From Thiohalophilus thiocyanatoxydans (GTDB taxonomy: Bacteria; Pseudomonadota; Gammaproteobacteria; UBA6429; Thiohalophilaceae), in contig NZ_SOQX01000004.1 in assembly GCF_004366735.1 (NCBI RefSeq), positions 1-64,000 of the forward strand: a stretch of DNA of 64,000 bases, read 5' to 3'. The notes beneath the pieces were generated by a model. That model was given only the letters and a program-made list of their open reading frames with translations, made no database searches and was not told the origin of the DNA. This document shows, in pieces, positions 1 to 64,000 of this stretch. Each line of letters opens with the position of its first letter. Position 1 is the stretch's first letter. The translations under genes and the position numbers were made by a program.

Positions 1-43
1 ACAGGACCAGCGAGGGAGAAGCTGTCCTTACTGGACACTCAAA

Positions 44-91
44 GTGTAACCCATGTCCCTGGACAAAAGTGTTACCGATGTCCCTGACTCG
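44..91. repeat. Two tandem copies of a 25-bp unit at the left edge
   Basis: GTGTAACCCATGTCCCTGG and GTGTTACCGATGTCCCTGA lie exactly 25 bp apart. Sequence of this style is often seen next to transposase genes of the IS481/IS3 type, and an IS481 remnant exists at about 36.1-36.4 kb, so this may be the outer end of an insertion element whose body lies left of the window. That link is inference; only the direct repeat is seen. Confidence 0.4.
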
Positions 92-170
92 TACAGTAAA
101 ATTAGAAGATGATGGTACACAGGTAGCCACACTTCGTGTTGCATCTAAAGATGGGGGGGGTTTATTGTAA
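78..170 (+). pseudogene. Short 30-aa reading frame, probable C-terminal remnant of a cut gene
   Basis: An open frame runs from ATG 78 to TAA 168-170 and encodes a peptide with the core VKLEDDGTQVATLRVASKDG. The first few codons lie inside the second copy of the 25-bp direct repeat, so the apparent start was probably supplied by the repeat and the real 5' part lost. The stop overlaps the ATG of the next gene by one base (TAATG), an arrangement typical of translational coupling. The family is not recognised. It could also be a chance frame. Confidence 0.3.
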
Positions 171-367
171 TGGCTAAAACTGTAAGCGCTGATGGGCCAA
201 TTCTACGCCCGGGTCAGCTTGTAGGTTGGCAAGCGATCAAGTATATGAAAGAACTTGGCGAGCAAACTGACGACGACCGATTTGGCTGGGTTGGTCTAAT
301 TATTGGTACATTAAAGCCCGATTATGAAAATGGTAGTTGGGCAGGGGACAAACGATTCCAGCCCTAA
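170..367 (+). CDS. Hypothetical 65-aa protein, first ORF of a cassette-like array
   Basis: The predicted protein begins MAKTVSADGPILRPGQLVGW, is soluble and has no signal peptide or membrane segment. A G-run sits just upstream of ATG 170, but no clean Shine-Dalgarno site is visible. The stop lies a few bases before an attC-like site, as expected for a gene cassette, and its base composition is lower in GC than the chromosome to the right. I do not recognise the family and propose no function. Confidence 0.5.
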   Translation: MAKTVSADGPILRPGQLVGWQAIKYMKELGEQTDDDRFGWVGLIIGTLKPDYENGSWAGDKRFQP

Positions 368-452
368 TAATTAGGTTTAAATTCGCTCCCTACATTCGCT
401 TAGGCCTCGGGGTCGCTGCGCGCCCCTCGGCCATTTAACCAAAACGTTATGT
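363..452 (+). other. attC-like recombination site 1
   Basis: The segment between the first and second small ORFs can fold like an attC site. GGTTTAAA (374-381) pairs with TTTAACC (434-440), leaving one unpaired base. A GC-rich central stem is formed around GGCC/GGGG and CCCC/GGCC (403-432), and the segment ends in GTTATGT (446-452), matching the core-site consensus GTTRRRY. The left outer box (near CCTAAT) is poor. The right-hand box is the boundary of the next cassette. Confidence 0.5.
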
Positions 453-473
453 GTTCAAGGAATAGTAAGAGCA

Positions 474-974
474 ATGGATAACCCATTTTGGTTTAACCTG
501 GTTAAGCAGTGGAAAGAGAAAGGAATGGGTCACTATGGCGTCTGTTTTCCATTTCTGGCTGGTGCGGTATGTCGGGAAAGCGGTGAGGAGGTCACTAAAG
601 AATTCGTGGAGGCTATATTCCGAGAAATCCTTAACAAGCCTGTACAGGGTTACTACTGCGAGGTTCGTTGGTGCGGAAACATTGATGAGCCAGTGGTGTC
701 AATCGAGAAGAACAGCGACATAAAGAATAAGGCGATTCAAGAGAAATACGAAACCCAGGAAAATCAACCCTCGCTAGCATTCACTTCTGATGTGATGAGC
801 ATGCTTACCCTTGACTGCTCTACTAAAGAGGAATGTCTGGAGAAGTTGGTATTAATGACATTGGAAAAGGCGCGGAAGGGTATGTTTTCGAAAAACAACG
901 GCGTATTCGGCGACTTTACCGATAATGAAATCGAATTTATCGAAGATGTTGCGGCAAACACAAGCAACACATAA
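474..974 (+). CDS. Hypothetical 166-aa cassette protein
   Basis: A soluble, acidic protein starting MDNPFWFNLVKQWKEKGMGH, without signal peptide or membrane helices. Four cysteines lie in the first 70 residues or so, but they do not form a recognisable metal motif. ATG 474 is preceded by AT-rich sequence with a weak purine stretch. The stop TAA (972-974) is inside the left box (ACATAAC, 969-975) of the following attC-like site, which is classic cassette geometry. Codon use and GC differ from the genes beyond 1.46 kb. The family is unknown to me. Confidence 0.6.
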   Translation: MDNPFWFNLVKQWKEKGMGHYGVCFPFLAGAVCRESGEEVTKEFVEAIFREILNKPVQGYYCEVRWCGNIDEPVVSIEKNSDIKNKAIQEKYETQENQPSLAFTSDVMSMLTLDCSTKEECLEKLVLMTLEKARKGMFSKNNGVFGDFTDNEIEFIEDVAANTSNT

Positions 975-1064
975 CAAGACGCTCGTTCGGACACAAACTA
1001 CGCTGCACTTCGTTTGCGCCGCACGGCTTGGTCGTTGATGAATGGCCGCTTGTGGCCGTTATGT
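969..1064 (+). other. attC-like recombination site 2
   Basis: The outer boxes ACATAAC (969-975) and GTTATGT (1058-1064) are exact reverse complements. Inner arms GACaCAA (989-995) and TTGGTC (1029-1034) pair with one extrahelical base, and the centre holds the CTGCACTTCGTTTGCGC segment common in attC sites. The length of 96 bp is in the normal range. This is the best of the three sites. Confidence 0.7.
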
Positions 1065-1093
1065 GACCCAGGTAGAAATTGAGTGATATATAA

Positions 1094-1333
1094 ATGAAAG
1101 AGTTTTTAATATATTGTTTAATGAAGCAGTGGTGGAATATTGGTTTTTCATTATTCTTGATTTTTATGGGAATTGTTATTGCTAAAAGGCCTGTTCTGTG
1201 GAACATAATATTGCAAGAATATCAAGGTTACTTGGTAGGAGGGACAATTTCTATTACGGGCATTATTTACCTTGTTACTACTTTAGCTTATTCCCGGAGT
1301 GTTATTAAAGAGAATAAAAACTATCACACATAA
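1094..1333 (+). CDS. Hypothetical 79-aa membrane protein in the cassette array
   Basis: The protein has two predicted transmembrane segments, roughly residues 12-30 (WWNIGFSLFLIFMGIVIA) and 45-68 (YLVGGTISITGIIYLVTTLA), linked by a short loop and followed by a charged tail. The gene is very AT-rich compared with the flanking chromosome, which suggests transfer. Its stop codon is embedded in the left box of the third attC-like site. The start at ATG 1094 is tentative, because an in-frame ATG also lies at residue 10. Function unknown; small two-helix proteins are common in integron cassettes. Confidence 0.55.
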   Translation: MKEFLIYCLMKQWWNIGFSLFLIFMGIVIAKRPVLWNIILQEYQGYLVGGTISITGIIYLVTTLAYSRSVIKENKNYHT

Positions 1334-1436
1334 CAAGCAGTTCAATGTCGCTCCCTACGGTTGCCGGACCTATCAATAAGCGTCGGTCCCTTATCCTTAT
1401 TGTTGAATGGCCGCTCCTGGCCGAAAGCGGTAACTG
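1328..1436 (+). other. attC-like recombination site 3, degenerate right end
   Basis: The left box is ACATAAC (1328-1334). The inner arms GTTCAA (1340-1345) and TTGAAT (1403-1408) pair, and a central stem GGACC (1366-1370)/GGTCC (1385-1389) is present. The right box reads GGTAACTG (1429-1436), which departs from GTTRRRY, so this may be the end of the array or a decayed junction. The native chromosome (photolyase) starts right after it. Confidence 0.5.
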
Positions 1437-1464
1437 ACAGGGTGGAATTCCATGAACAGTATAC

Positions 1465-2886
1465 TTATTTCCCGGTTATCTGCTTTTTATATATTTCCAG
1501 AGCCGCTTCCCGAGTGGCCTTGAGATCAATAATCGGTTCCGGATAGTCCTTCCCGATAATGCACTCCGCCTGTTGTTGAACCTCCTCCGGTGCCTTCCAC
1601 GGCTCATGGATGTATTTGTTCGGCAGTTTGGCCAGTTCCGGCACCCACCGGCGGATATACAGTCCATTTTTATCAAACTTCTGGCTCTGGGTGACGGGGT
1701 TGAAGATGCGAAAGTACGGTGCGGCGTCAACGCCGCAGCCGGCGACCCACTGCCAGTTCATGCTATTGGCGGCGAGATCGGCATCCACCAGGGTGTCCCA
1801 GAACCATTCGGCGCCTTTTTTCCAGTGAACCATCCCGTTCTTTGTTAAAAACGAGGCGACGATCATGCGTACCCGGTTGTGCATATAACCGGTCTGCCAC
1901 AGCTCGCGCATACCGGCGTCGACCAGGGGATAGCCGGTGCGGCCCTGTTGCCAGGCCTGTAGCAGTTTCTTCGATGTTTTCCATTTGACGTGGTTGAACC
2001 GTTGATCGAACGGTTTGTCGGTGGTGTGCGGAAAGTGGAACAACACGGAATAGGCGAAGTCCCGCCAGATCAGCTCGCGAATGAAACTTGTGCCCTGGCG
2101 GCGCCGATCCTGGCGATCCAGTTCCCCCAGGATGGCGCGCACGCTGATCTCGCCGAAGTGCAGATGGGGTGACAGGCGGGAGGTGCCTTGCTGCGAGGGC
2201 ACATCCCGTGCCTGGTGATAATCCGCCAGATCGTTGCGCAGAAATCGGCTCAGCCGCTTCCAGGCCCCGGCCTCGCCAGGCTGCCAATGGTCGTTAAAGC
2301 CGCTGTCCCAGCCGATGGTGGGTAACAGATCCAGATCGGCAATCTTCTTGGATTTGATCCGGGTGGCGACGCCGGGTAACTGTTTTGGCGCAGGGTAGAC
2401 ATGATTGTCCCACCCTTCGCGCAGATAGCATTTGTAAAACGGGGTGAAGACCTTGTAGGGCTGCCCGCTCAGGTTGCGCACGGTGTCCGGTTCGCGCAGC
2501 AGGTTGCCCTGGTAGACGCTGAAGGTGATGCCGTTCTCGTTTAACTGCCGGCGCAGTTGTTTGTCCCGTTTGAGCCCGGCCGGTTCATAGACCCGGTTAC
2601 AATACACGGTATCGGCGCCGGTTTCGTTAATAAGCTGTTGCAGTACCTCGGTGCTTTGTCCATCTCGGATGATCAAACGGCTGCCAAGCTGCTTGAGTTT
2701 GTCCGCCAGGGCGGTGAGGCTGTGGTGCAACCACCAGCGGCTGGCGGCACCGGCGACCCAGGCGGTCGTGTCATCGTGTATATATATAGGAATGATCCGA
2801 CTGGCATCGGTCAGCGCCGCCTGCAGGGCCGGGTTGTCGTGCAGGCGCAGATCCTGCCGGAACCAGAGGATCAGGGGACGGGACAC
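1465..2886 (-). CDS. phrB: Deoxyribodipyrimidine photo-lyase (class I CPD photolyase)
   Basis: A flavoprotein that splits cyclobutane pyrimidine dimers using blue light. The protein has 473 aa, almost the length of E. coli PhrB. An N-terminal antenna domain (LILWFRQDLRLHDNPAL, residues 5-21) is followed by the helical FAD-binding domain with TGYPLVDAGMREL, GYMHNRVRM and the conserved NWQWVAGCGVDAAPYFRIFNP block near residues 375-395. The start is GTG 2886. The gene lies 16 bp behind the O-methyltransferase on the same strand, so the two are probably co-transcribed. Confidence in family is high. Confidence 0.95.
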   Translation of the reverse strand: MSRPLILWFRQDLRLHDNPALQAALTDASRIIPIYIHDDTTAWVAGAASRWWLHHSLTALADKLKQLGSRLIIRDGQSTEVLQQLINETGADTVYCNRVYEPAGLKRDKQLRRQLNENGITFSVYQGNLLREPDTVRNLSGQPYKVFTPFYKCYLREGWDNHVYPAPKQLPGVATRIKSKKIADLDLLPTIGWDSGFNDHWQPGEAGAWKRLSRFLRNDLADYHQARDVPSQQGTSRLSPHLHFGEISVRAILGELDRQDRRRQGTSFIRELIWRDFAYSVLFHFPHTTDKPFDQRFNHVKWKTSKKLLQAWQQGRTGYPLVDAGMRELWQTGYMHNRVRMIVASFLTKNGMVHWKKGAEWFWDTLVDADLAANSMNWQWVAGCGVDAAPYFRIFNPVTQSQKFDKNGLYIRRWVPELAKLPNKYIHEPWKAPEEVQQQAECIIGKDYPEPIIDLKATREAALEIYKKQITGK

Positions 2887-2902
2887 TCGGTGCGGGCCGG
2901 GT

Positions 2903-3565
2903 TCAGCGTTTGAGCGCGAGGGTCAGCCCATCCCCGATCGGCAACAGGCTGATGTCCACCCGCGAGTCGCTGTGCAGGGCGTCGTTGACGTCGCGGATCG
3001 CCACGGTATCCTCGTCGTTGACGTCGGGATCGGCGACATGGCCACTCCACAGGGTATTGTCGATGGCAATGATCCCGCCCTTGCGGATCAGCTTGAGACA
3101 CTGCTCGTAATAGGTCAGATAATGGGTTTTGTCGGCGTCGATGAAGGCAAAGTCAAAACTGTTGGCGTTGCCGTGGTCGATCAGTTTCTGCAGGGTCTTG
3201 TCGGCCGGGGCCAGCAGCAGTTCGATCTTCTGGTTAACCCCGGCCTCCCGCCAGTAGCGTTGCGCCATGTCGGTCCATTCCCGGTTGATGTCACAGGCGA
3301 CCAGGCGACCGTCCGCGGGGAGCGCGTCGGCGATACACAGTGCGCTGTAGCCGGTGAAGACGCCGACCTCGATCGCCTGTCGGGCGCCCAGCAGCTTGAT
3401 CAGCAGGTTCAGGAACTGTCCCTGCTCCGGCGAGATCTGCATGCGCGCCATCTCCAGGGTGGCGGTCTCCTCGCGCAGCTGTTTTAACAGTGCGCTCTCG
3501 CGCAGGGAGTGTGCCAGCAGATAATCGTAAACCGTGTCATTCAGGTTCAGGGTGCGGTTGGACAT
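2903..3565 (-). CDS. SAM-dependent O-methyltransferase (caffeoyl-CoA OMT family)
   Basis: A 220-aa class I methyltransferase of the small bacterial O-methyltransferase group. The pattern EVGVFTGYSALCIADALP forms the SAM-binding motif I, FDFAFIDADKTHYLTYYE contains the metal-binding aspartates, and IAIDNTLWSGHVADP is the conserved later motif. ATG 3565 was chosen because MSNRTLNLNDTVYDYLL matches the usual N-terminus and an AGG lies 7 bases upstream; the longer frame upstream is unsupported. The natural substrate cannot be read from sequence. It is probably in an operon with phrB. Confidence 0.9.
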   Translation of the reverse strand: MSNRTLNLNDTVYDYLLAHSLRESALLKQLREETATLEMARMQISPEQGQFLNLLIKLLGARQAIEVGVFTGYSALCIADALPADGRLVACDINREWTDMAQRYWREAGVNQKIELLLAPADKTLQKLIDHGNANSFDFAFIDADKTHYLTYYEQCLKLIRKGGIIAIDNTLWSGHVADPDVNDEDTVAIRDVNDALHSDSRVDISLLPIGDGLTLALKR

Positions 3566-3680
3566 GTGCTGCCTCGTCATTGGCCACAAAGATGCCGTCG
3601 CAAGCCGACGGGGTTTACCGTTATGGTAAACTAGCCGTCGGCAAATGCAATTCATCCGGCAAAGGCGGCATACCGCAGTT

Positions 3681-4439
3681 ATGGCCATTCTCTGGGAAAA
3701 GACCTGGCAGGGCTCGAAATATCAGGTGCGTGCCGCGGGGCGGACCCGCCGTCTGTATACCGACGGGGTGTTTCACAGCCAGTATCATCCGCAACGGACC
3801 CTCTCGGGCGGCATCTGGGATCTGTTGTGGCTACCGGCGTTCTTTCGCCAACCGCCTGCATTTCGACGGGTACTGATGCTCGGCGTCGGCGGGGGGACGG
3901 TGTTTCATCAGTTACAGCGTTATGCCGATGTGACCGGGATGGTCGGCGTGGAACTCAATCCGATCCATGTGCAGGTTGCACAGGACTATTTCGAGATAGC
4001 ACGTTGTGGCGCGCAACTGCACCAGGCTGAGGCGGGGCAGTGGTTGCGTGATTACCGGGGGCCGAAATTCGACCTGATTATCGAGGACCTGTTCAGCGAA
4101 CAGGCGGGCGAGCCGGTCAGGGCGATCAAGGCGGATCAAAAATGGTTTGATCTGCTCAATCGTAATCTCTCCCGTGACGGGATTCTGGTGATGAATTTTG
4201 TCTCGCGCAAAAGCCTGCGCGACTCTGCCTGGTATCATCAGCCGAAGCTGCGCAAGGCGTTGCCACAGGGCTACCAGTTTACGCTTCCCGCCTTCGAAAA
4301 TTATATTGCCTGTTTTTTACGTCAGCCCTCATCCAGCCAGTTGTTGCGTGACCAGCTGAACGGGATACCGGAGCTGGCCCAGGAGATCAGCCGGGGAAAC
4401 TTCAATTTCACTGTACGGCGGTTACTGGCTGGCCGATAA
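3681..4439 (+). CDS. Spermidine-synthase-like methyltransferase-fold protein
   Basis: About 252 aa with a Rossmann fold like polyamine aminopropyltransferases. VLMLGVGGGTVFHQL is the glycine-rich nucleotide loop, GVELNPIHVQVAQDYF carries the acidic residue for the ligand ribose, and FDLIIEDLFSEQAG replaces the catalytic aspartate segment. The N-terminal SpeE tetramerisation domain is missing, as in many SpeE-like proteins of unknown activity. ATG 3645 is an alternative start; 3681 gives a better family N-terminus (AILWEKTWQGSKYQV). It is divergent from the O-methyltransferase gene. Polyamine synthesis is not assured. Confidence 0.7.
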   Translation: MAILWEKTWQGSKYQVRAAGRTRRLYTDGVFHSQYHPQRTLSGGIWDLLWLPAFFRQPPAFRRVLMLGVGGGTVFHQLQRYADVTGMVGVELNPIHVQVAQDYFEIARCGAQLHQAEAGQWLRDYRGPKFDLIIEDLFSEQAGEPVRAIKADQKWFDLLNRNLSRDGILVMNFVSRKSLRDSAWYHQPKLRKALPQGYQFTLPAFENYIACFLRQPSSSQLLRDQLNGIPELAQEISRGNFNFTVRRLLAGR

Positions 4440-4476
4440 TCGGGCAGATGATCAATTTCTGAGAATTATTTGGACT

Positions 4477-5517
4477 ATGGCAGCGAAAAAGAAAGTCAGC
4501 AAAAAGAAGAGCGCGGCAAAGAAGAAGACCAAAAAGAAAGCCGTGCGCAAGAAAAAAACCGGCAAGCTGGCACCGCGCAAGGAACAACGCGGCCTGAAGG
4601 CCGAGCAGGTCGTTCTGCCGCTGGACGACAACGCCGTGGCGCCGCTGATCGACGAGATTCAGGCCGTCGGCGGGGCCGCCATCGGCGCCTACCGCGAGCC
4701 GCTGTCCGGCCGGCCGGTGGTGATGGCGGTGCTCCCTTTCAAGGCGGTACAGCCGACGCCGTTTCAGCGGGATCTCTCCCCGACCCACGTCAAGCGCCTG
4801 GCCGAGAAGATCGAGGAGAGCGGCTCGTTTCTGGATCCGCTGATCGTGGTTCGGGGGGATGACGGCAGCCTCTGGACCCCCAACGGTCGGCATCGGCTGG
4901 CAGCGGCCAAGATGCTGGGGCTGCGCCAGATCACGGCACTGGTCTCGCCGGACGAAGAGCTGGCCTTTCGGATCCTGGCCCTGAATACCGAGAAGGCGCA
5001 TAACCTCAAGGATCGCAGCCTGGAAGTGATCCGCATGGCCCACAGCCTGGCCGAGAGCAAGCCGCGCGCCAAGGAAGTGGATTACAGCGCCGAGTTCGAG
5101 GCGCCAGAGCTGCTGACCCTGGGGATGATCTATTCGCAAAACAAACGTTTCGCCGGCGGCGCCTACAGCCCGATGCTGAAAAAACTGGATCGCTTCAGCG
5201 AGCGAACCCTGCGCGTCAGCCTGCGCGAGCGTGAGGCCCAGGCGGCCCGCTTGCAGGAGATCGATGTGCAGGTGAAAAAGATCATCGAGAAGTTAAAGGC
5301 GCGCGGCTTCAAGTCGCCCTACCTGCGCAACTACGTGGTGGCGCGGATCAATCCGGTGCGCTTTCATCGTGCCAAAAAAGGCGATACCACGCCGCCGATG
5401 AGTGTGTCGGCGGCGCTGACGCGTATGGCCTCTGCAGCGAAAAAATTCAATCTCGATTCGGTCAAGCCCGGCGAGCTGGCGCTGGTGGCTGCCATGTCGG
5501 GGGGAGAAGGGTCGTGA
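4477..5517 (+). CDS. ParB/sulfiredoxin-fold protein with lysine-rich N-terminal tail
   Basis: 346 aa. Residues 1-30 are an AAKKK/KKKSAAKKKTKKK-type basic tail like those of histone H1-like bacterial proteins. A ParB N-terminal-like domain follows (VQPTPFQRDLSPTHVKRLAEKI, then DPLIVV and TPNGRHRLAAAKMLG, residues 88-150). The C-terminal half is helical with RFSERTLRVSLREREAQAARL. It is probably a nucleic-acid-binding protein, but it sits away from any parA, so plasmid or chromosome partitioning is not indicated. It overlaps the next gene by four bases (GTGA), which suggests translational coupling with a YkgJ-like protein and rlmM. Confidence 0.75.
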   Translation: MAAKKKVSKKKSAAKKKTKKKAVRKKKTGKLAPRKEQRGLKAEQVVLPLDDNAVAPLIDEIQAVGGAAIGAYREPLSGRPVVMAVLPFKAVQPTPFQRDLSPTHVKRLAEKIEESGSFLDPLIVVRGDDGSLWTPNGRHRLAAAKMLGLRQITALVSPDEELAFRILALNTEKAHNLKDRSLEVIRMAHSLAESKPRAKEVDYSAEFEAPELLTLGMIYSQNKRFAGGAYSPMLKKLDRFSERTLRVSLREREAQAARLQEIDVQVKKIIEKLKARGFKSPYLRNYVVARINPVRFHRAKKGDTTPPMSVSAALTRMASAAKKFNLDSVKPGELALVAAMSGGEGS

Positions 5518-5801
5518 CAACGATCGCTCAGTTGAAACAATCCGACCGCATGGCGTGCCGCGCCGGTTGTGGCGCCTGTTGTATTGCACCGTCTATCTCC
5601 TCGCCGATCCCCGGCATGCCGCAGGGCAAACCGGCAGGCGTGCGTTGTGTTCAGCTCGATGAGGCCAATCGATGCCGCCTGTTCGGTCAGCCCGAGCGTC
5701 CGGCGGTGTGTGAGCAGTTCAGCGCGACGCCGTCGATCTGTGGCGATGATACTGCGCAGGCGCTGGATAATCTGCACTGGCTCGAACGGCAGACAGGCTG
5801 A
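5514..5801 (+). CDS. YkgJ-family cysteine cluster protein
   Basis: 95 aa with eight cysteines in the family pattern: ACRAGCGACC (C15, C19, C22, C23), then C45, C54, C66 and C76. Proteins of this family are thought to bind zinc or an iron-sulfur cluster; the function is not settled. The GTG start at 5514 overlaps the stop of the ParB-like gene, and rlmM begins five bases downstream, so the three genes form a tight operon. Confidence 0.85.
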   Translation: MTTIAQLKQSDRMACRAGCGACCIAPSISSPIPGMPQGKPAGVRCVQLDEANRCRLFGQPERPAVCEQFSATPSICGDDTAQALDNLHWLERQTG

Positions 5802-5806
5802 GCGGC

Positions 5807-6871
5807 ATGTCGAGCTGGTTACTTTATTGCCGCGCCGGGTTTGAAAACGAATGCGCCGCCGAAATCCAGGGGGAGGCACTGCAGCGGGGCATCAGCGGGT
5901 ACTGCAAGGCCCGGGCGGACAGCGGCTATGTCACCTTCACCAGCCATGATCCCGGTGCTGATCTGTTCGCCGTGCTGGCACTGGAAGATCTGATCTTTAC
6001 CCGCCAGTGGTTTGCCATCTATGCGCTGCTCAATGATCTGCCGCTGGCCGATCGGCTGACGCCGATCCTGAGATTATTGCAGCAACAGCCTCACCAGTAT
6101 GCCGAATTTTTTATCGAAACCCCGGATACCAATACCGGCAAGGAGCTGCAGAAACTCTGCCGGGCCCTGGCTCGCCCGCTGGAATCGCAACTGGATGCCG
6201 GCGGGCTTTACCAGGCAAAGGCGGACGATCGACTGCATCTCTGCTTTCTCTCCACTCACGCCGCCTATGTCGGTTATGCGCCGCTGGCCAACAGCTCGAT
6301 CTGGCTGATGGGTATTCCGCGTCTGCGTGCCCCGCGCCAGGCGCCGAGCCGGTCGGCCCTCAAACTCGAAGAGGGCATACTGCGATTGATGTTCGAGGAC
6401 GAGCGCGAACAGTTTCTGCGCCCGGGTATGAAGGCAGTGGATCTGGGTGCTGCGCCCGGCGGCTGGAGCTGGCAACTGATCCAGCGGCATCTGTTTGTGA
6501 TCGCGGTGGATAACGGTCCCATGCAGGAGGAATTGCTGGAATCGGGACAGCTCGAACAGATCCGCGAAGACGGCTTCCGTTATCAGCCGTCAAAGAACGT
6601 TGACTGGATGGTGTGCGACATCGTCGACAAGCCGAAAAAAGTGACCGCCCTGATGGCGCGCTGGCTGGTCAACGGCTGGTGCCGGCATACGATCTTCAAT
6701 CTCAAACTGCCGATGAAAAAACGCTACCAGGAAGTGCAGCAGTGCCTGACCATGCTACATGATGAGCTGATCGCGGCCGGCATCGATGCGACGATTCGCT
6801 GCAAACAGCTCTACCACGATCGCGAAGAAGTTACCGTCTGTGTCCTTACTGCGGACGCCGCTGGAAAATAA
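5807..6871 (+). CDS. rlmM: 23S rRNA (cytidine-2498-2'-O)-methyltransferase RlmM
   Basis: The enzyme 2'-O-methylates C2498 in the peptidyl transferase region of 23S rRNA using SAM. The 354-aa length matches the family. The N-terminal THUMP-like part begins SSWLLYCRAGFENECAAEIQ, and the catalytic domain carries AVDLGAAPGGWSWQL (near residue 210), NVDWMVCDIVDKP and NLKLPMKKRY, giving the K-D-K-type catalytic layout of RrmJ relatives. The stop codon is followed immediately by a 21-nt repeat element that occurs at two other places in the window. Confidence 0.95.
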   Translation: MSSWLLYCRAGFENECAAEIQGEALQRGISGYCKARADSGYVTFTSHDPGADLFAVLALEDLIFTRQWFAIYALLNDLPLADRLTPILRLLQQQPHQYAEFFIETPDTNTGKELQKLCRALARPLESQLDAGGLYQAKADDRLHLCFLSTHAAYVGYAPLANSSIWLMGIPRLRAPRQAPSRSALKLEEGILRLMFEDEREQFLRPGMKAVDLGAAPGGWSWQLIQRHLFVIAVDNGPMQEELLESGQLEQIREDGFRYQPSKNVDWMVCDIVDKPKKVTALMARWLVNGWCRHTIFNLKLPMKKRYQEVQQCLTMLHDELIAAGIDATIRCKQLYHDREEVTVCVLTADAAGK

Positions 6872-7075
6872 CGTTTATGCCCGTTGTATGGGTGCAGAGG
6901 TCGCGGAGGCGCAGAGAAAATAAAATAATTCTATATAGGTGTGAAGTTCTGTTTTCGTGTAAAGAGTTTTCTTCCTGCCTGGTGTTTGGAAAACCGTATT
7001 CCCATTCTAACAAGAATACTATCAATGACTTTTTATAGTCTCCGCGGCTCCGCGACCTCCGCGTTAATCAGGAAG
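6872..7075. repeat. Intergenic palindromic repeat with a 21-nt dispersed element
   Basis: Directly after the rlmM stop lies CGTTTATGCCC...TTGTATGGG (6872-6892), identical to 26382-26402 and one base different from 49533-49553. The following GCAGAGGTCGCGGAGGCG (from about 6894) is mirrored by CTCCGCGACCTCCGCG (7051-7066), so the spacer can form a long hairpin between two convergent genes. No gene is seen in it. Confidence 0.65.
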
Positions 7076-7094
7076 CTTTTCGGTAAGGGGCGGT

Positions 7095-7667
7095 TTATTT
7101 GTCTTCTTCGTCGGACGGGACCGGCAGGGGCTTCTGGCCGGGGTAGGCGAAGTACTGGCGCGGGGCGTTGTCGGACTGGCCGGTGTTGATGTTGAATTTT
7201 CCGCGTTTGGGCTTCATCAGAATGATGTCGCTTTTGCGGGTGATGTCGATATCGTGTTCGAGCAATACCCGGCGATGGCGCTCGCAGACCTCTTCGGATT
7301 CACGGCGCAACAGGGCCTGGACATCCCGGCCGCGCAGCCAGTTATAGGCGGTGCGCCGGTACGGATAGGGGATCTCCATGATCTCGTTGATCAGGGTTTC
7401 AAGCTCGTCTGGTGAGGCGTTGCGATCTTTTTCGCTGCAGAATTGAATAATGTACTGATAGGGACCCTGCTCGTCCAGCTGCTCGATGTGCCGGGCGGCC
7501 AGGTCGGCATCCTCAAAACGCAGGGCCGCCTTGATCGGCACCAGCTGGTTGTCGGCCCCGAGAAAGATATCGCGTTTGGCCAGCCGGGACTGTTCGGCAC
7601 TGATCTGGCGCTCGATGCGAATCACGAAATATTCGTCGATGCGGCTGTCGGGTTGATTCGGGTTCAT
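7095..7667 (-). CDS. Hypothetical protein, 190 aa
   Basis: A soluble charged protein starting MNPNQPDSRIDEYFVIRIER and ending in an acidic tail (VPSDEEDK). No signal peptide, membrane helix or known catalytic motif is visible. The segment LETLINEIMEIPYPYRRTAY followed by REEVCERHRR-like sequence looks helical. It is convergent with rlmM and divergent from the histidine kinase, with only about 40 bp separating the two start regions, so a shared regulatory region is possible. I do not recognise the family. Confidence 0.6.
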   Translation of the reverse strand: MNPNQPDSRIDEYFVIRIERQISAEQSRLAKRDIFLGADNQLVPIKAALRFEDADLAARHIEQLDEQGPYQYIIQFCSEKDRNASPDELETLINEIMEIPYPYRRTAYNWLRGRDVQALLRRESEEVCERHRRVLLEHDIDITRKSDIILMKPKRGKFNINTGQSDNAPRQYFAYPGQKPLPVPSDEEDK

Positions 7668-7708
7668 ACGCTGAGAATAGCACGGATGCCGTCACAGCTG
7701 CAGGAGAC

Positions 7709-9913
7709 TTGCCGGTTGTGGGGCTATCACATACAGTTAGTGGCAGAAACCAGGACCTTACGGCGATAGCAGTGTTAAATCTGAAGTCCCGCTTTATTCT
7801 GCCCGGACAACTGACCTGGCCCGGCTCGCTCAAGAGCAGCGTGCTTGTCCTACTGTTCGGCTTTACCTACTTTCTGCTGGGGGAAGTGGGGCTGGGCATC
7901 GACACGGGTTATGCCGGGGTCACCCCGTTCTGGCCGCCTTCCGGACTGGCGCTGCTGGTATTCATCCTGTACGGCCCCCGTTACTGGCCCGGGATCTTTA
8001 TCGGCATCGGCTTGCTGGCCTACAGTCAGGCGATGCCGCTGGCTGTGGCCTTTCTGGCCGCCTGCGGTCATGTCCTGGAGGCCCTGGCCGGGTGGTATCT
8101 GTTGAACCGGTTTTGGGTCAAGCTGGATTTTCGTCGGGTTACGGATGTGCTTCATTTTGCCGCGATCGCCTTCAGTGCGCCGCTGATCTCGAGTCTGTTC
8201 GGCAGTACCGCCATGATGGTTTCCAATCTGGTCAGCTGGACGGATTTCATACTTGTATGGAGCATGTGGTGGCTGGGTGATGCGACCGGTATTTTATTAC
8301 TGGTCCCGTTTGTTCTGATCTGGCGAAACCTGCTCTACTATTGCCGTGACGGTGCGGATGACAGTTTGTTGGGAGCGGAGATTGGCGAAGATTGCCAGTA
8401 TATTCTCAAGTCCAACAGAATCGGCCAGCTCTCAATCTATGTCGTGTTATTGACGCTGGCCGCGCTATACGGTTTCTCCGGCGCCGAGGTGAATACCACC
8501 GGCCGACTGGGACTGTTCTATCTGGTTCTGCCGCTGACGGTGTTTATCGCTATCAGTTTCGAGCAGTTTGGTGCCACGCTGGCATCAATTCTGGTCAGTA
8601 TTATCCTGCTGTTTTCCTATCACCCCGGTTGGGGGCCCTATCCGGGCTCCAGTGATATTCTCAATCTTCTGATTGTGGTGATCTTTATCTGTATTACCGT
8701 GATAACGGCCATGGTCGTGGCCGCCCTGTTCACCGAACGACGACAGTCCGAGAAAGCGTTACGTAAATCACACAAGCGGCTCCAGGAGAGTGAATTACGT
8801 TTGCGCCAGTTATCCGAGAATATTCACGAGGTTTTCTGGCTGGTTGATGCAAATGACTCCCATGTGATCTATATCAGCCCTTCCTGCCGGGATACATGGG
8901 GACGGGAACCCGGGGCGTTCTACGAGAATCCGGGCGAATGGGGCGCTTCATTGCATCCGGAAGACAGGGAACGGGTTTTTGCTGAGTTCGAGAATTTCAA
9001 ACACAATGGCAGGTTTGAAATGCAATACCGGATCGTTCGACCGGATGGTGATGTGCGCTGGATACGTGATAAGGGTTTTCCGGTCTATAATGAGGCCGGG
9101 TATATTTATCGCCTGGCCGGTATTGCCGAGGATATTACCGAACAGAAGCTGGCTGAAGAACAGAAACTTCAGCAGGAAGAGGAGCGTTCCAGGTTGTCGC
9201 GCTATATTTCTGTCGGCGAATTGGGGAACAGCCTGGCACATGAAATTAATCAGCCGCTTACCTCGATCATGTGTTATGCCCAGGGCGGTTTGAACCGTTC
9301 AAAAGAGGGCAGGCTCAGCGAGAAAGACATCCAGGATATATTCGGGCGTCTGAGCGGCGAGGCGGAACGCGCCGGACGCATTATTAACAAGTTGCGTGAC
9401 TTTGTGAAGCGCAAGGATATCAGGTTTTCCCCGGTGGATATCAATGCGCTTCTGCAGGACTCATTACAACTGGTGGACAACAAAATAAAAACCGGTGATG
9501 TACGGGTAACTTATGTGCTGGGCGATTCCCTGCCCCTGATTATGACCGACCCGGTACTGACCCAACAGGTGATTTTGAATCTGGTGATTAATGCGGTTGA
9601 ATCCATGCAGGAGGTCGAGTCTGAACGTGTTCTGACGATTGTCACGGAGCAGGGAGGTGATTATGTCACGATCTCGTTTCGCGATACCGGCATCGGCATA
9701 CCGCAGGAGCTTCAAAAAGAAATTTTTGCGCCGCTGTTCACCACAAAACAGCAGGGGGTCGGGCTCGGACTGTCGATCGCCAGCAGTATTATAGAAAGCA
9801 TGGGTGGTGAGCTGCGTGCCTGGCCGGGGGACGGGTCGGGGTATGTGTTTGCGTTCTCCCTGCCCATCCGGCACAAACATGACAGGAGTAGCGATGCGTT
9901 ATCGAACTGGTAG
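7709..9913 (+). CDS. MASE1-PAS sensor histidine kinase
   Basis: A membrane sensor kinase of up to 734 aa. Residues about 40-345 form a MASE1-type multi-helix sensory domain (FTYFLLGEVGLGI, VTPFWPPSGLALLVFILYG). A PAS/PAC domain follows at about 365-480 (PSCRDTWGREPGAFYENPGE; FPVYNEAGYIYRLAGIAEDI). The kinase core has the H-box SLAHEINQPLTSIM (His about 511), the N-box NLVINAVESM, and the ATP-lid motifs DTGIGIP and GVGLGLSIASSIIESMGG. The start is uncertain: TTG 7709 follows CAGGAG very closely and GTG 7772 is an alternative. No response regulator is adjacent, so its partner is unknown. Confidence 0.9.
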   Translation: MPVVGLSHTVSGRNQDLTAIAVLNLKSRFILPGQLTWPGSLKSSVLVLLFGFTYFLLGEVGLGIDTGYAGVTPFWPPSGLALLVFILYGPRYWPGIFIGIGLLAYSQAMPLAVAFLAACGHVLEALAGWYLLNRFWVKLDFRRVTDVLHFAAIAFSAPLISSLFGSTAMMVSNLVSWTDFILVWSMWWLGDATGILLLVPFVLIWRNLLYYCRDGADDSLLGAEIGEDCQYILKSNRIGQLSIYVVLLTLAALYGFSGAEVNTTGRLGLFYLVLPLTVFIAISFEQFGATLASILVSIILLFSYHPGWGPYPGSSDILNLLIVVIFICITVITAMVVAALFTERRQSEKALRKSHKRLQESELRLRQLSENIHEVFWLVDANDSHVIYISPSCRDTWGREPGAFYENPGEWGASLHPEDRERVFAEFENFKHNGRFEMQYRIVRPDGDVRWIRDKGFPVYNEAGYIYRLAGIAEDITEQKLAEEQKLQQEEERSRLSRYISVGELGNSLAHEINQPLTSIMCYAQGGLNRSKEGRLSEKDIQDIFGRLSGEAERAGRIINKLRDFVKRKDIRFSPVDINALLQDSLQLVDNKIKTGDVRVTYVLGDSLPLIMTDPVLTQQVILNLVINAVESMQEVESERVLTIVTEQGGDYVTISFRDTGIGIPQELQKEIFAPLFTTKQQGVGLGLSIASSIIESMGGELRAWPGDGSGYVFAFSLPIRHKHDRSSDALSNW

Positions 9914-10097
9914 TGATCCGCAACAGGCGCAGGAACAGGTGGACGGGATGATTGTCGGCTCCGCCATCTTCGGGCTGTTCACCGGCGTGGTCTTTGTGGT
10001 TGCCGGTCTCCGGGCGCGTCAGTTGTGGCTGGCTTTCTGGGGTGCCGGGCTGGTTCTGGCCAGCGGCGCCTACCTGATCTACACCTTCTTCAAATAG
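9894..10097 (+). CDS. Small two-helix membrane protein, 67 aa
   Basis: It overlaps the end of the histidine kinase gene by 20 bp and starts at ATG 9894, preceded by ACAGGAGTAGCG, a strong ribosome binding site; this decides the start. Two hydrophobic helices are predicted, about residues 19-38 (MIVGSAIFGLFTGVVFVVAG) and 47-64 (LAFWGAGLVLASGAYLIY). The overlap suggests co-translation with the kinase, and it might be an accessory membrane partner, but that is inference. The family is not recognised. Confidence 0.7.
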   Translation: MRYRTGSDPQQAQEQVDGMIVGSAIFGLFTGVVFVVAGLRARQLWLAFWGAGLVLASGAYLIYTFFK

Positions 10098-10101
10098 TCT
10101 T

Positions 10102-10728
10102 ATGTCTGACGTCGTTGTTCTGATTCACGGTATCTGGATGACCACGCTGGAGCTGCGGCCGCTCGCCTGGCAGCTGCGACGTTGCGGCTATACCTGTCGT
10201 TATTTCTATTATCCCAGTCTGCGCCGATGCCCCGCGGACAATGCCCGCCGCCTGGCGACTTACCTGCAGCAGCTCGATGCCCCGCGAGTGCATCTGGTCG
10301 CGCACAGTATGGGGGGGATTGTTCTGTCGCATCTGTTCGAGCAGGGCGAACCGGCCCGGATCGGCCGCGTGGTGATGCTGGGGACACCCCTGCAGGGCAG
10401 CGTGGTGGCCCGGCAGCTGTATGCGCGACGGATCTCGCGATTGTTGCTCGGGCGCGCCACCGAGGCGGGATTGCTGGGCGATGCACCTGCCTGGCGAAGC
10501 AAGGTTGAATCGGGCATGATCGCCGGAACCCGCTCTTTGGGCATTGGCCAGCTTCTGGCGCCGGGAAAACTCGTCCCGCCGCACGACGGGACCGTGGCCG
10601 TGAGTGAAACCCGTTCCCCGGGACTGCATCATCACCAGACGGTTCACAGCAGCCACCTGAGCATGCTGGTCTCCCGTGAAGTGGCCGATCTGGTCTGCCG
10701 TTTTCTGCAACAGGGTCGCTTTACATAA
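10102..10728 (+). CDS. Alpha/beta hydrolase, lipase/PGAP1-like
   Basis: 208 aa with VVVLIHGIWMTTLELRPLAW at the N-terminus (oxyanion-hole HG motif) and the nucleophile elbow HLVAHSMGGIV (Ser about residue 71). GTPLQGSVVA, which follows, is typical of triacylglycerol-lipase-like and PGAP1-like hydrolases. The acid and histidine of the triad are likely D (PPHDGTV) and H (HSSHLSML) near the C-terminus. No signal peptide, so probably cytoplasmic. Substrate unknown. It starts four bases after the small membrane protein. Confidence 0.85.
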   Translation: MSDVVVLIHGIWMTTLELRPLAWQLRRCGYTCRYFYYPSLRRCPADNARRLATYLQQLDAPRVHLVAHSMGGIVLSHLFEQGEPARIGRVVMLGTPLQGSVVARQLYARRISRLLLGRATEAGLLGDAPAWRSKVESGMIAGTRSLGIGQLLAPGKLVPPHDGTVAVSETRSPGLHHHQTVHSSHLSMLVSREVADLVCRFLQQGRFT

Positions 10729-10742
10729 ACCTCGCCCGGGGT

Positions 10743-10771
10743 GTTCGTGGCAATTGAACGCTTGGTATACT
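10743..10771 (+). promoter_or_regulatory. Candidate promoter upstream of the GST-fold gene
   Basis: TATACT (10766-10771) is preceded by TGG, giving an extended -10 element; a weak -35 candidate lies 17 bp upstream. It would drive the gene starting at 10847 independently of the hydrolase. Predicted by eye only. Confidence 0.35.
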
Positions 10772-10846
10772 GGCTACTGTACCGGGATTCGACGACTGCC
10801 GGGTCGTCCTTCTCAAGGCAATCAATTCAATCAGGATCCGTCAATC

Positions 10847-11515
10847 ATGTCATTACCCAGAATCAAGCTAATCAGTTTCGCACTCTGTCCCTTTGTTCAG
10901 CGCTCGATCATTACATTGCTGGAAAAAGAGGTTCCCTACGAGATCGAATATATCAATCTCGATAATCCGCCGGCCTGGTTTCATGAGGTTTCACCACTGG
11001 AGAAAGTGCCGGTCCTGCTGGTAGATGATGAGCCGTTGTTTGAATCCATGGCGATTTGTGAATTTCTGGATGAGATCACGCCCGGCAGCCTGTATCCCGA
11101 GGACCCGTTTGCCCGCGCTAAAAATCGTGCCTGGATCGAGTTTGGTAACGAACTTCTTGGCGCGGTCTATAGTTATGCGACCACCGGTGAGGAGACGGGT
11201 TATAAACAGAACCTGATGACGGTCAAGGACCGGCTTGAAACCCTGGATGAATTCTTCGCAGGCGGACCCTATTTCAACGGCGAGGAGTTTTCACTGGTCG
11301 ATGCTGTCTATGCACCGATCTTTCGCATGCTGCGTTGTCTGGAAGGCTTGCAAGAGCAGAATGTCTATGAAGATGCGCCGAAGATCGCGCGCTGGGCAGA
11401 TACCCTGTTGCAGCGCCCGTCCGTCATCAATGCCGTACCGGCGAGTTATAATGACGATTATTGCGCGCGTATCCAGAGCAGCGGCTCGGTATTTGCGCAA
11501 AAAGCCGGTGTTTAG
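10847..11515 (+). CDS. Glutathione S-transferase-fold protein (SspA/GST-like)
   Basis: 222 aa. The thioredoxin-like N-terminal domain contains ALCPFVQRSIITLLEKEVPYE (single Cys in CPF) and EKVPVLLVDDEPLFESMAICEFL, the usual cis-Pro and glutathione gamma-glutamyl contact (ESMAI). The helical C-terminal domain carries GEEFSLVDAVYAPIFRML with the conserved capping Asp. Start ATG 10847 was chosen because the upstream extension is non-conserved. It could be a stringent starvation protein relative or a true GST; the sequence alone does not decide. Confidence 0.85.
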   Translation: MSLPRIKLISFALCPFVQRSIITLLEKEVPYEIEYINLDNPPAWFHEVSPLEKVPVLLVDDEPLFESMAICEFLDEITPGSLYPEDPFARAKNRAWIEFGNELLGAVYSYATTGEETGYKQNLMTVKDRLETLDEFFAGGPYFNGEEFSLVDAVYAPIFRMLRCLEGLQEQNVYEDAPKIARWADTLLQRPSVINAVPASYNDDYCARIQSSGSVFAQKAGV

Positions 11516-11532
11516 TCCGGTTTAGATCCCCG

Positions 11533-12729
11533 ATGCACACGGTGCCGCTGGAAGTTGCACTCGATTGGGCCAGTCCTCATGCCCGCCATCGCGATCGCTA
11601 TTACTTTGACCGGGTCGATCTGGCGCGGGATGGTCTTCCGGCCGATCTGGGGGAACAGTTGCAAGAGCTACCTGTCGGAAAGAGCGCACAGGTCGATATT
11701 CTGTTCGACAACTGGCAGGAGCCATACCGGCAAAGCCGGATCCGATCCCTGCCCCGGGAACAGTTCCGACGCCGGAGCAAGCACCCGCTGCCTCCGGTGA
11801 TTCCCCGGACCGGCCGGTTTTATCCGCGTCGCTTTGTCAGCGACGCGATCGGGGCGGATAACGGCGCTAATTGGCCGCTGCGTTGTCTCCAGGCGGGCGA
11901 GCAGGCGCTGCGTATCGATCTCAACCATCCACTGGCCGGCCGGCATTTGGCTATGCAGGTGACCCTGCTGGGGGAGCTGCTGCCCGGCAGCGATCAGGAC
12001 GACACCCCCGGCGATATCCTGGCGACCTGTACCACAAACGGGCCGGGTATGCAGGCCAGTCTCCCGGAGGTCGATACCGACTTTTTTACCGAAGAGGCCT
12101 TTCGACGGATCGATGAGGCCGTGGACGGTGAATTCTATGCGAGTCCCCGGCTGGTCCAGCATCTGGATGCCACCTGCCGTGGATACATTCAGGATCTCTA
12201 CGCTCGCTTTATGCAACCGGGGATGCGGGTACTGGATCTGATGTCGAGCTGGGTCTCCCATCTGCCGGCGCAGCCCGATGATCTTGTGGTCCACGGTCTG
12301 GGGATGAACGCGGGGGAACTGCAGGCCAATACGCGCCTGCATGACACTACCGTGCAGGATCTGAATCAGGATGGTCGCCTGCCATTTGATGAGGCGACCT
12401 TCGATGCAGTGATCTGTACCGCCTCGATCGAATACCTGATCCGGCCCCGGGAGGTCATTCGGGACGTTGCGCGAATACTGAAACCCGGTGCTCCGCTGGT
12501 AATTACCTTCTCCGATCGCTGGTTTCCGACCAAGGCGATCCAGTTGTGGAGCGAGCTGTATGATTTTGAACGTCTGCAACTGGTTACCGATTATCTGCGC
12601 CACAGCGATCAGTTTGCAGAGCTGGCGTCCGAATCCCTGCGCGGCTATCCCCGTCCGGTCGATGATCCCTATGTCAGGCAGCTCGATTATTCGGACCCGG
12701 TGTTTGCGGTATGGGGTTATCGCATCTGA
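11533..12729 (+). CDS. Methyltransferase with N-terminal SlyD/FKBP-like segment
   Basis: 398 aa. The C-terminal half is a class I methyltransferase: VLDLMSSWVSHLP (degenerate motif I), LPFDEATFDAVICTASIEYL and RILKPGAPLVITFSDRWFP. The N-terminal half has LPVGKSAQVDILF near the start and IDLNHPLAGRHLAMQVTLL near residue 135; the latter closely resembles the NHPLAGK-type strand of SlyD/FKBP prolyl isomerases. It therefore reads as a fusion of a reduced FKBP-like domain with a methyltransferase. The substrate is unknown. It starts 17 bp after the GST-like gene. Confidence 0.7.
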   Translation: MHTVPLEVALDWASPHARHRDRYYFDRVDLARDGLPADLGEQLQELPVGKSAQVDILFDNWQEPYRQSRIRSLPREQFRRRSKHPLPPVIPRTGRFYPRRFVSDAIGADNGANWPLRCLQAGEQALRIDLNHPLAGRHLAMQVTLLGELLPGSDQDDTPGDILATCTTNGPGMQASLPEVDTDFFTEEAFRRIDEAVDGEFYASPRLVQHLDATCRGYIQDLYARFMQPGMRVLDLMSSWVSHLPAQPDDLVVHGLGMNAGELQANTRLHDTTVQDLNQDGRLPFDEATFDAVICTASIEYLIRPREVIRDVARILKPGAPLVITFSDRWFPTKAIQLWSELYDFERLQLVTDYLRHSDQFAELASESLRGYPRPVDDPYVRQLDYSDPVFAVWGYRI

Positions 12730-12738
12730 AGCCGGCGC

Positions 12739-13320
12739 ATGGATAAGCGAACCATGACGAGCGACTCATTTAAACCGACACTGATCCGGGATCGGGAACA
12801 GCCGGAGTGGCAAGTCGACGGGCGGGCGCTGTTTATCCGTCCGGCGACGCACATGCCCTGGCAGGCGGACGTCCGGGTAGTGGAGCAGGACAGCTGGTTG
12901 GTTCTCGGTGAGTCCTCCGGTCTGCGTGAGGATGAACGACCGGCCTGGGTGCAGGCCAATCAGCTGGAATCCGCCCCTTCCTATCGCCCCGGTAGTGTCA
13001 TTGCCCGGGCCGGACAGCCACCGCAATTGATGATGATTCTCTATGACCTGGACCAGCAGCCGATCTGTCAACCGCATTGGGTGAAGCAGGCCCTGTCCGC
13101 GGTACTGGATCACGCGCATGACCACGATCTGTCGCGGCTGCAAATTCCCTTGCCGGGTTACCAGTACGGCGGCCTGACGGCGGAGGCGGCGTTCACGCTG
13201 CTTCTGGGGGAGCTTCGGGCGCATCGCCAGAAAAAGCCTGCCACCATCCTGCTGGCGCTGCCCGATGAGCGCTTGCGCCAGCAGCTGTTATCGCTGCTGT
13301 CGGAGATAGAGGGCTGTTAG
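12739..13320 (+). CDS. Hypothetical protein, 193 aa
   Basis: A soluble protein starting MDKRTMTSDSFKPTLI; ATG 12754 is an alternative start. The C-terminal part (VKQALSAVLDHAHDHDLSRL then IPLPG, and PATILLALPDERLRQQLLSL) has a strand-helix order reminiscent of macro domains, but the ADP-ribose-binding glycine loops are not evident, so this is only a weak hint. It follows the methyltransferase gene by nine bases and is probably in the same operon. A heptanucleotide repeat element begins immediately after its stop. Confidence 0.6.
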   Translation: MDKRTMTSDSFKPTLIRDREQPEWQVDGRALFIRPATHMPWQADVRVVEQDSWLVLGESSGLREDERPAWVQANQLESAPSYRPGSVIARAGQPPQLMMILYDLDQQPICQPHWVKQALSAVLDHAHDHDLSRLQIPLPGYQYGGLTAEAAFTLLLGELRAHRQKKPATILLALPDERLRQQLLSLLSEIEGC

Positions 13321-13471
13321 TCGGGTAAGGAAAGTTGGCAGTCGCAAATCGTAAGTCGTAAGTCGTAAGTCGTTAAGAGGATAGTTGACCGCGAGCGATC
13401 CAGATTTAAAATTTCTGCCAACTGCCAACTGCCAACTGCCAACTGCCAACTGCCAACTGCCAACTGCCAAC
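13321..13471. repeat. Repeat element A1: conserved leader plus 8 TGCCAAC heptamers
   Basis: AGTTGGCAGTCGC, then GTAAGTC heptamers, then a conserved block (GTTAAGAGGATAGTTGACC ... GATCCAGATTTAAAATTTC) leads into eight exact TGCCAAC units at 13416-13471. The same leader and a longer array occur at 15475-15762. GTTGGCAG at the left end is the reverse complement of the repeat unit, so the element can fold back. It starts directly after a stop codon. Confidence 0.9.
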
Positions 13472-13551
13472 TGCCACATACAGTGCTAGAATAACCTGAT
13501 ACACATCAGGTCTGATCCATGATCAGATTACCGAAAGGCGGGGAGCACAAC

Positions 13552-13800
13552 ATGCGTATCGATCTTGATCCCGACAGCGACGTGGTACAGGAACAGTTTG
13601 CCGTGGTCTATTGTCCGCGGCGCAAGCGGGATCGCTTTCCCGAAGGCAGTGTCGAGGTGGTGGCCAGCGCCGAGGCGGCACGGGCCGGGGCCAATGCGAC
13701 GAAAAACCGCTATGCCGCGATGGTGATGGGACCCTCCCGCTCCTCCGAGGGGGCCCGGCTCTATTATCTGATCGAGTGGCTCGATCAGGATGCACCATGA
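13552..13800 (+). CDS. Hypothetical protein, 82 aa
   Basis: It starts at ATG 13552 with GGGGAG seven to nine bases upstream; an earlier in-frame ATG at 13519 lacks a ribosome site. The sequence MRIDLDPDSDVVQEQFAVVY continues with a basic stretch and GSVEVVASAEAARAGANATKN. No known motif. Its stop overlaps the cmoM start by four bases (ATGA), so it is translationally coupled to a tRNA-modification enzyme. Confidence 0.65.
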   Translation: MRIDLDPDSDVVQEQFAVVYCPRRKRDRFPEGSVEVVASAEAARAGANATKNRYAAMVMGPSRSSEGARLYYLIEWLDQDAP

Positions 13801-14576
13801 GCCGGGATCCGGACCACAATTTCGATCATTTCCATCAACGTTTCAAACAGAATATCTATGCCTCGCTAAAGGGACGCCTGCGACTGGCGATCCTGTGGCG
13901 GGATGTTCAGCAACATATTCCGCCGCTGACGGCGGGGATACCGCTGCGTATCCTGGATGCCGGCTCCGGGATGGGAAACTTCAGTCAACAGCTGCTCGAG
14001 CAGGGCCATCAGCTGTTGCTGTGTGATATTTCCGGCAAACAACTGGAAGCAGCCCGGCTGAACTTCTCTGCTGCGCAGGATTCCGGCCGCGTCCGTTTTG
14101 TTCAGCAACCGTTTCAGAAACTGGCCGATAACGCTGACGAGCAGTTTGATCTGGTCATGTCCCATGCGGTACTGGAGTGGCTGACGGATCCGCAACAGGG
14201 TATTGGCGCACTGCAGCAGTTGATCCGGCCCGGCGGCTGGTTGTCCCTGCTGTTTTTCAACCGCCACAGCCTGATTTACCGGCATCTGCTGAACGGCAAC
14301 TTCAAACGCGTCCGTAGCGGGGATCTGGCGGGTGAAGGCAAATACCTGACCCCGGATAACCCGCTGATACCGGAGCAGGTCTATGACTGGCTCGACGACA
14401 ACGGCTTGCAGACAGTGGCCTGTTCCGGCGTACGTACGTTCACGGACTTTATGGATCCCGGCATGCGCGACAAGTTGCCCTTTGAAGAGTTACTGGAGAT
14501 GGAGTTACGCTACCGTTCTCAGGAGCCGTTTCGATCCCTGGCGCGCTATATTCACGTGATCTGCCATAAACCCTGA
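13797..14576 (+). CDS. cmoM: tRNA 5-carboxymethoxyuridine methyltransferase CmoM
   Basis: CmoM (formerly SmtA) methyl-esterifies cmo5U to mcmo5U at tRNA position 34. The 259-aa protein matches the E. coli enzyme along its length: NFDHFHQRFKQNIYASLKG, LRLAILWRDV, RILDAGSGMGNFSQQL (SAM motif I), SHAVLEWLTDP, IRPGGWLSLLFFNRHSLI, and the C-terminal LRYRSQEPFRSLARYIHVIC. The ATG 13797 start overlaps the upstream stop. Another gene of the same wobble pathway, trhP, is at the far end of the window. Confidence 0.93.
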   Translation: MSRDPDHNFDHFHQRFKQNIYASLKGRLRLAILWRDVQQHIPPLTAGIPLRILDAGSGMGNFSQQLLEQGHQLLLCDISGKQLEAARLNFSAAQDSGRVRFVQQPFQKLADNADEQFDLVMSHAVLEWLTDPQQGIGALQQLIRPGGWLSLLFFNRHSLIYRHLLNGNFKRVRSGDLAGEGKYLTPDNPLIPEQVYDWLDDNGLQTVACSGVRTFTDFMDPGMRDKLPFEELLEMELRYRSQEPFRSLARYIHVICHKP

Positions 14577-14589
14577 CAGGATAACACTG

Positions 14590-15474
14590 ATGCAAACGAT
14601 TCATATCCGGGTCCTGCGCCATTCCGCTTTTTACAGTCCCTTGCTGGCCACCATGAGTGCCGGATTCCTGGAAGCGGAGGGACTGCAGGCCGACTACACG
14701 GTGGTCGACGCCGATCATCCGCTGGAGGCGGGGATTCGCGATGGCACGGTACAGGTGGCGCAGGCGGCACCGGCGGTCAGCTTCGCCTATCTGGAGCGAG
14801 GCGAGTCGCCGCCGTATCGCCATTTCGCCCCGATCAACGAGCGCGATGGCTTCTTTCTGGCCGCCCGCCACAGCGAGCCCGATTTTAACTGGTCACGGTT
14901 GCCGGGCAAGCAGGTCCTGGTGGATCACCTGTTTCAACCTCTTGCCATGTTCCGTTATGCGCTGCACCGGCAGGGGATCGATCCGGCCGGGGTCGGAATC
15001 ATTGATGCCGGGGATGTGGCGGCGATGGATAACGCCTTTCGCAACGGGGAGGGTGATTATATTCATCAACAGGGGCCGGCCCCCCAGCAACTGGAGCACG
15101 AGGGGCTGGCTCACGTGGTCGCCTCGGTCGGCGAGGTGATCGGCCCGGTGGCCTTCAGCAGCCTGTGTGCCAGTGAAACGTGGTTGCAAAGCGATATGGC
15201 GCGAGCCTTCATGCGGGCCTATTGCCGTGCCCAGCGCCATGTCATCGACACACCCGCGGCGCAACTGGCCAAAGAGGAACAACACTTCTTTCCCGGTATC
15301 GACCCGCAAGTGCTGACCCAAACCATCGCCGCCTACCAGAAGCTGGGCTGCTGGCAGGATTCGCCGCACATTTCCCCGGCCAGCTATGAGACCCTGCTGG
15401 ATGTGTTCGAAGCCGACGGGCAGATCAGTCGGCGGCATGCCTACGAGACCGTGATCTCGTCACCGCCGGCGTAA
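14590..15474 (+). CDS. Cytoplasmic THI5/NMT1-like substrate-binding-fold protein
   Basis: 294 aa of the NMT1/THI5-like periplasmic-binding-protein fold: HSAFYSPLLATMSAGFLEAEG at the start, QVAQAAPAVSFAYLERGE, and a C-terminal helical lobe. No signal peptide or lipobox is present, unlike transporter-linked members, and no ABC permease or ATPase gene is adjacent. It follows cmoM by 13 bp with AGGATAA as ribosome site. Possible roles are binding or making a small metabolite in the cytosol; the thiamine-pyrimidine synthase cysteine motif is not present. Function open. Confidence 0.75.
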   Translation: MQTIHIRVLRHSAFYSPLLATMSAGFLEAEGLQADYTVVDADHPLEAGIRDGTVQVAQAAPAVSFAYLERGESPPYRHFAPINERDGFFLAARHSEPDFNWSRLPGKQVLVDHLFQPLAMFRYALHRQGIDPAGVGIIDAGDVAAMDNAFRNGEGDYIHQQGPAPQQLEHEGLAHVVASVGEVIGPVAFSSLCASETWLQSDMARAFMRAYCRAQRHVIDTPAAQLAKEEQHFFPGIDPQVLTQTIAAYQKLGCWQDSPHISPASYETLLDVFEADGQISRRHAYETVISSPPA

Positions 15475-15762
15475 GAAAGTTGGCAGTCGCAGTTTGCAGT
15501 CGTAAATCGTAAATCGTTAAGAGGATAGTTGACCGCGAGCGATCCAGATTTAAAATTTCTGCCAACTGCCAACTGCCAACTGCCAACTGCCAACTGCCAA
15601 CTGCCAACTGCCAACTGCCAACTGCCAACTGCCAACTGCCAACTGCCAACTGCCAACTGCCAACTGCCAACTGCCAACTGCCAACTGCCAACTGCCAACT
15701 GCCAACTGCCAACTGCCAACTGCCAACTGCCAACTGCCAACTGCCAACTGCCAACTGCCAAC
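15475..15762. repeat. Repeat element A2: conserved leader plus 29 TGCCAAC heptamers
   Basis: The leader is nearly the same as that of element A1, and it is followed by 29 exact head-to-tail TGCCAAC units (15560-15762, 203 nt). Because 7 is not a multiple of 3, all reading frames through the array stay open and produce spurious AVGSWQL-type proteins; these are not genes. Elements A1 and A2 are direct repeats bracketing the segment 13.5-15.5 kb. Confidence 0.95.
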
Positions 15763-15873
15763 TCAGAACCCGTGTAGGCCAGGTTGCGCGCAGCGCTACC
15801 TGGCATTTCCCCTATCGACCGGGTGTCACGCAGGCTATCGCCAGCGTGACCTACGCCACTCAGAACTAAGAAC
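15763..15873. repeat. Degenerate ACTCAG/ACTTAG-type repeat tail
   Basis: CTCAGAACCC (15763), then ACTCAGAACTAAGAACTTAG and TACTCAGTACTGA (15858-15886) continue the repeat tract. The last part runs into the 3' end of the uracil-DNA glycosylase gene, whose final residues STEY are encoded by it. No gene is seen in the 399-bp gap 15475-15873. Confidence 0.6.
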
Positions 15874-16488
15874 TTAGTACTCAGTACTGATCTCTTTCCA
15901 GGCTGGGTGGCGTTTAATCGCCTGCAGGGCCTTGTTGAGCAGGGTAATGCCCGGTTCGGTGCGATGCCAGGTGGAGGCACCGGAGGGGTGGGGCAGGGGG
16001 ATGATGTCTCGCACTTTCCCTTCCACCTCAACCCGGTGACGTTGGCCGATTACCTCGTTCAGTTTGTTGACCGGCATGAACTGGCCGATCGCCAGTTTGC
16101 CGACCGGAATCAACAGCTGCGGTTGGATTAGCTCGACTTCCTGTTGCCACCAGCTTTTGCAGTTCGCAATTTCCTTCCTGGCCGGGACCCGGTCACCGCC
16201 TTTGGCAAGTTTACCGGGAAAGCAACGACACACCGCGGCCATGTAAACCCGTTGGCGAAAGCTCTCTTCCGCCAGGCCGATACGCTCGAACCAGCCGAAC
16301 AGGGTTTTACCGGCGGTCCAGGCGAAGGGGCGATGCAGTTCGATCTCGCGATTGCCCGGTGCCTGACCGATTAACATCACCGGCGAGGCGACCGGCTCGC
16401 CGGTCACCGGCGGGCCGTGCATCTGGGGACAACGCCGGCAGCGATGCAGACGGCGCTGATGTTGTTGCAAGGTCTCGAAATCGGTCAT
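15874..16488 (-). CDS. Uracil-DNA glycosylase family protein (Fe-S type)
   Basis: 204 aa. LIGQAPGNREIELHRPFAW followed by AGKTLFGWF is the GxAPG active-site region of family 4/5-type uracil-DNA glycosylases, and PHPSGASTWH is the C-terminal HPS motif. Cys17 and Cys20 (CRRC) with Cys87/89 and Cys110 are candidates for a 4Fe-4S cluster. The enzyme would remove uracil from DNA as the first step of base excision repair. The last four residues lie in a repeat tract, so the extreme C-terminus may be repeat-derived. Confidence 0.85.
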   Translation of the reverse strand: MTDFETLQQHQRRLHRCRRCPQMHGPPVTGEPVASPVMLIGQAPGNREIELHRPFAWTAGKTLFGWFERIGLAEESFRQRVYMAAVCRCFPGKLAKGGDRVPARKEIANCKSWWQQEVELIQPQLLIPVGKLAIGQFMPVNKLNEVIGQRHRVEVEGKVRDIIPLPHPSGASTWHRTEPGITLLNKALQAIKRHPAWKEISTEY

Positions 16489-16574
16489 GGAAATCTCATC
16501 AGAATGTCACAAGCCGGACATATTGCCACTCTACAGTTTTGCCGTCATTTCACAACATCGGTAAGGAGAATGCT

Positions 16575-16835
16575 ATGTCCCGGTATACAGTGGTTTCGAT
16601 TCAAAAAAGTCCGGCGCCGCACGGCCAAAGTGGTGACAACTGGTATCGCTATGAGATTTCCGGTGGTGCCACAACGATTATCGGATACCGGCGGGGAACG
16701 CTAGGTGAAGCGCGGGTGTTGGCACGGGAATGTGTCATACACCTGAACACTCAGCTGACGGGTATGCCCGCCGGTGAATTTGTTCGCCGTACTGTCAATC
16801 CGGTAGCGGATGTGGATCCGCTGGTAACCGCCTGA
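16575..16835 (+). CDS. Hypothetical protein, 86 aa
   Basis: ATG 16575 with AAGGAG seven bases upstream. The sequence starts MSRYTVVSIQKSPAPHGQSG and looks like a compact beta-rich domain: a basic residue pair (YRRGT) precedes a helix (LGEARVLARECVIHLNTQL). No known family. It is divergent from the glycosylase and convergent with the quinone reductase, with only ten bases to the latter's stop. Confidence 0.65.
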   Translation: MSRYTVVSIQKSPAPHGQSGDNWYRYEISGGATTIIGYRRGTLGEARVLARECVIHLNTQLTGMPAGEFVRRTVNPVADVDPLVTA

Positions 16836-16845
16836 TCGAGCCTGA

Positions 16846-17847
16846 TCAGACGCCGGTCTGCAGGACGATCTTGCCCCGGGTATGGCCCTGCTCGATGAGC
16901 TGATGCGCCTGCGCGGCTTCGGCCAGCGGCAAGGTCTTGCTGACGTGCAGTTTTAACTGTTCGCTGTGCAGATAGCCGGCACAGCGATCCAGAATCTCGC
17001 CCTGGTGGGCACGGGCCTGCGGCAGATCCGTCAGCATCGGTGTGAGCATCAATTCAAGACTGATACTGAGGTTACGCTGGCGTGCCACGCTCCAGTCGAC
17101 TTCCTTGCCGGGATCGAGCAGGGTCACCAGCTGGCCGTAGTGGGTAATGACCGACAGGGTCTGGTTGAATACCGCGGGACCGACTGTATCGAAGGCGACA
17201 TCGACGCCGTAGCCTTTGCTGAGTTCCATGACCGCCTCGACCAGATTCTCTTTTTGATAGTTAATGACCTTGTCGGCGCCCAGCTGGCGAACAAACTCGG
17301 CCTTGTCGTCATCACTGACCGTGGTGATGACCCGGGCGCCGGCCAGTTTGGCGAGCTGGATCGCCACATGTCCGACCCCGCCGGCGCCGGCGTGGATCAA
17401 CACGCTCTGGCCTTTGTGTAGCCGGGCCCGGTCGTAGAGAGCCTCCCAGGCGGTGATCAACACCAGTGGCCCGGCGGCGGCCGTGGTGAAGTCGATGGCA
17501 TCGGGCAGCGGTCGGGCGACCGCCTCGGGCAACACGGTGTATTCAGCGTAGTTGCCCGGCTCCCGGCCGAGCCCGCCATGGCAGAACCAGACCCGATCGC
17601 CGACCTTGAGGCGCGTGGTTTGCTCGCCGGTTTCGACCACCGTCCCGGTACCGTCACAACCGAGTATCGCCGGCAGCGCATCCTCGAAAAACACGCCCCG
17701 CTGACGCAGCTTGGTGTCGACGGGATTGATCCCGGCGGCATGCAATTGCACCTTGATATCGGTGGGCTGCTGCAGCTGCGGCTCACCCTGCTCCACTACC
17801 TGCAAAACGGACGGATCTCCCGTCCCGGTCATGACTACAGCCTTCAT
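16846..17847 (-). CDS. NADPH:quinone oxidoreductase (zinc-free MDR family)
   Basis: 333 aa medium-chain reductase of the quinone oxidoreductase group. GINPVDTKLRQRG and LGCDGTGTVVETGEQ lie in the GroES-like part. VLIHAGAGGVGHVAIQLAKLAGARVITTVS is the NADP-binding loop region (AGAGGVG), and QLIEQGHTRGKIVLQ closes the fold. Zinc-ligand cysteines of alcohol dehydrogenases are absent. It probably reduces quinones or enones. GGGAG lies upstream of ATG 17847. The divergent 224-bp spacer to putP has no gene; it holds only a weak GGTTAT/ATAACC inverted repeat. Confidence 0.9.
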   Translation of the reverse strand: MKAVVMTGTGDPSVLQVVEQGEPQLQQPTDIKVQLHAAGINPVDTKLRQRGVFFEDALPAILGCDGTGTVVETGEQTTRLKVGDRVWFCHGGLGREPGNYAEYTVLPEAVARPLPDAIDFTTAAAGPLVLITAWEALYDRARLHKGQSVLIHAGAGGVGHVAIQLAKLAGARVITTVSDDDKAEFVRQLGADKVINYQKENLVEAVMELSKGYGVDVAFDTVGPAVFNQTLSVITHYGQLVTLLDPGKEVDWSVARQRNLSISLELMLTPMLTDLPQARAHQGEILDRCAGYLHSEQLKLHVSKTLPLAEAAQAHQLIEQGHTRGKIVLQTGV

Positions 17848-18071
17848 GCTTGTGGCTCCCGGTCGTCGTTTGAATGAATTACTGGAATGAAGCGTGGCGC
17901 TGGTTCGCCGGGCAAATAGTGTCAGTTGCGGTTGTGATGATCAAGTGAAGATGCCCATAATAACCCCGTTGCCGGTTCAGGGTTATCTCGTGGGGCAGGG
18001 GGAATAACCACCACAGACACTGAATACGTCGAAAACACCGAAACCGGTACCAAAGAAGAATAAAGCAGGGG

Positions 18072-19580
18072 ATGGGGTTGTCTGAATCAACGATTACCGC
18101 GCTGGTCTTTGTCGTTTATTTGTTAATCATGCTCTGGCTGGGCGCACTGGCCTATCGGCAGACCGCAAACCTGTCCGATTATATTCTTGGAGGCCGGCGC
18201 CTGGGCCATTGGGTCAGTGCGTTGAGTGCCGGGGCCTCGGATATGAGCGGCTGGTTGTTGCTGGGCTTGCCCGGTTACGCCTATCTGGCCGGTTACGAGG
18301 CGGGCTGGATTGCCCTGGGGTTGTTGATCGGCACCTACCTGAACTGGCGCATCATGGCCGTTCGCCTGCGCTGTTATTCCCAGCTGGCCGATAACAGTCT
18401 GACCCTGCCCGACTATCTGGAAAAACGCTTTGCCGATCCCTCCCACCTGTTACGTCTGTTGTCGGCGTTTTTCATTCTGCTGTTTTTTTTGTTTTATACC
18501 GCTGCCGGACTGGTGGCCGGGGCCAAGTTGTTCACCAGTGTGTTCGGCATCGATTATCACGCCGCATTGGTGCTGGGGGTCGGCGCGATACTGATCTACA
18601 CCTTTATCGGCGGTTTTCTCGCGGTCTCCTGGACCGATGTGATTCAGGGGTTATTGATGGTGGTGGCGCTGGTGGCCGTTCCGCTGATGGCGATTCTCTC
18701 CCTCGGTGGCTGGGAGGCGATGCAGACGGGGATGCAAGCACAGAATCCGGCCCGTCTGTCGGCCTGGAGCGACCGGCAGGGGGAACCGCTGGGCGTGCTG
18801 GCAATCCTCTCGCTGCTCGGCTGGGGACTGGGCTATTTCGGCCAGCCGCATATCCTGGCGCGCTTTGCCGCCATGCGCACCCCGGCGGTCGCTGACAAGG
18901 CGCGGCGTATTGCCACCGGCTGGAGCGCGCTGGGGCTAATCGGCGCGTTGCTGGTCGGCTTTGCCGGAGCCGGTTATCTGCCCGGGCCGCTGGAAGGTGG
19001 TGACTCGGAAAAGGCGTTTATTAATATGGTGCAACAGATGCTGCCGACGGCATTGGCGGCGATCTGTCTGGCGGCGATCCTCGCCGCGATCATGAGTACC
19101 GCCGACTCCCAGTTGCTGGTCTCCGCCTCGGTGCTGATCCAGGATTTTTATCAGGGGCTGTGGCGTAAAGACGCCAGTCAGGCGGAACTGGTCTGGGCCG
19201 GACGCGGCGCCGTGGTGGCGATCACGCTGATCGCCGCCTGGCTGGCGTGGGAGCCGGGACGCAGTGTGCTCAATCTGGTGGCCTACGCCTGGGCCGGCTT
19301 CGGGGCGGCCTTCGGGCCGGTGTTGCTCTTCTCGTTATACTGGCGGCGCATGACCCGCTGGGCGGCGCTGGGCGGTTTGCTGGGTGGCGGCATCACCGTG
19401 GTCTGGTGGAAATCCCTGCAAGGCGGTATGTTTGACCTGTATGAAATCGTCCCCGGCGTGCTGGTCGCCTCACTCCTGATTGGGGTGATCACCCTGTTCG
19501 GGCGCCCGCCGACGCGGGTCGGTGAGCTGTTCGATCAGATGCGGGCCGAAGTGCGCGCCTATCGCCAGACAATCGATTAA
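18072..19580 (+). CDS. putP: Sodium/proline symporter PutP
   Basis: 502 aa, the same length as E. coli PutP, an inner-membrane SSS-family transporter taking up proline with Na+. Visible hallmarks are LSDYILGGRRLGHWVSALSA, ASDMSGWLLLGLPG (substrate and Na+ site in helices I-II), GWGLGYFGQPHILARFAAMR, AAIMSTADSQLLVSASVLIQD and YAWAGFGAAFGPVLLFSLYW. Thirteen hydrophobic segments fit the family. AGCAGGGG precedes ATG 18072. No proline dehydrogenase gene is adjacent, so the role may be osmolyte or nitrogen uptake. Confidence 0.93.
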   Translation: MGLSESTITALVFVVYLLIMLWLGALAYRQTANLSDYILGGRRLGHWVSALSAGASDMSGWLLLGLPGYAYLAGYEAGWIALGLLIGTYLNWRIMAVRLRCYSQLADNSLTLPDYLEKRFADPSHLLRLLSAFFILLFFLFYTAAGLVAGAKLFTSVFGIDYHAALVLGVGAILIYTFIGGFLAVSWTDVIQGLLMVVALVAVPLMAILSLGGWEAMQTGMQAQNPARLSAWSDRQGEPLGVLAILSLLGWGLGYFGQPHILARFAAMRTPAVADKARRIATGWSALGLIGALLVGFAGAGYLPGPLEGGDSEKAFINMVQQMLPTALAAICLAAILAAIMSTADSQLLVSASVLIQDFYQGLWRKDASQAELVWAGRGAVVAITLIAAWLAWEPGRSVLNLVAYAWAGFGAAFGPVLLFSLYWRRMTRWAALGGLLGGGITVVWWKSLQGGMFDLYEIVPGVLVASLLIGVITLFGRPPTRVGELFDQMRAEVRAYRQTID

Positions 19581-19598
19581 AGAATAGATGCTTACGAC

Positions 19599-19626
19599 TT
19601 GGCGATTGGTCCTGCGCTGCTAGACT
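19599..19626 (+). promoter_or_regulatory. Candidate sigma-70 promoter for the 19.7-21.8 kb gene pair
   Basis: TTGGCG (19599-19604) and TAGACT (19621-19626) are separated by 16 bp, upstream of the gene that starts at 19712 with AGGAG as its ribosome site. Seen by eye; no start-site data. Confidence 0.4.
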
Positions 19627-19711
19627 GAACTGAGACGCCAGGTGATAGCCATGATCCACAACAATAAACAACACGGGCCTTCGCCCGCCTCAGCCAACCA
19701 GGAGTTCGCGG

Positions 19712-20095
19712 ATGAATCTTGAGAAAGTCATTTTCGCCTTTTTTATTGTGCTTGCCCTGACCATCAACTTCGGTTTTTTTATCGGCGATATCGACAACCC
19801 CGACCATCATAATGTCTACGAGCTGTACGCGGCACTGGTGATCAGCCTGATCGCCACCGTCCTCAAGTTCGGGGATCGTACCCATATCGGTGCGGTACTG
19901 CTGGCCACCAGTCTGGTGGCGGATGTGCAGTTGATCATCGCTGCGGTTATCTGGGGGGTGGTTGAGCATGTTACTCAAACCGGGATGACCCCCCACGTCA
20001 TGGCCGCCATTGTCTCCCTGTCCGGCGGGGCGCTGCTGGCCAACATTACCTCGGTGGTGCTGTTTGTGATCGAGACGTCGATGATGCGCCGCTGA
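19712..20095 (+). CDS. Four-helix membrane protein (DUF6394-like)
   Basis: 127 aa starting MNLEKVIFAFFIVLALTINF, with about four transmembrane helices. It resembles the DUF6394 family that accompanies potassium-channel-like proteins in gammaproteobacteria (recognition from memory, not a search). It is followed after 12 bp by the channel-like NAD-binding protein, so the two are very likely an operon and may form one membrane system. CAGGAG precedes the start. Confidence 0.7.
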   Translation: MNLEKVIFAFFIVLALTINFGFFIGDIDNPDHHNVYELYAALVISLIATVLKFGDRTHIGAVLLATSLVADVQLIIAAVIWGVVEHVTQTGMTPHVMAAIVSLSGGALLANITSVVLFVIETSMMRR

Positions 20096-20107
20096 CAGGC
20101 CGGGTTG

Positions 20108-21835
20108 ATGAATAATATCCTGTTCGTTTTTCTGCGTCGTCTGCACGTTCCACTGATCGTGCTGATCACCGTTTACGCGATTTCCGTTCTCGGCTTTGTG
20201 CTGATCCCCGGCGTGGATGATCAGGGCAACCCCTGGCGGATGGATTTTTTCCATGCATTCTATTTTGTCAGCTACATGGGCAGTACTATCGGTTTTGGCG
20301 AGATACCTTATGAGTTTACCGGTGCGCAGCGCATGTGGACCACGTTTACTATCTATGCCACGGTTATCAGCTGGCTGTATGCCATCGGCTATATGCTGAC
20401 TATTGTTCAGGATCCGGCGCTGCGAAACTTGCTGACCGAGCATCGTTTTCGCCGCGGGGTACGCCGCATTAGCGAACCGTTTTACCTGATCTGCGGTTAC
20501 GGCGATACCGGCAACTTTCTGGTACGGGCGTTGAATGAAGCCGGCATACGCGCGGTGGTGGTCGAGATCGATCAGGACCGGATCAATCAGCTCGAACTGG
20601 AGGGCTATAACACCTATGTGCCGGGCCTGTGTGCCGATGCGTCGGTGCCCGACAATCTGATCAAGGCGGGACTGCAGAACCTTGATTGCGCCGGTGTGGT
20701 GGCCCTGACCAACCAGGACGCAGTTAATCTCAAGGTCGCCATTACCAGCAAGTTACTCAATCCGGGTCTGCGCACTATTGCCCGGGCCGAAACTCACGAT
20801 GTGGAAAAAAACATCGCCTCCTTTGGCACGGATCATATTATCAACCCGTTCGATACCTTTGCCGGACGTCTCGCCCTGGCGCTGCATTCACCGGGTATGT
20901 ATCTGTTGTATGAGTGGATGACCAGCGTGCCGCACGAATCATTGCGCGAGCCGGTGTTTCCACCAAGTGGCCGCTGGATCCTCTGCGGTTACGGCCGGTT
21001 CGGCAAGGCTGTCCATGAGCGGCTCAAGGCCGAAGGGGTCTCCTCCACGGTCATCGAAGCCACGCCGGAGATAACCGGTACACCGAGCGACGGGGTGGTC
21101 GTGGGACGGGGTACCGAAGCGGAAACGTTGCATGAAGCGGATATTCAGCATGCCGTGGGGCTGGTGGCCGGTACCGATGATGACGCCAACAATTTGTCCA
21201 TCGTGATGACCGCCAGGAGTCTGAATCCCGATCTGTTTACCGTCTTGCGCCAGAACGGTCGGGCCAATGATGTGATCTTCAATGCCGTGCAAAGCGATCT
21301 GATCATGCAGCGCGGCAATATCATCGCACGCAAGATATTTGCCACGATTACAAACCCGGTGCTGACCGACTTTCTGCGTCTGGCCCGACGGCATGATGAC
21401 GACTGGGCCAACCAGCTGATTAGCCGGATCGGCGGCATCATCGGCAATGAGGCGCCGCATGTCTGGATGTTGACCCTGGATGAAGAAAATGCCCCGGCGG
21501 TCAATACCGCGTTGGAATCCGGCGAGACGTTGACAGTACAGAATATTATTACCGACCCGCACGATTTCTCCCGCACTCTGCCGTTGATTGTCTTGCTGAT
21601 AAAACGCCCCGGTGATGAGGCCGAGCAGGAGATTATCCTGCCCGCGGGACAGGAGCCGTTACAGCCTGGCGATCAGTTGTTGCTGTGCGGCCGTTTTGGT
21701 AGTCAGTCGTCTGTGGAATGGCTGGTGGCCAATCTCAATGTCCTTGAATATGTCCTGTACGGTGAAGACCGTCCTGCCGGGACGATCTGGCGTCGCTGGG
21801 TGCGACGCAACCACGCCGCCAGGGAACTTCAATGA
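20108..21835 (+). CDS. Potassium-channel-like protein with two TrkA-N domains
   Basis: 575 aa. The N-terminal 100 residues have two transmembrane helices around a pore loop with filter-like TIGFGE (canonical TVGYGD). Two Rossmann NAD-binding modules follow: FYLICGYGDTGNFLVRAL at about 125-142 and RWILCGYGRFGKAVHERL at about 290-307, each with the GYGxxG fingerprint. This is the Kch/TrkA-like architecture, with ligand-gated K+ transport expected. The start is taken at ATG 20108; an in-frame TTG lies at 20105. It is coupled to the DUF6394-like gene upstream. Confidence 0.85.
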   Translation: MNNILFVFLRRLHVPLIVLITVYAISVLGFVLIPGVDDQGNPWRMDFFHAFYFVSYMGSTIGFGEIPYEFTGAQRMWTTFTIYATVISWLYAIGYMLTIVQDPALRNLLTEHRFRRGVRRISEPFYLICGYGDTGNFLVRALNEAGIRAVVVEIDQDRINQLELEGYNTYVPGLCADASVPDNLIKAGLQNLDCAGVVALTNQDAVNLKVAITSKLLNPGLRTIARAETHDVEKNIASFGTDHIINPFDTFAGRLALALHSPGMYLLYEWMTSVPHESLREPVFPPSGRWILCGYGRFGKAVHERLKAEGVSSTVIEATPEITGTPSDGVVVGRGTEAETLHEADIQHAVGLVAGTDDDANNLSIVMTARSLNPDLFTVLRQNGRANDVIFNAVQSDLIMQRGNIIARKIFATITNPVLTDFLRLARRHDDDWANQLISRIGGIIGNEAPHVWMLTLDEENAPAVNTALESGETLTVQNIITDPHDFSRTLPLIVLLIKRPGDEAEQEIILPAGQEPLQPGDQLLLCGRFGSQSSVEWLVANLNVLEYVLYGEDRPAGTIWRRWVRRNHAARELQ

Positions 21836-21866
21836 AAGGAATCAATTCACACCGGCATTGCGCGGA

Positions 21867-22877
21867 TCAGTAATGTTTTAATGAATCGATAAACAGCCGG
21901 TTTTGCGGTAAGCGATGCTGGACAAGACGTTCGGTCAGGGCGGCATAGCGATCCGCTGGCCCGTTCATGTACACGTCGTACTCTTCCAGAACGGGATAGT
22001 CCATGACTATCTGTTCGGCCAGCTTTTCCACGGTCTCGTCGAAGCCAGGCGGCTCGCTGCTCATATCTTCCTGAAATATCGGGGTATAGACAAAGTTGTC
22101 CAGGGCATCCTCCAGGGAGCGGACATAGTTGGCCAGATAATACTCGTCGCGGTTTTTCACCAGCCAGTACAGATGCATCGGTTGCGAGCTTTCCAGTGCG
22201 ATGCAATGTTCGATCAGGCTTTTCATCGGCGCGATGCCGGTATCGTTGGCGATAAAGATCATGGGTCGCCGGGAATTCTCATCAAGGGTAAAGCTGCCAT
22301 GCGGGCCGGCGATACGCATCGAAGAACGCGGCGTGATGTTATTGAAAATGTACCGGGCGAAGGGGTCCTCTTGCGAATATCGAACATGAAACTGCAGATA
22401 CATGCCGTTGCACGGACAACTGGCGACAGACTTGCTGCGTGGCGCCAGGCCGTCAATGTGCAGGGTCACATACTGGCCGGCCAGAAAGCGCAGGGTCTGA
22501 CTGCGTGGCGTGCGTAGCTGCAAAACCCGCACATTGTCCGCCACCTCATCCACTTTGTAGACTTTGGCGTCGATCTCCTGATGCGGAACATCTTCGGCAC
22601 TGCCGATGGTACGGCTTTCGATGACCATGTCGGAGCCGGGGGTGGCGGAGCACATCAAAAACAGCCCCTGATCTTTTTCATGTTGCCGGAAGGCATAATC
22701 GTGAGGCAAATGTTTTCCAATCTCGCCGCTGATCAGGCGCGCGGCACATTGTCCGCAACTGCCGTTGTTGCAGTTATAGGGTACATTCATGCCGGCGCGC
22801 AGGGCAGCTTCCAGCACGGTTTCCCCGCTGGCGGCTTCAAATGTTCGCCCGGAAGGCTCGATACAGATACTGGACAC
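21867..22877 (-). CDS. 2Fe-2S ferredoxin/FAD/NAD(P)H reductase
   Basis: 336 aa. The N-terminal plant-type ferredoxin has Cys36, Cys41, Cys44 and Cys76 (CNNGSCGQC then LMC). It is followed by a ferredoxin-NADP-reductase-type FAD domain (RSKSVASCPCNGMYLQFHVR in place of RxYS) and a NAD domain (MIFIANDTGIAPMKSLIEHC). This is the architecture of CDP-6-deoxyglucoseen reductase (AscD) and of oxygenase reductase components. No oxygenase lies nearby, so its partner is unknown. Start GTG 22877. Confidence 0.85.
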   Translation of the reverse strand: MSSICIEPSGRTFEAASGETVLEAALRAGMNVPYNCNNGSCGQCAARLISGEIGKHLPHDYAFRQHEKDQGLFLMCSATPGSDMVIESRTIGSAEDVPHQEIDAKVYKVDEVADNVRVLQLRTPRSQTLRFLAGQYVTLHIDGLAPRSKSVASCPCNGMYLQFHVRYSQEDPFARYIFNNITPRSSMRIAGPHGSFTLDENSRRPMIFIANDTGIAPMKSLIEHCIALESSQPMHLYWLVKNRDEYYLANYVRSLEDALDNFVYTPIFQEDMSSEPPGFDETVEKLAEQIVMDYPVLEEYDVYMNGPADRYAALTERLVQHRLPQNRLFIDSLKHY

Positions 22878-23062
22878 GATTCACCCGCTTCATCATTGTG
22901 TTTCAATCGTTACAGCATACTATGTTCTGGCTACTGATCTAAATGGTGGTCGTGTCAGTTAAAACAAGGTGACGTGTGAATCATGGATAACCCCATGGTT
23001 TGCAGGCTTGCGTTGTTCTCTGTCGGGTAGCAGACTTTATCCTGTCATCAGGAGGAAGTGCC

Positions 23063-23710
23063 ATGTTTGCCGCCATGAAAAACACCGCCATGCCCAATCC
23101 CACGGAAGCCCTGCCGGGACGCGAGGAACCGATGCCGGTTCCCGAGGCACACTTTGTCAACGGTAATCCCCTGTTGCCCCCGTATCCGGAAGGGTTGCAA
23201 CTGGCATTGTTCGGTATGGGCTGTTTCTGGGGAGTGGAGCGGATTTTCTGGCAACTGCCGGGTGTTTATACCACGGCGGTCGGCTATGCCGGCGGGTATA
23301 CCCCCAATCCTACTTATCAGGAAGTGTGCAGCGGCATGACCGGGCACAATGAAGTGGTACGTGTGGTATTTGATCCGCGGCGGATCGGTTACGGGGAACT
23401 GCTGCAGGCGTTCTGGGAAGGGCACGATCCTACCCAGGGAATGCGCCAGGGTAATGATGTCGGCACCCAGTATCGCTCCGGTATTTACACTTACAACACG
23501 GAACAACGTGAGTTGGCCGAAGAGAGCCGGCGTTGTTATCAGGCGTGTTTGCAGGAGGCGGGCCGCCCGGTCATTACGACCGAGATCCGCGAGGCACCGG
23601 AATTTTATTACGCCGAGCATTATCACCAGCAATATCTGGCCAAGAATCCCGGCGGTTATTGCGGACTGGGCGGGACGGGGGTGCGCTGTCCGGCGTTGAC
23701 GTCTGTCTGA
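23063..23710 (+). CDS. msrA: Peptide-methionine (S)-S-oxide reductase MsrA
   Basis: MsrA reduces methionine-S-sulfoxide in proteins. 215 aa, close to the E. coli protein including its N-terminal extension. [13 protein letters not shown] places the catalytic Cys at residue 54. [22 protein letters not shown] and [10 protein letters not shown] are family signatures, and two further cysteines in the tail ([13 protein letters not shown]) match the resolving cysteines. ATG 23063 has AGGAGGAAG upstream; the longer frame starting at 23000 is not supported. Confidence 0.95.
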
Positions 23711-23733
23711 AGGCCGTTGCGATGCGGCCTGTG

Positions 23734-23940
23734 TTAAAAGCCGGTGGCCCGCCGGACGTTATTGCAGTTTTCGATATGCCGGGAGAGAGCCTGCTCGGCC
23801 ATCTGCCGGGTACTGAACGGGCCGCGATCTATCCCTTCCCGGCAGGCGAAATACCACTGACTGCCGATATTGAAAAAACGTCCGCTGCGAAAGGGGACTG
23901 GTCGGGTTTCCCCGTGGCGTGGTTTCGGGGTTTCGCTCAT
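23734..23940 (-). CDS. Small DUF6316-like protein, 68 aa (copy 1)
   Basis: It starts at ATG 23940 behind GAGGAGGAG, a strong ribosome site that fixes this start. The core RSGRFFNIGSQWYFACREGIDRG followed by PF and AEQAL is shared with the 75-aa protein at 43488-43715 (GWYALTREGIRGPF, DAEKF), so the two are paralogs. Both look like small single-domain proteins with a conserved W-Y-x-x-x-R-E-G core. Function unknown; convergent with msrA. Confidence 0.75.
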   Translation of the reverse strand: MSETPKPRHGETRPVPFRSGRFFNIGSQWYFACREGIDRGPFSTRQMAEQALSRHIENCNNVRRATGF

Positions 23941-24106
23941 ACCTGTCTCCTCCTCGAATGGCGCGTGATGCAATCTGTATAGACACCTATAGCCAACTGT
24001 TGATGAAAAATCAAACAAGGGGGAATCGGGCCGGATGGATGGTGGTATTCCGGTTACCAACGGTTAAATACCCGGTTTTTGTCACAGTATGGATACCGGC
24101 CTGGCC

Positions 24107-24520
24107 TCAACCCTGGACCGTCACCGTAATGCGCCGTTGATGCGCGGCGGTGCGGTGTTCCCACAAATAGATTCCCTGCCAGGTGCCAAGCGCACAACGC
24201 CCGCCGCTGACCGGCAGGCTGAGATCGGTCTGGGTCAGGATGGTGCGCACATGGGCGGGCATATCATCGGGTCCCTCGTCGCTGTGCTCGAACATCGGAT
24301 CGCCGTCCGGCACCACATGGGCCATGAAGGTCTCCAGATCCCGGCGCACCGCCGGGTCCGCGTTCTCGCACAGAATGAGCGAGGCGCTGGTGTGGTGCAC
24401 AAACACGTGGCACAGTCCGGTCTCGATGCCGGTACGCTCGACCACTTTGCGCACACTGGCGGTAATGTCATAAGTCCCGCGGCCACGGGTGGAAACCGAA
24501 AACTGCTCCTGTGCCAGCAT
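24107..24520 (-). CDS. yjbQ: YjbQ-family protein (UPF0047)
   Basis: 137 aa with the family motifs GTYDITASVRKVVERTGIETG, CHVFVHHTSASLILCENADP and LGTWQGIYLWEHR. Members have a weak thiamin-phosphate synthase activity in vitro; the biological role is uncertain. The histidines in VHHTSA and the glutamate/aspartate pairs may bind metal. Standalone gene transcribed opposite to the HMA-like small protein. Confidence 0.9.
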   Translation of the reverse strand: MLAQEQFSVSTRGRGTYDITASVRKVVERTGIETGLCHVFVHHTSASLILCENADPAVRRDLETFMAHVVPDGDPMFEHSDEGPDDMPAHVRTILTQTDLSLPVSGGRCALGTWQGIYLWEHRTAAHQRRITVTVQG

Positions 24521-24638
24521 GAGGTTGTTTATCCGTATGAATGTCGGGCCATTATAAGCGAGCCGGGTGGCGGATTGAACCGGCCCGGCCGGTGAGAGAG
24601 CCCCTTTGTCAGGGCCTGATTTTTTGTTTCCCGGCGGC

Positions 24639-24667
24639 TTGTGGTGTGGCGATCGATTGCCTATACC
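24639..24667 (+). promoter_or_regulatory. Candidate sigma-70 promoter for the 73-aa protein
   Basis: TTGTGG (24639-24644) and TATACC (24662-24667) are separated by 17 bp, and the transcript would reach ATG 24713 behind CAGGAG. Predicted by eye. Confidence 0.4.
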
Positions 24668-24712
24668 TTATAAGTAAGAGATGTAGTTAATCGACATTGT
24701 CAGGAGAGTGGT

Positions 24713-24934
24713 ATGCGCACCATCCAGATCCATTTTGACGACACATTGGACGATCAACGGCGGGAACAGCTTCGCAGTGAACTGATGGCGCTGCCCCATG
24801 TCAGCAACGTCGAAGTCGAGGCGAGCAAGGAGCATGACATGCTGATCGAATTCGAGGAGCGGCACAACATGCCCATGAGCATCATGGATGTGTTGCACAA
24901 TCAGGGGCTACACCCGGATATTACCGCCTGTTGA
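24713..24934 (+). CDS. Hypothetical 73-aa protein with ferredoxin-like (HMA-type) layout
   Basis: The sequence MRTIQIHFDDTLDDQRREQL with SELMALPHVSNVEVEASKEH and a following MLIEFEERHN strand has the beta-alpha-beta-beta-alpha order of heavy-metal-associated domains, but it lacks the CxxC metal site. It is rich in Met and His (HNMPMSIMDVLHNQGLH). It has its own promoter candidate and a strong terminator, so it is a monocistronic unit. Function unknown. Confidence 0.7.
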   Translation: MRTIQIHFDDTLDDQRREQLRSELMALPHVSNVEVEASKEHDMLIEFEERHNMPMSIMDVLHNQGLHPDITAC

Positions 24935-24957
24935 ATTCAACCCCGCGTCGTGGTCAG

Positions 24958-24982
24958 AAACGCGCCATCCGGCGCGTTTTTC
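24958..24982 (+). terminator. Rho-independent terminator
   Basis: AAACGCGCC, loop ATCC, GGCGCGTTT followed by T-rich sequence, 23 bp after the stop of the 73-aa protein gene. A perfect stem with a U tract. Confidence 0.88.
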
Positions 24983-25099
24983 ATTTCGGGGCTGTTTGAA
25001 AGGGGACGTCCGGTTTTCTGCGCAGCAAATTCATGCTAAAAAATTGCGAGGGAAACAGGAGCAAGGCAATGAGAACAACGACTTTCCGGCAGGTTTACC

Positions 25100-26053
25100 A
25101 TGTCCGATAACCTGATTGTCTATACCGGTGAACAACTGGCCCGTTATCATTTCGGCGCCGATCATCCCTTTGGCCCGAAACGTCATGACGCCTTTGTCGA
25201 ACGATTCAAACAGAAACAGCTGGATCGCCGAGTGAGTCATGGCGCGCCGGTCGGCGCCAGCGAAGAAGCGATCGAACGGTTCCATCTTCGTGAATACGTG
25301 GAGGAGGTCAAGGCCGCCTCCGAAAGCGGCGGCGGGATGCTCGACCCGGACACCCCGGCGGTCAAGGGCATTTATGAGGCCGCCGCTACCGTGGTAGGTA
25401 CCGGCCTGGCGGCGCTCGAACAACTGATGCAGGGCCACTACAAACGGGCCTTCATCCCTATCGGCGGATTGCACCATGCGTATCGGGATCGCGCCGCCGG
25501 CTTTTGCGTGTTCAACGACTGCGGTGTGATTATCGAGACCTTGCGCGAGATCTACGGGATAAAACGGATCGCCTACGTGGATATCGATGCTCATCACGGC
25601 GACGGCGTCTTCTACAGCTTTGAATACGATCCGCAACTGTTCATCGTCGATGTGCATGAGGATGGCCGCCATCTTTATCCCGGCAGCGGCGCCTCGGAAG
25701 AGACCGGCAAGGGCGAGGCCGCCGGGACCAAGCTTAACATTCCCATGCCCATGCAGGCCGATGACGAGCAGTTTCTGGACATCTGGCCCGAGGCGGAAAA
25801 CTTCCTGGCGCAGAAAAAGCCCGAGGTGATTCTGCTGCAATGCGGTGCCGACAGCCTCAAGGGCGATCCCATTACTCACCTGCACTACAGCGAGGCCACT
25901 CATGCCCATGTGACCCGGCGCCTGTGTGAACTGGCCGATCAGCACAGCCAGGGTCGCCTGCTGGCCCTGGGCGGGGGCGGGTATAACCTGGATAATCTGG
26001 CCACAGCCTGGACCACGGTAGTGGAGCAGATGATCACGTATCCAGAGGCGTAA
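25100..26053 (+). CDS. Histone deacetylase-family (AcuC/AphA-like) amidohydrolase
   Basis: 317 aa zinc deacetylase fold. GGLHHAYRDRAAGFCVFND holds the paired active-site histidines (H125, H126). YVDIDAHHGDGVFY supplies zinc ligands D163 and H165, and QCGADSLKGD supplies D251. Bacterial members deacetylate acetyl-polyamines or acetyl-lysine (as AcuC does for acetyl-CoA synthetase); which applies here cannot be told. A cupin gene follows after one base, so the two are co-translated. Confidence 0.9.
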   Translation: MSDNLIVYTGEQLARYHFGADHPFGPKRHDAFVERFKQKQLDRRVSHGAPVGASEEAIERFHLREYVEEVKAASESGGGMLDPDTPAVKGIYEAAATVVGTGLAALEQLMQGHYKRAFIPIGGLHHAYRDRAAGFCVFNDCGVIIETLREIYGIKRIAYVDIDAHHGDGVFYSFEYDPQLFIVDVHEDGRHLYPGSGASEETGKGEAAGTKLNIPMPMQADDEQFLDIWPEAENFLAQKKPEVILLQCGADSLKGDPITHLHYSEATHAHVTRRLCELADQHSQGRLLALGGGGYNLDNLATAWTTVVEQMITYPEA

Positions 26054-26054
26054 T

Positions 26055-26366
26055 ATGCCACAGCTGCAACACTGGAACGAAGCCGAAGACGGTCCGCTCA
26101 GCGAAGCGGCCCTGACCGACAAACTCGAACGCCAGGGCTACAGCGTCAATCGTTACGTCTATCCCCCGGGCACCGTCTTCCCGCCCCACACCCACGCGGT
26201 GGACAAGATTGACGCCGTGCTCAGCGGCCGCTTCCAGCTCGAAATGGAAGGCGAACGCGTCATCCTCGAACCCGGCGACAGCCTCGCCGTCCCCCGCGGC
26301 GTCGTGCATAGCGCTGAAGTGGTCGGCGACGAACCGGTCGTCAGCCTCGATGCCGTGCGAGTATAA
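26055..26366 (+). CDS. Cupin-domain protein, 103 aa
   Basis: A single small beta-barrel cupin: PPGTVFPPHTHAVDKIDAVL gives the HxHx(n)E/D-like metal site of motif 1 (H-T-H then D/K), and EPGDSLAVPRGVVHSAEVVG is motif 2 with its histidine. It is coupled to the deacetylase-like gene upstream and may be a sensor or enzyme in the same pathway; nothing more can be said. The stop is followed at once by a CGCAGAGG-type repeat. Confidence 0.85.
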   Translation: MPQLQHWNEAEDGPLSEAALTDKLERQGYSVNRYVYPPGTVFPPHTHAVDKIDAVLSGRFQLEMEGERVILEPGDSLAVPRGVVHSAEVVGDEPVVSLDAVRV

Positions 26367-26371
26367 AACCC

Positions 26372-26580
26372 AACGCAGAGGCGTTTATGCCCGTTGTATG
26401 GGTGCAAAGACGCAAAGAACGCAGAGGAAATTTTTCAAACAGGTTAAATAAAACACTCCAGGGATACCAATATCCAAAGGGTTGCAAAGTTTTCCTCGCC
26501 CCTCGTAACTCGCCCCTCGGCCCTGCGCCTTTCAGGCGCGCATGGTATAATTCACAATCCAACATTCAAAATTCAACATT
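26372..26580. repeat. Repeat-bearing spacer with the 21-nt element
   Basis: CGTTTATGCCC...TTGTATGGG (26382-26402) sits exactly between AACGCAGAGG and TGCAAAGACGCAAAG, as at 49.5 kb, and another AACGCAGAGG follows at 26429. Further right, CCAACATTCAAAATTCAACATT (from about 26561) belongs to the family seen at 54.6 kb, which has TTGAATGTTGAG-type inverted copies. No gene seen. Confidence 0.65.
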
Positions 26581-26592
26581 GCCCTGAGAATT

Positions 26593-26946
26593 ATGGCTGA
26601 TCTGTTCAGTATTACCGCGCCGCTGATGATTCGTACGCCCGATGGCGAGGAGAAGGTTATCGCCCACCATTTCCCGCATCCCAGGGGATTGCTGTATTTT
26701 GACCTCTACTGGCACGAGGGCCAGCCCTGGGAACAGACACACGTCATCGAAGGTGAGATACAAGGTGACGGCCCCTGGAAAATAGGTGACCATGTCATCA
26801 ATCTGGTGGGTTGCCATGGCACCAATCCCGAGCTGGCTATGCAATTTGAACAGTGGCAGACCTATTTGCAGCGCGCCGATGTGGATTATCCCCCCGAACC
26901 CTTAATCACCGCGATAGCCAGAAAAATGGGCGCCAACCTCGAGTAG
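26593..26946 (+). CDS. Hypothetical protein, 117 aa
   Basis: A soluble protein with several histidines and tryptophans (VIAHHFPHPRGLLYFDLYWH, QPWEQTHVIEGEIQGDGPWK). No signal peptide and no known motif. The start is ATG 26593 in AT-rich surroundings. It stands alone between repeat DNA and the next hypothetical gene. I do not recognise the family. Confidence 0.6.
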   Translation: MADLFSITAPLMIRTPDGEEKVIAHHFPHPRGLLYFDLYWHEGQPWEQTHVIEGEIQGDGPWKIGDHVINLVGCHGTNPELAMQFEQWQTYLQRADVDYPPEPLITAIARKMGANLE

Positions 26947-27121
26947 TATTATTCCCTCACCTGCAAGGGGAGGGTAAGGGCGGGGTGATACAAATTAGCC
27001 CCTGCAAACCCACCTCGTCCCTGCCCGAAGGGCCCGGGCAGGGGCCTTGGTCCGGTGACAAACGCGAACCATTTGCATTATCATCAGTCACTGCCTCTTA
27101 TCATTGAGTAATCACACCGCC

Positions 27122-27760
27122 ATGACCACAAAACTTGTACAAAAACACCTTTTTAAAGGCACCCGGGAATTCGAAATAGTCAATGACGTTATTAATGTGC
27201 GCATGAAAACGCCATTTAAAGAGGAGAAAATCACGGTGGGGTTGACAGTCCTGGATCCTGAGCCTGTTATTAATAAACCCTATCTTGAGTTTAATGGTCG
27301 TGCCGAGTCCGAGCCTATGCTGTCCCTGTTTCTGGATAAACCAAACACTGAAGAATTTAACGCTTTTGTTGTGGCGTTGCAGAAACAAATACTGGCCGCA
27401 GGTAATGCTGTTTCCGGGCTTGATGCGGACTCTTACCCTGCAGGGATCGCTGGAAACGTTTATGAGGAGCCGCCGGAATTCGAGGAGTCTGATCAGAAAC
27501 GATTTAAATACAACAATAAATCGATTGATGCGGCGAAACTCGAGAGCGCGATTCAGATGCTGGAGAGGTATGTCGAAGACGAAGAAATCAAGCCGTTGCT
27601 CTTTGCCATGAACGCCCTGAAAGACGATCCGAAAAATGAATCCTGTATGGAGCAGGTGGTGAATGCATTCAATGAGCTGGGAATTGTGCAGGGTGCGGTA
27701 TTAACGTACGCACCCTACATCAGTGTATTGCTTATGGATGATCCCTATGGCGATAATTAA
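27122..27760 (+). CDS. Hypothetical protein, 212 aa
   Basis: An acidic soluble protein, MTTKLVQKHLFKGTREFEIV at the start. The first half is beta-strand-rich and the C-terminal third helical (YVEDEEIKPLLFAMNALKDD, MEQVVNAFNELGIVQGAVL), ending in DDPYGDN. Start at ATG 27122, because the 18-nt upstream extension begins with TTG and has no ribosome site. The gene is AT-richer than its neighbours. No family recognised; convergent with senB. Confidence 0.65.
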   Translation: MTTKLVQKHLFKGTREFEIVNDVINVRMKTPFKEEKITVGLTVLDPEPVINKPYLEFNGRAESEPMLSLFLDKPNTEEFNAFVVALQKQILAAGNAVSGLDADSYPAGIAGNVYEEPPEFEESDQKRFKYNNKSIDAAKLESAIQMLERYVEDEEIKPLLFAMNALKDDPKNESCMEQVVNAFNELGIVQGAVLTYAPYISVLLMDDPYGDN

Positions 27761-27817
27761 CCGTTTTGCGACAGGAAGTTGTGTTAGAAACTGAAAGCAG
27801 TTTCTTTGCCAGGTGGG

Positions 27818-28765
27818 TCAGAGCTGGCTTAGAAGGTTTCTCCACCCCCGGCTCTCGTTTTCAGGTGTGAATAACGGTTGTTTGGCAATACAGGCCTGTT
27901 CGAGTTTTTCGTGGAAGCTGTTGTCGGTTTCCGCCTTCAGCATAAGATCAGCCAGGGCCTGCTCATTTTCCACCGGATAATAGCCAGGGTAGTCTTCGCC
28001 AAGCAGCCCGAGGGATCCTTCAATGTCCGAGGCGATTACCGGGATCCCGGCTACAACGGCTTCGGAAATGACATTGGCTCCGCCCTCCATGCGCGAGGGT
28101 AACACCAGCAGATTGGTCCGCTGGTATATCTGTCTGATTCGGTGATGGGCAATTTCATCATGCCAGGTGTAGCGGGGATTGGCCTCCATCTCCATGCGTG
28201 CCAGCTTTGCCCACTCGTCGCTGTGCGCTTTGCCGTACTGATGTACCTTGATACGGCTGCTGTCTGGCAGGTGGCGGGCAGCGAGTGCCGGCCGCAGGGG
28301 GTCCTTTTCCTCACGCAAATGTCCCATTACCGAGATATGGAAATAACGCTTGTATGGCTGGCGTTTGGCAATGGGCCTGGCCGACTGGTAAATGACGTGC
28401 ATCTTGTGCCGCGCATCCGGCGGCAGTGTATTGCTGATGAGATCGTGCAAACCGACCAGATGACTGGCCAATCGGATCGATTGCAGGGTGATATCGGGAT
28501 GAGTATGTATAAAGCGGTAGGCATCGGTACCTGTGATGGCAACAATAAGGGGGCGCCGGGGAAATGCCTCGGCGAATTGCTGAATGGAGCTGGCGCTGCG
28601 CCAGGCATGTAACGCGATCATAAGATCCGCGTTCTGCCCGCTGAACCCGGTGGTGATCTCCACCCGATGACCGAACGAGGTCAGGATCGCGGCCCAGCGA
28701 GCGGCGGTGGCCCGGTTGCCGGCCCGTGATTTCGGTGGTGCAGGTGTGACCAGAATGATGCGCAT
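27818..28765 (-). CDS. senB: Selenosugar synthase SenB (TIGR04348-type glycosyltransferase)
   Basis: 315 aa GT-B-fold glycosyltransferase. MRIILVTPAPPKSRAGNRAT is a characteristic start for this group. GHLREEKDPLRPALAAR is the donor-domain opening, and LVLPSRMEGGANVISEAVVAGIPVIASD is the GT4-like EGG...E donor-binding motif. In the known pathway SenB makes a selenosugar from selenophosphate and a UDP-sugar. The assignment rests on sequence style plus the divergent senA and adjacent selD fusion; alone it would be an ordinary glycosyltransferase. Confidence 0.87.
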   Translation of the reverse strand: MRIILVTPAPPKSRAGNRATAARWAAILTSFGHRVEITTGFSGQNADLMIALHAWRSASSIQQFAEAFPRRPLIVAITGTDAYRFIHTHPDITLQSIRLASHLVGLHDLISNTLPPDARHKMHVIYQSARPIAKRQPYKRYFHISVMGHLREEKDPLRPALAARHLPDSSRIKVHQYGKAHSDEWAKLARMEMEANPRYTWHDEIAHHRIRQIYQRTNLLVLPSRMEGGANVISEAVVAGIPVIASDIEGSLGLLGEDYPGYYPVENEQALADLMLKAETDNSFHEKLEQACIAKQPLFTPENESRGWRNLLSQL

Positions 28766-28800
28766 AATCGATTAGGTTAATCCGGTAAAAAAATTATTGT

Positions 28801-28827
28801 TTTCAGAATCACATGTTGTTTCTGAAA
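28801..28827. promoter_or_regulatory. Inverted repeat between senB and senA (candidate operator)
   Basis: TTTCAGAA (28801-28808), an 11-nt spacer and TTCTGAAA (28820-28827) form perfect 8-bp arms in the 172-bp divergent spacer. The position, near the senB start and upstream of senA, suits a dimeric regulator controlling both directions. No regulator gene is adjacent, so the binding protein is unknown. Confidence 0.45.
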
Positions 28828-28937
28828 GGGCGTTGCGGGTCCGGCTCCACAACTTTATACTGATTCTATCGCACAAGAATCCTGTCATTCATTGATTTGC
28901 TTGTTGGGCAGAATACAATAATCCGAGTAACTCAGGC

Positions 28938-30236
28938 ATGTATAAACTTAATCCGGATCAAATTGCAAAGCAAATCGAGGATGCGCACCAGCGCAGCATG
29001 GCGCTTGTTGACGGTCTGTCTTCGGAACAATTAATGGGTCCCAGGTTGGCCATCGTCAATCCGTTACGCTGGGAGATCGGCCACGCGGCCTATTTTTACG
29101 AGTACTGGGTGTTGCGCCAGCATCTGCACAGGCCTCCGATCCGTGAGGATGCCGATCAGCTGTACGACTCGATTTCGATCGCCCATGATGAACGCTGGGA
29201 CCTGCCGTTGCCGACGATGCGGCAGACACTGGAATATATCCAGACGGTCAAAGAACGGGTAAAAGCCTGTCTGGCAAACGGCGAGGATGCGCAACGGGAT
29301 TACCTCGCGCAATACGCGGTCTTTCATCACGACATGCACAACGAGGCCTATACCTATACCCGCCAGACACTGGACTATCCCGCCCCCGATATTGGCAAGC
29401 CGGGATACCGTATACTGGATGCCGGCGGACTGGAAGGGGATGTAAAAATACCCGGTGGCGAGTTTATGCTGGGAGCCAGGCCAACAGATGGTTTTGTCTT
29501 CGATAACGAAAAATGGGCACATCCTGTCGAACTCGAATCGTTTGATATTGCTAGAGCGGCGGTGAGTAACGGTGATTATCTGCGTTTCGTCGAAGCCGAT
29601 GGTTATAACAAGCGTGAATACTGGGATGAAGAAGGCTGGGAATGGCGTAACAAGGCCCGGCTCGAACATCCCGTATACTGGCGTCTTGATGCGGATGGCT
29701 GGAAGATAAAGCAGTTCGATCAGTGGCAGCCGATGCCTGTGAATGCGGCGTTGATCCACGTCTGCTGGCATGAAGCCCAGGCCTATTGTCGCTGGGCCGG
29801 CAGACGCCTGCCGACGGAAGCCGAGTGGGAAGCCGCGGCAGCGGCTGAACCCTCGGCAGATGGCCGTACCTTATCACCGGTCAAACGCCGTTTTCCCTGG
29901 GGAGATAATCCGCCACGACCGGATCAGGCCAATCTGGATGGCTACGCGCTGGGCGTAGTGGATGTCGGGGCGCATGCTGCGGGCGACAGTGCTTTTGGTT
30001 GCCGGCAAATGATGGGTAACGTCTGGGAATGGACCCAGGACACGTTTATGCCCTTCCCCGGTTTTGAGCCCGATATGTATCAGGACTATTCGCAGCCATT
30101 GTTCGGGATAACCCGGGTTCTGCGCGGCGGTGCCTGGCCCACCCGCGGGCGGCTGATTCGCAATACCTGGCGGACCTACTATGGTCCTGAGCGAAATGAT
30201 GTTTTCGCCGGATTTCGTACCTGCGCCGAACGTTGA
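28938..30236 (+). CDS. senA: Selenoneine synthase SenA (EgtB-like non-haem iron enzyme)
   Basis: 432 aa with EgtB architecture. The N-terminal DinB-like domain has WEIGHAAYFYEYWVLR (H49) and FHHDMHNEAYTY (H130 and H134), matching the three-histidine iron site. The C-terminal FGE-sulfatase domain holds FMLGA, RRLPTEAEWEAAA, MGNVWEWTQD and RVLRGGAWPTRGRLIRN. SenA couples hercynine to a selenosugar using O2, forming the C-Se bond of selenoneine. The SenA call over EgtB is inference from the divergent senB and downstream selD. Hercynine must come from an EgtD that is not in this window. Confidence 0.87.
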   Translation: MYKLNPDQIAKQIEDAHQRSMALVDGLSSEQLMGPRLAIVNPLRWEIGHAAYFYEYWVLRQHLHRPPIREDADQLYDSISIAHDERWDLPLPTMRQTLEYIQTVKERVKACLANGEDAQRDYLAQYAVFHHDMHNEAYTYTRQTLDYPAPDIGKPGYRILDAGGLEGDVKIPGGEFMLGARPTDGFVFDNEKWAHPVELESFDIARAAVSNGDYLRFVEADGYNKREYWDEEGWEWRNKARLEHPVYWRLDADGWKIKQFDQWQPMPVNAALIHVCWHEAQAYCRWAGRRLPTEAEWEAAAAAEPSADGRTLSPVKRRFPWGDNPPRPDQANLDGYALGVVDVGAHAAGDSAFGCRQMMGNVWEWTQDTFMPFPGFEPDMYQDYSQPLFGITRVLRGGAWPTRGRLIRNTWRTYYGPERNDVFAGFRTCAER

Positions 30237-30259
30237 GTTGACAGACCGGTTGAGTTGTT

Positions 30260-32521
30260 ATGCATAAGATGGACGTCCCTGTTGTCAAAGATCTGGTCCT
30301 CATCGGCGGGGGGCATTCCCACGTTTCGGTTTTAAGGCGACTCGGCATGCGACCGGTCCCGGGGTTGCGGGTTACTGTGGTGACCCGGGATATTCACACG
30401 CCGTATTCCGGTATGCTGCCCGGTTTTATCGCCGGTCATTATGACTATGACGAGTGTCATATCGACCTGGGACCGCTGGCCCGCTTTGCGGGCGCACGTC
30501 TTTATCATGCCGAAGTCGAATCCTTGGATCTGGACAATAAAATCGTGCATGCCGCCGGGCGCCCACCAATCGGGTATGACATTTTGTCTGTCAACACCGG
30601 TTCACGGCCGTCCAGTGTCGATATCCCCGGTGTGGATGACTTCGCATTGTCCGTCAAGCCCATCGACGTTTTCCTGAATAAATGGGATCAACTGATCGAG
30701 CAGGTTCGTGCAGGCAAGAGACCTTTTCGCATTGTCGTCGTTGGCGGTGGAGCCGGTGGCGTGGAGCTGGCGTTAGCGACGCAGCTGCGGTTGCAAACAA
30801 TCCTTAAAGCGGCTGGCAAGGATCCCGAAAACGTGGTTTACACGATTATCAGTGCCAGCGACGACATCATGCACATGCATAACGCCGGAGTGCAGAAACG
30901 TTTCGAGCGAATACTGGCGCAACGTAATATCACGGTCAAAACCGCAACACAAGTCACGCAAGTCAAAGCGGACAAGGTGCTTACCGCCGACGGCAAGGCG
31001 TATGCGGCGGATGCCGTACTCTGGGTTACCACGGCGTCGGCGCCGGAGTGGCCGGCCAAAGCCGGTCTGGCGGTGGATGAAGCGGGTTTTATCCAGGTGG
31101 ATGAACACCTGCAATCCCTGTCACACAAAGATGTATTTGCAGCGGGAGATATCGCCTCCTTGACCGATTCCCGTCCCAAGTCCGGCGTCTTTGCTGTTCG
31201 ACAGGGACCGGTGCTCGCGCACAACCTTCCGGCTGCTGCCACTGGCAGGCGTATGCGTCGCTACCGGCCACAGAAGAACTTCCTGGGGCTGATCAGCACG
31301 GGCGATAAATACGCGGTGGCGTCACGCGGTAACTGGTCTTATGAATCGGCCCGGTTGTGGAGTATCAAGGACTGGATCGATCGTCGCTTCATGCAAAAGT
31401 ATAACGAGCTGCCCGAGATGGATGAGGAAGGCAGTCCCGAGCTGGCTGCCGGGATCGCCGATGCGGCGGCGATAAAGGAACTATCCACCCTGGCGATGCG
31501 TTGTGGTGGTTGCGGTGCGAAGGTTGGCGCCACGGTACTGTCCCGCGTTATGCAACGCCTGCCTAACACACAACGTGACGATGTCTTGATCGGCCGGGAT
31601 TCTCCCGATGACTGCGCCATGTTGACCGTGCCGAAAGACAAGGTCATGGTGCAGAGTGTTGATTATTTTCGTGCTTTCATCGAAGACAGCTATACATTTG
31701 GCGCCATTGCCGCCAACCATGCGCTGGGCGATGTGTTTGCCATGGGGGCCGAGCCGCAATCGGCATTGGCCATTGCCACAGTCCCCTACGGTCGTGAACG
31801 TATTGTGGAAGAAACGCTGTATGACGTGCTGGCCGGTGCCATGCACATTCTCGAACCTTCCGGCGCCGTGCTGGCCGGAGGCCATTCCAGCGAAGGCGCG
31901 GAGCTGGCTTTTGGCCTGACCGTCAACGGCCTGATTGATCCCGATAAAGCCTGGCGCAAGGAGGGTTTGCAGCCGGGCGATGCCCTGGTGCTGACCAAAC
32001 CCATCGGCACGGGAACGCTGTTTGCGGCAGAGATGCGTGGCAAAGCCCGGGGGCGCTGGGTCGACGCGGCCATCCAGTCGATGCTGGTCTCCAGTCAACA
32101 GGCCGCACACTGTTTACAGCGCTACGGGGCTACCTCATGTACCGATCTGACCGGCTTCGGACTGGTGGGTCATTTGATTGAGATGACCCGGGCCTCGGAA
32201 GTTGATGCCACCCTGTATATGGATGCCTTGCCGTTACTGGATGGCGCCCTGCAAACCGTTGAGGCAGGTATTCTGTCTTCCCTGCAGCCGCAAAACCTGC
32301 GGCTGCGGCGTGCCATCGACGATATCGAACGCGTGTCACGTCATCCGGCATATCCTTTGTTATTCGATCCGCAAACCGCCGGCGGCCTGCTCGCCGGCGT
32401 TCCCCGGGATCGGGTGAGTGCCTGTATTGAAGAGCTGCATCAAATGGGCTATCCGGCGGCGGTAACGATCGGCCAGATCGAGCCACGTTCGGACCGGGAA
32501 GCGCCCATTCGCATCCAGTAA
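30260..32521 (+). CDS. selD: FAD/NAD oxidoreductase-SelD fusion (selenophosphate synthetase, SenC-like)
   Basis: 753 aa. Residues 1-385 are an NDH-2-like FAD oxidoreductase (LVLIGGGHSHVSVLRRLGM; VVVGGGAGGVELALA; DVFAAGDIAS). From about 405 comes a full SelD: LAMRCGGCGAKVGATVLSR with the reactive residue as Cys415 (not selenocysteine), then GRDSPDDCAML, DYFRAFIEDSYTFGAIAANH, CTDLTGFGLVGHL and DPQTAGGLLAGV. SelD converts selenide and ATP to selenophosphate; the fused domain may help supply reduced selenium. It sits 23 bp after senA. The product could also serve tRNA selenation or Sec synthesis elsewhere. Confidence 0.92.
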   Translation: MHKMDVPVVKDLVLIGGGHSHVSVLRRLGMRPVPGLRVTVVTRDIHTPYSGMLPGFIAGHYDYDECHIDLGPLARFAGARLYHAEVESLDLDNKIVHAAGRPPIGYDILSVNTGSRPSSVDIPGVDDFALSVKPIDVFLNKWDQLIEQVRAGKRPFRIVVVGGGAGGVELALATQLRLQTILKAAGKDPENVVYTIISASDDIMHMHNAGVQKRFERILAQRNITVKTATQVTQVKADKVLTADGKAYAADAVLWVTTASAPEWPAKAGLAVDEAGFIQVDEHLQSLSHKDVFAAGDIASLTDSRPKSGVFAVRQGPVLAHNLPAAATGRRMRRYRPQKNFLGLISTGDKYAVASRGNWSYESARLWSIKDWIDRRFMQKYNELPEMDEEGSPELAAGIADAAAIKELSTLAMRCGGCGAKVGATVLSRVMQRLPNTQRDDVLIGRDSPDDCAMLTVPKDKVMVQSVDYFRAFIEDSYTFGAIAANHALGDVFAMGAEPQSALAIATVPYGRERIVEETLYDVLAGAMHILEPSGAVLAGGHSSEGAELAFGLTVNGLIDPDKAWRKEGLQPGDALVLTKPIGTGTLFAAEMRGKARGRWVDAAIQSMLVSSQQAAHCLQRYGATSCTDLTGFGLVGHLIEMTRASEVDATLYMDALPLLDGALQTVEAGILSSLQPQNLRLRRAIDDIERVSRHPAYPLLFDPQTAGGLLAGVPRDRVSACIEELHQMGYPAAVTIGQIEPRSDREAPIRIQ

Positions 32522-32608
32522 CGCACGAATTGTACGATCCTTCGTAACAGCGCCATGATCTCGCCACGCGCTTGACTTGCACCAGGGACATATTGCAAGA
32601 CGACCGTT

Positions 32609-32625
32609 CCGTATAGATTATACGG
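32609..32625. promoter_or_regulatory. Perfect inverted repeat upstream of the MBL-rhodanese gene
   Basis: CCGTATA, loop GAT, TATACGG. It lies 168 bp before ATG 32794 in a 272-bp spacer that shows no gene. It may be an operator for a dimeric regulator. A second imperfect TTGA...TCAA dyad is at about 32666-32679. Prediction by eye. Confidence 0.4.
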
Positions 32626-32793
32626 GGTTTTCAAAAGGCAATAGCGCGATGCGCTTCTTTGGCTTCTATTGAGAATGATCAATTTGCTGTTGTCCCGCAT
32701 AGATGACGTGGTCTTTCAGGGTTTAAAGTGCCTGTATCGGGCTCCATGTCCTTTTGCAAGATAGAAACTGCAGACTGTTCTGAAGGAGGGCAT

Positions 32794-34149
32794 ATGTTTC
32801 TGGAAAAAATCAAATCACCCGGATTGGCTCATCTGTCGTATGTGATTGGCGCAGGCGGCCAGGCGGCGGTGATCGATCCGCGTCGCGACATTGAAGTTTA
32901 TGAGGAAATCGCTGCGGCGAATAACGCACGTATTAGCTGTATATTTGAAACCCACCGCAACGAGGATCTGGTCTCCGGCGCCGGCCTGCTGGCCGAGCGT
33001 ACCGGGGCGACGGTCTATCACGGTCCCAACGCGGCCGGCGAGGTGCGCTATGCCGAAACCGCGCGCGATGGCCAGGAAGTGCAACTGGGCGATCTGCGTC
33101 TGAAGGTCCTGGAGACGCCCGGTCATACGGACGACAGTATTTCCATCGCGGTCTATGACAATGCCAGTGGCAAGGAGGCGGTTGCCGTGTTTACCGGCGA
33201 TGCCCTGTTCATCGGTGATGTCGGTCGGACCGACTTTTATCCGGAGCGGGCCGAGGAGGTGGCCGGACTGCTGTACGACAGCCTGCAACGGATTCTCGCC
33301 CTGGGTGATCAGGCGATCATGCTGCCGGCTCACGGCGCCGGCTCGGTCTGCGGCAGCGGCATGGCGGATCGCGAGTTCTCGACGCTGGGGCACGAACGGC
33401 TCAACAATCCCCGCCTGCAGATCACCGGGCGCGACGAATTTATCAAGGTGAAGGTGGCCGAACATCACTATCAGCCGCCGTACTTCCGGCTCATGGAGGC
33501 GCTTAACCTCAGTGGCACCGATCCCATGGACCCCAACCCGGCCGCGCTGGGCGTCGAAGATATCAAGAGCCTCGGTGAGCAGGTGCTCCGGGTCGACGTC
33601 CGCAGCGCCGAAGCCTATGCCTCGGCGCATCTGCCGGATTCGCTGTGCGTGCCTGAAGAGATGATCCCGGCATTCGCCGGCTGGTTGATCAAACCGGAGC
33701 AGCGACTGGTGCTGATCGCCGAGAATGCCGAACATGCCTGGCAGGCTGCCCGTCATCTCGGCCGCATCGGCTTTGATCGGGTCGAGGGTTATCTCGCCGG
33801 CATCATGGACTGGGTGACCGCCGGAGAGCCATTTGCCAGCGTCGATTTCGTCGATACGGCTACCGTCGAGCAACGGTTGAACAAACCGTCCGTCGACTGG
33901 CAGTTACTGGATGTCCGCGGACTTGAAGAAGTCGAGACGCAGCGCATGCCAGAGGCCATACATGTCTATGTCGGCGAATTGCCTGATAAACTCAAAGAGC
34001 TGGACAGCAACAAGGCCTGGACCGTTATGTGCGGCAGCGGCCAGCGTGCCGCCATCGCGGCCAGTGTGCTGGAGCGCGGCGGATATAACAACGTGGATGT
34101 GTACCTGGGCTCCATGACAGCCTGGCAACAACAGAAACACGCGGCATGA
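32794..34149 (+). CDS. MBL-fold hydrolase/persulfide-dioxygenase-like protein with two rhodanese domains
   Basis: 451 aa. The MBL domain (1-240) has FETHRNEDLVSGAG instead of the canonical THxHxDH, yet keeps TPGHTDDS, FTGDALFIGDVGRTDF and LPAHGAGS. Rhodanese 1 (about 260-350) has RLVLIAENAEHAW, with no Cys at the active loop. Rhodanese 2 (about 365-450) has WTVMCGSGQRAAIAASVL with Cys413 as the likely persulfide carrier. Proteins of this architecture handle persulfides and thiosulfate. GAAGGAGG before ATG 32794 fixes the start. Next to selD, a selenium role is conceivable but unproven. Confidence 0.85.
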   Translation: MFLEKIKSPGLAHLSYVIGAGGQAAVIDPRRDIEVYEEIAAANNARISCIFETHRNEDLVSGAGLLAERTGATVYHGPNAAGEVRYAETARDGQEVQLGDLRLKVLETPGHTDDSISIAVYDNASGKEAVAVFTGDALFIGDVGRTDFYPERAEEVAGLLYDSLQRILALGDQAIMLPAHGAGSVCGSGMADREFSTLGHERLNNPRLQITGRDEFIKVKVAEHHYQPPYFRLMEALNLSGTDPMDPNPAALGVEDIKSLGEQVLRVDVRSAEAYASAHLPDSLCVPEEMIPAFAGWLIKPEQRLVLIAENAEHAWQAARHLGRIGFDRVEGYLAGIMDWVTAGEPFASVDFVDTATVEQRLNKPSVDWQLLDVRGLEEVETQRMPEAIHVYVGELPDKLKELDSNKAWTVMCGSGQRAAIAASVLERGGYNNVDVYLGSMTAWQQQKHAA

Positions 34150-34227
34150 AATCGTTGCATTGATGATTGAAGCCATTGGGCTGGCCAGATGGATTAATTT
34201 TTCAATCTGGCACAGCCCTTTTCCTGC

Positions 34228-35145
34228 TCACCTTCCTGAACGCGACCACCACGCAGCCAGTACCGATCCCGACAGATTATGCCAGATACTGAACAGTGCG
34301 CCCGGCAGCGCCGTTAGTGCGCCGATGGCCGGGAAATATTTCAGTGCCAGGGCCACGGCGAGCCCCGAATTCTGCATGCCGACTTCGATAGCAAGGGTTC
34401 GGGCGGTTACGGTGTTGTAACGAAACAGCCGGGCAAACAGATAGCCGCCAGCCAGGCCCAGGGCGTTGTGCAGAATCACGGCAATCAACAACAGTGGACC
34501 AATCTGCCAGAGACGTTCGGTATTCAATGCGACGATGATGGCGATGATCAACACAATGGCCACCACCGACAGCCACGGGAAGAGTCCCTGTACCTTGCGA
34601 ACATACGACCCTGCCAGCGTATTGATGGCCGCGCCAAGTAATACCGGGGCGGCGATGATCTGCAAGACATTCAATAACATATCGAGCACCGGCACGGGCA
34701 CCTGTTGCCCGACATAGAGCCAGGTCAACAGTGGCGTGAGCAGGACGGCCAACAGGGTCGAACTGAGCGTCAGGCTGATGGATAGCGCGACATTGCCGCG
34801 GGCCAGATAGCAGATCACGTTCGAGGCGGTCCCACCAGGGCTGGCCCCGACCAGCACCAGGCCGATGATCAGCGCGCTCTCCAGTTGCAGGCCGTGACCG
34901 ATCAACCAGGCAGCCAGTGGCATGATAATAAATTGCAATGCCAGGCCCAGCCCGATTACTCCGGGTTGCTGCCAGACTCGCGCGAAGTCACGCAGGGTCA
35001 GCGTCATCCCCATGCCGAACATGACGAGCATTAACAGGGGAATGATCCCGCCTTTCAGCGGAGTGAACAAAGTCGGTTGCCACAGGGACAGCGCACTGAG
35101 CAGCAGGGCCCAGAGGGGAAACAGGCGAATCACAAAAGCAGGCAT
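34228..35145 (-). CDS. Bile acid:sodium symporter-family (BASS/PanS-like) transporter
   Basis: 305 aa with nine or ten helices. The family signatures are MLVMFGMGMTLTLRDF, IGLVLVGASPGGTASNVICYLARGN (sodium site) and EVGMQNSGLAVALALKYFPA. Members move organic anions such as bile acids, pantoate or keto acids with sodium. The substrate is not predictable here. Convergent with the MBL-rhodanese gene, divergent from the Cca-like gene. Confidence 0.9.
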   Translation of the reverse strand: MPAFVIRLFPLWALLLSALSLWQPTLFTPLKGGIIPLLMLVMFGMGMTLTLRDFARVWQQPGVIGLGLALQFIIMPLAAWLIGHGLQLESALIIGLVLVGASPGGTASNVICYLARGNVALSISLTLSSTLLAVLLTPLLTWLYVGQQVPVPVLDMLLNVLQIIAAPVLLGAAINTLAGSYVRKVQGLFPWLSVVAIVLIIAIIVALNTERLWQIGPLLLIAVILHNALGLAGGYLFARLFRYNTVTARTLAIEVGMQNSGLAVALALKYFPAIGALTALPGALFSIWHNLSGSVLAAWWSRSGR

Positions 35146-35218
35146 GGCGTTGTTGTTTTGGTCAGGCTTCGGTGCGATTGTATACCATTGTCACCGTCAT
35201 CCTCGAACAGGAGTTACC

Positions 35219-36022
35219 ATGCAGTACTATCGTGTGGGCAAACCGGTGCGCGATCGCCTGCTTGATCTGTCGGTAGAGAGCAATGAATGGGTGGTGGTCG
35301 GTGCCGATCATGACACGATGCTGGCGCAGGGTTTTCAGTCGCTGGATGTCAGTGCCGGACTGTACCGTGATCCACAAACGGATGAGCCCTATCAACTGGC
35401 CCGGCGCGAAGTGCGAGAGTACAACAGCGGAAGCACGATCCTTGAAATCAGCGCTCGGGCCGATCTGGACTCGGAACTGGCAATCCGCGATCTGACCATT
35501 CATGCCATGGCACTGGACGACCAGGATCACCTGATCGATCCCTTCGATGGTGAAGAGGATTTACAAAACGGCCTGTTACGCCATGTTACGCCCCATTTCG
35601 CCCGCCATCCCGACTATCTGTTGAATATTGGCGTGGAAGCGGCCTGCCTGGTGAAATGGGGCTTTCATATCGCGCATGGCACCTACGGCTTGCTCAAGCG
35701 CATGGTGGCAGAGGGGAGGGTGGAACAGTTACCCCCGGCGTCCTGGGCCGAGGCAATCCGTGCCACGCTTGTCGAGGGGGCCACGCCTTCAGAATGTTTC
35801 CGGGTCTGGCAACGCTGCGGCGCGCTGGCAACGATCAGCCCATCGCTCGATCAGTTATATGATAAAGAACAGGCCCATGAGTCAGAACAGCGCTCCCCCG
35901 GGGCGTTGGCCTGGCTAGATGAGGCGGTTCGCGCAGGGCGTGGCAGGGAACAGATCCTTGGCGACTGGCACGCGCGACTTGGCAAGGATGCGGAAGTCAT
36001 TTATCACCAACTGGGAATTTGA
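35219..36022 (+). CDS. Degenerate Cca-like nucleotidyltransferase, probably inactive
   Basis: 267 aa that aligns without gaps to the head and neck of E. coli tRNA nucleotidyltransferase (MQYYRVGKPVRDRLLDLSVE versus [20 protein letters not shown]). The metal-binding aspartates D21 and D23 are replaced by Ser21 and Glu23 (ESNEWVVVGA), GG of the first motif is GK, and the R-R-D of the NTP site is I-R-D. The HD domain is absent. It keeps IRDLTIHAMALDDQDHLIDP and an intact frame, so it is not a fresh pseudogene. CAGGAG precedes ATG 35219. CCA addition is unlikely. Confidence 0.8.
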   Translation: MQYYRVGKPVRDRLLDLSVESNEWVVVGADHDTMLAQGFQSLDVSAGLYRDPQTDEPYQLARREVREYNSGSTILEISARADLDSELAIRDLTIHAMALDDQDHLIDPFDGEEDLQNGLLRHVTPHFARHPDYLLNIGVEAACLVKWGFHIAHGTYGLLKRMVAEGRVEQLPPASWAEAIRATLVEGATPSECFRVWQRCGALATISPSLDQLYDKEQAHESEQRSPGALAWLDEAVRAGRGREQILGDWHARLGKDAEVIYHQLGI

Positions 36023-36671
36023 TTCTCTGGAGTCCTGTTACGCAAGGCCCTTCTGGCAGGGGCAGGTTCCCGATTCTGGTATCCGGCTGTGTAAACCCAT
36101 CAGGTTGTTCGCGGAAAGCCTCAACCGGCTAACCGGCGGTTTGTAATCCAGGCTGGCATGAGGGTGGTGCCAGTTGTACTCATGCAGCCAGACCGGAAGC
36201 TGCCGGGCGTTTTGCGCCGAATTGAGGACGCCCGGGCGCAGGCCACTCGTGCAGCTCGGTTTGAATAAATCGCTCGGCCTTGCCATTGGTTCGAAGGCTG
36301 TACGGTTGGTCAGCCGATGCGTCAAACCCAGGCGTCGGCACAGTCGTTGAAAAGGGGCCGCGGGTGTTGTCGGATTGGCGATATTTAAAATAGGGATAAC
36401 AGCCGACCATCATGGACTGCCGGCGTTGTACGATACGGGGCTTGACAGCTGATCGGCATCGGTGAACACTGCTGAAAGCAGTTGATAATTACGCGAATCA
36501 AGCCGGAAAGGGAATGGCGGTTGATCGGAAGTTCGGAATGCCTGGAGCGCTGTTTGGCATTTCTGTGTAGCGAAGCAAATCTCCCTACCCCTCTCCCCTG
36601 ATTGGTGAATCTCCGGCTATCCAGGTCTGGTTAAACCAGCCAATCACATGATCGAACAGGAGGTCGTACAT
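36023..36671. other. Gene-poor spacer with IS481 remnant and no intact gene
   Basis: 649 bp between the Cca-like gene and the first APH-like kinase. It contains the decayed transposase (36089-36358) and otherwise no supported frame. The 36360-36640 part shows only short non-conserved frames. Confidence 0.6.
36089..36358 (-). pseudogene. IS481-family transposase remnant, two frameshifts
   Basis: Read on the minus strand, PFQRLCRRLGLTHRLT, then in another frame QPYSLRTNGKAERFIQTELH and, back in the first frame, LPVWLHEYNWHHPHASLDY followed by KPPVSRL. These are consecutive pieces of the C-terminal integrase domain of IS481 transposases (RTNGKAERFIQT and YNWHRPH are typical). The N-terminal two thirds and both ends are gone, so it is dead. 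Confidence 0.85.
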
Positions 36672-37739
36672 GTGAGAGCACAGAGCGTTTTATGGATGCT
36701 TGGTGAGCAGCTCGGTACCGAGGGTCGTCCGGTCGTGACCCGTATTGAGCCGTTGAAACTTCTGAACCGGCGGTTATCGTTTATCATGTACTGCCGGATA
36801 ATTACCGATGACGGGCGCGACCGGCTGGCCTGGGCCAAGATTCTCAATCCTTCGGTTAATCCTGAAATCAAACAGCGGCGTGTTGCCCGGGATTTCGATC
36901 TCAATAATCATCTCTATGGTGCTATCGACACGACCGGACAATTCCGGGTACCAGAACCTGTTTATCATTCACCTGAACATCGCCTGGTAGTTACAGGGCA
37001 CATCGCAGGGACCGTTTTACAGACAAAGATCGAGTCTCATGCCCTTGGCTTCACATCCGCCCGGGATATCCGGGGATTGGAGTATGACTGCAGACTGGCG
37101 GGCGGGTGGCTGAGATCATTTCAGGCGCTTACCGAGGGATATTGCCCGGGCCAGGAGTCTGGCATCGAACTCATGAAAGTGAAGGGCGCTGGCCGTATCG
37201 TTGAGCAAACAATCGACCGCCTGCGTCAACTGGTTGATGAGGATCCCCGGTTGCTGGAACCTGCACTGGTGAGTGAAATAACGTATTTTTTGAATACTAA
37301 CCTTGCGGATCACCGATCTGGTGAGGAAGCCGTTTGCAGTATTCATGGCGACTTCTTTGCCGGAAATCTGATGGTCGATGGTGAGACAATCGCAGGCCTC
37401 GATTTTGAAAGTACTACCTGGGGCTCGCCCCTGTTTGATCCCGGCTATTTTGTTTTTCAGTTGGAAACGCTCCAGGAAAAACTGCGCTACAAAAATTCGA
37501 TCGTTAGTCACCTTGTTGATGCCTTTCTGAATGGCTATGGCATTGATACGGATCACAAACAGTTCTGGGATTATCGGCCTGAACTCAGAATTATTTTCCT
37601 GTCCCTCGCGATATCAAGGTTGCTTTCTCTGTCGGCTAACAGGCGATGGACGTCTGCACGGGGCATATATCGGCATATGATTGCTCGTAATTTAATAAAA
37701 AGGTTGAAGTCTCATATTAGATTTCATCAGGGTCCATGA
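36672..37739 (+). CDS. APH/choline-kinase-like phosphotransferase (copy 1, active-type)
   Basis: 355 aa. The Brenner motif SIHGDFFAGNLMVDGETIAGLDFE contains the catalytic Asp227, metal Asn232 and DFE Asp244. A kinase N-lobe Lys in WAKILNP fits the ATP site. GTG 36672 is preferred because AGGAGG lies eight bases upstream; ATG 36648 is in frame but has no such site. The substrate is unknown; these proteins phosphorylate diverse sugars, amines or nucleosides and need not confer resistance. It is followed 51 bp later by a diverged paralog. Confidence 0.8.
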   Translation: MRAQSVLWMLGEQLGTEGRPVVTRIEPLKLLNRRLSFIMYCRIITDDGRDRLAWAKILNPSVNPEIKQRRVARDFDLNNHLYGAIDTTGQFRVPEPVYHSPEHRLVVTGHIAGTVLQTKIESHALGFTSARDIRGLEYDCRLAGGWLRSFQALTEGYCPGQESGIELMKVKGAGRIVEQTIDRLRQLVDEDPRLLEPALVSEITYFLNTNLADHRSGEEAVCSIHGDFFAGNLMVDGETIAGLDFESTTWGSPLFDPGYFVFQLETLQEKLRYKNSIVSHLVDAFLNGYGIDTDHKQFWDYRPELRIIFLSLAISRLLSLSANRRWTSARGIYRHMIARNLIKRLKSHIRFHQGP

Positions 37740-37790
37740 CTGATATGGTTGATTCCCTGGGATACCTGTTTTGAAAATTGGTGCCTGACC

Positions 37791-38777
37791 ATGCTGCGAG
37801 ATAGCCCGGATCAGGACGATGATGAATCCTGGCAGGTTGAGCTGAAGGAACTGACCAATCTGGTCGAGGTACATGCGGACTCGCTCAGGGAGGCTTCCAG
37901 GCGAGGCAAGTTTGAACTCGACAGGTTTCAGTTCCGGTTCATCAAACGGGACAAGAATACCGTCTACTATGTGACCGGGGATCATGCCTGGTACCTTAAA
38001 CTGCCTGTCAGTATCAGAGAGCGTATGATGCAGCGGGAATCCCTTGGTGTCCGGGTGACTTCGGAGAGTCTACCATATGTCCAGGGCTATTATGCCGCCA
38101 GAGCCGCCACGGTATCGCTGCTGAAAGGCTATATTCTTGTTGCCGAGGTTCGAGGTCTGCCACTCAACCGGTTTCTCTATATGAGTGCTTTTCGTATGCC
38201 GGGTTTTGATCAGTCAGGCCTGTGCCGTGTGTATGAAAATCTGGGCAGGACACTTGGTCAGTTGCATAATCTTCCTGTCCAGGAGGATCTTATTGAAAGC
38301 GATCGGAGTGTTCGGAAAACGGCTTCCCGCTGGTCTCCCGAAGACTGCTCAGATCAGAAGCTACGACAAGTTATGGAGTTGGCCCTGAAAAAGGTGCCAA
38401 ATGCTGCGACAAACTGCCTGGTACATGGTAATCCCCGCATGGATAATATTCTCGTAAAGAATGAGAGTGTCTCCCTGATCGATTTCGAGAACACAGGCAT
38501 TGGATCGCCTTACGATGATCTGTCCATTGTCTGTAGTCAACTGGAGGTGCTACGCGCGCTGTTGTGGTTTCCTGAAACAGCTCCAGGGAAAGCCCGGAGA
38601 ACATTCCTGGATGCGTATCGGAACGAACATGATATCGATGAAGCTATACTCCGGGATTGTGTCGCGATCAGGCTTGTGGAATTTTACAGGGAATATGCGC
38701 GAAAGGGCGGCAGGATAGCAGGTATCCCTATTATCAGTCGGAAGCTTCATTCACTGGTTATTGAAATGCTTGCGTGA
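37791..38777 (+). CDS. APH-like phosphotransferase (copy 2) with Asp-to-Asn change
   Basis: 328 aa, same fold as the upstream neighbour: VYYVTGDHAWYLKLP (N-lobe Lys), LGRTLGQLHNLP, and CLVHGNPRMDNILVKNESVS with LIDFEN, then GSPYDDL. The catalytic base position of HGD is Asn214 here, while the metal Asn and DFE aspartate are kept. It may be a pseudokinase partner of copy 1. ATG 37791 is taken as start; TTG 37749 is an alternative. Paired genes suggest a joint function, which is not known. Confidence 0.75.
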   Translation: MLRDSPDQDDDESWQVELKELTNLVEVHADSLREASRRGKFELDRFQFRFIKRDKNTVYYVTGDHAWYLKLPVSIRERMMQRESLGVRVTSESLPYVQGYYAARAATVSLLKGYILVAEVRGLPLNRFLYMSAFRMPGFDQSGLCRVYENLGRTLGQLHNLPVQEDLIESDRSVRKTASRWSPEDCSDQKLRQVMELALKKVPNAATNCLVHGNPRMDNILVKNESVSLIDFENTGIGSPYDDLSIVCSQLEVLRALLWFPETAPGKARRTFLDAYRNEHDIDEAILRDCVAIRLVEFYREYARKGGRIAGIPIISRKLHSLVIEMLA

Positions 38778-38861
38778 GGAAAAAACGGGCATGGAATGTT
38801 GAGAGGGATGGGTATTGTCTTGTTACCGTCGAGTGAGAATACTGCCATTACCTGTTGGCCG

Positions 38862-40052
38862 CTACCTCTTTCCTGATTGCGTCGCCATATCCTGGATTAT
38901 GTGGTCCACATCCAGGAACTTTATCAATTCATGTTTCTTGTCCATGGTGTCCTGATAGCCCAGGTCGATCAGCCTGCGGGTATAGGCGCGTTCGAATAGC
39001 AGGTAGCTGACCAGGTCGGAGCCATCGGAACGATAGGCACCGATGCCGCGCAGCAGCAGACGCATGCTGCGCGGAAGCTGATCGATGTATTCCTCGGCCA
39101 GATCGCCGATATCCTGGCTGGGCGAGATGACCAGGGTGTCGATATGGCGCAGGGGAAAACCGTGCTTGTCACGCTGTTTTTGAGGAATCAAATCCACGGT
39201 GTCGTTAATCCGTTCCAGTCGTTCGATATCGGCATCCAGCGAATCGAGAAAGATGCTGTCCAGCACATGTCCGGCGATCTGGCCAATGGTGGGGGGGCGG
39301 CTTTCGTGCGTGTGTTGATGTTGGGGGGCCGCGCGTTCCATGTGGTTGCCGATGATCATGACCTTGTCGGCACCCAGATGCAGGGCCGGACTGATCGGCG
39401 CCATCTGGCGCATGGAGCCGTCGCCGAAATATTCCCGGTTGATTTTCTGCGGTGGGAATACGAACGGGATTGCCGAGGAAGCCATCAGGTGGTCGACGTT
39501 GATTTCGGTGCGGACCCCAATACGCCGGAATCGGTTCCACGGTTCGAGTTCGGGCTGACCATGGAAGAACGATACCGACTGGTGTGAGCTATAGCCGGAG
39601 GCGTTGATGCTCAGGGCGTGTAAAAAACCCTTGTCGATGGAGTGCTGGATATCTTCGGTACGGATGTATTGTTCGAGCAGGTTCTGCAGGGGGGTGCGAT
39701 CCAGCAGGGAAAGTGCACGACTGTGGTGACTCATGCCCAGCGACATCAGTGCCATGAACCAGTTGAAACTGGTACGCAGGATGCCGAGTGCGTCGGTGCG
39801 AAACACCTGTTCGGCGTGAAAGTTGGACCAGATGATCGCGATGCGCTGCACTGACTTGCGAAAGTTGTAGGCGTGGGTCGCCAGCGCGCTGGCGTTAATG
39901 GCTCCGGCCGAGGTGCCGCAAAGAATCTGGAACGGGCTGCTGGCCCGGCGGGGCAAGATGTCGGCTACCGCCTTGAGTACGCCGACCTGATAGGCGGCAC
40001 GGGCGCCGCCGCCGGTCATGATCAGGCCGGTTTTCGGTTTATCGGACTGCAT
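38862..40052 (-). CDS. Patatin-like phospholipase
   Basis: 396 aa. GLIMTGGGARAAYQVGVLKA is the oxyanion-hole region, ILCGTSAGAINASALATHA holds the nucleophile Ser in GTSAG, and YFGDGSMRQMAPISPAL supplies the catalytic Asp (DGS). A C-terminal region of about 150 residues beyond the patatin core is present. Expected to be a cytoplasmic or membrane-associated lipid acyl hydrolase. Divergent from the DMT exporter gene. Confidence 0.92.
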   Translation of the reverse strand: MQSDKPKTGLIMTGGGARAAYQVGVLKAVADILPRRASSPFQILCGTSAGAINASALATHAYNFRKSVQRIAIIWSNFHAEQVFRTDALGILRTSFNWFMALMSLGMSHHSRALSLLDRTPLQNLLEQYIRTEDIQHSIDKGFLHALSINASGYSSHQSVSFFHGQPELEPWNRFRRIGVRTEINVDHLMASSAIPFVFPPQKINREYFGDGSMRQMAPISPALHLGADKVMIIGNHMERAAPQHQHTHESRPPTIGQIAGHVLDSIFLDSLDADIERLERINDTVDLIPQKQRDKHGFPLRHIDTLVISPSQDIGDLAEEYIDQLPRSMRLLLRGIGAYRSDGSDLVSYLLFERAYTRRLIDLGYQDTMDKKHELIKFLDVDHIIQDMATQSGKR

Positions 40053-40201
40053 GGGTGCTGCCTGTCGGGTTATCGCTGTTATACAATCAGGCTCTCCTGC
40101 TCACACTTAATAGCATAGTCAGAGATTGTCATGCAGCCAACTCGTTCGTCTGTTTCTTTGTCAATTATCACGTTTTGGCCGGATTTTTGCGCCGGTGTAC
40201 T

Positions 40202-41101
40202 ATGAACAGCATGCTGTATCGTCAAAGTCTGGTGCTCGGCAGTCTGTTTATTATTCTGTCTGAATTTATGTTCGCCTCAATGGGCGCGGCGGTCAAGGCC
40301 GTCTCCGCCGAGATGCCCAACGAAATGATCGTCTTCATGCGCAACCTGTTTGGCGCGCTGGTGCTGTTGCCGTTGTTGTGGCGATACGGCTGGCGGCATC
40401 TGCAAACCCGCATCTGGTATCTGCATGTCATGCGCGGTGGCTTCGGCGTGGCGGCCATGTACTGTTTTTTCTATGCCCTGGCCAATATGCCGCTGGCCAG
40501 CGGTATGCTGCTGAAAATGACCTCGCCCCTGTTTATTCCGCTGGTAGCCATTGCCTGGCTGGGCGAAGGGATCACCCGTCGCGCCCTGCTGGCCGTGGTG
40601 GTCGGTTTCATTGGGGTGATTCTGGTGCTGCAACCGCAGGGCGGGTTCGAGGCCGTGGCGGTGATCGGGCTGCTGGGTGGCGCGCTGGCGGCGGTGGCCA
40701 AGGTGACCGTACGCCGACTCGGTCGCAGCGAACCCACCACCCGTATCGTGTTCTATTTTGCCCTGGTGGCGACCCTGGTCTCGGCCGTGCCGCTGAGCTG
40801 GAGCTGGCAAACACCCGATACCGACAGCTGGTTATTACTGCTGTTGATTGGCATAGTGGGCACACTGGGCCAGTTGCTGCTGACCCGCGGCTACAGCATC
40901 GCACCGCCGTCGCAGGTGGGGGCCTTTACCTATACCTCGGTGGTGTTCGCGGCGCTGTTCGGCTATCTGTTCTGGGACGAGATGGTCGACTACCTGTTTG
41001 TGATCGGGGCGCTGATCATTGCCGTGGCGGGCATGCTGGTCTTGCAGGAGCGCCAGAACGTGAGCCTCAACAGGGCCCGTTTTGATAACGAACCGTTGTG
41101 A
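40202..41101 (+). CDS. EamA/DMT-family transporter
   Basis: 299 aa with ten predicted helices in two EamA repeats: SEFMFASMGAAVKAVSAEMP, MRGGFGVAAMYCFFYALANM, VGFIGVILVLQPQGG, then LLTRGYSIAPPSQVGAFTYT and VVFAALFGYLFWDE in repeat two. These are RhaT/YdcZ-like metabolite exporters. Start ATG 40202; the upstream extension from 40055 is not conserved-looking. Substrate unknown. Confidence 0.9.
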   Translation: MNSMLYRQSLVLGSLFIILSEFMFASMGAAVKAVSAEMPNEMIVFMRNLFGALVLLPLLWRYGWRHLQTRIWYLHVMRGGFGVAAMYCFFYALANMPLASGMLLKMTSPLFIPLVAIAWLGEGITRRALLAVVVGFIGVILVLQPQGGFEAVAVIGLLGGALAAVAKVTVRRLGRSEPTTRIVFYFALVATLVSAVPLSWSWQTPDTDSWLLLLLIGIVGTLGQLLLTRGYSIAPPSQVGAFTYTSVVFAALFGYLFWDEMVDYLFVIGALIIAVAGMLVLQERQNVSLNRARFDNEPL

Positions 41102-41138
41102 TTTACTATACTGAACAACCTGCAGGAGCAACAACACG

Positions 41139-41651
41139 ATGACGGACAAACAACTGTGGCTGTTACGCCATGCCAGGGCGGATGCCGGTGACAAGGGCAT
41201 GGACGATACTGATCGTCCGCTAAGCCACGACGGACGAGATCAGGCGACGCGATTGGGCCAGTGGCTGGCGCAGCAGGATTTGCGTCCCGGCCTGATTGTC
41301 AGTTCACCGGCCGTTCGTGCCCGGCAGACTACTGAGCTGATCTGCCGGGCCCTGGGCGTTGATCTCAACCATATCCGTTATGATCCCGGTCTGTATCTGG
41401 CTTCGCGCAACGAACTGCTGGGGATCATTGAAGGCATGACGCTGCCCAACAGCTCGGTCATGCTGGTCGGGCACAACCCCGGACTGGAGGAATTACTGGG
41501 CTGGCTGTGTCCCGAACCGTTGCCCCGCACACAGGAAGGCCAGTTGCTGACTACCGCCAATCTGGCCCGGATCAGGATCGCGGATAACGCTACCCCCGCC
41601 GAGGGCAGCGGCCAGTTAATTGATCTGATTCGGGCCGACGAACTGGCATGA
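41139..41651 (+). CDS. sixA: Phosphohistidine phosphatase SixA
   Basis: 170 aa histidine-phosphatase superfamily member with the RHG-type motif LLRHARADAGDKGMDDTDRP at the start and a second active-site histidine in MLVGHNPGLEELLGWL. SixA removes phosphate from HPt domains and PtsN/NPr histidines. CAGGAG before ATG 41139 supports the start. An HNH protein gene follows 13 bp later. Confidence 0.9.
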   Translation: MTDKQLWLLRHARADAGDKGMDDTDRPLSHDGRDQATRLGQWLAQQDLRPGLIVSSPAVRARQTTELICRALGVDLNHIRYDPGLYLASRNELLGIIEGMTLPNSSVMLVGHNPGLEELLGWLCPEPLPRTQEGQLLTTANLARIRIADNATPAEGSGQLIDLIRADELA

Positions 41652-41664
41652 GGTGGGACAACAG

Positions 41665-41964
41665 ATGCAAGTCTGCGAATTGTGCAGGCGGCCAGAAAGC
41701 GGTCTGACCAAACATCATTTGATCCCACGTACCCGCCATCGCAACAAGCGGGTGAAAAAACTGTTCAGCCGTGAAGAGATGAGCGGCCGGGTATTGTGGC
41801 TGTGTCGTCCCTGCCATCACCACATTCACCGGGTTCTGGATGAAAAACAGCTGGCCCTGGAATACAACACCCGTGACAAGCTACTCGCCCATCCCGAGAT
41901 CGTACAGTTCGTCGACTGGCTGGCCAACAAACCGGCCGGCTTCAAACCGCGCTCATCCCGTTAG
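41665..41964 (+). CDS. Small HNH-type protein, 99 aa
   Basis: VCELCRRPESGLTKHHLIPR and LWLCRPCHHHIHRVLDE give two CxxC pairs around a TKHHLIPR segment, the layout of HNH nucleases with a structural zinc. No fused domain. ATG 41665 has GAGGTGGG eight bases upstream. It could be a nicking/repair nuclease or a nucleic-acid-binding relative; genes of this type often lie beside sixA. Co-transcription with sixA is likely. Confidence 0.8.
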   Translation: MQVCELCRRPESGLTKHHLIPRTRHRNKRVKKLFSREEMSGRVLWLCRPCHHHIHRVLDEKQLALEYNTRDKLLAHPEIVQFVDWLANKPAGFKPRSSR

Positions 41965-42325
41965 TTTTGGCTATGGCACTGAATGTATCAGGACAATCGT
42001 TATTCTGCGGGGAGAGGGGACAGCAGTGCCACTGAAAACACCGACTTCACCGAAACCACCGAAACGATACACGCATTATTTTTTTCAGGTGTTATTCGGT
42101 GTGTTCACTGTTTTGGTGGTTAGCTTTTACGTGGCATCACCCCTGCCGAGTCGACTAATGGCCTGTTTGGGCTGGGGTCATGGCGGTGGTATTTCGGAGG
42201 GGACCTGCTAAAACTCATTCAAGGGCCTGCCGTTACAGACAGGGAAGCATCAACGATGCAGAATATACCCGCAGGGTTTGCGGGGTGACAAAACGGGCGG
42301 CGGTTGCGTATGAGCGGGAGGGGTG
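41965..42325. other. 361-bp spacer without gene
   Basis: It contains CACCGAAAnCACCGAAA-like microrepeats (42040-42065) that resemble the stretch upstream of putP (about 18020-18045) and a T-rich segment at 42078. No frame with coding character and no clear terminator is seen. Confidence 0.5.
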
Positions 42326-42670
42326 ATGGATTCTACCGGGTTGATTTGCAGGCCAGGTCTGGAGCCGGCCGAACCGCTGTATACCCGGGTGCCGATCCGG
42401 GATGAAAGCGGACAATACCTTACAGATTTCATGATGATTATTCCCGGTCTGCGCCAGCGATCCGCGCAGCTACGTCAGGAGGTGCTTGGCCGGATTGATC
42501 ATGTCCTGCAACTGTACAGGCGCACGGTCGTCTTTGCCGATTTTAATATGAAAACCAGCGTATTGTGGGTCTCGGTCAAACCGGTGCCGGGGATCTGCCT
42601 GGAATTGCCGGCAGTCATCAAGTTTCACGTCCCCGAGGCCCTGCTGGTCAGCCATCGTGCACCCGGCTGA
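42326..42670 (+). CDS. Hypothetical protein, 114 aa
   Basis: ATG 42326 lies behind GGGAGGGG. The protein MDSTGLICRPGLEPAEPLYT is soluble and contains LTDFMMIIPGLRQRSAQLRQ, a probable amphipathic helix, followed by beta strands (TVVFADFNMKTSVLWVSVKP). No known motif. A strand-rich C-terminal half with ACT-like spacing is possible but not demonstrable. Confidence 0.6.
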   Translation: MDSTGLICRPGLEPAEPLYTRVPIRDESGQYLTDFMMIIPGLRQRSAQLRQEVLGRIDHVLQLYRRTVVFADFNMKTSVLWVSVKPVPGICLELPAVIKFHVPEALLVSHRAPG

Positions 42671-42767
42671 GGTGTTAACAATGTGTTGAATGAATAACTC
42701 CGCATTTGTCAGGGCAGGGGGCGGGCCTTCATAATAGCTGCCAAATTGATAATCAACGGAGAAGGTC

Positions 42768-43358
42768 ATGGCAGAAGCCCTGAATGCGGAGGCACTCGAC
42801 ACCCTGTTTCGCAAGGCACGCAGTCATAACGGCTGGCAGGATCGGCCCGTCAGTGATGAACTGCTGCAACAGCTTTATGATCTGATGAAATGGGGGCCCA
42901 CCGGCGCCAACTCCTGTCCCGCCCGTATCGTGTTCGTTAAATCCGACGACGCCAAGGCGCGGATGAAACCGGCGCTGGCTGAAGGCAATGTGGAAAAATC
43001 GATGACCGCGCCGGTGGTGGCGATTGTCGGCATGGATCTGGAGTTTTACGAAAAACTGCCCAAGCTGTTTCCGCACACCGATGCCAAATCCTGGTTCGAG
43101 GGCAAGTCACAGAAAATTCAGGACAGTGCGCATCGGGATGCTTCCCTGCAGGGGGCCTATATGATGCTGGCGGCACGCAGTCTGGGACTGGATTGCGGCC
43201 CGATGTCCGGGTTCGACAATGCCAAGATGGACGAGGCGTTCTTCCCCGACGGTACGATCAAATCCATCTTTCTTTGCGCCATGGGTTATGGGGATGAGTC
43301 GAAGCTCTATCCGCGTGGACCGCGGCTCGACTTCGAGGAAGCCTGCCGTATCGAATAG
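42768..43358 (+). CDS. RutE-like nitroreductase / malonic semialdehyde reductase
   Basis: 196 aa FMN-dependent nitroreductase fold: [52 protein letters not shown] and [20 protein letters not shown] all match the RutE/HadB group. RutE reduces malonic semialdehyde in pyrimidine breakdown, but no other rut gene is present here, so a general nitro- or aldehyde-reductase role is equally possible. GGAGAAGG precedes ATG 42768, and a terminator follows. Confidence 0.88.
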
Positions 43359-43383
43359 CCCGGGACACGAGCAGACAACAGAG

Positions 43384-43412
43384 CGGCCACCTTCGGGTGG
43401 CCGTTGTGTTTA
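43384..43412 (+). terminator. Rho-independent terminator after the nitroreductase gene
   Basis: CGGCCACC, tetraloop TTCG, GGTGGCCG, then TTGTGTTT. Perfect 8-bp stem with an imperfect U tract, 26 bp after the stop. Confidence 0.75.
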
Positions 43413-43487
43413 TGCCGTTGAGAAAATTGTAATGCGGGAGGTGGATGCCTGTTTGTCGATGTGACTTTTGCGCAGGGTGCTTCAGGG

Positions 43488-43715
43488 TTATTCCCTCGTG
43501 TGTTCCGTATCCCGTGACGTGTCCCGGCGCGCCCCGGTGACATGTTCGGCCACAAACTTCTCGGCATCCTGCTTATCAATAAACGGCCCCCGGATGCCCT
43601 CGCGGGTGAGGGCATACCAGCCTTGATTCATGACATGAAAATAGCGATCGTCGTTGATGCGATCATGCCGTCCGGAGCGAGGAGTACTTCCTCCTAAAGT
43701 TCGCACATGATCCAT
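43488..43715 (-). CDS. Small DUF6316-like protein, 75 aa (copy 2)
   Basis: The core NDDRYFHVMNQGWYALTREG followed by IRGPF and DAEKFVAEH matches the 68-aa protein at 23734-23940. AGAGGAG upstream of ATG 43715 supports the start. The flanking sequence has GAGGAGTACTTCCTCC, a small dyad. A C-terminal charged tail (RRDTSRDTEHTRE) differs between the copies. Function unknown. Confidence 0.75.
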   Translation of the reverse strand: MDHVRTLGGSTPRSGRHDRINDDRYFHVMNQGWYALTREGIRGPFIDKQDAEKFVAEHVTGARRDTSRDTEHTRE

Positions 43716-43949
43716 TTTGCTACTCCTCTTCTCTCACCAGAAACGTGCTACAGAGTAAGGGGTCGGGTGTGAACCGTCTGTCAGTTAATGCGGACTTTCA
43801 GTGTCAGTTTTATCTGAATGTTATGTAGGAACTGGCTGACAGATTCTGTAGGAAAAGTCTGACAGCCTCTCCCCGGCTCGAGGGTGGGAATGAGGGTGTG
43901 ATTGCGGGGACCTGCAGGGGGACTGAGCGGGCCACGGCCAAGGCCAAGG

Positions 43950-44618
43950 CTATTTGCCCTGGATGTACCGTGCGTCGTCAAAGGTCTCGATCCACTCGGG
44001 CCGCATGGCGACCAGAATGGTGGTGAACATGCCGGTGATGAAGGCCTCGGGGAACATCATCAGCGGCATATAAGGGAAGTAGTCGTAGGCAAGCTGGTCG
44101 GGACTGTAGGCGCCGGCGATCAGCAGCAGGAACGCGGCAAGGCTGGCGGCACCGGCCATGGCCAGGGCCGCGCCGAAAAAGCCGTTGATAAAAATATAGA
44201 TGAAGACATGGTGGGGCAGTCTGGATTCGGCCAGACGCAGGATCCCGGTGCTGATCAGGATCGGGGTCAGGCCCATCACCAGCACATTGAGCGGATAGGT
44301 CTGCCAGTCGCTGCTGCCATTGTAGATAAGGCCAAGCAACACCAGACTGATGACGATCAGCGCCCGCTGCCAGCCGAACATCAGGGTCATCAGGGTGGCG
44401 CCCAGATAATGGTATTCCAATCCCGGCAGGCGGGTGGTGGTGATCTGCCACAGCAGGATCAGCGCGACGCTGCTGCCGAGAAAAACGTGGGCCCTGTGCG
44501 GTTGTTCCAGGTACTGCTGCCAGGCGATCTGCCGGATGGCAAGCAGCAGAGCCACGGCATAGAGAACTCCGGCGATCCATAGCCAGCTTTGCGGCACCAT
44601 GTCGGCGGGGTAGTTCAC
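43950..44618 (-). CDS. CbiM-like energy-coupling factor permease
   Basis: 222 aa with six or seven helices. YHYLGATLMTLMFGWQRALI, YPLNVLVMGLTPILISTGIL, and YFPYMPLMMFPEAFITGMFT are typical of CbiM/NikM-type substrate-capture proteins, although the usual Met-His N-terminal metal site is not seen. GTG start at 44618 overlaps the stop of the phosphatase gene by four bases. No CbiN/Q/O genes are adjacent, so it must use a distant ECF module or act alone. Confidence 0.8.
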   Translation of the reverse strand: MNYPADMVPQSWLWIAGVLYAVALLLAIRQIAWQQYLEQPHRAHVFLGSSVALILLWQITTTRLPGLEYHYLGATLMTLMFGWQRALIVISLVLLGLIYNGSSDWQTYPLNVLVMGLTPILISTGILRLAESRLPHHVFIYIFINGFFGAALAMAGAASLAAFLLLIAGAYSPDQLAYDYFPYMPLMMFPEAFITGMFTTILVAMRPEWIETFDDARYIQGK

Positions 44619-45154
44619 CAGTCAAACTCCACGATCTGAGCGTTGGCAAAATGCAGTTGCGTCATCTGCTGATCGTCCAGGTCGTTTAATAGCGCACTCA
44701 GCGCGCGCAGGGTTTCCTCATGGACTACCAACAGAATAGACCGTTCGGGCTGCTGGCGCAGCCAGTCGACAAAGCGCGCGATGCGCTGTTTGTGCTCCAG
44801 CAGCGATTCACCACCGGGCGGCCGGGTGTGCAGGGGATCGGCGCCGATGGCGGCAAAGTAGTCGGCGACCGGCCGGCCGTCAAAGCCCGAGCGGATATCG
44901 TTGAGGTCGGGGTGTGCGCTGACCGGCACCTGGTGATGGCGATTGACGATATCGGCGCTCTGTCGGGTGCGGGGCAATTCGGAGGTGATAATCCGCTGCA
45001 GGGGTTTATCGCGCAGCTCTTCGGCGGCGGCCTCGATCTGGGCAATGCCGGTGTCCGTCAGGTGGACGTCGCGTCCCGGGTCATCGTTGCACAGGCCCTG
45101 ATCATTGAAATTGGTGCGGCCGTGACGCATGGCGTAAAGTGGCATGAGCTTCAC
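44615..45154 (-). CDS. Histidine phosphatase family protein (CobC-like)
   Basis: 179 aa. LYAMRHGRTNFNDQGLCNDD holds the RHG active site, ITSELPRTRQSADIV is the second motif and LLVVHEETLRALSALL the second histidine. Coupling by GTGA to a CbiM-like permease suggests a cobalamin-related alpha-ribazole phosphatase or a regulator, but phosphoglycerate-mutase-like activity cannot be excluded. The start is GTG 45154; ATG 45145 is possible. Confidence 0.8.
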   Translation of the reverse strand: MKLMPLYAMRHGRTNFNDQGLCNDDPGRDVHLTDTGIAQIEAAAEELRDKPLQRIITSELPRTRQSADIVNRHHQVPVSAHPDLNDIRSGFDGRPVADYFAAIGADPLHTRPPGGESLLEHKQRIARFVDWLRQQPERSILLVVHEETLRALSALLNDLDDQQMTQLHFANAQIVEFDW

Positions 45155-45240
45155 CGTGGCATATCAATCACCGTTTATAATATCATGGCAACACGGCCTT
45201 ACGGCAGTGATACCCCGATGCTGACAGAGAAGGAGCGCAA

Positions 45241-45657
45241 TTGAGCCAGCCCAATATTCTAACCATTCGCCCCGATGGACCGTTGCAATTCGAAGGCGAT
45301 CTCACCTTGCAGGATGCCGACGGCAATGTTCTGTTGCAGGGTAACGAAGCCTGGCTCTGCCGTTGCGGCCGGTCACGGGACAAGCCCTATTGCGATGGCG
45401 CGCACAAGCATTGCGGGTTTACCGATCCGGCAGTGTTTGAGGATACCCGCGGTGAATCCCTGCAGAGCGATAGTGGCCACCTGACGCTGATCGTCAAACA
45501 GAACGCCATGTTGCTCGTAAAGGGTCCGTTGACGCTGGTGAGTCGGGATGGCCAGTCAGGTTCCACCCGCAACCGTACTGCCCTGTGCCGTTGCGGTGAG
45601 TCAAAAAACAAGCCATTTTGCGACGCCAGCCATAATGCCTGTGGTTTTCGCGGTTAA
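45241..45657 (+). CDS. Double CDGSH iron-sulfur protein
   Basis: 138 aa with two CDGSH-type sites: LCRCGRSRDKPYCDGAH at about 38-54 and LCRCGESKNKPFCDASH at about 113-129, each giving the C-x-C-...-C-...-H ligands of a 2Fe-2S cluster. No membrane anchor. TTG 45241 follows AAGGAG by five bases and is the likely start. Bacterial members may transfer electrons or clusters. Next gene is an Lrp-type domain protein. Confidence 0.9.
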   Translation: MSQPNILTIRPDGPLQFEGDLTLQDADGNVLLQGNEAWLCRCGRSRDKPYCDGAHKHCGFTDPAVFEDTRGESLQSDSGHLTLIVKQNAMLLVKGPLTLVSRDGQSGSTRNRTALCRCGESKNKPFCDASHNACGFRG

Positions 45658-45728
45658 AGCATGGCAAACAGCCAGACCCGGCAACTAACCCCGACAGCCA
45701 AATCCGGCAACCAAACCGGAGAAAACCT

Positions 45729-46004
45729 ATGGTCACATCGATTATTCTCATCAACGTCGAGCGCACGAAAATCAATGACGTGGCCGAGAAACTGGCTGCG
45801 ATGGACGAGTTTTCCGAGGTCTACTCGGTCAGCGGCAATTATGATCTGGTGGCGATAGCCCGGGTACCGAATAATGACGCGTTGTCGCAACTGGTGACAG
45901 GAAAACTTGTGCAGATTGATTCAATACAACATACCGAGACCATGCTCGCATTCCAGGCCTTCTCCCGGCACGACCTCGAAGCTCTATTCGCTATCGGTTC
46001 CTGA
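45729..46004 (+). CDS. Stand-alone Lrp/AsnC ligand-binding (RAM) domain protein
   Basis: 91 aa, only the RAM domain with no helix-turn-helix. SIILINVERTKINDVAEKLA, VYSVSGNYDLVAIARVPNND and TETMLAFQAFSRHDLEALFA match the family. Such proteins bind amino acids and often act as modulators. It ends inside the convergent yqiA gene (21-bp overlap). Confidence 0.88.
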   Translation: MVTSIILINVERTKINDVAEKLAAMDEFSEVYSVSGNYDLVAIARVPNNDALSQLVTGKLVQIDSIQHTETMLAFQAFSRHDLEALFAIGS

Positions 46005-46580
46005 GTCCGGCCAGGGGCGGGCATGTACTCCCCGAATGGCCTGCAAGGCGTCCGGTAAATGCTGGAAGGCATGATCACCGCCATCAAACAGTCGGATATC
46101 GGCGCAGTTGTCATAGCGCTTGGCGGCCAGTCGATAATCGAGCAGTTCATCGCCCTTATCCAGCAGCAACAGCGTCGGCGGTGAGGCGATACAGGGGTGC
46201 GGCACATCCAGCGCCCGCAATGCATCCAGATGGCGGGCGGTCAGCGTATAACGCTCGCCCGTATAGTAATTGACGTTTTCACCCAGACAGGTTTCCAGCG
46301 TGGCCAGCGGCATCAGCGCCGGATTGATTAACACCCGTTTGAGGGCGTAACGTTGCCCGAGATACTGGGCGTAATAGCCTCCCAGAGACGCCCCGGCCAG
46401 CAACAGATTGGTGTCCAGCCGCAATGATTCCTCGATCAGGTGTTGCAGCATGACGATGGCCCGCGCCGGTTCATAATGGTAAGTTGGTGTCAGCACCGGT
46501 ATGTCGTCCAGTTGCTCGCGCAGGAACTGGCCCTTGGCCGAGGCGCCGCTGCTGTTGAAACCGTGTAGATAAATAATCAT
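45984..46580 (-). CDS. yqiA: YqiA/YcfP-family alpha/beta hydrolase
   Basis: 198 aa starting IIYLHGFNSSGASAKGQFLR, with the nucleophile elbow LLLAGASLGGYYAQYLG (Ser about residue 67), LLLLDKGDELLDY (acid) and FDGGDHAFQHL (His). YqiA is an esterase acting on small acyl substrates in E. coli. Divergent from zapE. Confidence 0.88.
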   Translation of the reverse strand: MIIYLHGFNSSGASAKGQFLREQLDDIPVLTPTYHYEPARAIVMLQHLIEESLRLDTNLLLAGASLGGYYAQYLGQRYALKRVLINPALMPLATLETCLGENVNYYTGERYTLTARHLDALRALDVPHPCIASPPTLLLLDKGDELLDYRLAAKRYDNCADIRLFDGGDHAFQHLPDALQAIRGVHARPWPDSGTDSE

Positions 46581-46622
46581 CAGCTGTCGCGATGTTAATG
46601 TTTTTATTTGTTGAATCAGGCT

Positions 46623-46650
46623 TTGCCGGGATATTACGCTACATTAAATA
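46623..46650 (+). promoter_or_regulatory. Candidate promoter for zapE
   Basis: TTGCCG (46623-46628), 16-bp spacer, TAAATA (46645-46650), about 30 bp before ATG 46682. Predicted by eye. Confidence 0.4.
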
Positions 46651-46681
46651 GAGACACCACCTCGGGAATGTCGCACTTCAT

Positions 46682-47788
46682 ATGAAAACACCGCAAGAAC
46701 GCTATCGGTCGGATCTCGAACGCAACGGATTTGTCTATGACCCGCAGCAGGCCGCGGCGGTGGAACAGACCCAGCGACTGTACGAGGAACTGCTCGCGAT
46801 GGATGAGTGGCGGCCGGGTCTGCTGGCACGGCTGTTCGAACGTCAGCCTGAACCGGTACGGGGAATGTATATCTGGGGTGGCACCGGACGGGGCAAAACC
46901 TATCTGATGGACTGTTTTTACGACTGCCTCCCGTTTCGAAACAAGCATCGCGTGCACTATCACCGTTTTATGATCGATATCCATGCACGGCTTCGTGATC
47001 TGCCCCGTTCTCCCGATCCGCTGGTGGTCATTGCCAATGAAATTGCCGATCAACTCAAGGTGCTCTGCCTGGACGAATTCCATGTGCACGATATTGCCGA
47101 TGCCATGTTGCTGGGCGGACTGCTCAGGGCGTTATTCGACAAGGGCGTGACACTGGTGGCAACCTCCAATATACCGATTGACGATCTGTATAAAAACGGC
47201 TTACAGCGCGAACGTTTTATGTTTGCCATCGAGTTACTTAAACACTATACCCATGAAGTGGATTTGCGACAGGGAACCGATTACCGGTTTCGGCTTCTGG
47301 AAGCCAGCCAGAAATTTTATGTTGCCGGGCCCAAAGAGGGTGACAGGCTGATTGCCGCCGCGATCGAGAAAATGGCACCGGATACCCTCAAACATGATCG
47401 TCAGTTAACCGTGAATAAACGGCAAATTGCTTATCGGGCCCTGGCTGACGATGTGATCTGGTTTGATTTCAACGCGCTGTGCAATACGCCGCGTTCGGCC
47501 AATGACTATATCCAGATTGCCCAGCAATTTCACACAATCTATATAAGTAATATATTTCGCATGAGTGAAGCGCACGACAGTGTTGCCAAGCGTTTTGTAC
47601 ACTTGATCGACGCGCTGTATGATCATAATGTCAAACTGGTTGCGGCGGCTGAAGTACCTCCCGCTGAACTGTATGCGGGCGGGCGCCTCGCGTTTGCTTT
47701 TGAACGGGCAGTCAGCCGGATTGCCGAGATGGGCAGCGCGAATTATCTCGCCTTGCCGCATCGACTGCGGAGCAATCGTCTTAACTGA
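46682..47788 (+). CDS. zapE: Cell division protein ZapE
   Basis: 368 aa AFG1-like ATPase acting at the division septum with FtsZ. GMYIWGGTGRGKTYLMDCFY is the Walker A, VLCLDEFHVHDIADAMLLGG the Walker B/sensor, and VATSNIPIDDLYKNGLQRER a sensor motif, all matching ZapE. The C-terminus has DNVKLVAAAEVPPAELY-like sequence. A predicted lipoprotein gene follows 11 bp later. Confidence 0.95.
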   Translation: MKTPQERYRSDLERNGFVYDPQQAAAVEQTQRLYEELLAMDEWRPGLLARLFERQPEPVRGMYIWGGTGRGKTYLMDCFYDCLPFRNKHRVHYHRFMIDIHARLRDLPRSPDPLVVIANEIADQLKVLCLDEFHVHDIADAMLLGGLLRALFDKGVTLVATSNIPIDDLYKNGLQRERFMFAIELLKHYTHEVDLRQGTDYRFRLLEASQKFYVAGPKEGDRLIAAAIEKMAPDTLKHDRQLTVNKRQIAYRALADDVIWFDFNALCNTPRSANDYIQIAQQFHTIYISNIFRMSEAHDSVAKRFVHLIDALYDHNVKLVAAAEVPPAELYAGGRLAFAFERAVSRIAEMGSANYLALPHRLRSNRLN

Positions 47789-47799
47789 GGGAGAATCAC

Positions 47800-48714
47800 A
47801 TGTGGTACCGTATTGGTCTGTTTCTGGTAGTCGGAACGTTAGCCGTGGCCGGTTGCCAGTCGATGTCGCAACCGGAGCACCCGCCGTTTGCCGATATTCA
47901 CCTGCATTACAACTGGGATCAGGATGAAATCTATACCCCGGAACAGGCGATCAAGGAGCTTGAGGAACACAACGTGGTACTGGCAGTGGTTTCCAGCGTC
48001 CCGTCTGATATGGCGCTCGAACTGGCCGATCTGGGCAAGGACTGGATCGTGCCGTTTTACAGCCCGTATTATGATGCCGGCAATCGACTGAACTGGTTTT
48101 ACGACGAAAAAGTTGTCGACAAGGCTCGCGAGGCCCTGGCCAGTGGGAAATTTTACGGGCTGGGCGAAATGCATCTGGTGGCCGGTGCCGGACCGCGGCG
48201 TGACAACCCGGTTTTTCTCGGGCTGCTGGAACTGGCCAAAGAGTATGACGTACCCGTGAATATCCACACCGATTCCTCTCGCTACGAGTACATGTTATCG
48301 ATTTGTGAACAGCATCCCGAGGTAGTTTTTCAATGGTCCCATGTTGGCGGCATTCTGCAACCGGAGTCGATTACGCCGGTGATGGAGGCCTGCCCCAACG
48401 TCTGGGCGGATATGTCGGCCCGCGATCCCTGGCATTATGGTGATTTCGTTAAAACTACCGGGCCGATCCCCGATGAATGGCGTGAATGGCTTATTCGTTT
48501 TCAGGACCGGATTATGGTCGGTACCGATCCGGTCTCGGGCGGGCACGAGGTGTATACCTGGTACGAGGCGGATAACGGCTGGGATCATTATGCCCGCCTG
48601 TATAACTACCATCGCCACTGGCTGGATCAGTTGCCACCCGAAGTGGAAGAGAAAATCCGGCTGACCAATGCCCAACGGTTTTTTGACTACGCGTTGCAAA
48701 AGATGAATCAGTGA
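47800..48714 (+). CDS. Amidohydrolase-fold lipoprotein
   Basis: 304 aa. An N-terminal signal ends in the lipobox LAVAGC (Cys about 19), so the protein is membrane-anchored in the periplasm. The core looks like an amidohydrolase TIM barrel: FADIHLHYNWD, GEMHLVAGAG, VPVNIHTDSS, VFQWSHVGG and VGTDPVSGG give His and Asp metal-ligand candidates. The substrate is unknown. The stop overlaps the start of trmO. Confidence 0.82.
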   Translation: MWYRIGLFLVVGTLAVAGCQSMSQPEHPPFADIHLHYNWDQDEIYTPEQAIKELEEHNVVLAVVSSVPSDMALELADLGKDWIVPFYSPYYDAGNRLNWFYDEKVVDKAREALASGKFYGLGEMHLVAGAGPRRDNPVFLGLLELAKEYDVPVNIHTDSSRYEYMLSICEQHPEVVFQWSHVGGILQPESITPVMEACPNVWADMSARDPWHYGDFVKTTGPIPDEWREWLIRFQDRIMVGTDPVSGGHEVYTWYEADNGWDHYARLYNYHRHWLDQLPPEVEEKIRLTNAQRFFDYALQKMNQ

Positions 48715-49418
48715 ATTATTCGTTTACGCCGATCGGCATTGTCCACTCCTGTTTCCCCGACAAGTTCGGTGTACCGCGCCAGCCGCAACTGGCGCCGGCG
48801 GCGACCGGCCGTATAGAACTGTTGCCACCCTATAACCGGGAGGAAGCGGTACGGGAACTGAACGGCTTTTCCCATATCTGGGTGGTGTTTGTGTTCCACG
48901 AGGCCAAACGGGAAGTCTGGAAGCCGACCGTGCGCCCTCCACGGCTGGGGGGGAATCGGCGAGTCGGGGTTTTCGCCAGCCGTTCCCCGGAACGGCCCAA
49001 CCCGATCGGCCTCTCCCTGCTGACACTCGATGGTATGCAAACCGGTGAAGGTGGGGTGATACTGCAGGTGAGTAACCTGGATCTGATCGACGGCACGCCG
49101 GTACTGGATATCAAACCCTATGTCCCCTATGCCGACAGCGTTCCCGACGCGCGTGCCGGATTTGCCCCGCAGGCGCCGGACAAACGATTGCCGGTTAATT
49201 TCTCGGAGACTGCCCGACAGCAACTTCAGGCATTAAGCGCTAACTACCCCGACCTGCCTACCCTGGTCGAACAGGTGTTGCAACAGGATCCGCGTCCGGC
49301 CTATCAGGAGAAGGCCGTCGACAGCGAACGGGTGTTTGGTATGTGTTTGTACGATCTGGAGATCAAATGGCAGGTGCAAAACGACGTGGTGCAGGTGATA
49401 GAGGTGAGAGCTCAATAG
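48711..49418 (+). CDS. trmO: tRNA (t6A37) N6-methyltransferase TrmO
   Basis: 235 aa. TrmO methylates t6A37 to m6t6A37 in tRNA-Thr(GGU) with a beta-barrel (SAM-binding) fold. YSFTPIGIVHSCFPDKFGVP, RVGVFASRSPERPNPIGLSL, and LDIKPYVPYADSV are the family signatures. GTG 48711 overlaps the preceding stop (GTGA). The C-terminal extension (LPTLVEQVLQQDPRPAYQ, YDLEIKWQV) is as in E. coli. Confidence 0.93.
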   Translation: MNYSFTPIGIVHSCFPDKFGVPRQPQLAPAATGRIELLPPYNREEAVRELNGFSHIWVVFVFHEAKREVWKPTVRPPRLGGNRRVGVFASRSPERPNPIGLSLLTLDGMQTGEGGVILQVSNLDLIDGTPVLDIKPYVPYADSVPDARAGFAPQAPDKRLPVNFSETARQQLQALSANYPDLPTLVEQVLQQDPRPAYQEKAVDSERVFGMCLYDLEIKWQVQNDVVQVIEVRAQ

Positions 49419-49520
49419 GCGTTTTGAGTAACCGTCCATTTTACTGAGTAGCCTGGAACAAGGAGCAATGCGACGGATCCAGGGGTTTGCCCGTTTATTG
49501 ATTTACCTGACCAGATCAAT

Positions 49521-49610
49521 CTCTCGCAGAGACGTTTATGCCCGTTGTTTGGGTGCCAAGGCGCAAAGAACCATTATTTTCTACTTTGCGTCTTGGCATC
49601 TCTGCGAGAG
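49521..49610. repeat. MITE-like palindrome carrying the 21-nt element
   Basis: CTCTCGCAGAGA (49521-49532) and TCTCTGCGAGAG (49599-49610) are perfect reverse complements. TGCCAAGGCGCAAAG and CTTTGCGTCTTGGCA pair inside them with one G-T change. The 21-nt CGTTTATGCCC...TTGTTTGGG (49533-49553) interrupts only the left arm. There is no coding potential in the 246-bp gap. Confidence 0.85.
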
Positions 49611-49664
49611 AAATTGAGTCTGGTATATCCGTCTGCACTGCTCTACAGTGCGGCCGGATATGGG

Positions 49665-50093
49665 TCAGTGTACAACCGGGGCGGGCTCTTTCTCCTGCGA
49701 GAGATCCCGGGGCATGGGCGAGGCGTGGTGCAGGATCATCTTCCAGCCGGCGGGGGTCTGTTCATAGACATTGGTGACGACAAACTGAAACACCTTCTCG
49801 GTCTCGTCCTGAACATGAATATTCTCGATCAGGGTATGGATCGCGGTCTGCCGGCCCTGATGGATCGCGATGTCTGACAGCTCGATGATAACGTCGCCGG
49901 TGTTTTTCAGGATGGTTTCCCAGCTTTTGATGATCGCCGGGGTGCCGAGCAGGCGATCGCCCATCGGGTGCACACAACTGGTATGCGAGGCGTCCAGCCA
50001 GATGCCACGCATGGCCGCCAGATCCCCCCGGCTGAAGGCGGTATAAAAGGCGTTTTCGGCCTCGGTAGAGGTTACAAAATCGGTTGATGACAT
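49665..50093 (-). CDS. SnoaL/NTF2-like protein
   Basis: 142 aa: AENAFYTAFSRGDLAAMRGI, SHTSCVHPMGDRLLGTPAII, and FVVTNVYEQTPAGWKMILHH are typical of the cone-shaped NTF2-like fold used for small-molecule binding or isomerisation. The His in the C-terminal HHASP and the Asp after the first helix are pocket candidates. Function unknown. Monocistronic on the minus strand. Confidence 0.82.
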   Translation of the reverse strand: MSSTDFVTSTEAENAFYTAFSRGDLAAMRGIWLDASHTSCVHPMGDRLLGTPAIIKSWETILKNTGDVIIELSDIAIHQGRQTAIHTLIENIHVQDETEKVFQFVVTNVYEQTPAGWKMILHHASPMPRDLSQEKEPAPVVH

Positions 50094-50326
50094 GGTGTTC
50101 CTGCAGGTTTCAATTTCCTGGCGAGTTTAGCGAATATTGCCCGTCGGTGCCTGGATGCACCTGGTGGTGATTGTTGGTCAGTATCCTGTAGCAGGTCAAT
50201 GGAATATTTTTACTGTGTACTCTGTCTGAATAGTATGGAGGCGGTTTATTTCCCTGTTGATCGCGGGGTCGTTATGGAGCCTGAGAGCGCGGCCTGCTGG
50301 AACCCGGTATCGGTTGTTCTGTCGAA

Positions 50327-50332
50327 TATAAT
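50327..50332 (+). promoter_or_regulatory. Perfect -10 hexamer upstream of the TlpA-like gene
   Basis: TATAAT at 50327-50332, 54 bp before ATG 50386; no good -35 is visible at 16-18 bp spacing. The rest of the 292-bp gap (50094-50385) shows no convincing gene. Confidence 0.35.
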
Positions 50333-50385
50333 AGAATGCGGATGTTGCGTGGCTGTCATTATTAAATTCCAAGGATTATAGCGTT

Positions 50386-50904
50386 ATGTTGTTACGTGTT
50401 ACTGATTTGTGGCGCCTGCTTGTGTTGTGCCTGGCGTTTGTTCCGGCCCTGGTCGTGGCCGAGAGTCCGTTCAAGGACATGTCCGGTGAGACTCGAACGG
50501 TTGAGGAATTCACCGGCGAGGGTAAGTGGACGGTGGTCATGATCTGGGCATCCGATTGTCATGTCTGTAATCGTGAAATCCATAATTATGTGGACTTTCA
50601 TTTTGTCCATGCGGATAAGGATGCACGGGTGCTCGGGATCTCGATCGACGGCTGGGCGGGGAAAGATGACGCGGCGGATTTCATTGAGCGTCACAAGGTT
50701 GATTTTCCCAACCTGATAGGCAATGTCGATGCGGTAGCCGACTGGTTTATGCGACAAAGCGGGGCACGTTGGGCCGGCACGCCGACTTTCCTGCTGTATA
50801 ACCCCGAGGGTGAGCTCAAGGCCCAGCAGGTGGGCGCCGTACCGGTGGACCTGATTGAAGAGTTTATCAGCGACCCCGCCCGGTCGGCCGCGGCCGCCGA
50901 CTGA
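50386..50904 (+). CDS. Exported TlpA-like thiol-disulfide protein
   Basis: 172 aa with an N-terminal signal peptide (LLVLCLAFVPALVVAES). MIWASDCHVCNREIHNY contains the CHVC redox pair in a thioredoxin fold, and GTPTFLLYNPEG provides the cis-Pro loop (TPTF). It would act in the periplasm on cysteine proteins or cytochrome maturation. The dipeptide between the cysteines differs from the common CPPC/CPYC. Start ATG 50386 has AAGG upstream. Confidence 0.87.
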   Translation: MLLRVTDLWRLLVLCLAFVPALVVAESPFKDMSGETRTVEEFTGEGKWTVVMIWASDCHVCNREIHNYVDFHFVHADKDARVLGISIDGWAGKDDAADFIERHKVDFPNLIGNVDAVADWFMRQSGARWAGTPTFLLYNPEGELKAQQVGAVPVDLIEEFISDPARSAAAAD

Positions 50905-51110
50905 CACGGAGGCCGTTGATTCGCTGACCATCCCTCTTCACCGCCCCGATGCCAAGGTGGTGGTGCATTCCGCGGGACGCGGCTATCCCGCCGCTCTGGT
51001 CGAAATACCCCGCTGGCCTGGCTGCATGGTGAACAGCCGTACCGTCGGGGGCTGGTCCTGTCATCCGCCCGGCTTTAGAATAGTTGTTTGTTAACCCGAG
51101 GGAGTCGAGC

Positions 51111-51506
51111 ATGAGTGACAAGGTCGCCGTGATGGTCAATGGCCAGGCAGAGGTTGAATTTGACCGGAACAAGCCGCTGACCGATCTGCAAAAAACCTAT
51201 CTGGATAAAATGGATCAGGAAATGGACAAGGGCATTCATCTGTCCGGCGAAGCAATCGCCCAGCCGGATCAGATCCAGCGGGCCAAATTCGTGGCCAATG
51301 CCCTGCTGGAGTCGATTCAGAGTGAGGATGAGCCGCGCATTGCCGCGACCTGTTCCTGGCTGGCGGTCCGTTTGCCGGAGCTTAAACAGGTTCGTGCCGA
51401 TCTCAAGGACGAGAGTTTCAGCATTGATCTGGTCTTTGATCAGGAACACAAGAATCAGGTCCAGGTCGCTTTCGACCCTTCCGCCAGCAAGAGCAGTTTC
51501 CACTGA
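51111..51506 (+). CDS. Hypothetical protein, 131 aa
   Basis: A soluble protein starting MSDKVAVMVNGQAEVEFDRN, with a helix LTDLQKTYLDKMDQEMDKGI and SIDLVFDQEHKNQVQVAF near the end. GAGGGAG lies upstream of ATG 51111. No known domain; the helix-then-beta order is reminiscent of small regulators but no function is claimed. The 206-bp stretch upstream has no gene. Confidence 0.6.
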   Translation: MSDKVAVMVNGQAEVEFDRNKPLTDLQKTYLDKMDQEMDKGIHLSGEAIAQPDQIQRAKFVANALLESIQSEDEPRIAATCSWLAVRLPELKQVRADLKDESFSIDLVFDQEHKNQVQVAFDPSASKSSFH

Positions 51507-51618
51507 AGGGGAAATCAAGCCGACTCCGGCCTTGCGCGGCGGAAGCCCGGTGGGTGAGGGCGTGCCGGTTTCCCGTTTCGGCTTCAAAGCCGTTTAAGAT
51601 CGGTAGTCTGCGGGTCGG

Positions 51619-51771
51619 ATGTTTGCCATAGAAGAGCGGGAACAGTTGACCGATCCCCAATTGCCGGTTAATTTCTGGAAACGGATGTCAGCCGTCGATG
51701 ACGGGCTGGCGCAGCGACAAAACAGAACAATCGGGTCAATCAGAATAATAAAACCGGGCAATATACCATGA
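51619..51771 (+). CDS. Possible 50-aa small protein coupled to the next gene
   Basis: An open frame from ATG 51619 (MFAIEEREQLTDPQLPVNFW) to the TGA at 51769-51771, whose ATGA overlaps the start of the membrane protein gene at 51768. The overlap is the main support; the ribosome site is weak. It could be a leader peptide or a chance frame. Confidence 0.3.
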   Translation: MFAIEEREQLTDPQLPVNFWKRMSAVDDGLAQRQNRTIGSIRIIKPGNIP

Positions 51772-52088
51772 AGCAGTTTTTAATCGATCTCAAACCTCTG
51801 CGGATAGCACTGATCATCTGCGCTCTGTTGACCATTGTTTTGCAACCGGAACCCGGAACCTCTCCGGTCTATCATGGCCGGGAGATGGTCTCGACCCTGC
51901 TGGTGCCGGTTCTGGCGCCGCTGTTTTTTATGCTGATGATGCTGGACTCTCTGATAGCCACGCTCTGGCACAGTCAGACAGCCGGTGAAGAACAGCAACG
52001 TTATCGGCGCATTCGTAACACGGATCTTATAATTGGCGGTTTGCTGTTGTTATCCTGGCTGCCTTACTTCATTGCCCTGGTCAACTAA
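51768..52088 (+). CDS. Hypothetical membrane protein, 106 aa
   Basis: Three hydrophobic segments: IALIICALLTIVL (12-25), TLLVPVLAPLFFMLMMLDSL (43-62) and LIIGGLLLLSWLPYFIALV (87-105), with a charged loop GEEQQRYRRIRN in between. No known family. It lies 12 bp before the FHA gene; co-transcription is likely. Confidence 0.7.
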   Translation: MKQFLIDLKPLRIALIICALLTIVLQPEPGTSPVYHGREMVSTLLVPVLAPLFFMLMMLDSLIATLWHSQTAGEEQQRYRRIRNTDLIIGGLLLLSWLPYFIALVN

Positions 52089-52100
52089 GAGAGATAATAA

Positions 52101-52535
52101 ATGGCGCTTTTGCTACAGAAGACCGATGACGGTGCCGGCATAAAACTGCCAATTGACAAGCAACGAATCACCATCGGCCGGCACAGCAGTAATGATATCA
52201 GCCTGGAAGATGAGCTGGTCAGCAAGGAGCATGCGGTCGTCGAGGTGATGCAGGCGCCGGATGAAAGTGGCCGGATCGAATTTATGATCCAGGATATGGA
52301 ATCCACCAACCGGACCTATGTGAACGATCATGCCATCTCGCTGCATAAACTGCGACATGGTGACATTATCCGTATCGGCATCAACCAGTTTATGTTTGTT
52401 GACGAGGCTGACGGCGAGATGGACGAAACCGCCCAGCTCTACAAGACCTGGATCCCGGGCGTGTTCTACACCGGCAAAAAGAAAAAAGCCAAGAAAAAAG
52501 CGGCCAAGAAAAAAACGTCAAAAAAGAAACGCTGA
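52101..52535 (+). CDS. FHA-domain protein with lysine-rich C-terminal tail
   Basis: 144 aa. The forkhead-associated domain shows ITIGRHSSNDISLED, LVSKEHAVVEV, QDMESTNRTYVND and LRHGDIIRIGINQF, all phosphothreonine-binding motifs. Residues 122-144 are a basic tail (KKKKAKKKAAKKKTSKKKR) like the N-terminal tail of the ParB-fold protein at 4477. It binds phosphothreonine peptides and, by its tail, probably nucleic acid or membrane. Its kinase is not in the window. Confidence 0.88.
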   Translation: MALLLQKTDDGAGIKLPIDKQRITIGRHSSNDISLEDELVSKEHAVVEVMQAPDESGRIEFMIQDMESTNRTYVNDHAISLHKLRHGDIIRIGINQFMFVDEADGEMDETAQLYKTWIPGVFYTGKKKKAKKKAAKKKTSKKKR

Positions 52536-52572
52536 TCTTCGATATCCAGTTAACCTGCCAGAGAAAAGATCT

Positions 52573-52731
52573 CAACGCAGAGGCGCTGAGGCGCAAAGGA
52601 GCGCAGAGAATAAAATAATGTTGGGTTTTGAATGATGATTAATAATCGTAAGTCGTAAGTCGTAAATCAGAACTCAGCACTCAGCACTCAGCACTCAGAA
52701 CTCAGAACTCTCCCTTCGCGCCTCTGCGTTG
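52573..52731. repeat. Palindromic repeat with heptameric microrepeats inside
   Basis: CAACGCAGAGGCG (52573-52585) and CGCCTCTGCGTTG (52719-52731) are perfect reverse complements. Between them lie GTAAGTC-type heptamers (52648-52669) and ACTCAG-type heptamers (52671-52709). There is no gene between the FHA and thioredoxin genes. Confidence 0.8.
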
Positions 52732-52742
52732 GATTTTGAACT

Positions 52743-53087
52743 CTAGAATCCGGCGTGTTGTTCGATGAAGTCCCGGATATAGCCGGCGGTTTGCGCACCG
52801 CTGAACCGGGCCTGCTCCTCGCCATGACGAAACAGGATGATAGTGGGAAAGCCCCGGACCTGGTAGCGGCCGGCCAGTTTCATGTTCTCGCCGTCATCCA
52901 CCTCGATCTTGCCCAGCTGTACCCGCCCGGCGTACTCGGCAATGACCTGTTCCAGTACCGGGGCGATGCTGATGCAGGGTGGACACCATTCGGCCCACAG
53001 ATCGACCAGTACCGGCCGGGCGTGGGAGGCAGCCAGGACTTTTTGATCGAAGTTGTCCAGATCGACGGTAAAGATATCGGGTGGCAT
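52743..53087 (-). CDS. Thioredoxin-family protein
   Basis: 114 aa with PVLVDLWAEWCPPCISIAPV (WCPPC active site) and RYQVRGFPTIILFRHGE (cis-Pro). No signal peptide, so cytoplasmic. The sequence is a classic thioredoxin-fold reductant. Start ATG 53087. It is convergent with the FHA gene across the palindromic repeat. Confidence 0.92.
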   Translation of the reverse strand: MPPDIFTVDLDNFDQKVLAASHARPVLVDLWAEWCPPCISIAPVLEQVIAEYAGRVQLGKIEVDDGENMKLAGRYQVRGFPTIILFRHGEEQARFSGAQTAGYIRDFIEQHAGF

Positions 53088-53169
53088 GTCAGCTATCTAT
53101 GAGTTGTGAGAGGTGGCAAAAGGCTGACGATTATAATGAGCCGGGCGGCGCAAGTCACGGGTTGCCCCT

Positions 53170-53661
53170 CTACCAGGGGCGACGACGGATGTGCAGACGA
53201 TACAGCCCGCGCGACATCAGCACATTAATCAGCATGAACAACGGCGGGACGAGCAGGATTTCCTGCCAGCCGAGCCCAAGGGGTTGGTAGAGGACCAACA
53301 GCGGAAGCAGCGCCTCGGGGAGTTGATCCAGACCAGGTGCCGCCGCACCCGGCGTTAGCTGCCGTCGGCGTTTAATGAAGCTGGCCAGCAGATCCCCGAG
53401 CATACTCAGTGCGCCGAACAGGGCACCCAGCCATAACGGCAGATTCAGCAGCCAACCGGCCGCGGCGGTCAACAGCACGGCGGCGATCAGTCCGCGCCAG
53501 GTCTTGTGATCCCCGAACAGCTGCCGACCGTCGGCCAGATGGTGATCGGCATCCAGGGGGCGGTGCCAATGGCGTATCCCGGGCAGCCAGCGCACCAGAA
53601 TCGGCGCGCCATTGGCTACCAGGAGTAAAAACAGGCACAGTAGAATCGTCATAGCAGGCAT
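53170..53661 (-). CDS. CDP-archaeol synthase-like (CarS/DUF46) membrane protein
   Basis: 163 aa with four or five helices. GRQLFGDHKTWRGLIAAVLL holds the G-D-H-K-T-W-R-G motif of the CarS/CdsA-like family, and LSMLGDLLASFIKRRRQL the following D...K motif. In archaea CarS joins CTP to archaeol phosphate; bacterial relatives may act on other lipid phosphates. ATG 53661 is chosen; TTG 53673 and ATG 53652 are alternatives. Substrate unproven. Confidence 0.78.
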   Translation of the reverse strand: MPAMTILLCLFLLLVANGAPILVRWLPGIRHWHRPLDADHHLADGRQLFGDHKTWRGLIAAVLLTAAAGWLLNLPLWLGALFGALSMLGDLLASFIKRRRQLTPGAAAPGLDQLPEALLPLLVLYQPLGLGWQEILLVPPLFMLINVLMSRGLYRLHIRRRPW

Positions 53662-53824
53662 GTTAGCGGGCAATGCCCTTTCCCACCAGTGGGTTCAATG
53701 GATTGCCGGGGCCATTACAAATGACGCGAAACTGACTACGATTACCAGTGAGAGAAATAGTTGCGAGCGTCTCCCCGACGAAAGTTGCCGGGAGAAGGGT
53801 CGTGTTGCAAGGGAGGTATTGATT

Positions 53825-54235
53825 ATGTCGGAAAACCGTTGCGCCTTCAGCGCGCCCCAGATCGCCGAGCAATATGTCTGCCGTCTCGGCCAGCAGGTCG
53901 TACGTCGTGGCGGAACCGAGGTAGCCTGTTCCGACAACGGGGCCTGTTCCCGTTGCGAAGCGGTACTCGAGTGGCTCAAGCAGGTCAGCTTGCCGGTGTT
54001 CGGCGTGGAGGACGATCTGACCAGCATGCCGCACAGTGTGCTGCAGAAGATCCAGTTCGGGAGCTTGTCCGGTTTGCAGGAACTGCTGGATAGCGAACCT
54101 GATGAACGTGTGGATATTGATGCCCTGCTGACCCGGGCGGCGGAGCAGTATGGTGGTATAGACAGCTTGCCCTATACCGATTTAGTTGAGACCATCACCC
54201 ATTACAAACTCAAACGACGACAGCACCGCCGTTGA
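53825..54235 (+). CDS. Hypothetical Cys-rich-N-terminus protein, 136 aa
   Basis: MSENRCAFSAPQIAEQYVCR with C6, C19, C35, C41 and C44 (CSDNGACSRCEA), followed by a helical part ending in a basic tail (YKLKRRQHRR). The cysteines could form a small zinc site, though no family is recognised. ATG 53825 has GGGAGG not far upstream (53811-53817). It precedes an FKBP gene by 25 bp; probably co-transcribed. Confidence 0.6.
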   Translation: MSENRCAFSAPQIAEQYVCRLGQQVVRRGGTEVACSDNGACSRCEAVLEWLKQVSLPVFGVEDDLTSMPHSVLQKIQFGSLSGLQELLDSEPDERVDIDALLTRAAEQYGGIDSLPYTDLVETITHYKLKRRQHRR

Positions 54236-54260
54236 AGGTGCACGCGCCAGGAGCAAATTG

Positions 54261-54617
54261 ATGTCTTTACCGCAGGAATTACAAGTGATTGATCAAAAAA
54301 TCGGCGATGGCGAGGAAGCCGTCAAGGGCAAGCTGGCTGCCGTTCATTATCAGGGCTGGTTATATGATGACGAAGCGGAAGAGAACAAGGGCTTTGAGTT
54401 TGACAGCTCCCGCACACGCGAACCGCTGACGATTCCGCTGGGTGCCGGGGTCGTGGTCAAAGGGATGGAAGAGGGTGTGATCGGCATGAAGACCGGCGGT
54501 CTGCGTACTATCATCATCCCGTCGGAGCTGGCCTATGGCGACAAGGGCGCCGGCAACGTCATTCCGCCCGATGCGGCGTTGATCTTCGAAGTCGAACTGA
54601 TGGACGTGCGGGGGTAG
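54261..54617 (+). CDS. FKBP-type peptidyl-prolyl cis-trans isomerase
   Basis: 118 aa single FKBP domain: GKLAAVHYQGWLYDD, FDSSRTREPLTIPLGAGVVV, GMEEGVIGMKTGGLRTIIIPS, LAYGDKGAGNVIPPDAALIF and FEVELMD. Active-site residues Y, F, D, I and Y are all in place. No signal peptide, so cytoplasmic. CAGGAG lies eight bases before ATG 54261, which decides the start. Confidence 0.95.
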   Translation: MSLPQELQVIDQKIGDGEEAVKGKLAAVHYQGWLYDDEAEENKGFEFDSSRTREPLTIPLGAGVVVKGMEEGVIGMKTGGLRTIIIPSELAYGDKGAGNVIPPDAALIFEVELMDVRG

Positions 54618-54628
54618 GGAAGAAAGAG

Positions 54629-54708
54629 ATAATTTTGAATGTTGAGTTCTGAATTTTGAATTGCGGTTCACGATGAATTCAAAATTCATCATTCAGAATT
54701 CAACATTA
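54629..54708. repeat. AT-rich inverted repeat after the FKBP gene
   Basis: AATGTTGAGTTCTG and CAGAATTCAACATT pair with one mismatch, and GAATTTTGAATT pairs with AATTCAAAATTC, making a long hairpin. The family is seen again near 26561. Confidence 0.75.
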
Positions 54709-54742
54709 TTTCCCGCCCTCTGCGTTAATGCTCTTTATGCAG

Positions 54743-54773
54743 AAAAAAGGGGAACCCGTGGGCCCCCCTTTTT
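54743..54773. terminator. Bidirectional terminator candidate
   Basis: AAAAAGGGG (54744-54752), inner CCC/GGG pair, CCCCTTTTT (54765-54773): an A-tract and T-tract flank the stem, so it can serve both the FKBP gene and the convergent RRM gene. Confidence 0.7.
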
Positions 54774-54794
54774 GTCTGGTGTCACGACAGACGG

Positions 54795-55256
54795 TCAATC
54801 GTCGCTTTTGCGTTCGTTGGCGACGTTGACTTTCAGCTCACGGCCGTAGAATTCCGTGCCATCCAGTGCCCTGATGGCATTCTTGGCATCCTTGCGTTTC
54901 ATTTCGACAAAGCCGAAGCCGCGCGGGCGGCGGGTGGCCCGGTCGGTCATCAGACGGACGGCGTGGACATCGCCATACTCTTCAAACAGCTTGCGCAGGG
55001 CATTGGGCGAGGCCTTGAAGGCCAGATTGCCAACAAATATGGACTCGACCCGGGTGCTGGAAGCCGGGTATATCCGGGTGCTGATCAACAGCATGCCGAG
55101 CAGGGCGCCGGCGAGGATGCCGTAGGTGAACAGTCGTTGAGCGGGGACCTGTTCAAGCGCGAACAGCGGAAATGCAAAATAGGCGACCACGGCCAGTATC
55201 AGACTGATCAGGATGATTTGTATTATCGTTTTGAGTGTCGGGAATTCGAACTTCAT
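54795..55256 (-). CDS. Membrane-anchored RRM RNA-binding protein
   Basis: 153 aa. Two N-terminal transmembrane helices (IIQIILISLILAVVAYFAF; LFTYGILAGALLGMLLI) are followed by a single RRM (70-150) with RNP2 IFVGNLAF and RNP1 RGFGFVEM. The RRM is like those of small bacterial/cyanobacterial RNA-binding proteins, and the anchor would place it at the inner membrane. ATG 55256 has GGAG four bases upstream, so the longer frame is not used. Confidence 0.85.
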   Translation of the reverse strand: MKFEFPTLKTIIQIILISLILAVVAYFAFPLFALEQVPAQRLFTYGILAGALLGMLLISTRIYPASSTRVESIFVGNLAFKASPNALRKLFEEYGDVHAVRLMTDRATRRPRGFGFVEMKRKDAKNAIRALDGTEFYGRELKVNVANERKSDD

Positions 55257-55537
55257 ATCACTCCATCGCATGTTGCAGATTGTTAACGGGACTCCGCCGT
55301 TGCAGGAGATAGTCACGGTGAGGCGGAGCACGGATCGGCTTTCCCGAGGGAAGCGGAGGGCATTTTACACTTTCCTGGCGTGCGCGTCTCGGAGGATGTC
55401 CGCGGGACAGGGGGCGTATTTTCGGGCTATGCTTTGCACAGCCGGTGTTGACTAAAGAGCGGACGGCAATTTCTTTTGCCGCGGGCTTTCGGGGTCGCGC
55501 TATAGCGTGGTTGATTGATAACCAAACAGGATAATTC

Positions 55538-56278
55538 ATGTCACAAGGCGATCTGGTCGCTCACCGCGGTTATCCCTTTCGTTATCCCGAGAATAGTGTG
55601 GCCGGTGTGCAGGCGGCGCTGGCAGCCGGAGCACGTTATGTCGAAGTGGACGTGCAACTGAGTCGCGATGGTATCCCGCTGCTGTTTCACGATCGCGATC
55701 TGCGTCGTCTGTGCCGCCAGCCCGGTGCCGTCCATGATTACGACTGGAATCAGCTGCAGACGTTTACTCTGTATGGGGAGACCGATCAGCCGCTGCAGGT
55801 TGCCCGGGCGCCGCTGGCGGCGCTGAGCGATCTGGTGGCGGTGATTAAAACGGCACCGGCAGCGTGTTTTTTTATCGAGCTCAAACGGGTGGCGGTGGAG
55901 CAGTTCGGGGCGACGGCGGTGGTGGACGCGGTGCTGCCGATCCTGCAGCCGGTGGCCGGGCAGTGTTGCGTCATCTCCTACAATCTGCCGGCCCTGCAGC
56001 AGGTGCGACAGCGTGGTGAGCTGCCGATTGGCGTGGTGGTCGATGAGTGGGCAACACGCCATGATCCGGCCATCGTCGAACTGCAGCCCGAGTTTCTGTT
56101 CTGCAATCTCGCTTCATTGCCCGCCGATGAGCCGGTGCAGCTGCCCGGCGCCCGGCTGGTGGTGTTTGAAACCGTGGATCCACAGCAGGCCCGTCAACTC
56201 ATGGCCCAGGGCGTGGATCTGGTGGAAACCTTCGCCATCGGCGAGATGCGTCAGCAACCGGGACTGGCGGGCGAGTGA
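55538..56278 (+). CDS. Glycerophosphodiester phosphodiesterase
   Basis: 246 aa GDPD family: VAHRGYPFRYPENSVAGVQA (HR and EN motif), YVEVDVQLSRDGIPLLFHDRDL (ExD...H), FFIELKR and a C-terminal barrel. No signal peptide, so cytoplasmic (UgpQ-like). It hydrolyses glycerophosphodiesters to glycerol-3-phosphate, feeding the overlapping dehydrogenase. The stop overlaps the next GTG start (GTGA). Confidence 0.93.
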   Translation: MSQGDLVAHRGYPFRYPENSVAGVQAALAAGARYVEVDVQLSRDGIPLLFHDRDLRRLCRQPGAVHDYDWNQLQTFTLYGETDQPLQVARAPLAALSDLVAVIKTAPAACFFIELKRVAVEQFGATAVVDAVLPILQPVAGQCCVISYNLPALQQVRQRGELPIGVVVDEWATRHDPAIVELQPEFLFCNLASLPADEPVQLPGARLVVFETVDPQQARQLMAQGVDLVETFAIGEMRQQPGLAGE

Positions 56279-57441
56279 GCGCGATGGATTACGATGTGCT
56301 GATCGTCGGCGGCGGCATCCAGGGAGTTGGCGTGGCCCAGGCCGCGGCGGCCTGCGGTTACCGGACGCTGCTGCTGGAGCAGTCGGCGCTGGCGGCGGGC
56401 ACCTCCCGCCGTTCCAGCAAACTCATCCATGGCGGGCTGCGCTATCTGGCGTCGGGGCAATTCGCCCTGGTGCGCAAGTCCCTGCGCGAACGGCGTATTC
56501 TGCTGAGCGTCGCCCCGTCGCTGGTGCAGCTGACGCCCTTTTATATTCCCGTCTATCGCCAGAGCCGGCACGGTCCCTGGGCCCTGCGCGCGGGCCTTAC
56601 CCTCTATGCCCTGCTCGGCGGCCTGGATCGCCAGGCCCGCTTTTCCCGGGTGCCTCGCGCGCAGTGGCCGCAACTGGACGGCCTGCAACAGCAGGATCTG
56701 CGCGCGGTTTTTTGCTATCAGGATGCCCAGACCGACGACGCGGCCCTGACCCGCGCGGTGATGGCTTCGGCACAAGCCCTCGGTGCGCAGCTGCAGTGTC
56801 CGGCACAGTTTGTAAGCGCTAACATTGATGGCGAGGGGGCGACGCTCCGTTATCGACAGGCCGGGCAGGAACACACCGTGCGCGGCCGGGTGATGGTCAA
56901 CGCAGCCGGCCCCTGGGTGGCGCATGTCCTGGCCGACGTACAGCCGACGCCTCGCCGCCAGGCGTTTGATCTGGTGCAGGGAACCCACATCGTGGTGGCC
57001 GATCCGCCGCCGACAGGGGTGTTCTATGTGCCGGCGCCGCAGGACGGGCGCGCGGTGTTTGTCATGCCCTGGCACGGCCAAACCCTCATCGGCACCACCG
57101 AAACCGCCTATGAGGGTGATCCGGCGCAGGTGGTGCCGCTGGATTCGGAGATCGCCTATCTGCAGCAGGTGTATCGTCACCATTTCCCCGCCGCGCAGGC
57201 CCGGGTGGTGGAGAGCTTCGCCGGCTTGCGGGTACTGCCGCAGGGTGACTCGAACCTGTTCGACCGCCCACGGGATGTCCTCATCGATACCTCCCTGCCG
57301 CGTCTGCTGACCCTCTACGGCGGCAAGCTGACCGGTTACCGGGCCACGGCCCAGGAAGTCATGCGCACGCTGCGACCCTGGCTGCCACCATCGAAGCAAT
57401 GTCGTGATACGGCAACGTTGCCTCTGGATACTGAGTGCTGA
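56275..57441 (+). CDS. glpD: FAD-dependent glycerol-3-phosphate dehydrogenase, short C-terminus
   Basis: 388 aa. YDVLIVGGGIQGVGVAQAAA is the FAD loop, GTSRRSSKLIHGGLRYLASG the GlpD motif, MVNAAGPWVAHVL and PRLLTLYGGKLTGYRATAQE later family motifs. GlpD in E. coli has about 500 residues; here the helical C-terminal cap domain is missing, and the reading frame ends in TLPLDTEC where TCCCGAG-type heptamers begin. Oxidises G3P to DHAP, passing electrons to quinone. Truncation by repeat invasion or a natural short form are both possible. Confidence 0.87.
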   Translation: MSAMDYDVLIVGGGIQGVGVAQAAAACGYRTLLLEQSALAAGTSRRSSKLIHGGLRYLASGQFALVRKSLRERRILLSVAPSLVQLTPFYIPVYRQSRHGPWALRAGLTLYALLGGLDRQARFSRVPRAQWPQLDGLQQQDLRAVFCYQDAQTDDAALTRAVMASAQALGAQLQCPAQFVSANIDGEGATLRYRQAGQEHTVRGRVMVNAAGPWVAHVLADVQPTPRRQAFDLVQGTHIVVADPPPTGVFYVPAPQDGRAVFVMPWHGQTLIGTTETAYEGDPAQVVPLDSEIAYLQQVYRHHFPAAQARVVESFAGLRVLPQGDSNLFDRPRDVLIDTSLPRLLTLYGGKLTGYRATAQEVMRTLRPWLPPSKQCRDTATLPLDTEC

Positions 57442-57490
57442 GTCCTGAGTCCCGAGTCCCGAGTCCCGAGTCCCGAGTCCCGAGTCCCGA
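57432..57490. repeat. TCCCGAG heptamer array at the end of glpD
   Basis: ACTGAGTGCTGAGTCCTGAG, then five or six TCCCGAG units. The glpD stop codon (TGA 57439-57441) lies inside the array, so the last two or three residues of GlpD are repeat-encoded. Confidence 0.8.
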
Positions 57491-57494
57491 GGGA

Positions 57495-57970
57495 CAGCGG
57501 GGAAATGCCCGATACCGCTTTGCTATATTGGGCCTACCTGATCAGGTTCTAGCTCCTGGCTCCCAGGGGTAGGCCGGACAGAGCAAAGCGGTGTCCGGCA
57601 ATCCGGGGAAATACCCGATACCGCTTCGCTATATCGGGCCTATGATCAGGTTCTAGCTCCTGGCTCCCAGGGGTAGGCCGGACAGAGCAAAGCGGTGTCC
57701 GGCAATCCGGGGAAATGCCCGATACCGCTTTGCTATATCGGGCCTATGATCAGGTTCTAGCTCCTGGCTCCCAGGCGTAGGCCGGACAGAGCAAAGCGGT
57801 GTCCGGCAATCCGGGGAAATACCCGATACCGCTTTGCTATATCGGGCCTATGATCAGGTTCTAGCTCCTGGCTCCCAGGGGTAGGCCGGACAGAGCAAAG
57901 CGGTGTCCGGCAATCCGGGGAAATGCCCGATGCCGCTTTGCTATATCGGGCCTACCTGATCAGGTCTAGC
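57495..57970. repeat. Array of about 4.6 copies of a 104-bp palindromic unit
   Basis: GGTTCTAGCTCCTGG recurs at 57545, 57649, 57753 and 57857, and a shortened form at 57962: spacings 104, 104, 104 and 105. Each unit contains ACCGCTTTGCT and AGCAAAGCGGT plus GGGCCTA and TAGGCCG, so it can fold into a long hairpin. It lies between the convergent glpD and glpK genes and has no coding potential. Confidence 0.95.
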
Positions 57971-57979
57971 TCCTAGCCC

Positions 57980-59437
57980 CTAGCCCCCTCTGCCCAGGGC
58001 TTTTTCCATCGCTTCTTGCCAGCTGGTATAGCGTTGCTGCAGGGCCGGGTTCTCTTGCGGTTCGAATTCGCGCCCTGGGCCCGGTTCGGGCCAGTCGGCC
58101 GGTTGCCCGGCGAGCAGGAAGGCGCTGCCGCGGGCAGTGGCTTCGCACTCGGCGGGCCGGTAGACCGGGATCCGGCTGAGATCGGCCAGCCGCTGGCAGA
58201 GGCCGTCGAGGTTGGCCAGGCCGCCGGTCAGTTGCAGCCGGCGCGCCGGGGCCAGTTGCCGGTGCATGCGCGCCAGATTGATCTGCAGCAAAAACAGGAT
58301 ACTCTCCAGCACCGCAAGCGCCTGTTGATCCGGCTCGCCCTCGCCGATGAAACGGGAGGCAAAATCGGCCCGCCAGTAGGGTGCCCCCAGTCCCGAGACC
58401 CCGTTGAGAAACAGCGGCAAGCTTGCCTGCGGTGTGTTCAGCCAGGCGGCCAGTTGCTCCGGCGGGAAGGGATCCCGATCCTGCTGGCGGGCCAGCCAGT
58501 CGAGCGCGCTGCCGGCGCCGTTGACCGTCCCTTCGAGCACATACTCGCAGTGTTCGGCCTCCTGCAGAACCAGGCTGCTCAGCAGGCCGGCATCGGGAAG
58601 TGGCTGCGCGCCGGTGGCGCGCGAGACGAAGGCGCCGGTGCCCAGGTTGATATAGGCGGTGTCGCGACGCAGCGGCCCATAGGCGTAGAGGGCCGCGGCC
58701 TGATCGCCGTTGACCAGCTTCAGCGGCAGGGCCACATCGGCCCCGGCCAGCTGGCCGTATCCGGTGAGATTCGGCACGCAAGGGGGGAGCAGCGGGCGGG
58801 GAATCCCGAACAGCGCCAGCAGATCCGGATCCCAGTCGCGCGCCTGCAAAGACCACAGCTGGGTGCGCGAGGCGTTGACCGGATCGGCGCGGGCCTCGGC
58901 CTCGCGGGTCAGTTGCCGGGCCAGCCAGGCGGCCATGGGGCCGAGCATCAGGTGTCCGTCGCGTTGTGCCTGCTGGACGGCGGGCAGATTGTCCAGGCAC
59001 CAGCGCAGTTTGCTGGCGCCGTAGTGGGGCGACAGCGCCAGGCCCGTGCGCTGGTGAATCCAGTCGGCCCGATCCGCGAACTGTTCCAGCCACCGGGCAT
59101 GGCGGCGATCCTGCCAGCTGATGACGGGACTCAACGGGGTCCCGTCGGCCCGGTTCCAGCAGGCGACATTGGAACGCTGGGTGGCCAGCGCCGCCGCGGC
59201 CAGCCGGCGGCGCGCCGTCCCGAGCTGTTGCAGGGCATCCTGCAGACAACGCTGCAGGGAGTCGACCAGTGCGGCGGCGGGGTATTCGGCCCGCGTGTCA
59301 TCACAGCGGCTCGCAGTCAGGGGCTGGCGGGCCGTCGCGATCTGCCGGCCCTGTCGATCAAACACCAGCGCGCGACTCGAGTGCCCCCCCTGATCCAGAC
59401 AGAGATAAAGCGGCTCGGCGGTGGGGGTCGTCGCCAT
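57980..59437 (-). CDS. FGGY-family carbohydrate kinase (glycerol-kinase-like)
   Basis: 485 aa. YLCLDQGGHSSRALVFDRQG is the N-terminal phosphate-1 motif, LATQRSNVACW and VISWQDRR contact the sugar, INLGTGAFVSRATG is phosphate-2 and LQLTGGLANLDGLCQRLADL the adenosine motif. Pairing with GDPD and GlpD suggests glycerol as substrate, but FGGY kinases vary. The start at ATG 59437 has GGAGGATC upstream; the 68-residue extension has no support. Transcribed convergently to the other glycerol genes. Confidence 0.83.
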   Translation of the reverse strand: MATTPTAEPLYLCLDQGGHSSRALVFDRQGRQIATARQPLTASRCDDTRAEYPAAALVDSLQRCLQDALQQLGTARRRLAAAALATQRSNVACWNRADGTPLSPVISWQDRRHARWLEQFADRADWIHQRTGLALSPHYGASKLRWCLDNLPAVQQAQRDGHLMLGPMAAWLARQLTREAEARADPVNASRTQLWSLQARDWDPDLLALFGIPRPLLPPCVPNLTGYGQLAGADVALPLKLVNGDQAAALYAYGPLRRDTAYINLGTGAFVSRATGAQPLPDAGLLSSLVLQEAEHCEYVLEGTVNGAGSALDWLARQQDRDPFPPEQLAAWLNTPQASLPLFLNGVSGLGAPYWRADFASRFIGEGEPDQQALAVLESILFLLQINLARMHRQLAPARRLQLTGGLANLDGLCQRLADLSRIPVYRPAECEATARGSAFLLAGQPADWPEPGPGREFEPQENPALQQRYTSWQEAMEKALGRGG

Positions 59438-59538
59438 CGGTTTTGATCCTCCGGGCTCAGGCGGTTCAGGGGCGCGTCTCCCGCGCGCGTGCTCCGACGG
59501 GCCGGGAGGATATGCTAGGCTAGCGGTTTTCAAGAGGG

Positions 59539-61035
59539 TTGCACAGCGTGGCAAAGAGGGGAACAGAAGACGCAGGTCTGCGCCGGGGCGCTCTGCTGGT
59601 TGGCGGCCTCTTGCTGGTCGCCTGTACCCGTACCCCGACACCCCCGGCCGACACTCCGGCCGCGGAGTCAGAGCCGGATTCGGGGCTGGCTGAAGCGGCG
59701 CTCATCACGGCCGATCCGCAACTGGGTTTTGCCACCCGCCTGGCCGAAGAGACTTTGAGCCGGATTAGCCGGCAACATGTGACCCCGGTACGGCTCGAGA
59801 GCCTCTCCGCACAATTTGTCGAGCAACTCGCCGACGAGCTGGGCGCGGGGCCGTGGCGCGAAGCCCGCCCGACACTGCAGGAGACCACGCTGGCCGGAAT
59901 CGTGAAAACCCTGCACCAGCATCATCCCGGGCGCCCGATCCTGCCGGCAGTGGAACAGGCCCTGGCCGGGGTGGTGCGACAACTCGACAGCGACAGCATC
60001 TACTTTGACCGCCACCAGTTTGCGCTGTTGCGACGTCCCCCGCAGCAGAGCGCCGGTATCGGCGTGTTAACCGCCAGCCGCGATGGCCGGGTGGTGATTG
60101 GCGAAGTGATCCGGGGCGGCCCGGCGGAGCAGGCGGGCCTCAAGTCCGGGGATCTCCTGCTCGCCATCGACGGGCAGAGTGTGGCCGGCCAGCCGCAGGA
60201 TGTGATCCGGACCCGCCTGCACGGGCCGGCCGGTTCCACCGTGGCGTTGCGGGTACGTTTCGATCGGGGCGACATTCGCACTCTCCATCTGCAACGCCAG
60301 GCGCTCGAACTGCCCCGGGTCGAAGGCCGCTGGCTGGATCGCGGTATCGCCTATGTGCGCCTGCGGACCCTGTCGCAGACCACGCTGGAGGAGTTCAACG
60401 AGATCTTTTTGGGATTGATCCACCGGCAGCAGGCGCCGCGCGGACTGGTGCTGGATTTGCGCAACAATCGCGGTGGGATACTCGACAGCGCGGTCCAGCT
60501 TACGGACATGTTTCTGGCCGGGGGGACCATTTTGACAGTGCGGGGGCGTAAGGAATCGGATTCAACCCGTTATGTGGCCCGTCCCCGTTCCGAGATCCTG
60601 GAGCAGCGGCTGCCGCTGGCGCTGCTGATCAATGGCGAGACCGCCGCCGGAGCCGAGAGTCTCGCCGCCGCCCTGCAGGATCATCGCCGGGCGGTGATCC
60701 TCGGCCAGCGCAGCCGCGGTGAGGGGCGGCTCTATCCGGTCTTTCAGCTGCCGGGCGAGCGGGGACTCAAACTGGCCACCGGACAGCTCTATCGTCCCGC
60801 CGAACGGCCGATTGCCGGGCACGGGGTGGTGCCGGATATCTGTTTTGATGACACCCGGGCCCGGCTGATTCCGGATGCGGATGACGCGGCGGCCACCGGC
60901 CAATGCGACCGCACGCCGGGGGCGCGGGACGGGGAGGGAGATCCGGTACTCGAGTGGGCGGGCGATCTGCTGGCGGACAAGCGCCTTTACCGGGAACTGC
61001 GCGAGGGCCGTCTGGCGACCTTGCCCTCGCCCTGA
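59539..61035 (+). CDS. S41 (C-terminal processing) protease homolog lacking catalytic Ser and Lys, lipoprotein
   Basis: About 498 aa. The signal peptide ends with lipobox LLVAC (Cys29), a PDZ domain covers about 172-250 (GPAEQAGLKSGDLLLAIDG), and the S41 core has VLDLRNNRGGILDSAVQLTD. In INGETAAGAESLAAAL the catalytic Ser of NxxTASASE is Ala370, and 25 residues on the Lys of GKG is Glu395 (SRGEGRLY). Both catalytic residues are therefore gone. It may be a scaffold for periplasmic proteins. TTG 59539 or GTG 59548 start. Confidence 0.85.
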   Translation: MHSVAKRGTEDAGLRRGALLVGGLLLVACTRTPTPPADTPAAESEPDSGLAEAALITADPQLGFATRLAEETLSRISRQHVTPVRLESLSAQFVEQLADELGAGPWREARPTLQETTLAGIVKTLHQHHPGRPILPAVEQALAGVVRQLDSDSIYFDRHQFALLRRPPQQSAGIGVLTASRDGRVVIGEVIRGGPAEQAGLKSGDLLLAIDGQSVAGQPQDVIRTRLHGPAGSTVALRVRFDRGDIRTLHLQRQALELPRVEGRWLDRGIAYVRLRTLSQTTLEEFNEIFLGLIHRQQAPRGLVLDLRNNRGGILDSAVQLTDMFLAGGTILTVRGRKESDSTRYVARPRSEILEQRLPLALLINGETAAGAESLAAALQDHRRAVILGQRSRGEGRLYPVFQLPGERGLKLATGQLYRPAERPIAGHGVVPDICFDDTRARLIPDADDAAATGQCDRTPGARDGEGDPVLEWAGDLLADKRLYRELREGRLATLPSP

Positions 61036-61044
61036 GCCGAAACC

Positions 61045-62400
61045 TCAGAGCTGGTGGTTATAGCGCGCCAGCAGTGCCTGGCTGTAATCGCCGGCTGGCA
61101 ACGCGATACGGACCTGGTAGCCGCCGCCGGGGGCCTCCTGCATCGGTTCGCCCTGGAGGTTCTCCATGTGCTGCAGGGTGAGGGTGCGGTTCCCGTCGGG
61201 CGCGATGATCTCCAGCTGCTCGCCGCAGGCAAACTTGTTTTTTACATCCACACTGGCCAGCCCCCGTTCACTGTCGAAGCCGGTGATCTCGCCGACGAAA
61301 CGCTGCTGCTCGCTGGTCGAATAGCCCGACAGGTAATTCTGATAGGCCTGATCCGGATGGCGCACATAGAAGCCGTCGGTATAACCGCGGTTGGCCAGCC
61401 CCTCGAGCTTGCCGTAGAGACTCGGATCGAAGGGGCGCCCGGCAATGGCGTCGTCGATGGCCTGGCGATAGAGCTGGGCGGTGCGCGCCACGTAGTAGTG
61501 GGACTTGGTGCGCCCCTCCACCTTGAACGAATCGATGCCGATCTGCGTCAGCCGTTCGATGTGCTGGATGGCGCGCAGATCTTTTGAATTCATGATGTAG
61601 GTGCCGTGATCATCCTCGAGGATCGGCATCAGCTCGCCGGGGCGGTTGCCCTCCTCGATCAGATAGGCGCGATCGGCCAGCGGATGGCGCTCGACTTTCT
61701 CCTCGGGGAACAGCTCGGGATCGTTGATCGCCGCCATGGCATCGAACTCGATCTTCTGGATATCGCCGCTGACATCCTCCTCGGCATTGTGCATGCCGTA
61801 GCTCCAGCGACAGGAGTTGGTGCAGGTGCCCTGGTTGGGATCGCGGTGGTTGAAATAACCGGAGAGCAGGCAGCGCCCGGAATAGGCGATGCACAGCGCG
61901 CCGTGGACGAACACTTCCAGCTCCATGTCCGGGCACTGCTGACGGATCTCCTCGATCTCGTTGATCGACAGCTCGCGCGAGAGGATGATGCGCGACAGGC
62001 CCAGCGACTGCCAGAACTTCACCGCGGCGTAGTTGACCGTGTTGGCCTGTACAGACAGATGCACCGGCACCTCGGGCCAGCGCTCGCGGACCATCATGAT
62101 CAGCCCCGGATCGGCCATGATCAGCGCATCGGGTCCCAGCTCGATGACCGGCTCCATGTCCTTGAGATAGGTTTTGATCTTGCTGTTGTGCGGCATCAGG
62201 TTGCTGGCCACGAAGAATTTCTTGCCCCGGGCGTGGGCCTCGCCGATGCCGGTGGCCAGGTTCTGCAGGGTGAAGTCGTTGTTGCGCACCCGCAGGCTGT
62301 AGCGCGGCTGGCCGGCATAGACGGCATCGGCGCCGTAGGCAAAGGCGTAGCGCATGTTGCGCAGGGTGCCCGCGGGCAGTAACAGTTCCGGATGCGACAT
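61045..62400 (-). CDS. trhP: tRNA 5-hydroxyuridine synthesis protein TrhP (YegQ)
   Basis: 451 aa peptidase-U32 family. LLLPAGTLRNMRYAFAYGAD at the start, FVHGALCIAYSGRCLLSGYF and NQGTCTNSCRWSYGMHN with the clustered cysteines of an iron-sulfur site, and SFKVEGRTKSHYYVARTA are characteristic. TrhP makes ho5U34 in tRNA from prephenate-derived chemistry; CmoA/CmoB and CmoM then build mcmo5U. ATG 62400 is the conserved start; the 42-residue extension is not. Divergent from ygjP. Confidence 0.93.
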   Translation of the reverse strand: MSHPELLLPAGTLRNMRYAFAYGADAVYAGQPRYSLRVRNNDFTLQNLATGIGEAHARGKKFFVASNLMPHNSKIKTYLKDMEPVIELGPDALIMADPGLIMMVRERWPEVPVHLSVQANTVNYAAVKFWQSLGLSRIILSRELSINEIEEIRQQCPDMELEVFVHGALCIAYSGRCLLSGYFNHRDPNQGTCTNSCRWSYGMHNAEEDVSGDIQKIEFDAMAAINDPELFPEEKVERHPLADRAYLIEEGNRPGELMPILEDDHGTYIMNSKDLRAIQHIERLTQIGIDSFKVEGRTKSHYYVARTAQLYRQAIDDAIAGRPFDPSLYGKLEGLANRGYTDGFYVRHPDQAYQNYLSGYSTSEQQRFVGEITGFDSERGLASVDVKNKFACGEQLEIIAPDGNRTLTLQHMENLQGEPMQEAPGGGYQVRIALPAGDYSQALLARYNHQL

Positions 62401-62507
62401 AATTGATGGACCAGTCAAGTTGATTAACCGTGTATGGGACTCAATTATAACGGATTTCATCGGGTACAATGACGCGAATATCATGGGGTTGAAGCAGACG
62501 CAGCACA

Positions 62508-63239
62508 ATGAATGACGTATCGACATCGACCGCTTTAGATTACCGGGTGCGGATCAACCGGCGTGCCCGGCGGGCGCGGATCACGGTCAACCACACCGGC
62601 GAGGTGGTGGTGGTGGTGCCCCGGCCGCTGGCCGAGCGGGCGATCCGCGAGCTGGTGGCGGAACACCACGCCTGGATCGCCGCGCGACAGGCGGAACTGG
62701 CCGAACGGCTGGCCGGGTTGCCCCCGCAACAGGGATTGACGCCGCCACAGATCGATCTGCGCGCGCTCGACGAACAGTGGTCCGTGGCGTATGCCGTGGA
62801 TCTGGGACGTCGACGCTGGCGGGCGTGTCAGTCGTCGAGGCAGCTGCAACTGCGCACGGCGCCCGGGGATCCACAGAGCCGCGCGGGGCTGCAGGCGTGG
62901 TTACAGGATCGGGCCCGCACCATCTTGCCGCCCTGGCTTGAGCAGATCAGTGACCGACTGGGTCTGATCTGTACCGGGGTGAGTATCCGTGCCCAGAAAA
63001 CCCGCTGGGGCAGCTGCTCCTCCAACGGACGGATTAATCTCAATCGCAATCTATTGTTTCTGCCGGCGGAGCTGGTGGAGTACCTGCTGGTCCACGAGCT
63101 GTGCCATCTGCGCGAACCCAACCATTCACCGCGTTACTGGCAACAGGTGGAAAACGTCCTGCCCGATTACCGGCAGCGGGATCGGGCATTGCGTGATGCC
63201 GTGGTACAGGTGCCGCTATGGGCGCGGCCCGGCGGCTGA
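62508..63239 (+). CDS. YgjP-type zinc metallopeptidase-like protein (DUF45/M48-like)
   Basis: 243 aa. An N-terminal RINRRARRARITVNHTGEVV strand domain is followed by the zinc site LVHELCHLREPNHSPRYWQQ (HExxH plus distal H) and TRWGSCSSNGRINLNRNL, typical of the YgjP/SprT-related hydrolases. No signal peptide. Function in cells is not known. Divergent from trhP with 107 bp between. Confidence 0.88.
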   Translation: MNDVSTSTALDYRVRINRRARRARITVNHTGEVVVVVPRPLAERAIRELVAEHHAWIAARQAELAERLAGLPPQQGLTPPQIDLRALDEQWSVAYAVDLGRRRWRACQSSRQLQLRTAPGDPQSRAGLQAWLQDRARTILPPWLEQISDRLGLICTGVSIRAQKTRWGSCSSNGRINLNRNLLFLPAELVEYLLVHELCHLREPNHSPRYWQQVENVLPDYRQRDRALRDAVVQVPLWARPGG

Positions 63240-63255
63240 TTCGTCGGTTCGCCAC

Positions 63256-63284
63256 TTGAACCGGCCGGATGCACAGGGCATATT
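63256..63284 (+). promoter_or_regulatory. Candidate sigma-70 promoter for the Rsd-like gene
   Basis: TTGAAC (63256-63261), 17-bp spacer, CATATT (63279-63284), 34 bp before GTG 63318. Predicted by eye. Confidence 0.45.
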
Positions 63285-63317
63285 AGATAACCTGGTATGT
63301 CCGGATGAGGGGGAACA

Positions 63318-63761
63318 GTGAGCGTCGAGCGACTCGAAGAACGCCGACAAACGGTACGCAACAAGTTCCATACCTTGCTGGAGACCCGTACCGAGACCCT
63401 GGCCCTGTTCAGCGCCCTGGTGGGGATGCGGCCCTTTAAACCGGAGACCGAAGTCCAGCTGGTGTTGCAGGAATTTTGCGAATCGCTGGTCGACTACTCC
63501 GCCAGCGCCCATTTCCAGCTTTACTCCTATATCGAATCCGACAGTGAGCAACGTGTGACGGTGCGCGAGCTGAGCGAACAGGATTATCCCCGTATTGCCG
63601 AGATCACCCGACTGATCCTCCGGTTCAGCGAAAAATACGACTGTGAATCGGGTTGCGACGACCTGTCGGAACTGGATCCGGATCTCGCCGAGCTGGGCGA
63701 GGCACTGGCGGAGCGCATCCAGTTCGAGGACAAGATCATCCAGGCCATGTCCACCCGCTGA
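63318..63761 (+). CDS. Rsd/AlgQ-family anti-sigma regulator
   Basis: 147 aa helical protein like E. coli Rsd, which binds sigma-70 region 4: LALFSALVGMRPFKPETEVQ, LQEFCESLVDYSASAHFQLY (the FC...LVDY.SA.HF signature) and LGEALAERIQFEDKIIQAM. GTG 63318 is the likely start with a GGGGGAA purine run upstream. A strong terminator follows. AlgQ of Pseudomonas is the closest functional precedent. Confidence 0.88.
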   Translation: MSVERLEERRQTVRNKFHTLLETRTETLALFSALVGMRPFKPETEVQLVLQEFCESLVDYSASAHFQLYSYIESDSEQRVTVRELSEQDYPRIAEITRLILRFSEKYDCESGCDDLSELDPDLAELGEALAERIQFEDKIIQAMSTR

Positions 63762-63780
63762 CGGAACCCCGGTGGGATCA

Positions 63781-63815
63781 AAAAAGGCCGCGCAGCATCG
63801 CTGCGCGGCCTTTTG
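63781..63815 (+). terminator. Strong Rho-independent terminator after the Rsd-like gene
   Basis: GGCCGCGCAGC (63786-63796), loop ATC, GCTGCGCGGCC (63800-63810), with A5 before and TTTTG after the stem. Perfect 11-bp stem; it can end transcription from both sides. Confidence 0.93.
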
Positions 63816-63867
63816 CATATTAGGCTGGGACATCCCTGTCCCAAGGGGTAAAAATGTCAGTCGGGCT

Positions 63868-64000
63868 TCAGGCCACCAGTTCCATGAAGCGTTCCGAGGC
63901 CCGGGTATAGACGGTTTGTTCTTTTTCCTGTTCCGACGCCAGCGCCAGAAGGGCTTCTTCCAGACTCAGCTCCTCGACGTCGTATAGCGGGATCGTTTCG
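63868..64000 (-). CDS. Partial CDS, C-terminal 44 residues of an unknown protein
   Basis: The minus-strand frame enters from the right edge and ends at the TGA whose complement is 63868-63870. It encodes ETIPLYDVEELSLEEALLAL followed by a charged helix (ASEQEKEQTVYTRASERFME) and LVA. It is convergent with the Rsd-like gene across the terminator. The family cannot be told from this fragment. Confidence 0.6.
   Translation of the reverse strand, partial: ETIPLYDVEELSLEEALLALASEQEKEQTVYTRASERFMELVA

Follow-up and report, generated by a model that had tools for sequence, protein, structure and literature searches.

A complete selenoneine (sen) locus with SelD fused to an NDH-2-like oxidoreductase, predicted in Thiohalophilus thiocyanatoxydans

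The window analysed here is a 64,000-nt stretch of the T. thiocyanatoxydans genome, in which an ORF check found senB, senA and the gene for a fused NDH-2-like/SelD protein intact (Table 1). The fusion gene follows senA on the same strand after 23 bp, while senB starts 172 bp from senA on the opposite strand. The preliminary description of this DNA had recognised a SenB, a SenA and a SelD-containing protein lying together, and all three exceed curated NCBIfam cut-offs: TIGR04348 for SenB (418.4 bits; cut-off 300), NF041186 for SenA (505.6 bits; cut-off 420) and, for the fusion, TIGR03169 (Nterm_to_SelD) in the N-terminal half (485.2 bits; cut-off 310) and TIGR00476 in the SelD half (295.4 bits; cut-off 125), the last two in the same frame. 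E-values at the locus (1e-88 to 1e-152) are far beyond chance. Assignment of the three enzymes to the selenoneine pathway is supported by curated score, motif and context, and to judge from its sequence this is very probably a complete, intact sen locus, with selenoneine, a selenium-containing antioxidant, the predicted product in T. thiocyanatoxydans.

Table 1 Features of the predicted sen locus (positions within the window).
Feature	Position	Strand	Details
senB, selenosugar synthase	27818..28765	-	315 aa; NCBIfam TIGR04348
senB-senA divergent intergenic region	28766..28937	.	172 bp
senA, selenoneine synthase	28938..30236	+	432 aa; NCBIfam NF041186
whole NDH-2-like/SelD fusion ORF	30260..32521	+	753 aa
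NDH-2-like FAD/NAD(P)H oxidoreductase domain, N-terminal in fusion	30290..31402	+	TIGR03169, residues 11-381
SelD (senC function) domain of fusion	31496..32410	+	residues 413-717

SenA has the three-His iron site that had been proposed for it (H49, H130, H134), in the iron-ligand columns of EgtB, SenA and OvsA. Its signature is HxxMH, with Met at the column of the EgtB Gln (HxxQH) in all 88 SenA-type rows compared, among which some loci are counted twice; the three EgtBs compared all have Gln at this column and none has Met. At three columns that presumably line the hercynine pocket, the window SenA has Y384/T413/Y414. The corresponding triplets in the 88 rows are Y/N/Y (41), Y/N/F (29), Y/T/Y (15) and M/Q/A (1; L096), with no letters in two; Thr instead of the usual Asn at position 413 is thus confined to 15 rows, those of the window and its near relatives together with L051 and L052, which form a second group. 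Variovorax paradoxus SenA has Y/N/F, and the three EgtBs Y/N/W or Y/N/F. In a 50-row tree the window SenA falls inside a 13-row SenA clade (support 100/99), its nearest neighbour (L072) being 77% identical. The 47 SenA/OvsA rows are split from the three EgtB rows at 98/98, a tree that disfavours placing the window enzyme among the EgtBs. One of the EgtB rows forms a long branch.

Solved-structure matches of the window SenA (phmmer) are led by OvsA (298 and 292 bits), ahead of EgtB (246 bits) and V. paradoxus SenA (219-220 bits), and OvsA, a candidate absent from the preliminary description, was therefore examined as a serious rival. OvsA is the ovoselenol synthase, which acts on histidine, and a window enzyme of this kind would transfer selenium from the selenosugar onto histidine. 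The two are homologous iron enzymes, and OvsA-like genes are found in genomes with senB and SelD (L096, G218). However, the pocket columns read M/Q/A in OvsA 8u41 and in the two OvsA-like proteins (G218 and Cocleimonas L096), versus Y/T/Y in the window, and these three proteins form a branch of their own (100/100) that does not include the window SenA. A second deposited OvsA sequence (8ux5) has Y/N/F here, and is presumably an engineered variant. The G218 OvsA-like protein reaches only 410.8 bits with NF041186, below the cut-off that the window SenA exceeds. An OvoA-C-terminal-type methyltransferase, presumably the partner of OvsA, is above cut-off in one of 22 sen genomes, which also carries an OvsA-like gene, but in the T. 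thiocyanatoxydans genome there are weak matches only (up to 30 bits). Context also argues against OvsA, as sen operons of near relatives contain egtD, located between senA and the fusion (L043, L045, L073, L074, L075). Constraining the window row with the OvsAs was not rejected by the AU test at 0.05 (p=0.066), but on active-site and context grounds OvsA identity was rejected as very improbable. A scenario in which G218 lost selenoneine and gained ovoselenol was also dropped, since a longer stretch of that genome has both SenA-like and OvsA-like genes.

That the gene encodes a second EgtB for ergothioneine, beside selenium genes serving another use, is slightly less probable still. EgtB and the window SenA have the fold, the three-His iron site and the hercynine acceptor in common, and placing the window row with the EgtBs was likewise not rejected at 0.05 (AU p=0.072). 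The match to the EgtB family (TIGR03440) is 319.5 bits, below the cut-off of 360, while the SenA cut-off is exceeded; the search against curated families and EgtB outgroups proposed in the preliminary description thus put the two proteins above the SenA and SenB cut-offs, respectively, and SenA below that for EgtB. The signature is HxxMH, not HxxQH, the gene adjoins selenium genes, the other selenium-use markers tested are all missing from the genome, and a separate EgtB (524.5 bits to EgtB 8qf6) is encoded elsewhere, next to egtD. AU tests in which the whole 13-row clade was constrained with the EgtBs (p=0.434) or the OvsAs (p=0.693), groups that were named after the tree had been seen, rejected neither at 0.05, and the tree joining the clade to the OvsAs scores above the unconstrained tree. 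In our reading, the EgtB constraint mainly shifts the root within SenA and so says little about the window enzyme; the AU tests are compatible with more than one position of OvsA deep among the SenA lineages. As improbable as a second EgtB is an incomplete pathway, in which the fused SelD would be a relative that no longer makes selenophosphate (TIGR04369, fusion_not_SelD): the match to this family (468.4 bits; cut-off 700) falls well short, whereas that to TIGR00476 is above cut-off, and C418 and K421 are present in 55/55 fusions compared. These residues align with C17 and K20 of E. coli SelD, which are essential.

Layout was compared in the best 80 of at least 562 confirmed SenB loci. In 68 of these 80 a SenA-type gene can be seen, and in 67 it is adjacent to and divergent from senB, the sole exception being the OvsA-like L096. 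Seven of the others lack SenA although 5.9 kb or more of upstream sequence is available, and five end too near senB to tell. The fusion is present in 47 of the 80, behind senA as in the window in 17 and converging on senB in 30. The other 33, some of which end close by, have SelD without an in-frame oxidoreductase (6), the oxidoreductase only (6, mostly at a contig end) or neither (21). By our count of the 21 loci from the class besides the window, 20 have a divergent senA and 15 show the fusion; at least six of the 21 recur among the 80. The suggestion in the preliminary description that divergent order and a fused SelD are special features therefore does not hold, as divergence is found in nearly all of these best-matching loci with a visible SenA and the fusion is both published and common. 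This corrects a likely misreading of a common arrangement as an oddity, and with gene order and fused protein common among related bacteria the locus is an ordinary example of a known pathway. The sen cluster of V. paradoxus (SenA, SenB, SenC) and that of the window agree in their three enzyme families and in their catalytic residues. In L039, whose SenA groups with that of V. paradoxus (100/100), senA is divergent from senB as in the window, but SelD is separate and lies behind senB, with a separate NDH-like gene 1.6 kb further on, rather than fused and behind senA.

Conserved partners were surveyed in 96 stretches (102 including the window, less six duplicate contigs). Among the 30 clusters listed, the genes that recur most clearly besides egtD and the sen genes themselves belong to a PhnD-type ABC cassette, the binding protein of which matches NCBIfam TIGR04553 (‘putative selenate ABC transporter’). 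Many other clusters, which by eye resembled frames that overlap the sen genes or run antisense to them, were set aside. In the window the fusion gene is followed by a gene combining an MBL fold with rhodanese (32728-34149), and this gene does not occur in any of the 30 clusters.

EgtD had been reported missing from the window, and the only match in the genome (2.9 Mb, with an estimated completeness of 100%) is indeed elsewhere (G000:C2:403264-404151; TIGR03438, 407.4 bits, cut-off 290.9), directly behind the ordinary egtB. The look-up suggested in the preliminary description thus identifies a source of hercynine, and its position in an egtB-egtD pair implies that ergothioneine and selenoneine would share this precursor. 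In a class sample of 369 genomes SenB is above cut-off in 22, including T. thiocyanatoxydans, and all 22 also have EgtD above cut-off; egtD is visible within 16 of the best 80 SenB loci. SenB is not above cut-off in the three other sampled members of the family (G124, G239, G335), making the trait look patchy there. The T. thiocyanatoxydans genome has four SelD matches, of which only the fused one is above cut-off. There is no SelA match in this genome or in any of the 22, and YqeB is above cut-off in none of them. SelU is above cut-off in 10 of the 22, not including T. thiocyanatoxydans, which has a 21-bit match only. All three markers are missing from 12 of the 22, including T. thiocyanatoxydans, two of the 12 (G333, G343) being only 82-85% complete. 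By the markers tested, selenoneine is the only use of selenium in this genome. The selenate-type importer (TIGR04553) is above cut-off in nine of the 22 but not in T. thiocyanatoxydans.

From the reaction sequence in the literature (PMC9814287), with steps also given in PMC10702425, PMC10891094 and PMC10903977, the SelD half of the fusion would convert selenide and ATP to selenophosphate, SenB would combine this selenium with a UDP-sugar to give a selenosugar, and SenA, as a non-haem iron enzyme, would couple the selenosugar oxidatively to hercynine; breakdown and reduction of the resulting selenoxide would yield selenoneine. Hercynine would come from the single EgtD, encoded away from the locus, and the NDH-2-like domain, with NAD(P)H and FAD, probably brings or keeps selenium at the level of selenide at the SelD active site.

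The fusion has the SelD active-site stretch C415-G-G-C418-G-A-K421 (CxxC). Fusions of an NADH-dehydrogenase-like domain to the Cys form of SelD, with CxxC, are described in Zhang et al. 2008 (PMC2398784) and Mariotti et al. 2015 (PMC4561486), the oxidoreductase being N-terminal and the CxxC in the SelD active site, as in the window. According to the latter paper (PMC4561486), Sec machinery is present in all genomes seen with such extended genes; in contrast, T. thiocyanatoxydans carries its fusion in a selenoneine locus, without any SelA match and without SelU above cut-off in the genome. Across 55 fusions, counting that of the window, C415, C418, K421 and C722 do not vary, and C627 is found in 54. 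The oxidoreductase half has no conserved Cys (C66 is present in 20/55; a second column has Cys in 32/55 and Ala in the window), which makes it less likely that this half works by disulfide-reductase or sulfide:quinone-reductase chemistry. In a predicted model (pLDDT 87.3; from 38 sequences) this half best matches type II NADH dehydrogenases (YjlD, TMt 0.88), followed by sulfide:quinone reductases (0.72-0.76), and the SelD half matches SelD structures 2yye (TMt 0.75) and 3u0o (0.79-0.81). The CxxC loop (415-422) has pLDDT <50, being either mobile or uncertain. The two halves are still linked where they are separate, as in L039, and in L135 a 391-aa NDH-like gene adjoins senB.

Generation of the SelD substrate by an NADH dehydrogenase was proposed by Zhang et al. 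(PMC2432076), and the pairing of CxxC with NDH-2 makes this prediction directly testable. Tentatively, and with more doubt than confidence, we suggest that the fusion may act on its own, both generating selenide at the expense of NAD(P)H and synthesising selenophosphate, and may be retained only to supply a small selenium molecule. In this view electrons would move from NAD(P)H via FAD to the CxxC loop of the SelD half (C415/C418; C627 and C722 are likewise conserved among fusions), and Cys-bound selenium would be freed in place as selenide. If so, the fusion would serve selenoneine alone, in a genome without SelA and without SelU above cut-off. Since none of the markers tested points to a use of selenium other than selenoneine, the fusion can be studied here free of the Sec and selenouridine pathways.

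In SenB, alignment identifies N17, T20, H53, D81, R151, K154, E227 and E235 as counterparts of V. paradoxus N20, T23, H58, D86, R155, K158, E231 and E239, residues discussed (with His58-Asp86 as a pair) in PMC10891094 and PMC10702425. All eight, which in V. paradoxus are linked to catalysis or to the binding of UDP, are invariant across a 22-sequence alignment; the EGGAHV motif is EGGANV in the window, as in the alignment consensus. Two SenBs above cut-off (L127, L147) have cysteine-synthase-like surroundings, and the stretches analysed around them show neither SenA nor SelD, so that a SenB above cut-off is no proof of selenoneine.

An inverted repeat (arms of 7-8 bp) in the senB-senA gap of the window has no counterpart in seven relatives compared, and a shared operator was therefore dropped as a candidate. 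Promoter- and terminator-like matches in the gap are not in excess over shuffles, and no tRNA and no Rfam family above gathering score were found in the window. Other 7-bp repeats are present in the senB-senA gap of two of the seven relatives.

A single sampled genome, that of a gammaproteobacterial symbiont of Taylorina sp. (G218; loci L152, L070 and also L094), carries both an OvsA-like gene (pocket triplet M/Q/A) and a SenA-like gene (Y/N/F), together with senB and an NDH-SelD fusion, a second, stand-alone SelD and an OvoA-C-terminal-type methyltransferase; it apparently holds genes for selenoneine and ovoselenol alike. In L152, a stretch of ~33 residues in frame before egtD is 51% identical to the N-terminal end of window-type SenA, as though a senA-egtD operon had lost its senA by deletion.

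Features of the window and of comparison loci from other genomes
Locus	Position	Feature	Remark
L073	10165-13193	PhnD-type ABC cassette	immediately behind senB
L074	10079-13144	PhnD-type ABC cassette	immediately behind senB; binding protein TIGR04553 (putative selenate transporter)
L075	6773-8091	PhnD-type ABC cassette	immediately behind senB
L045	3841-6871	PhnD-type ABC cassette	immediately behind senB
L152	1203-2387	egtD reading frame	SenA-like in-frame leader
L152	6966-10796	G218 selenium genes	
L070	2479-13894	G218 selenium genes	
L149	5249-9957	SenB + NDH-SelD fusion	
L151	4411-9960	SenB + NDH-SelD fusion	
L127	5252-8080	SenB-family protein + neighbours	358.8 (curated cut-off 300)
L147	8923-12532	SenB-family protein + neighbours	355.4 (curated cut-off 300)
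Window	32728-34149	metallo-beta-lactamase + rhodanese protein, persulfide-dioxygenase-like	after fusion, same strand
Window	27104-27760	218-aa ORF	faces senB end

The position of the ABC cassette is shared by four near relatives of the window (L073, L074, L075 and L045). It was not seen in L072, the nearest relative (about 4.5 kb downstream covered), and a TIGR04553 search of the window's own genome gave no match over the cut-off. Of the genes flanking the window's sen locus, the persulfide-dioxygenase-like gene appears in none of 30 listed clusters of genes common to sen loci, and for the 218-aa ORF neither Pfam nor NCBIfam gave a hit at E 0.001.

The SenB-family proteins of L127 and L147 both have the motif EGGPN and are accompanied by a cysteine-synthase-like enzyme (scoring under every CysK-type cut-off), a methyltransferase-like protein and, as judged by eye, a glutaredoxin/thioredoxin-reductase-like protein. 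Neither SenA nor SelD was seen in the stretches examined (only 2.3 kb on the downstream side of L127), and these loci possibly represent a different thio- or selenosugar pathway, over-called by the SenB model. SenA is also absent from the L149 and L151 stretches, which carry senB with the fusion; a xanthine-dehydrogenase/CO-dehydrogenase-type large subunit lies nearby in both (in L149 identified by eye only).
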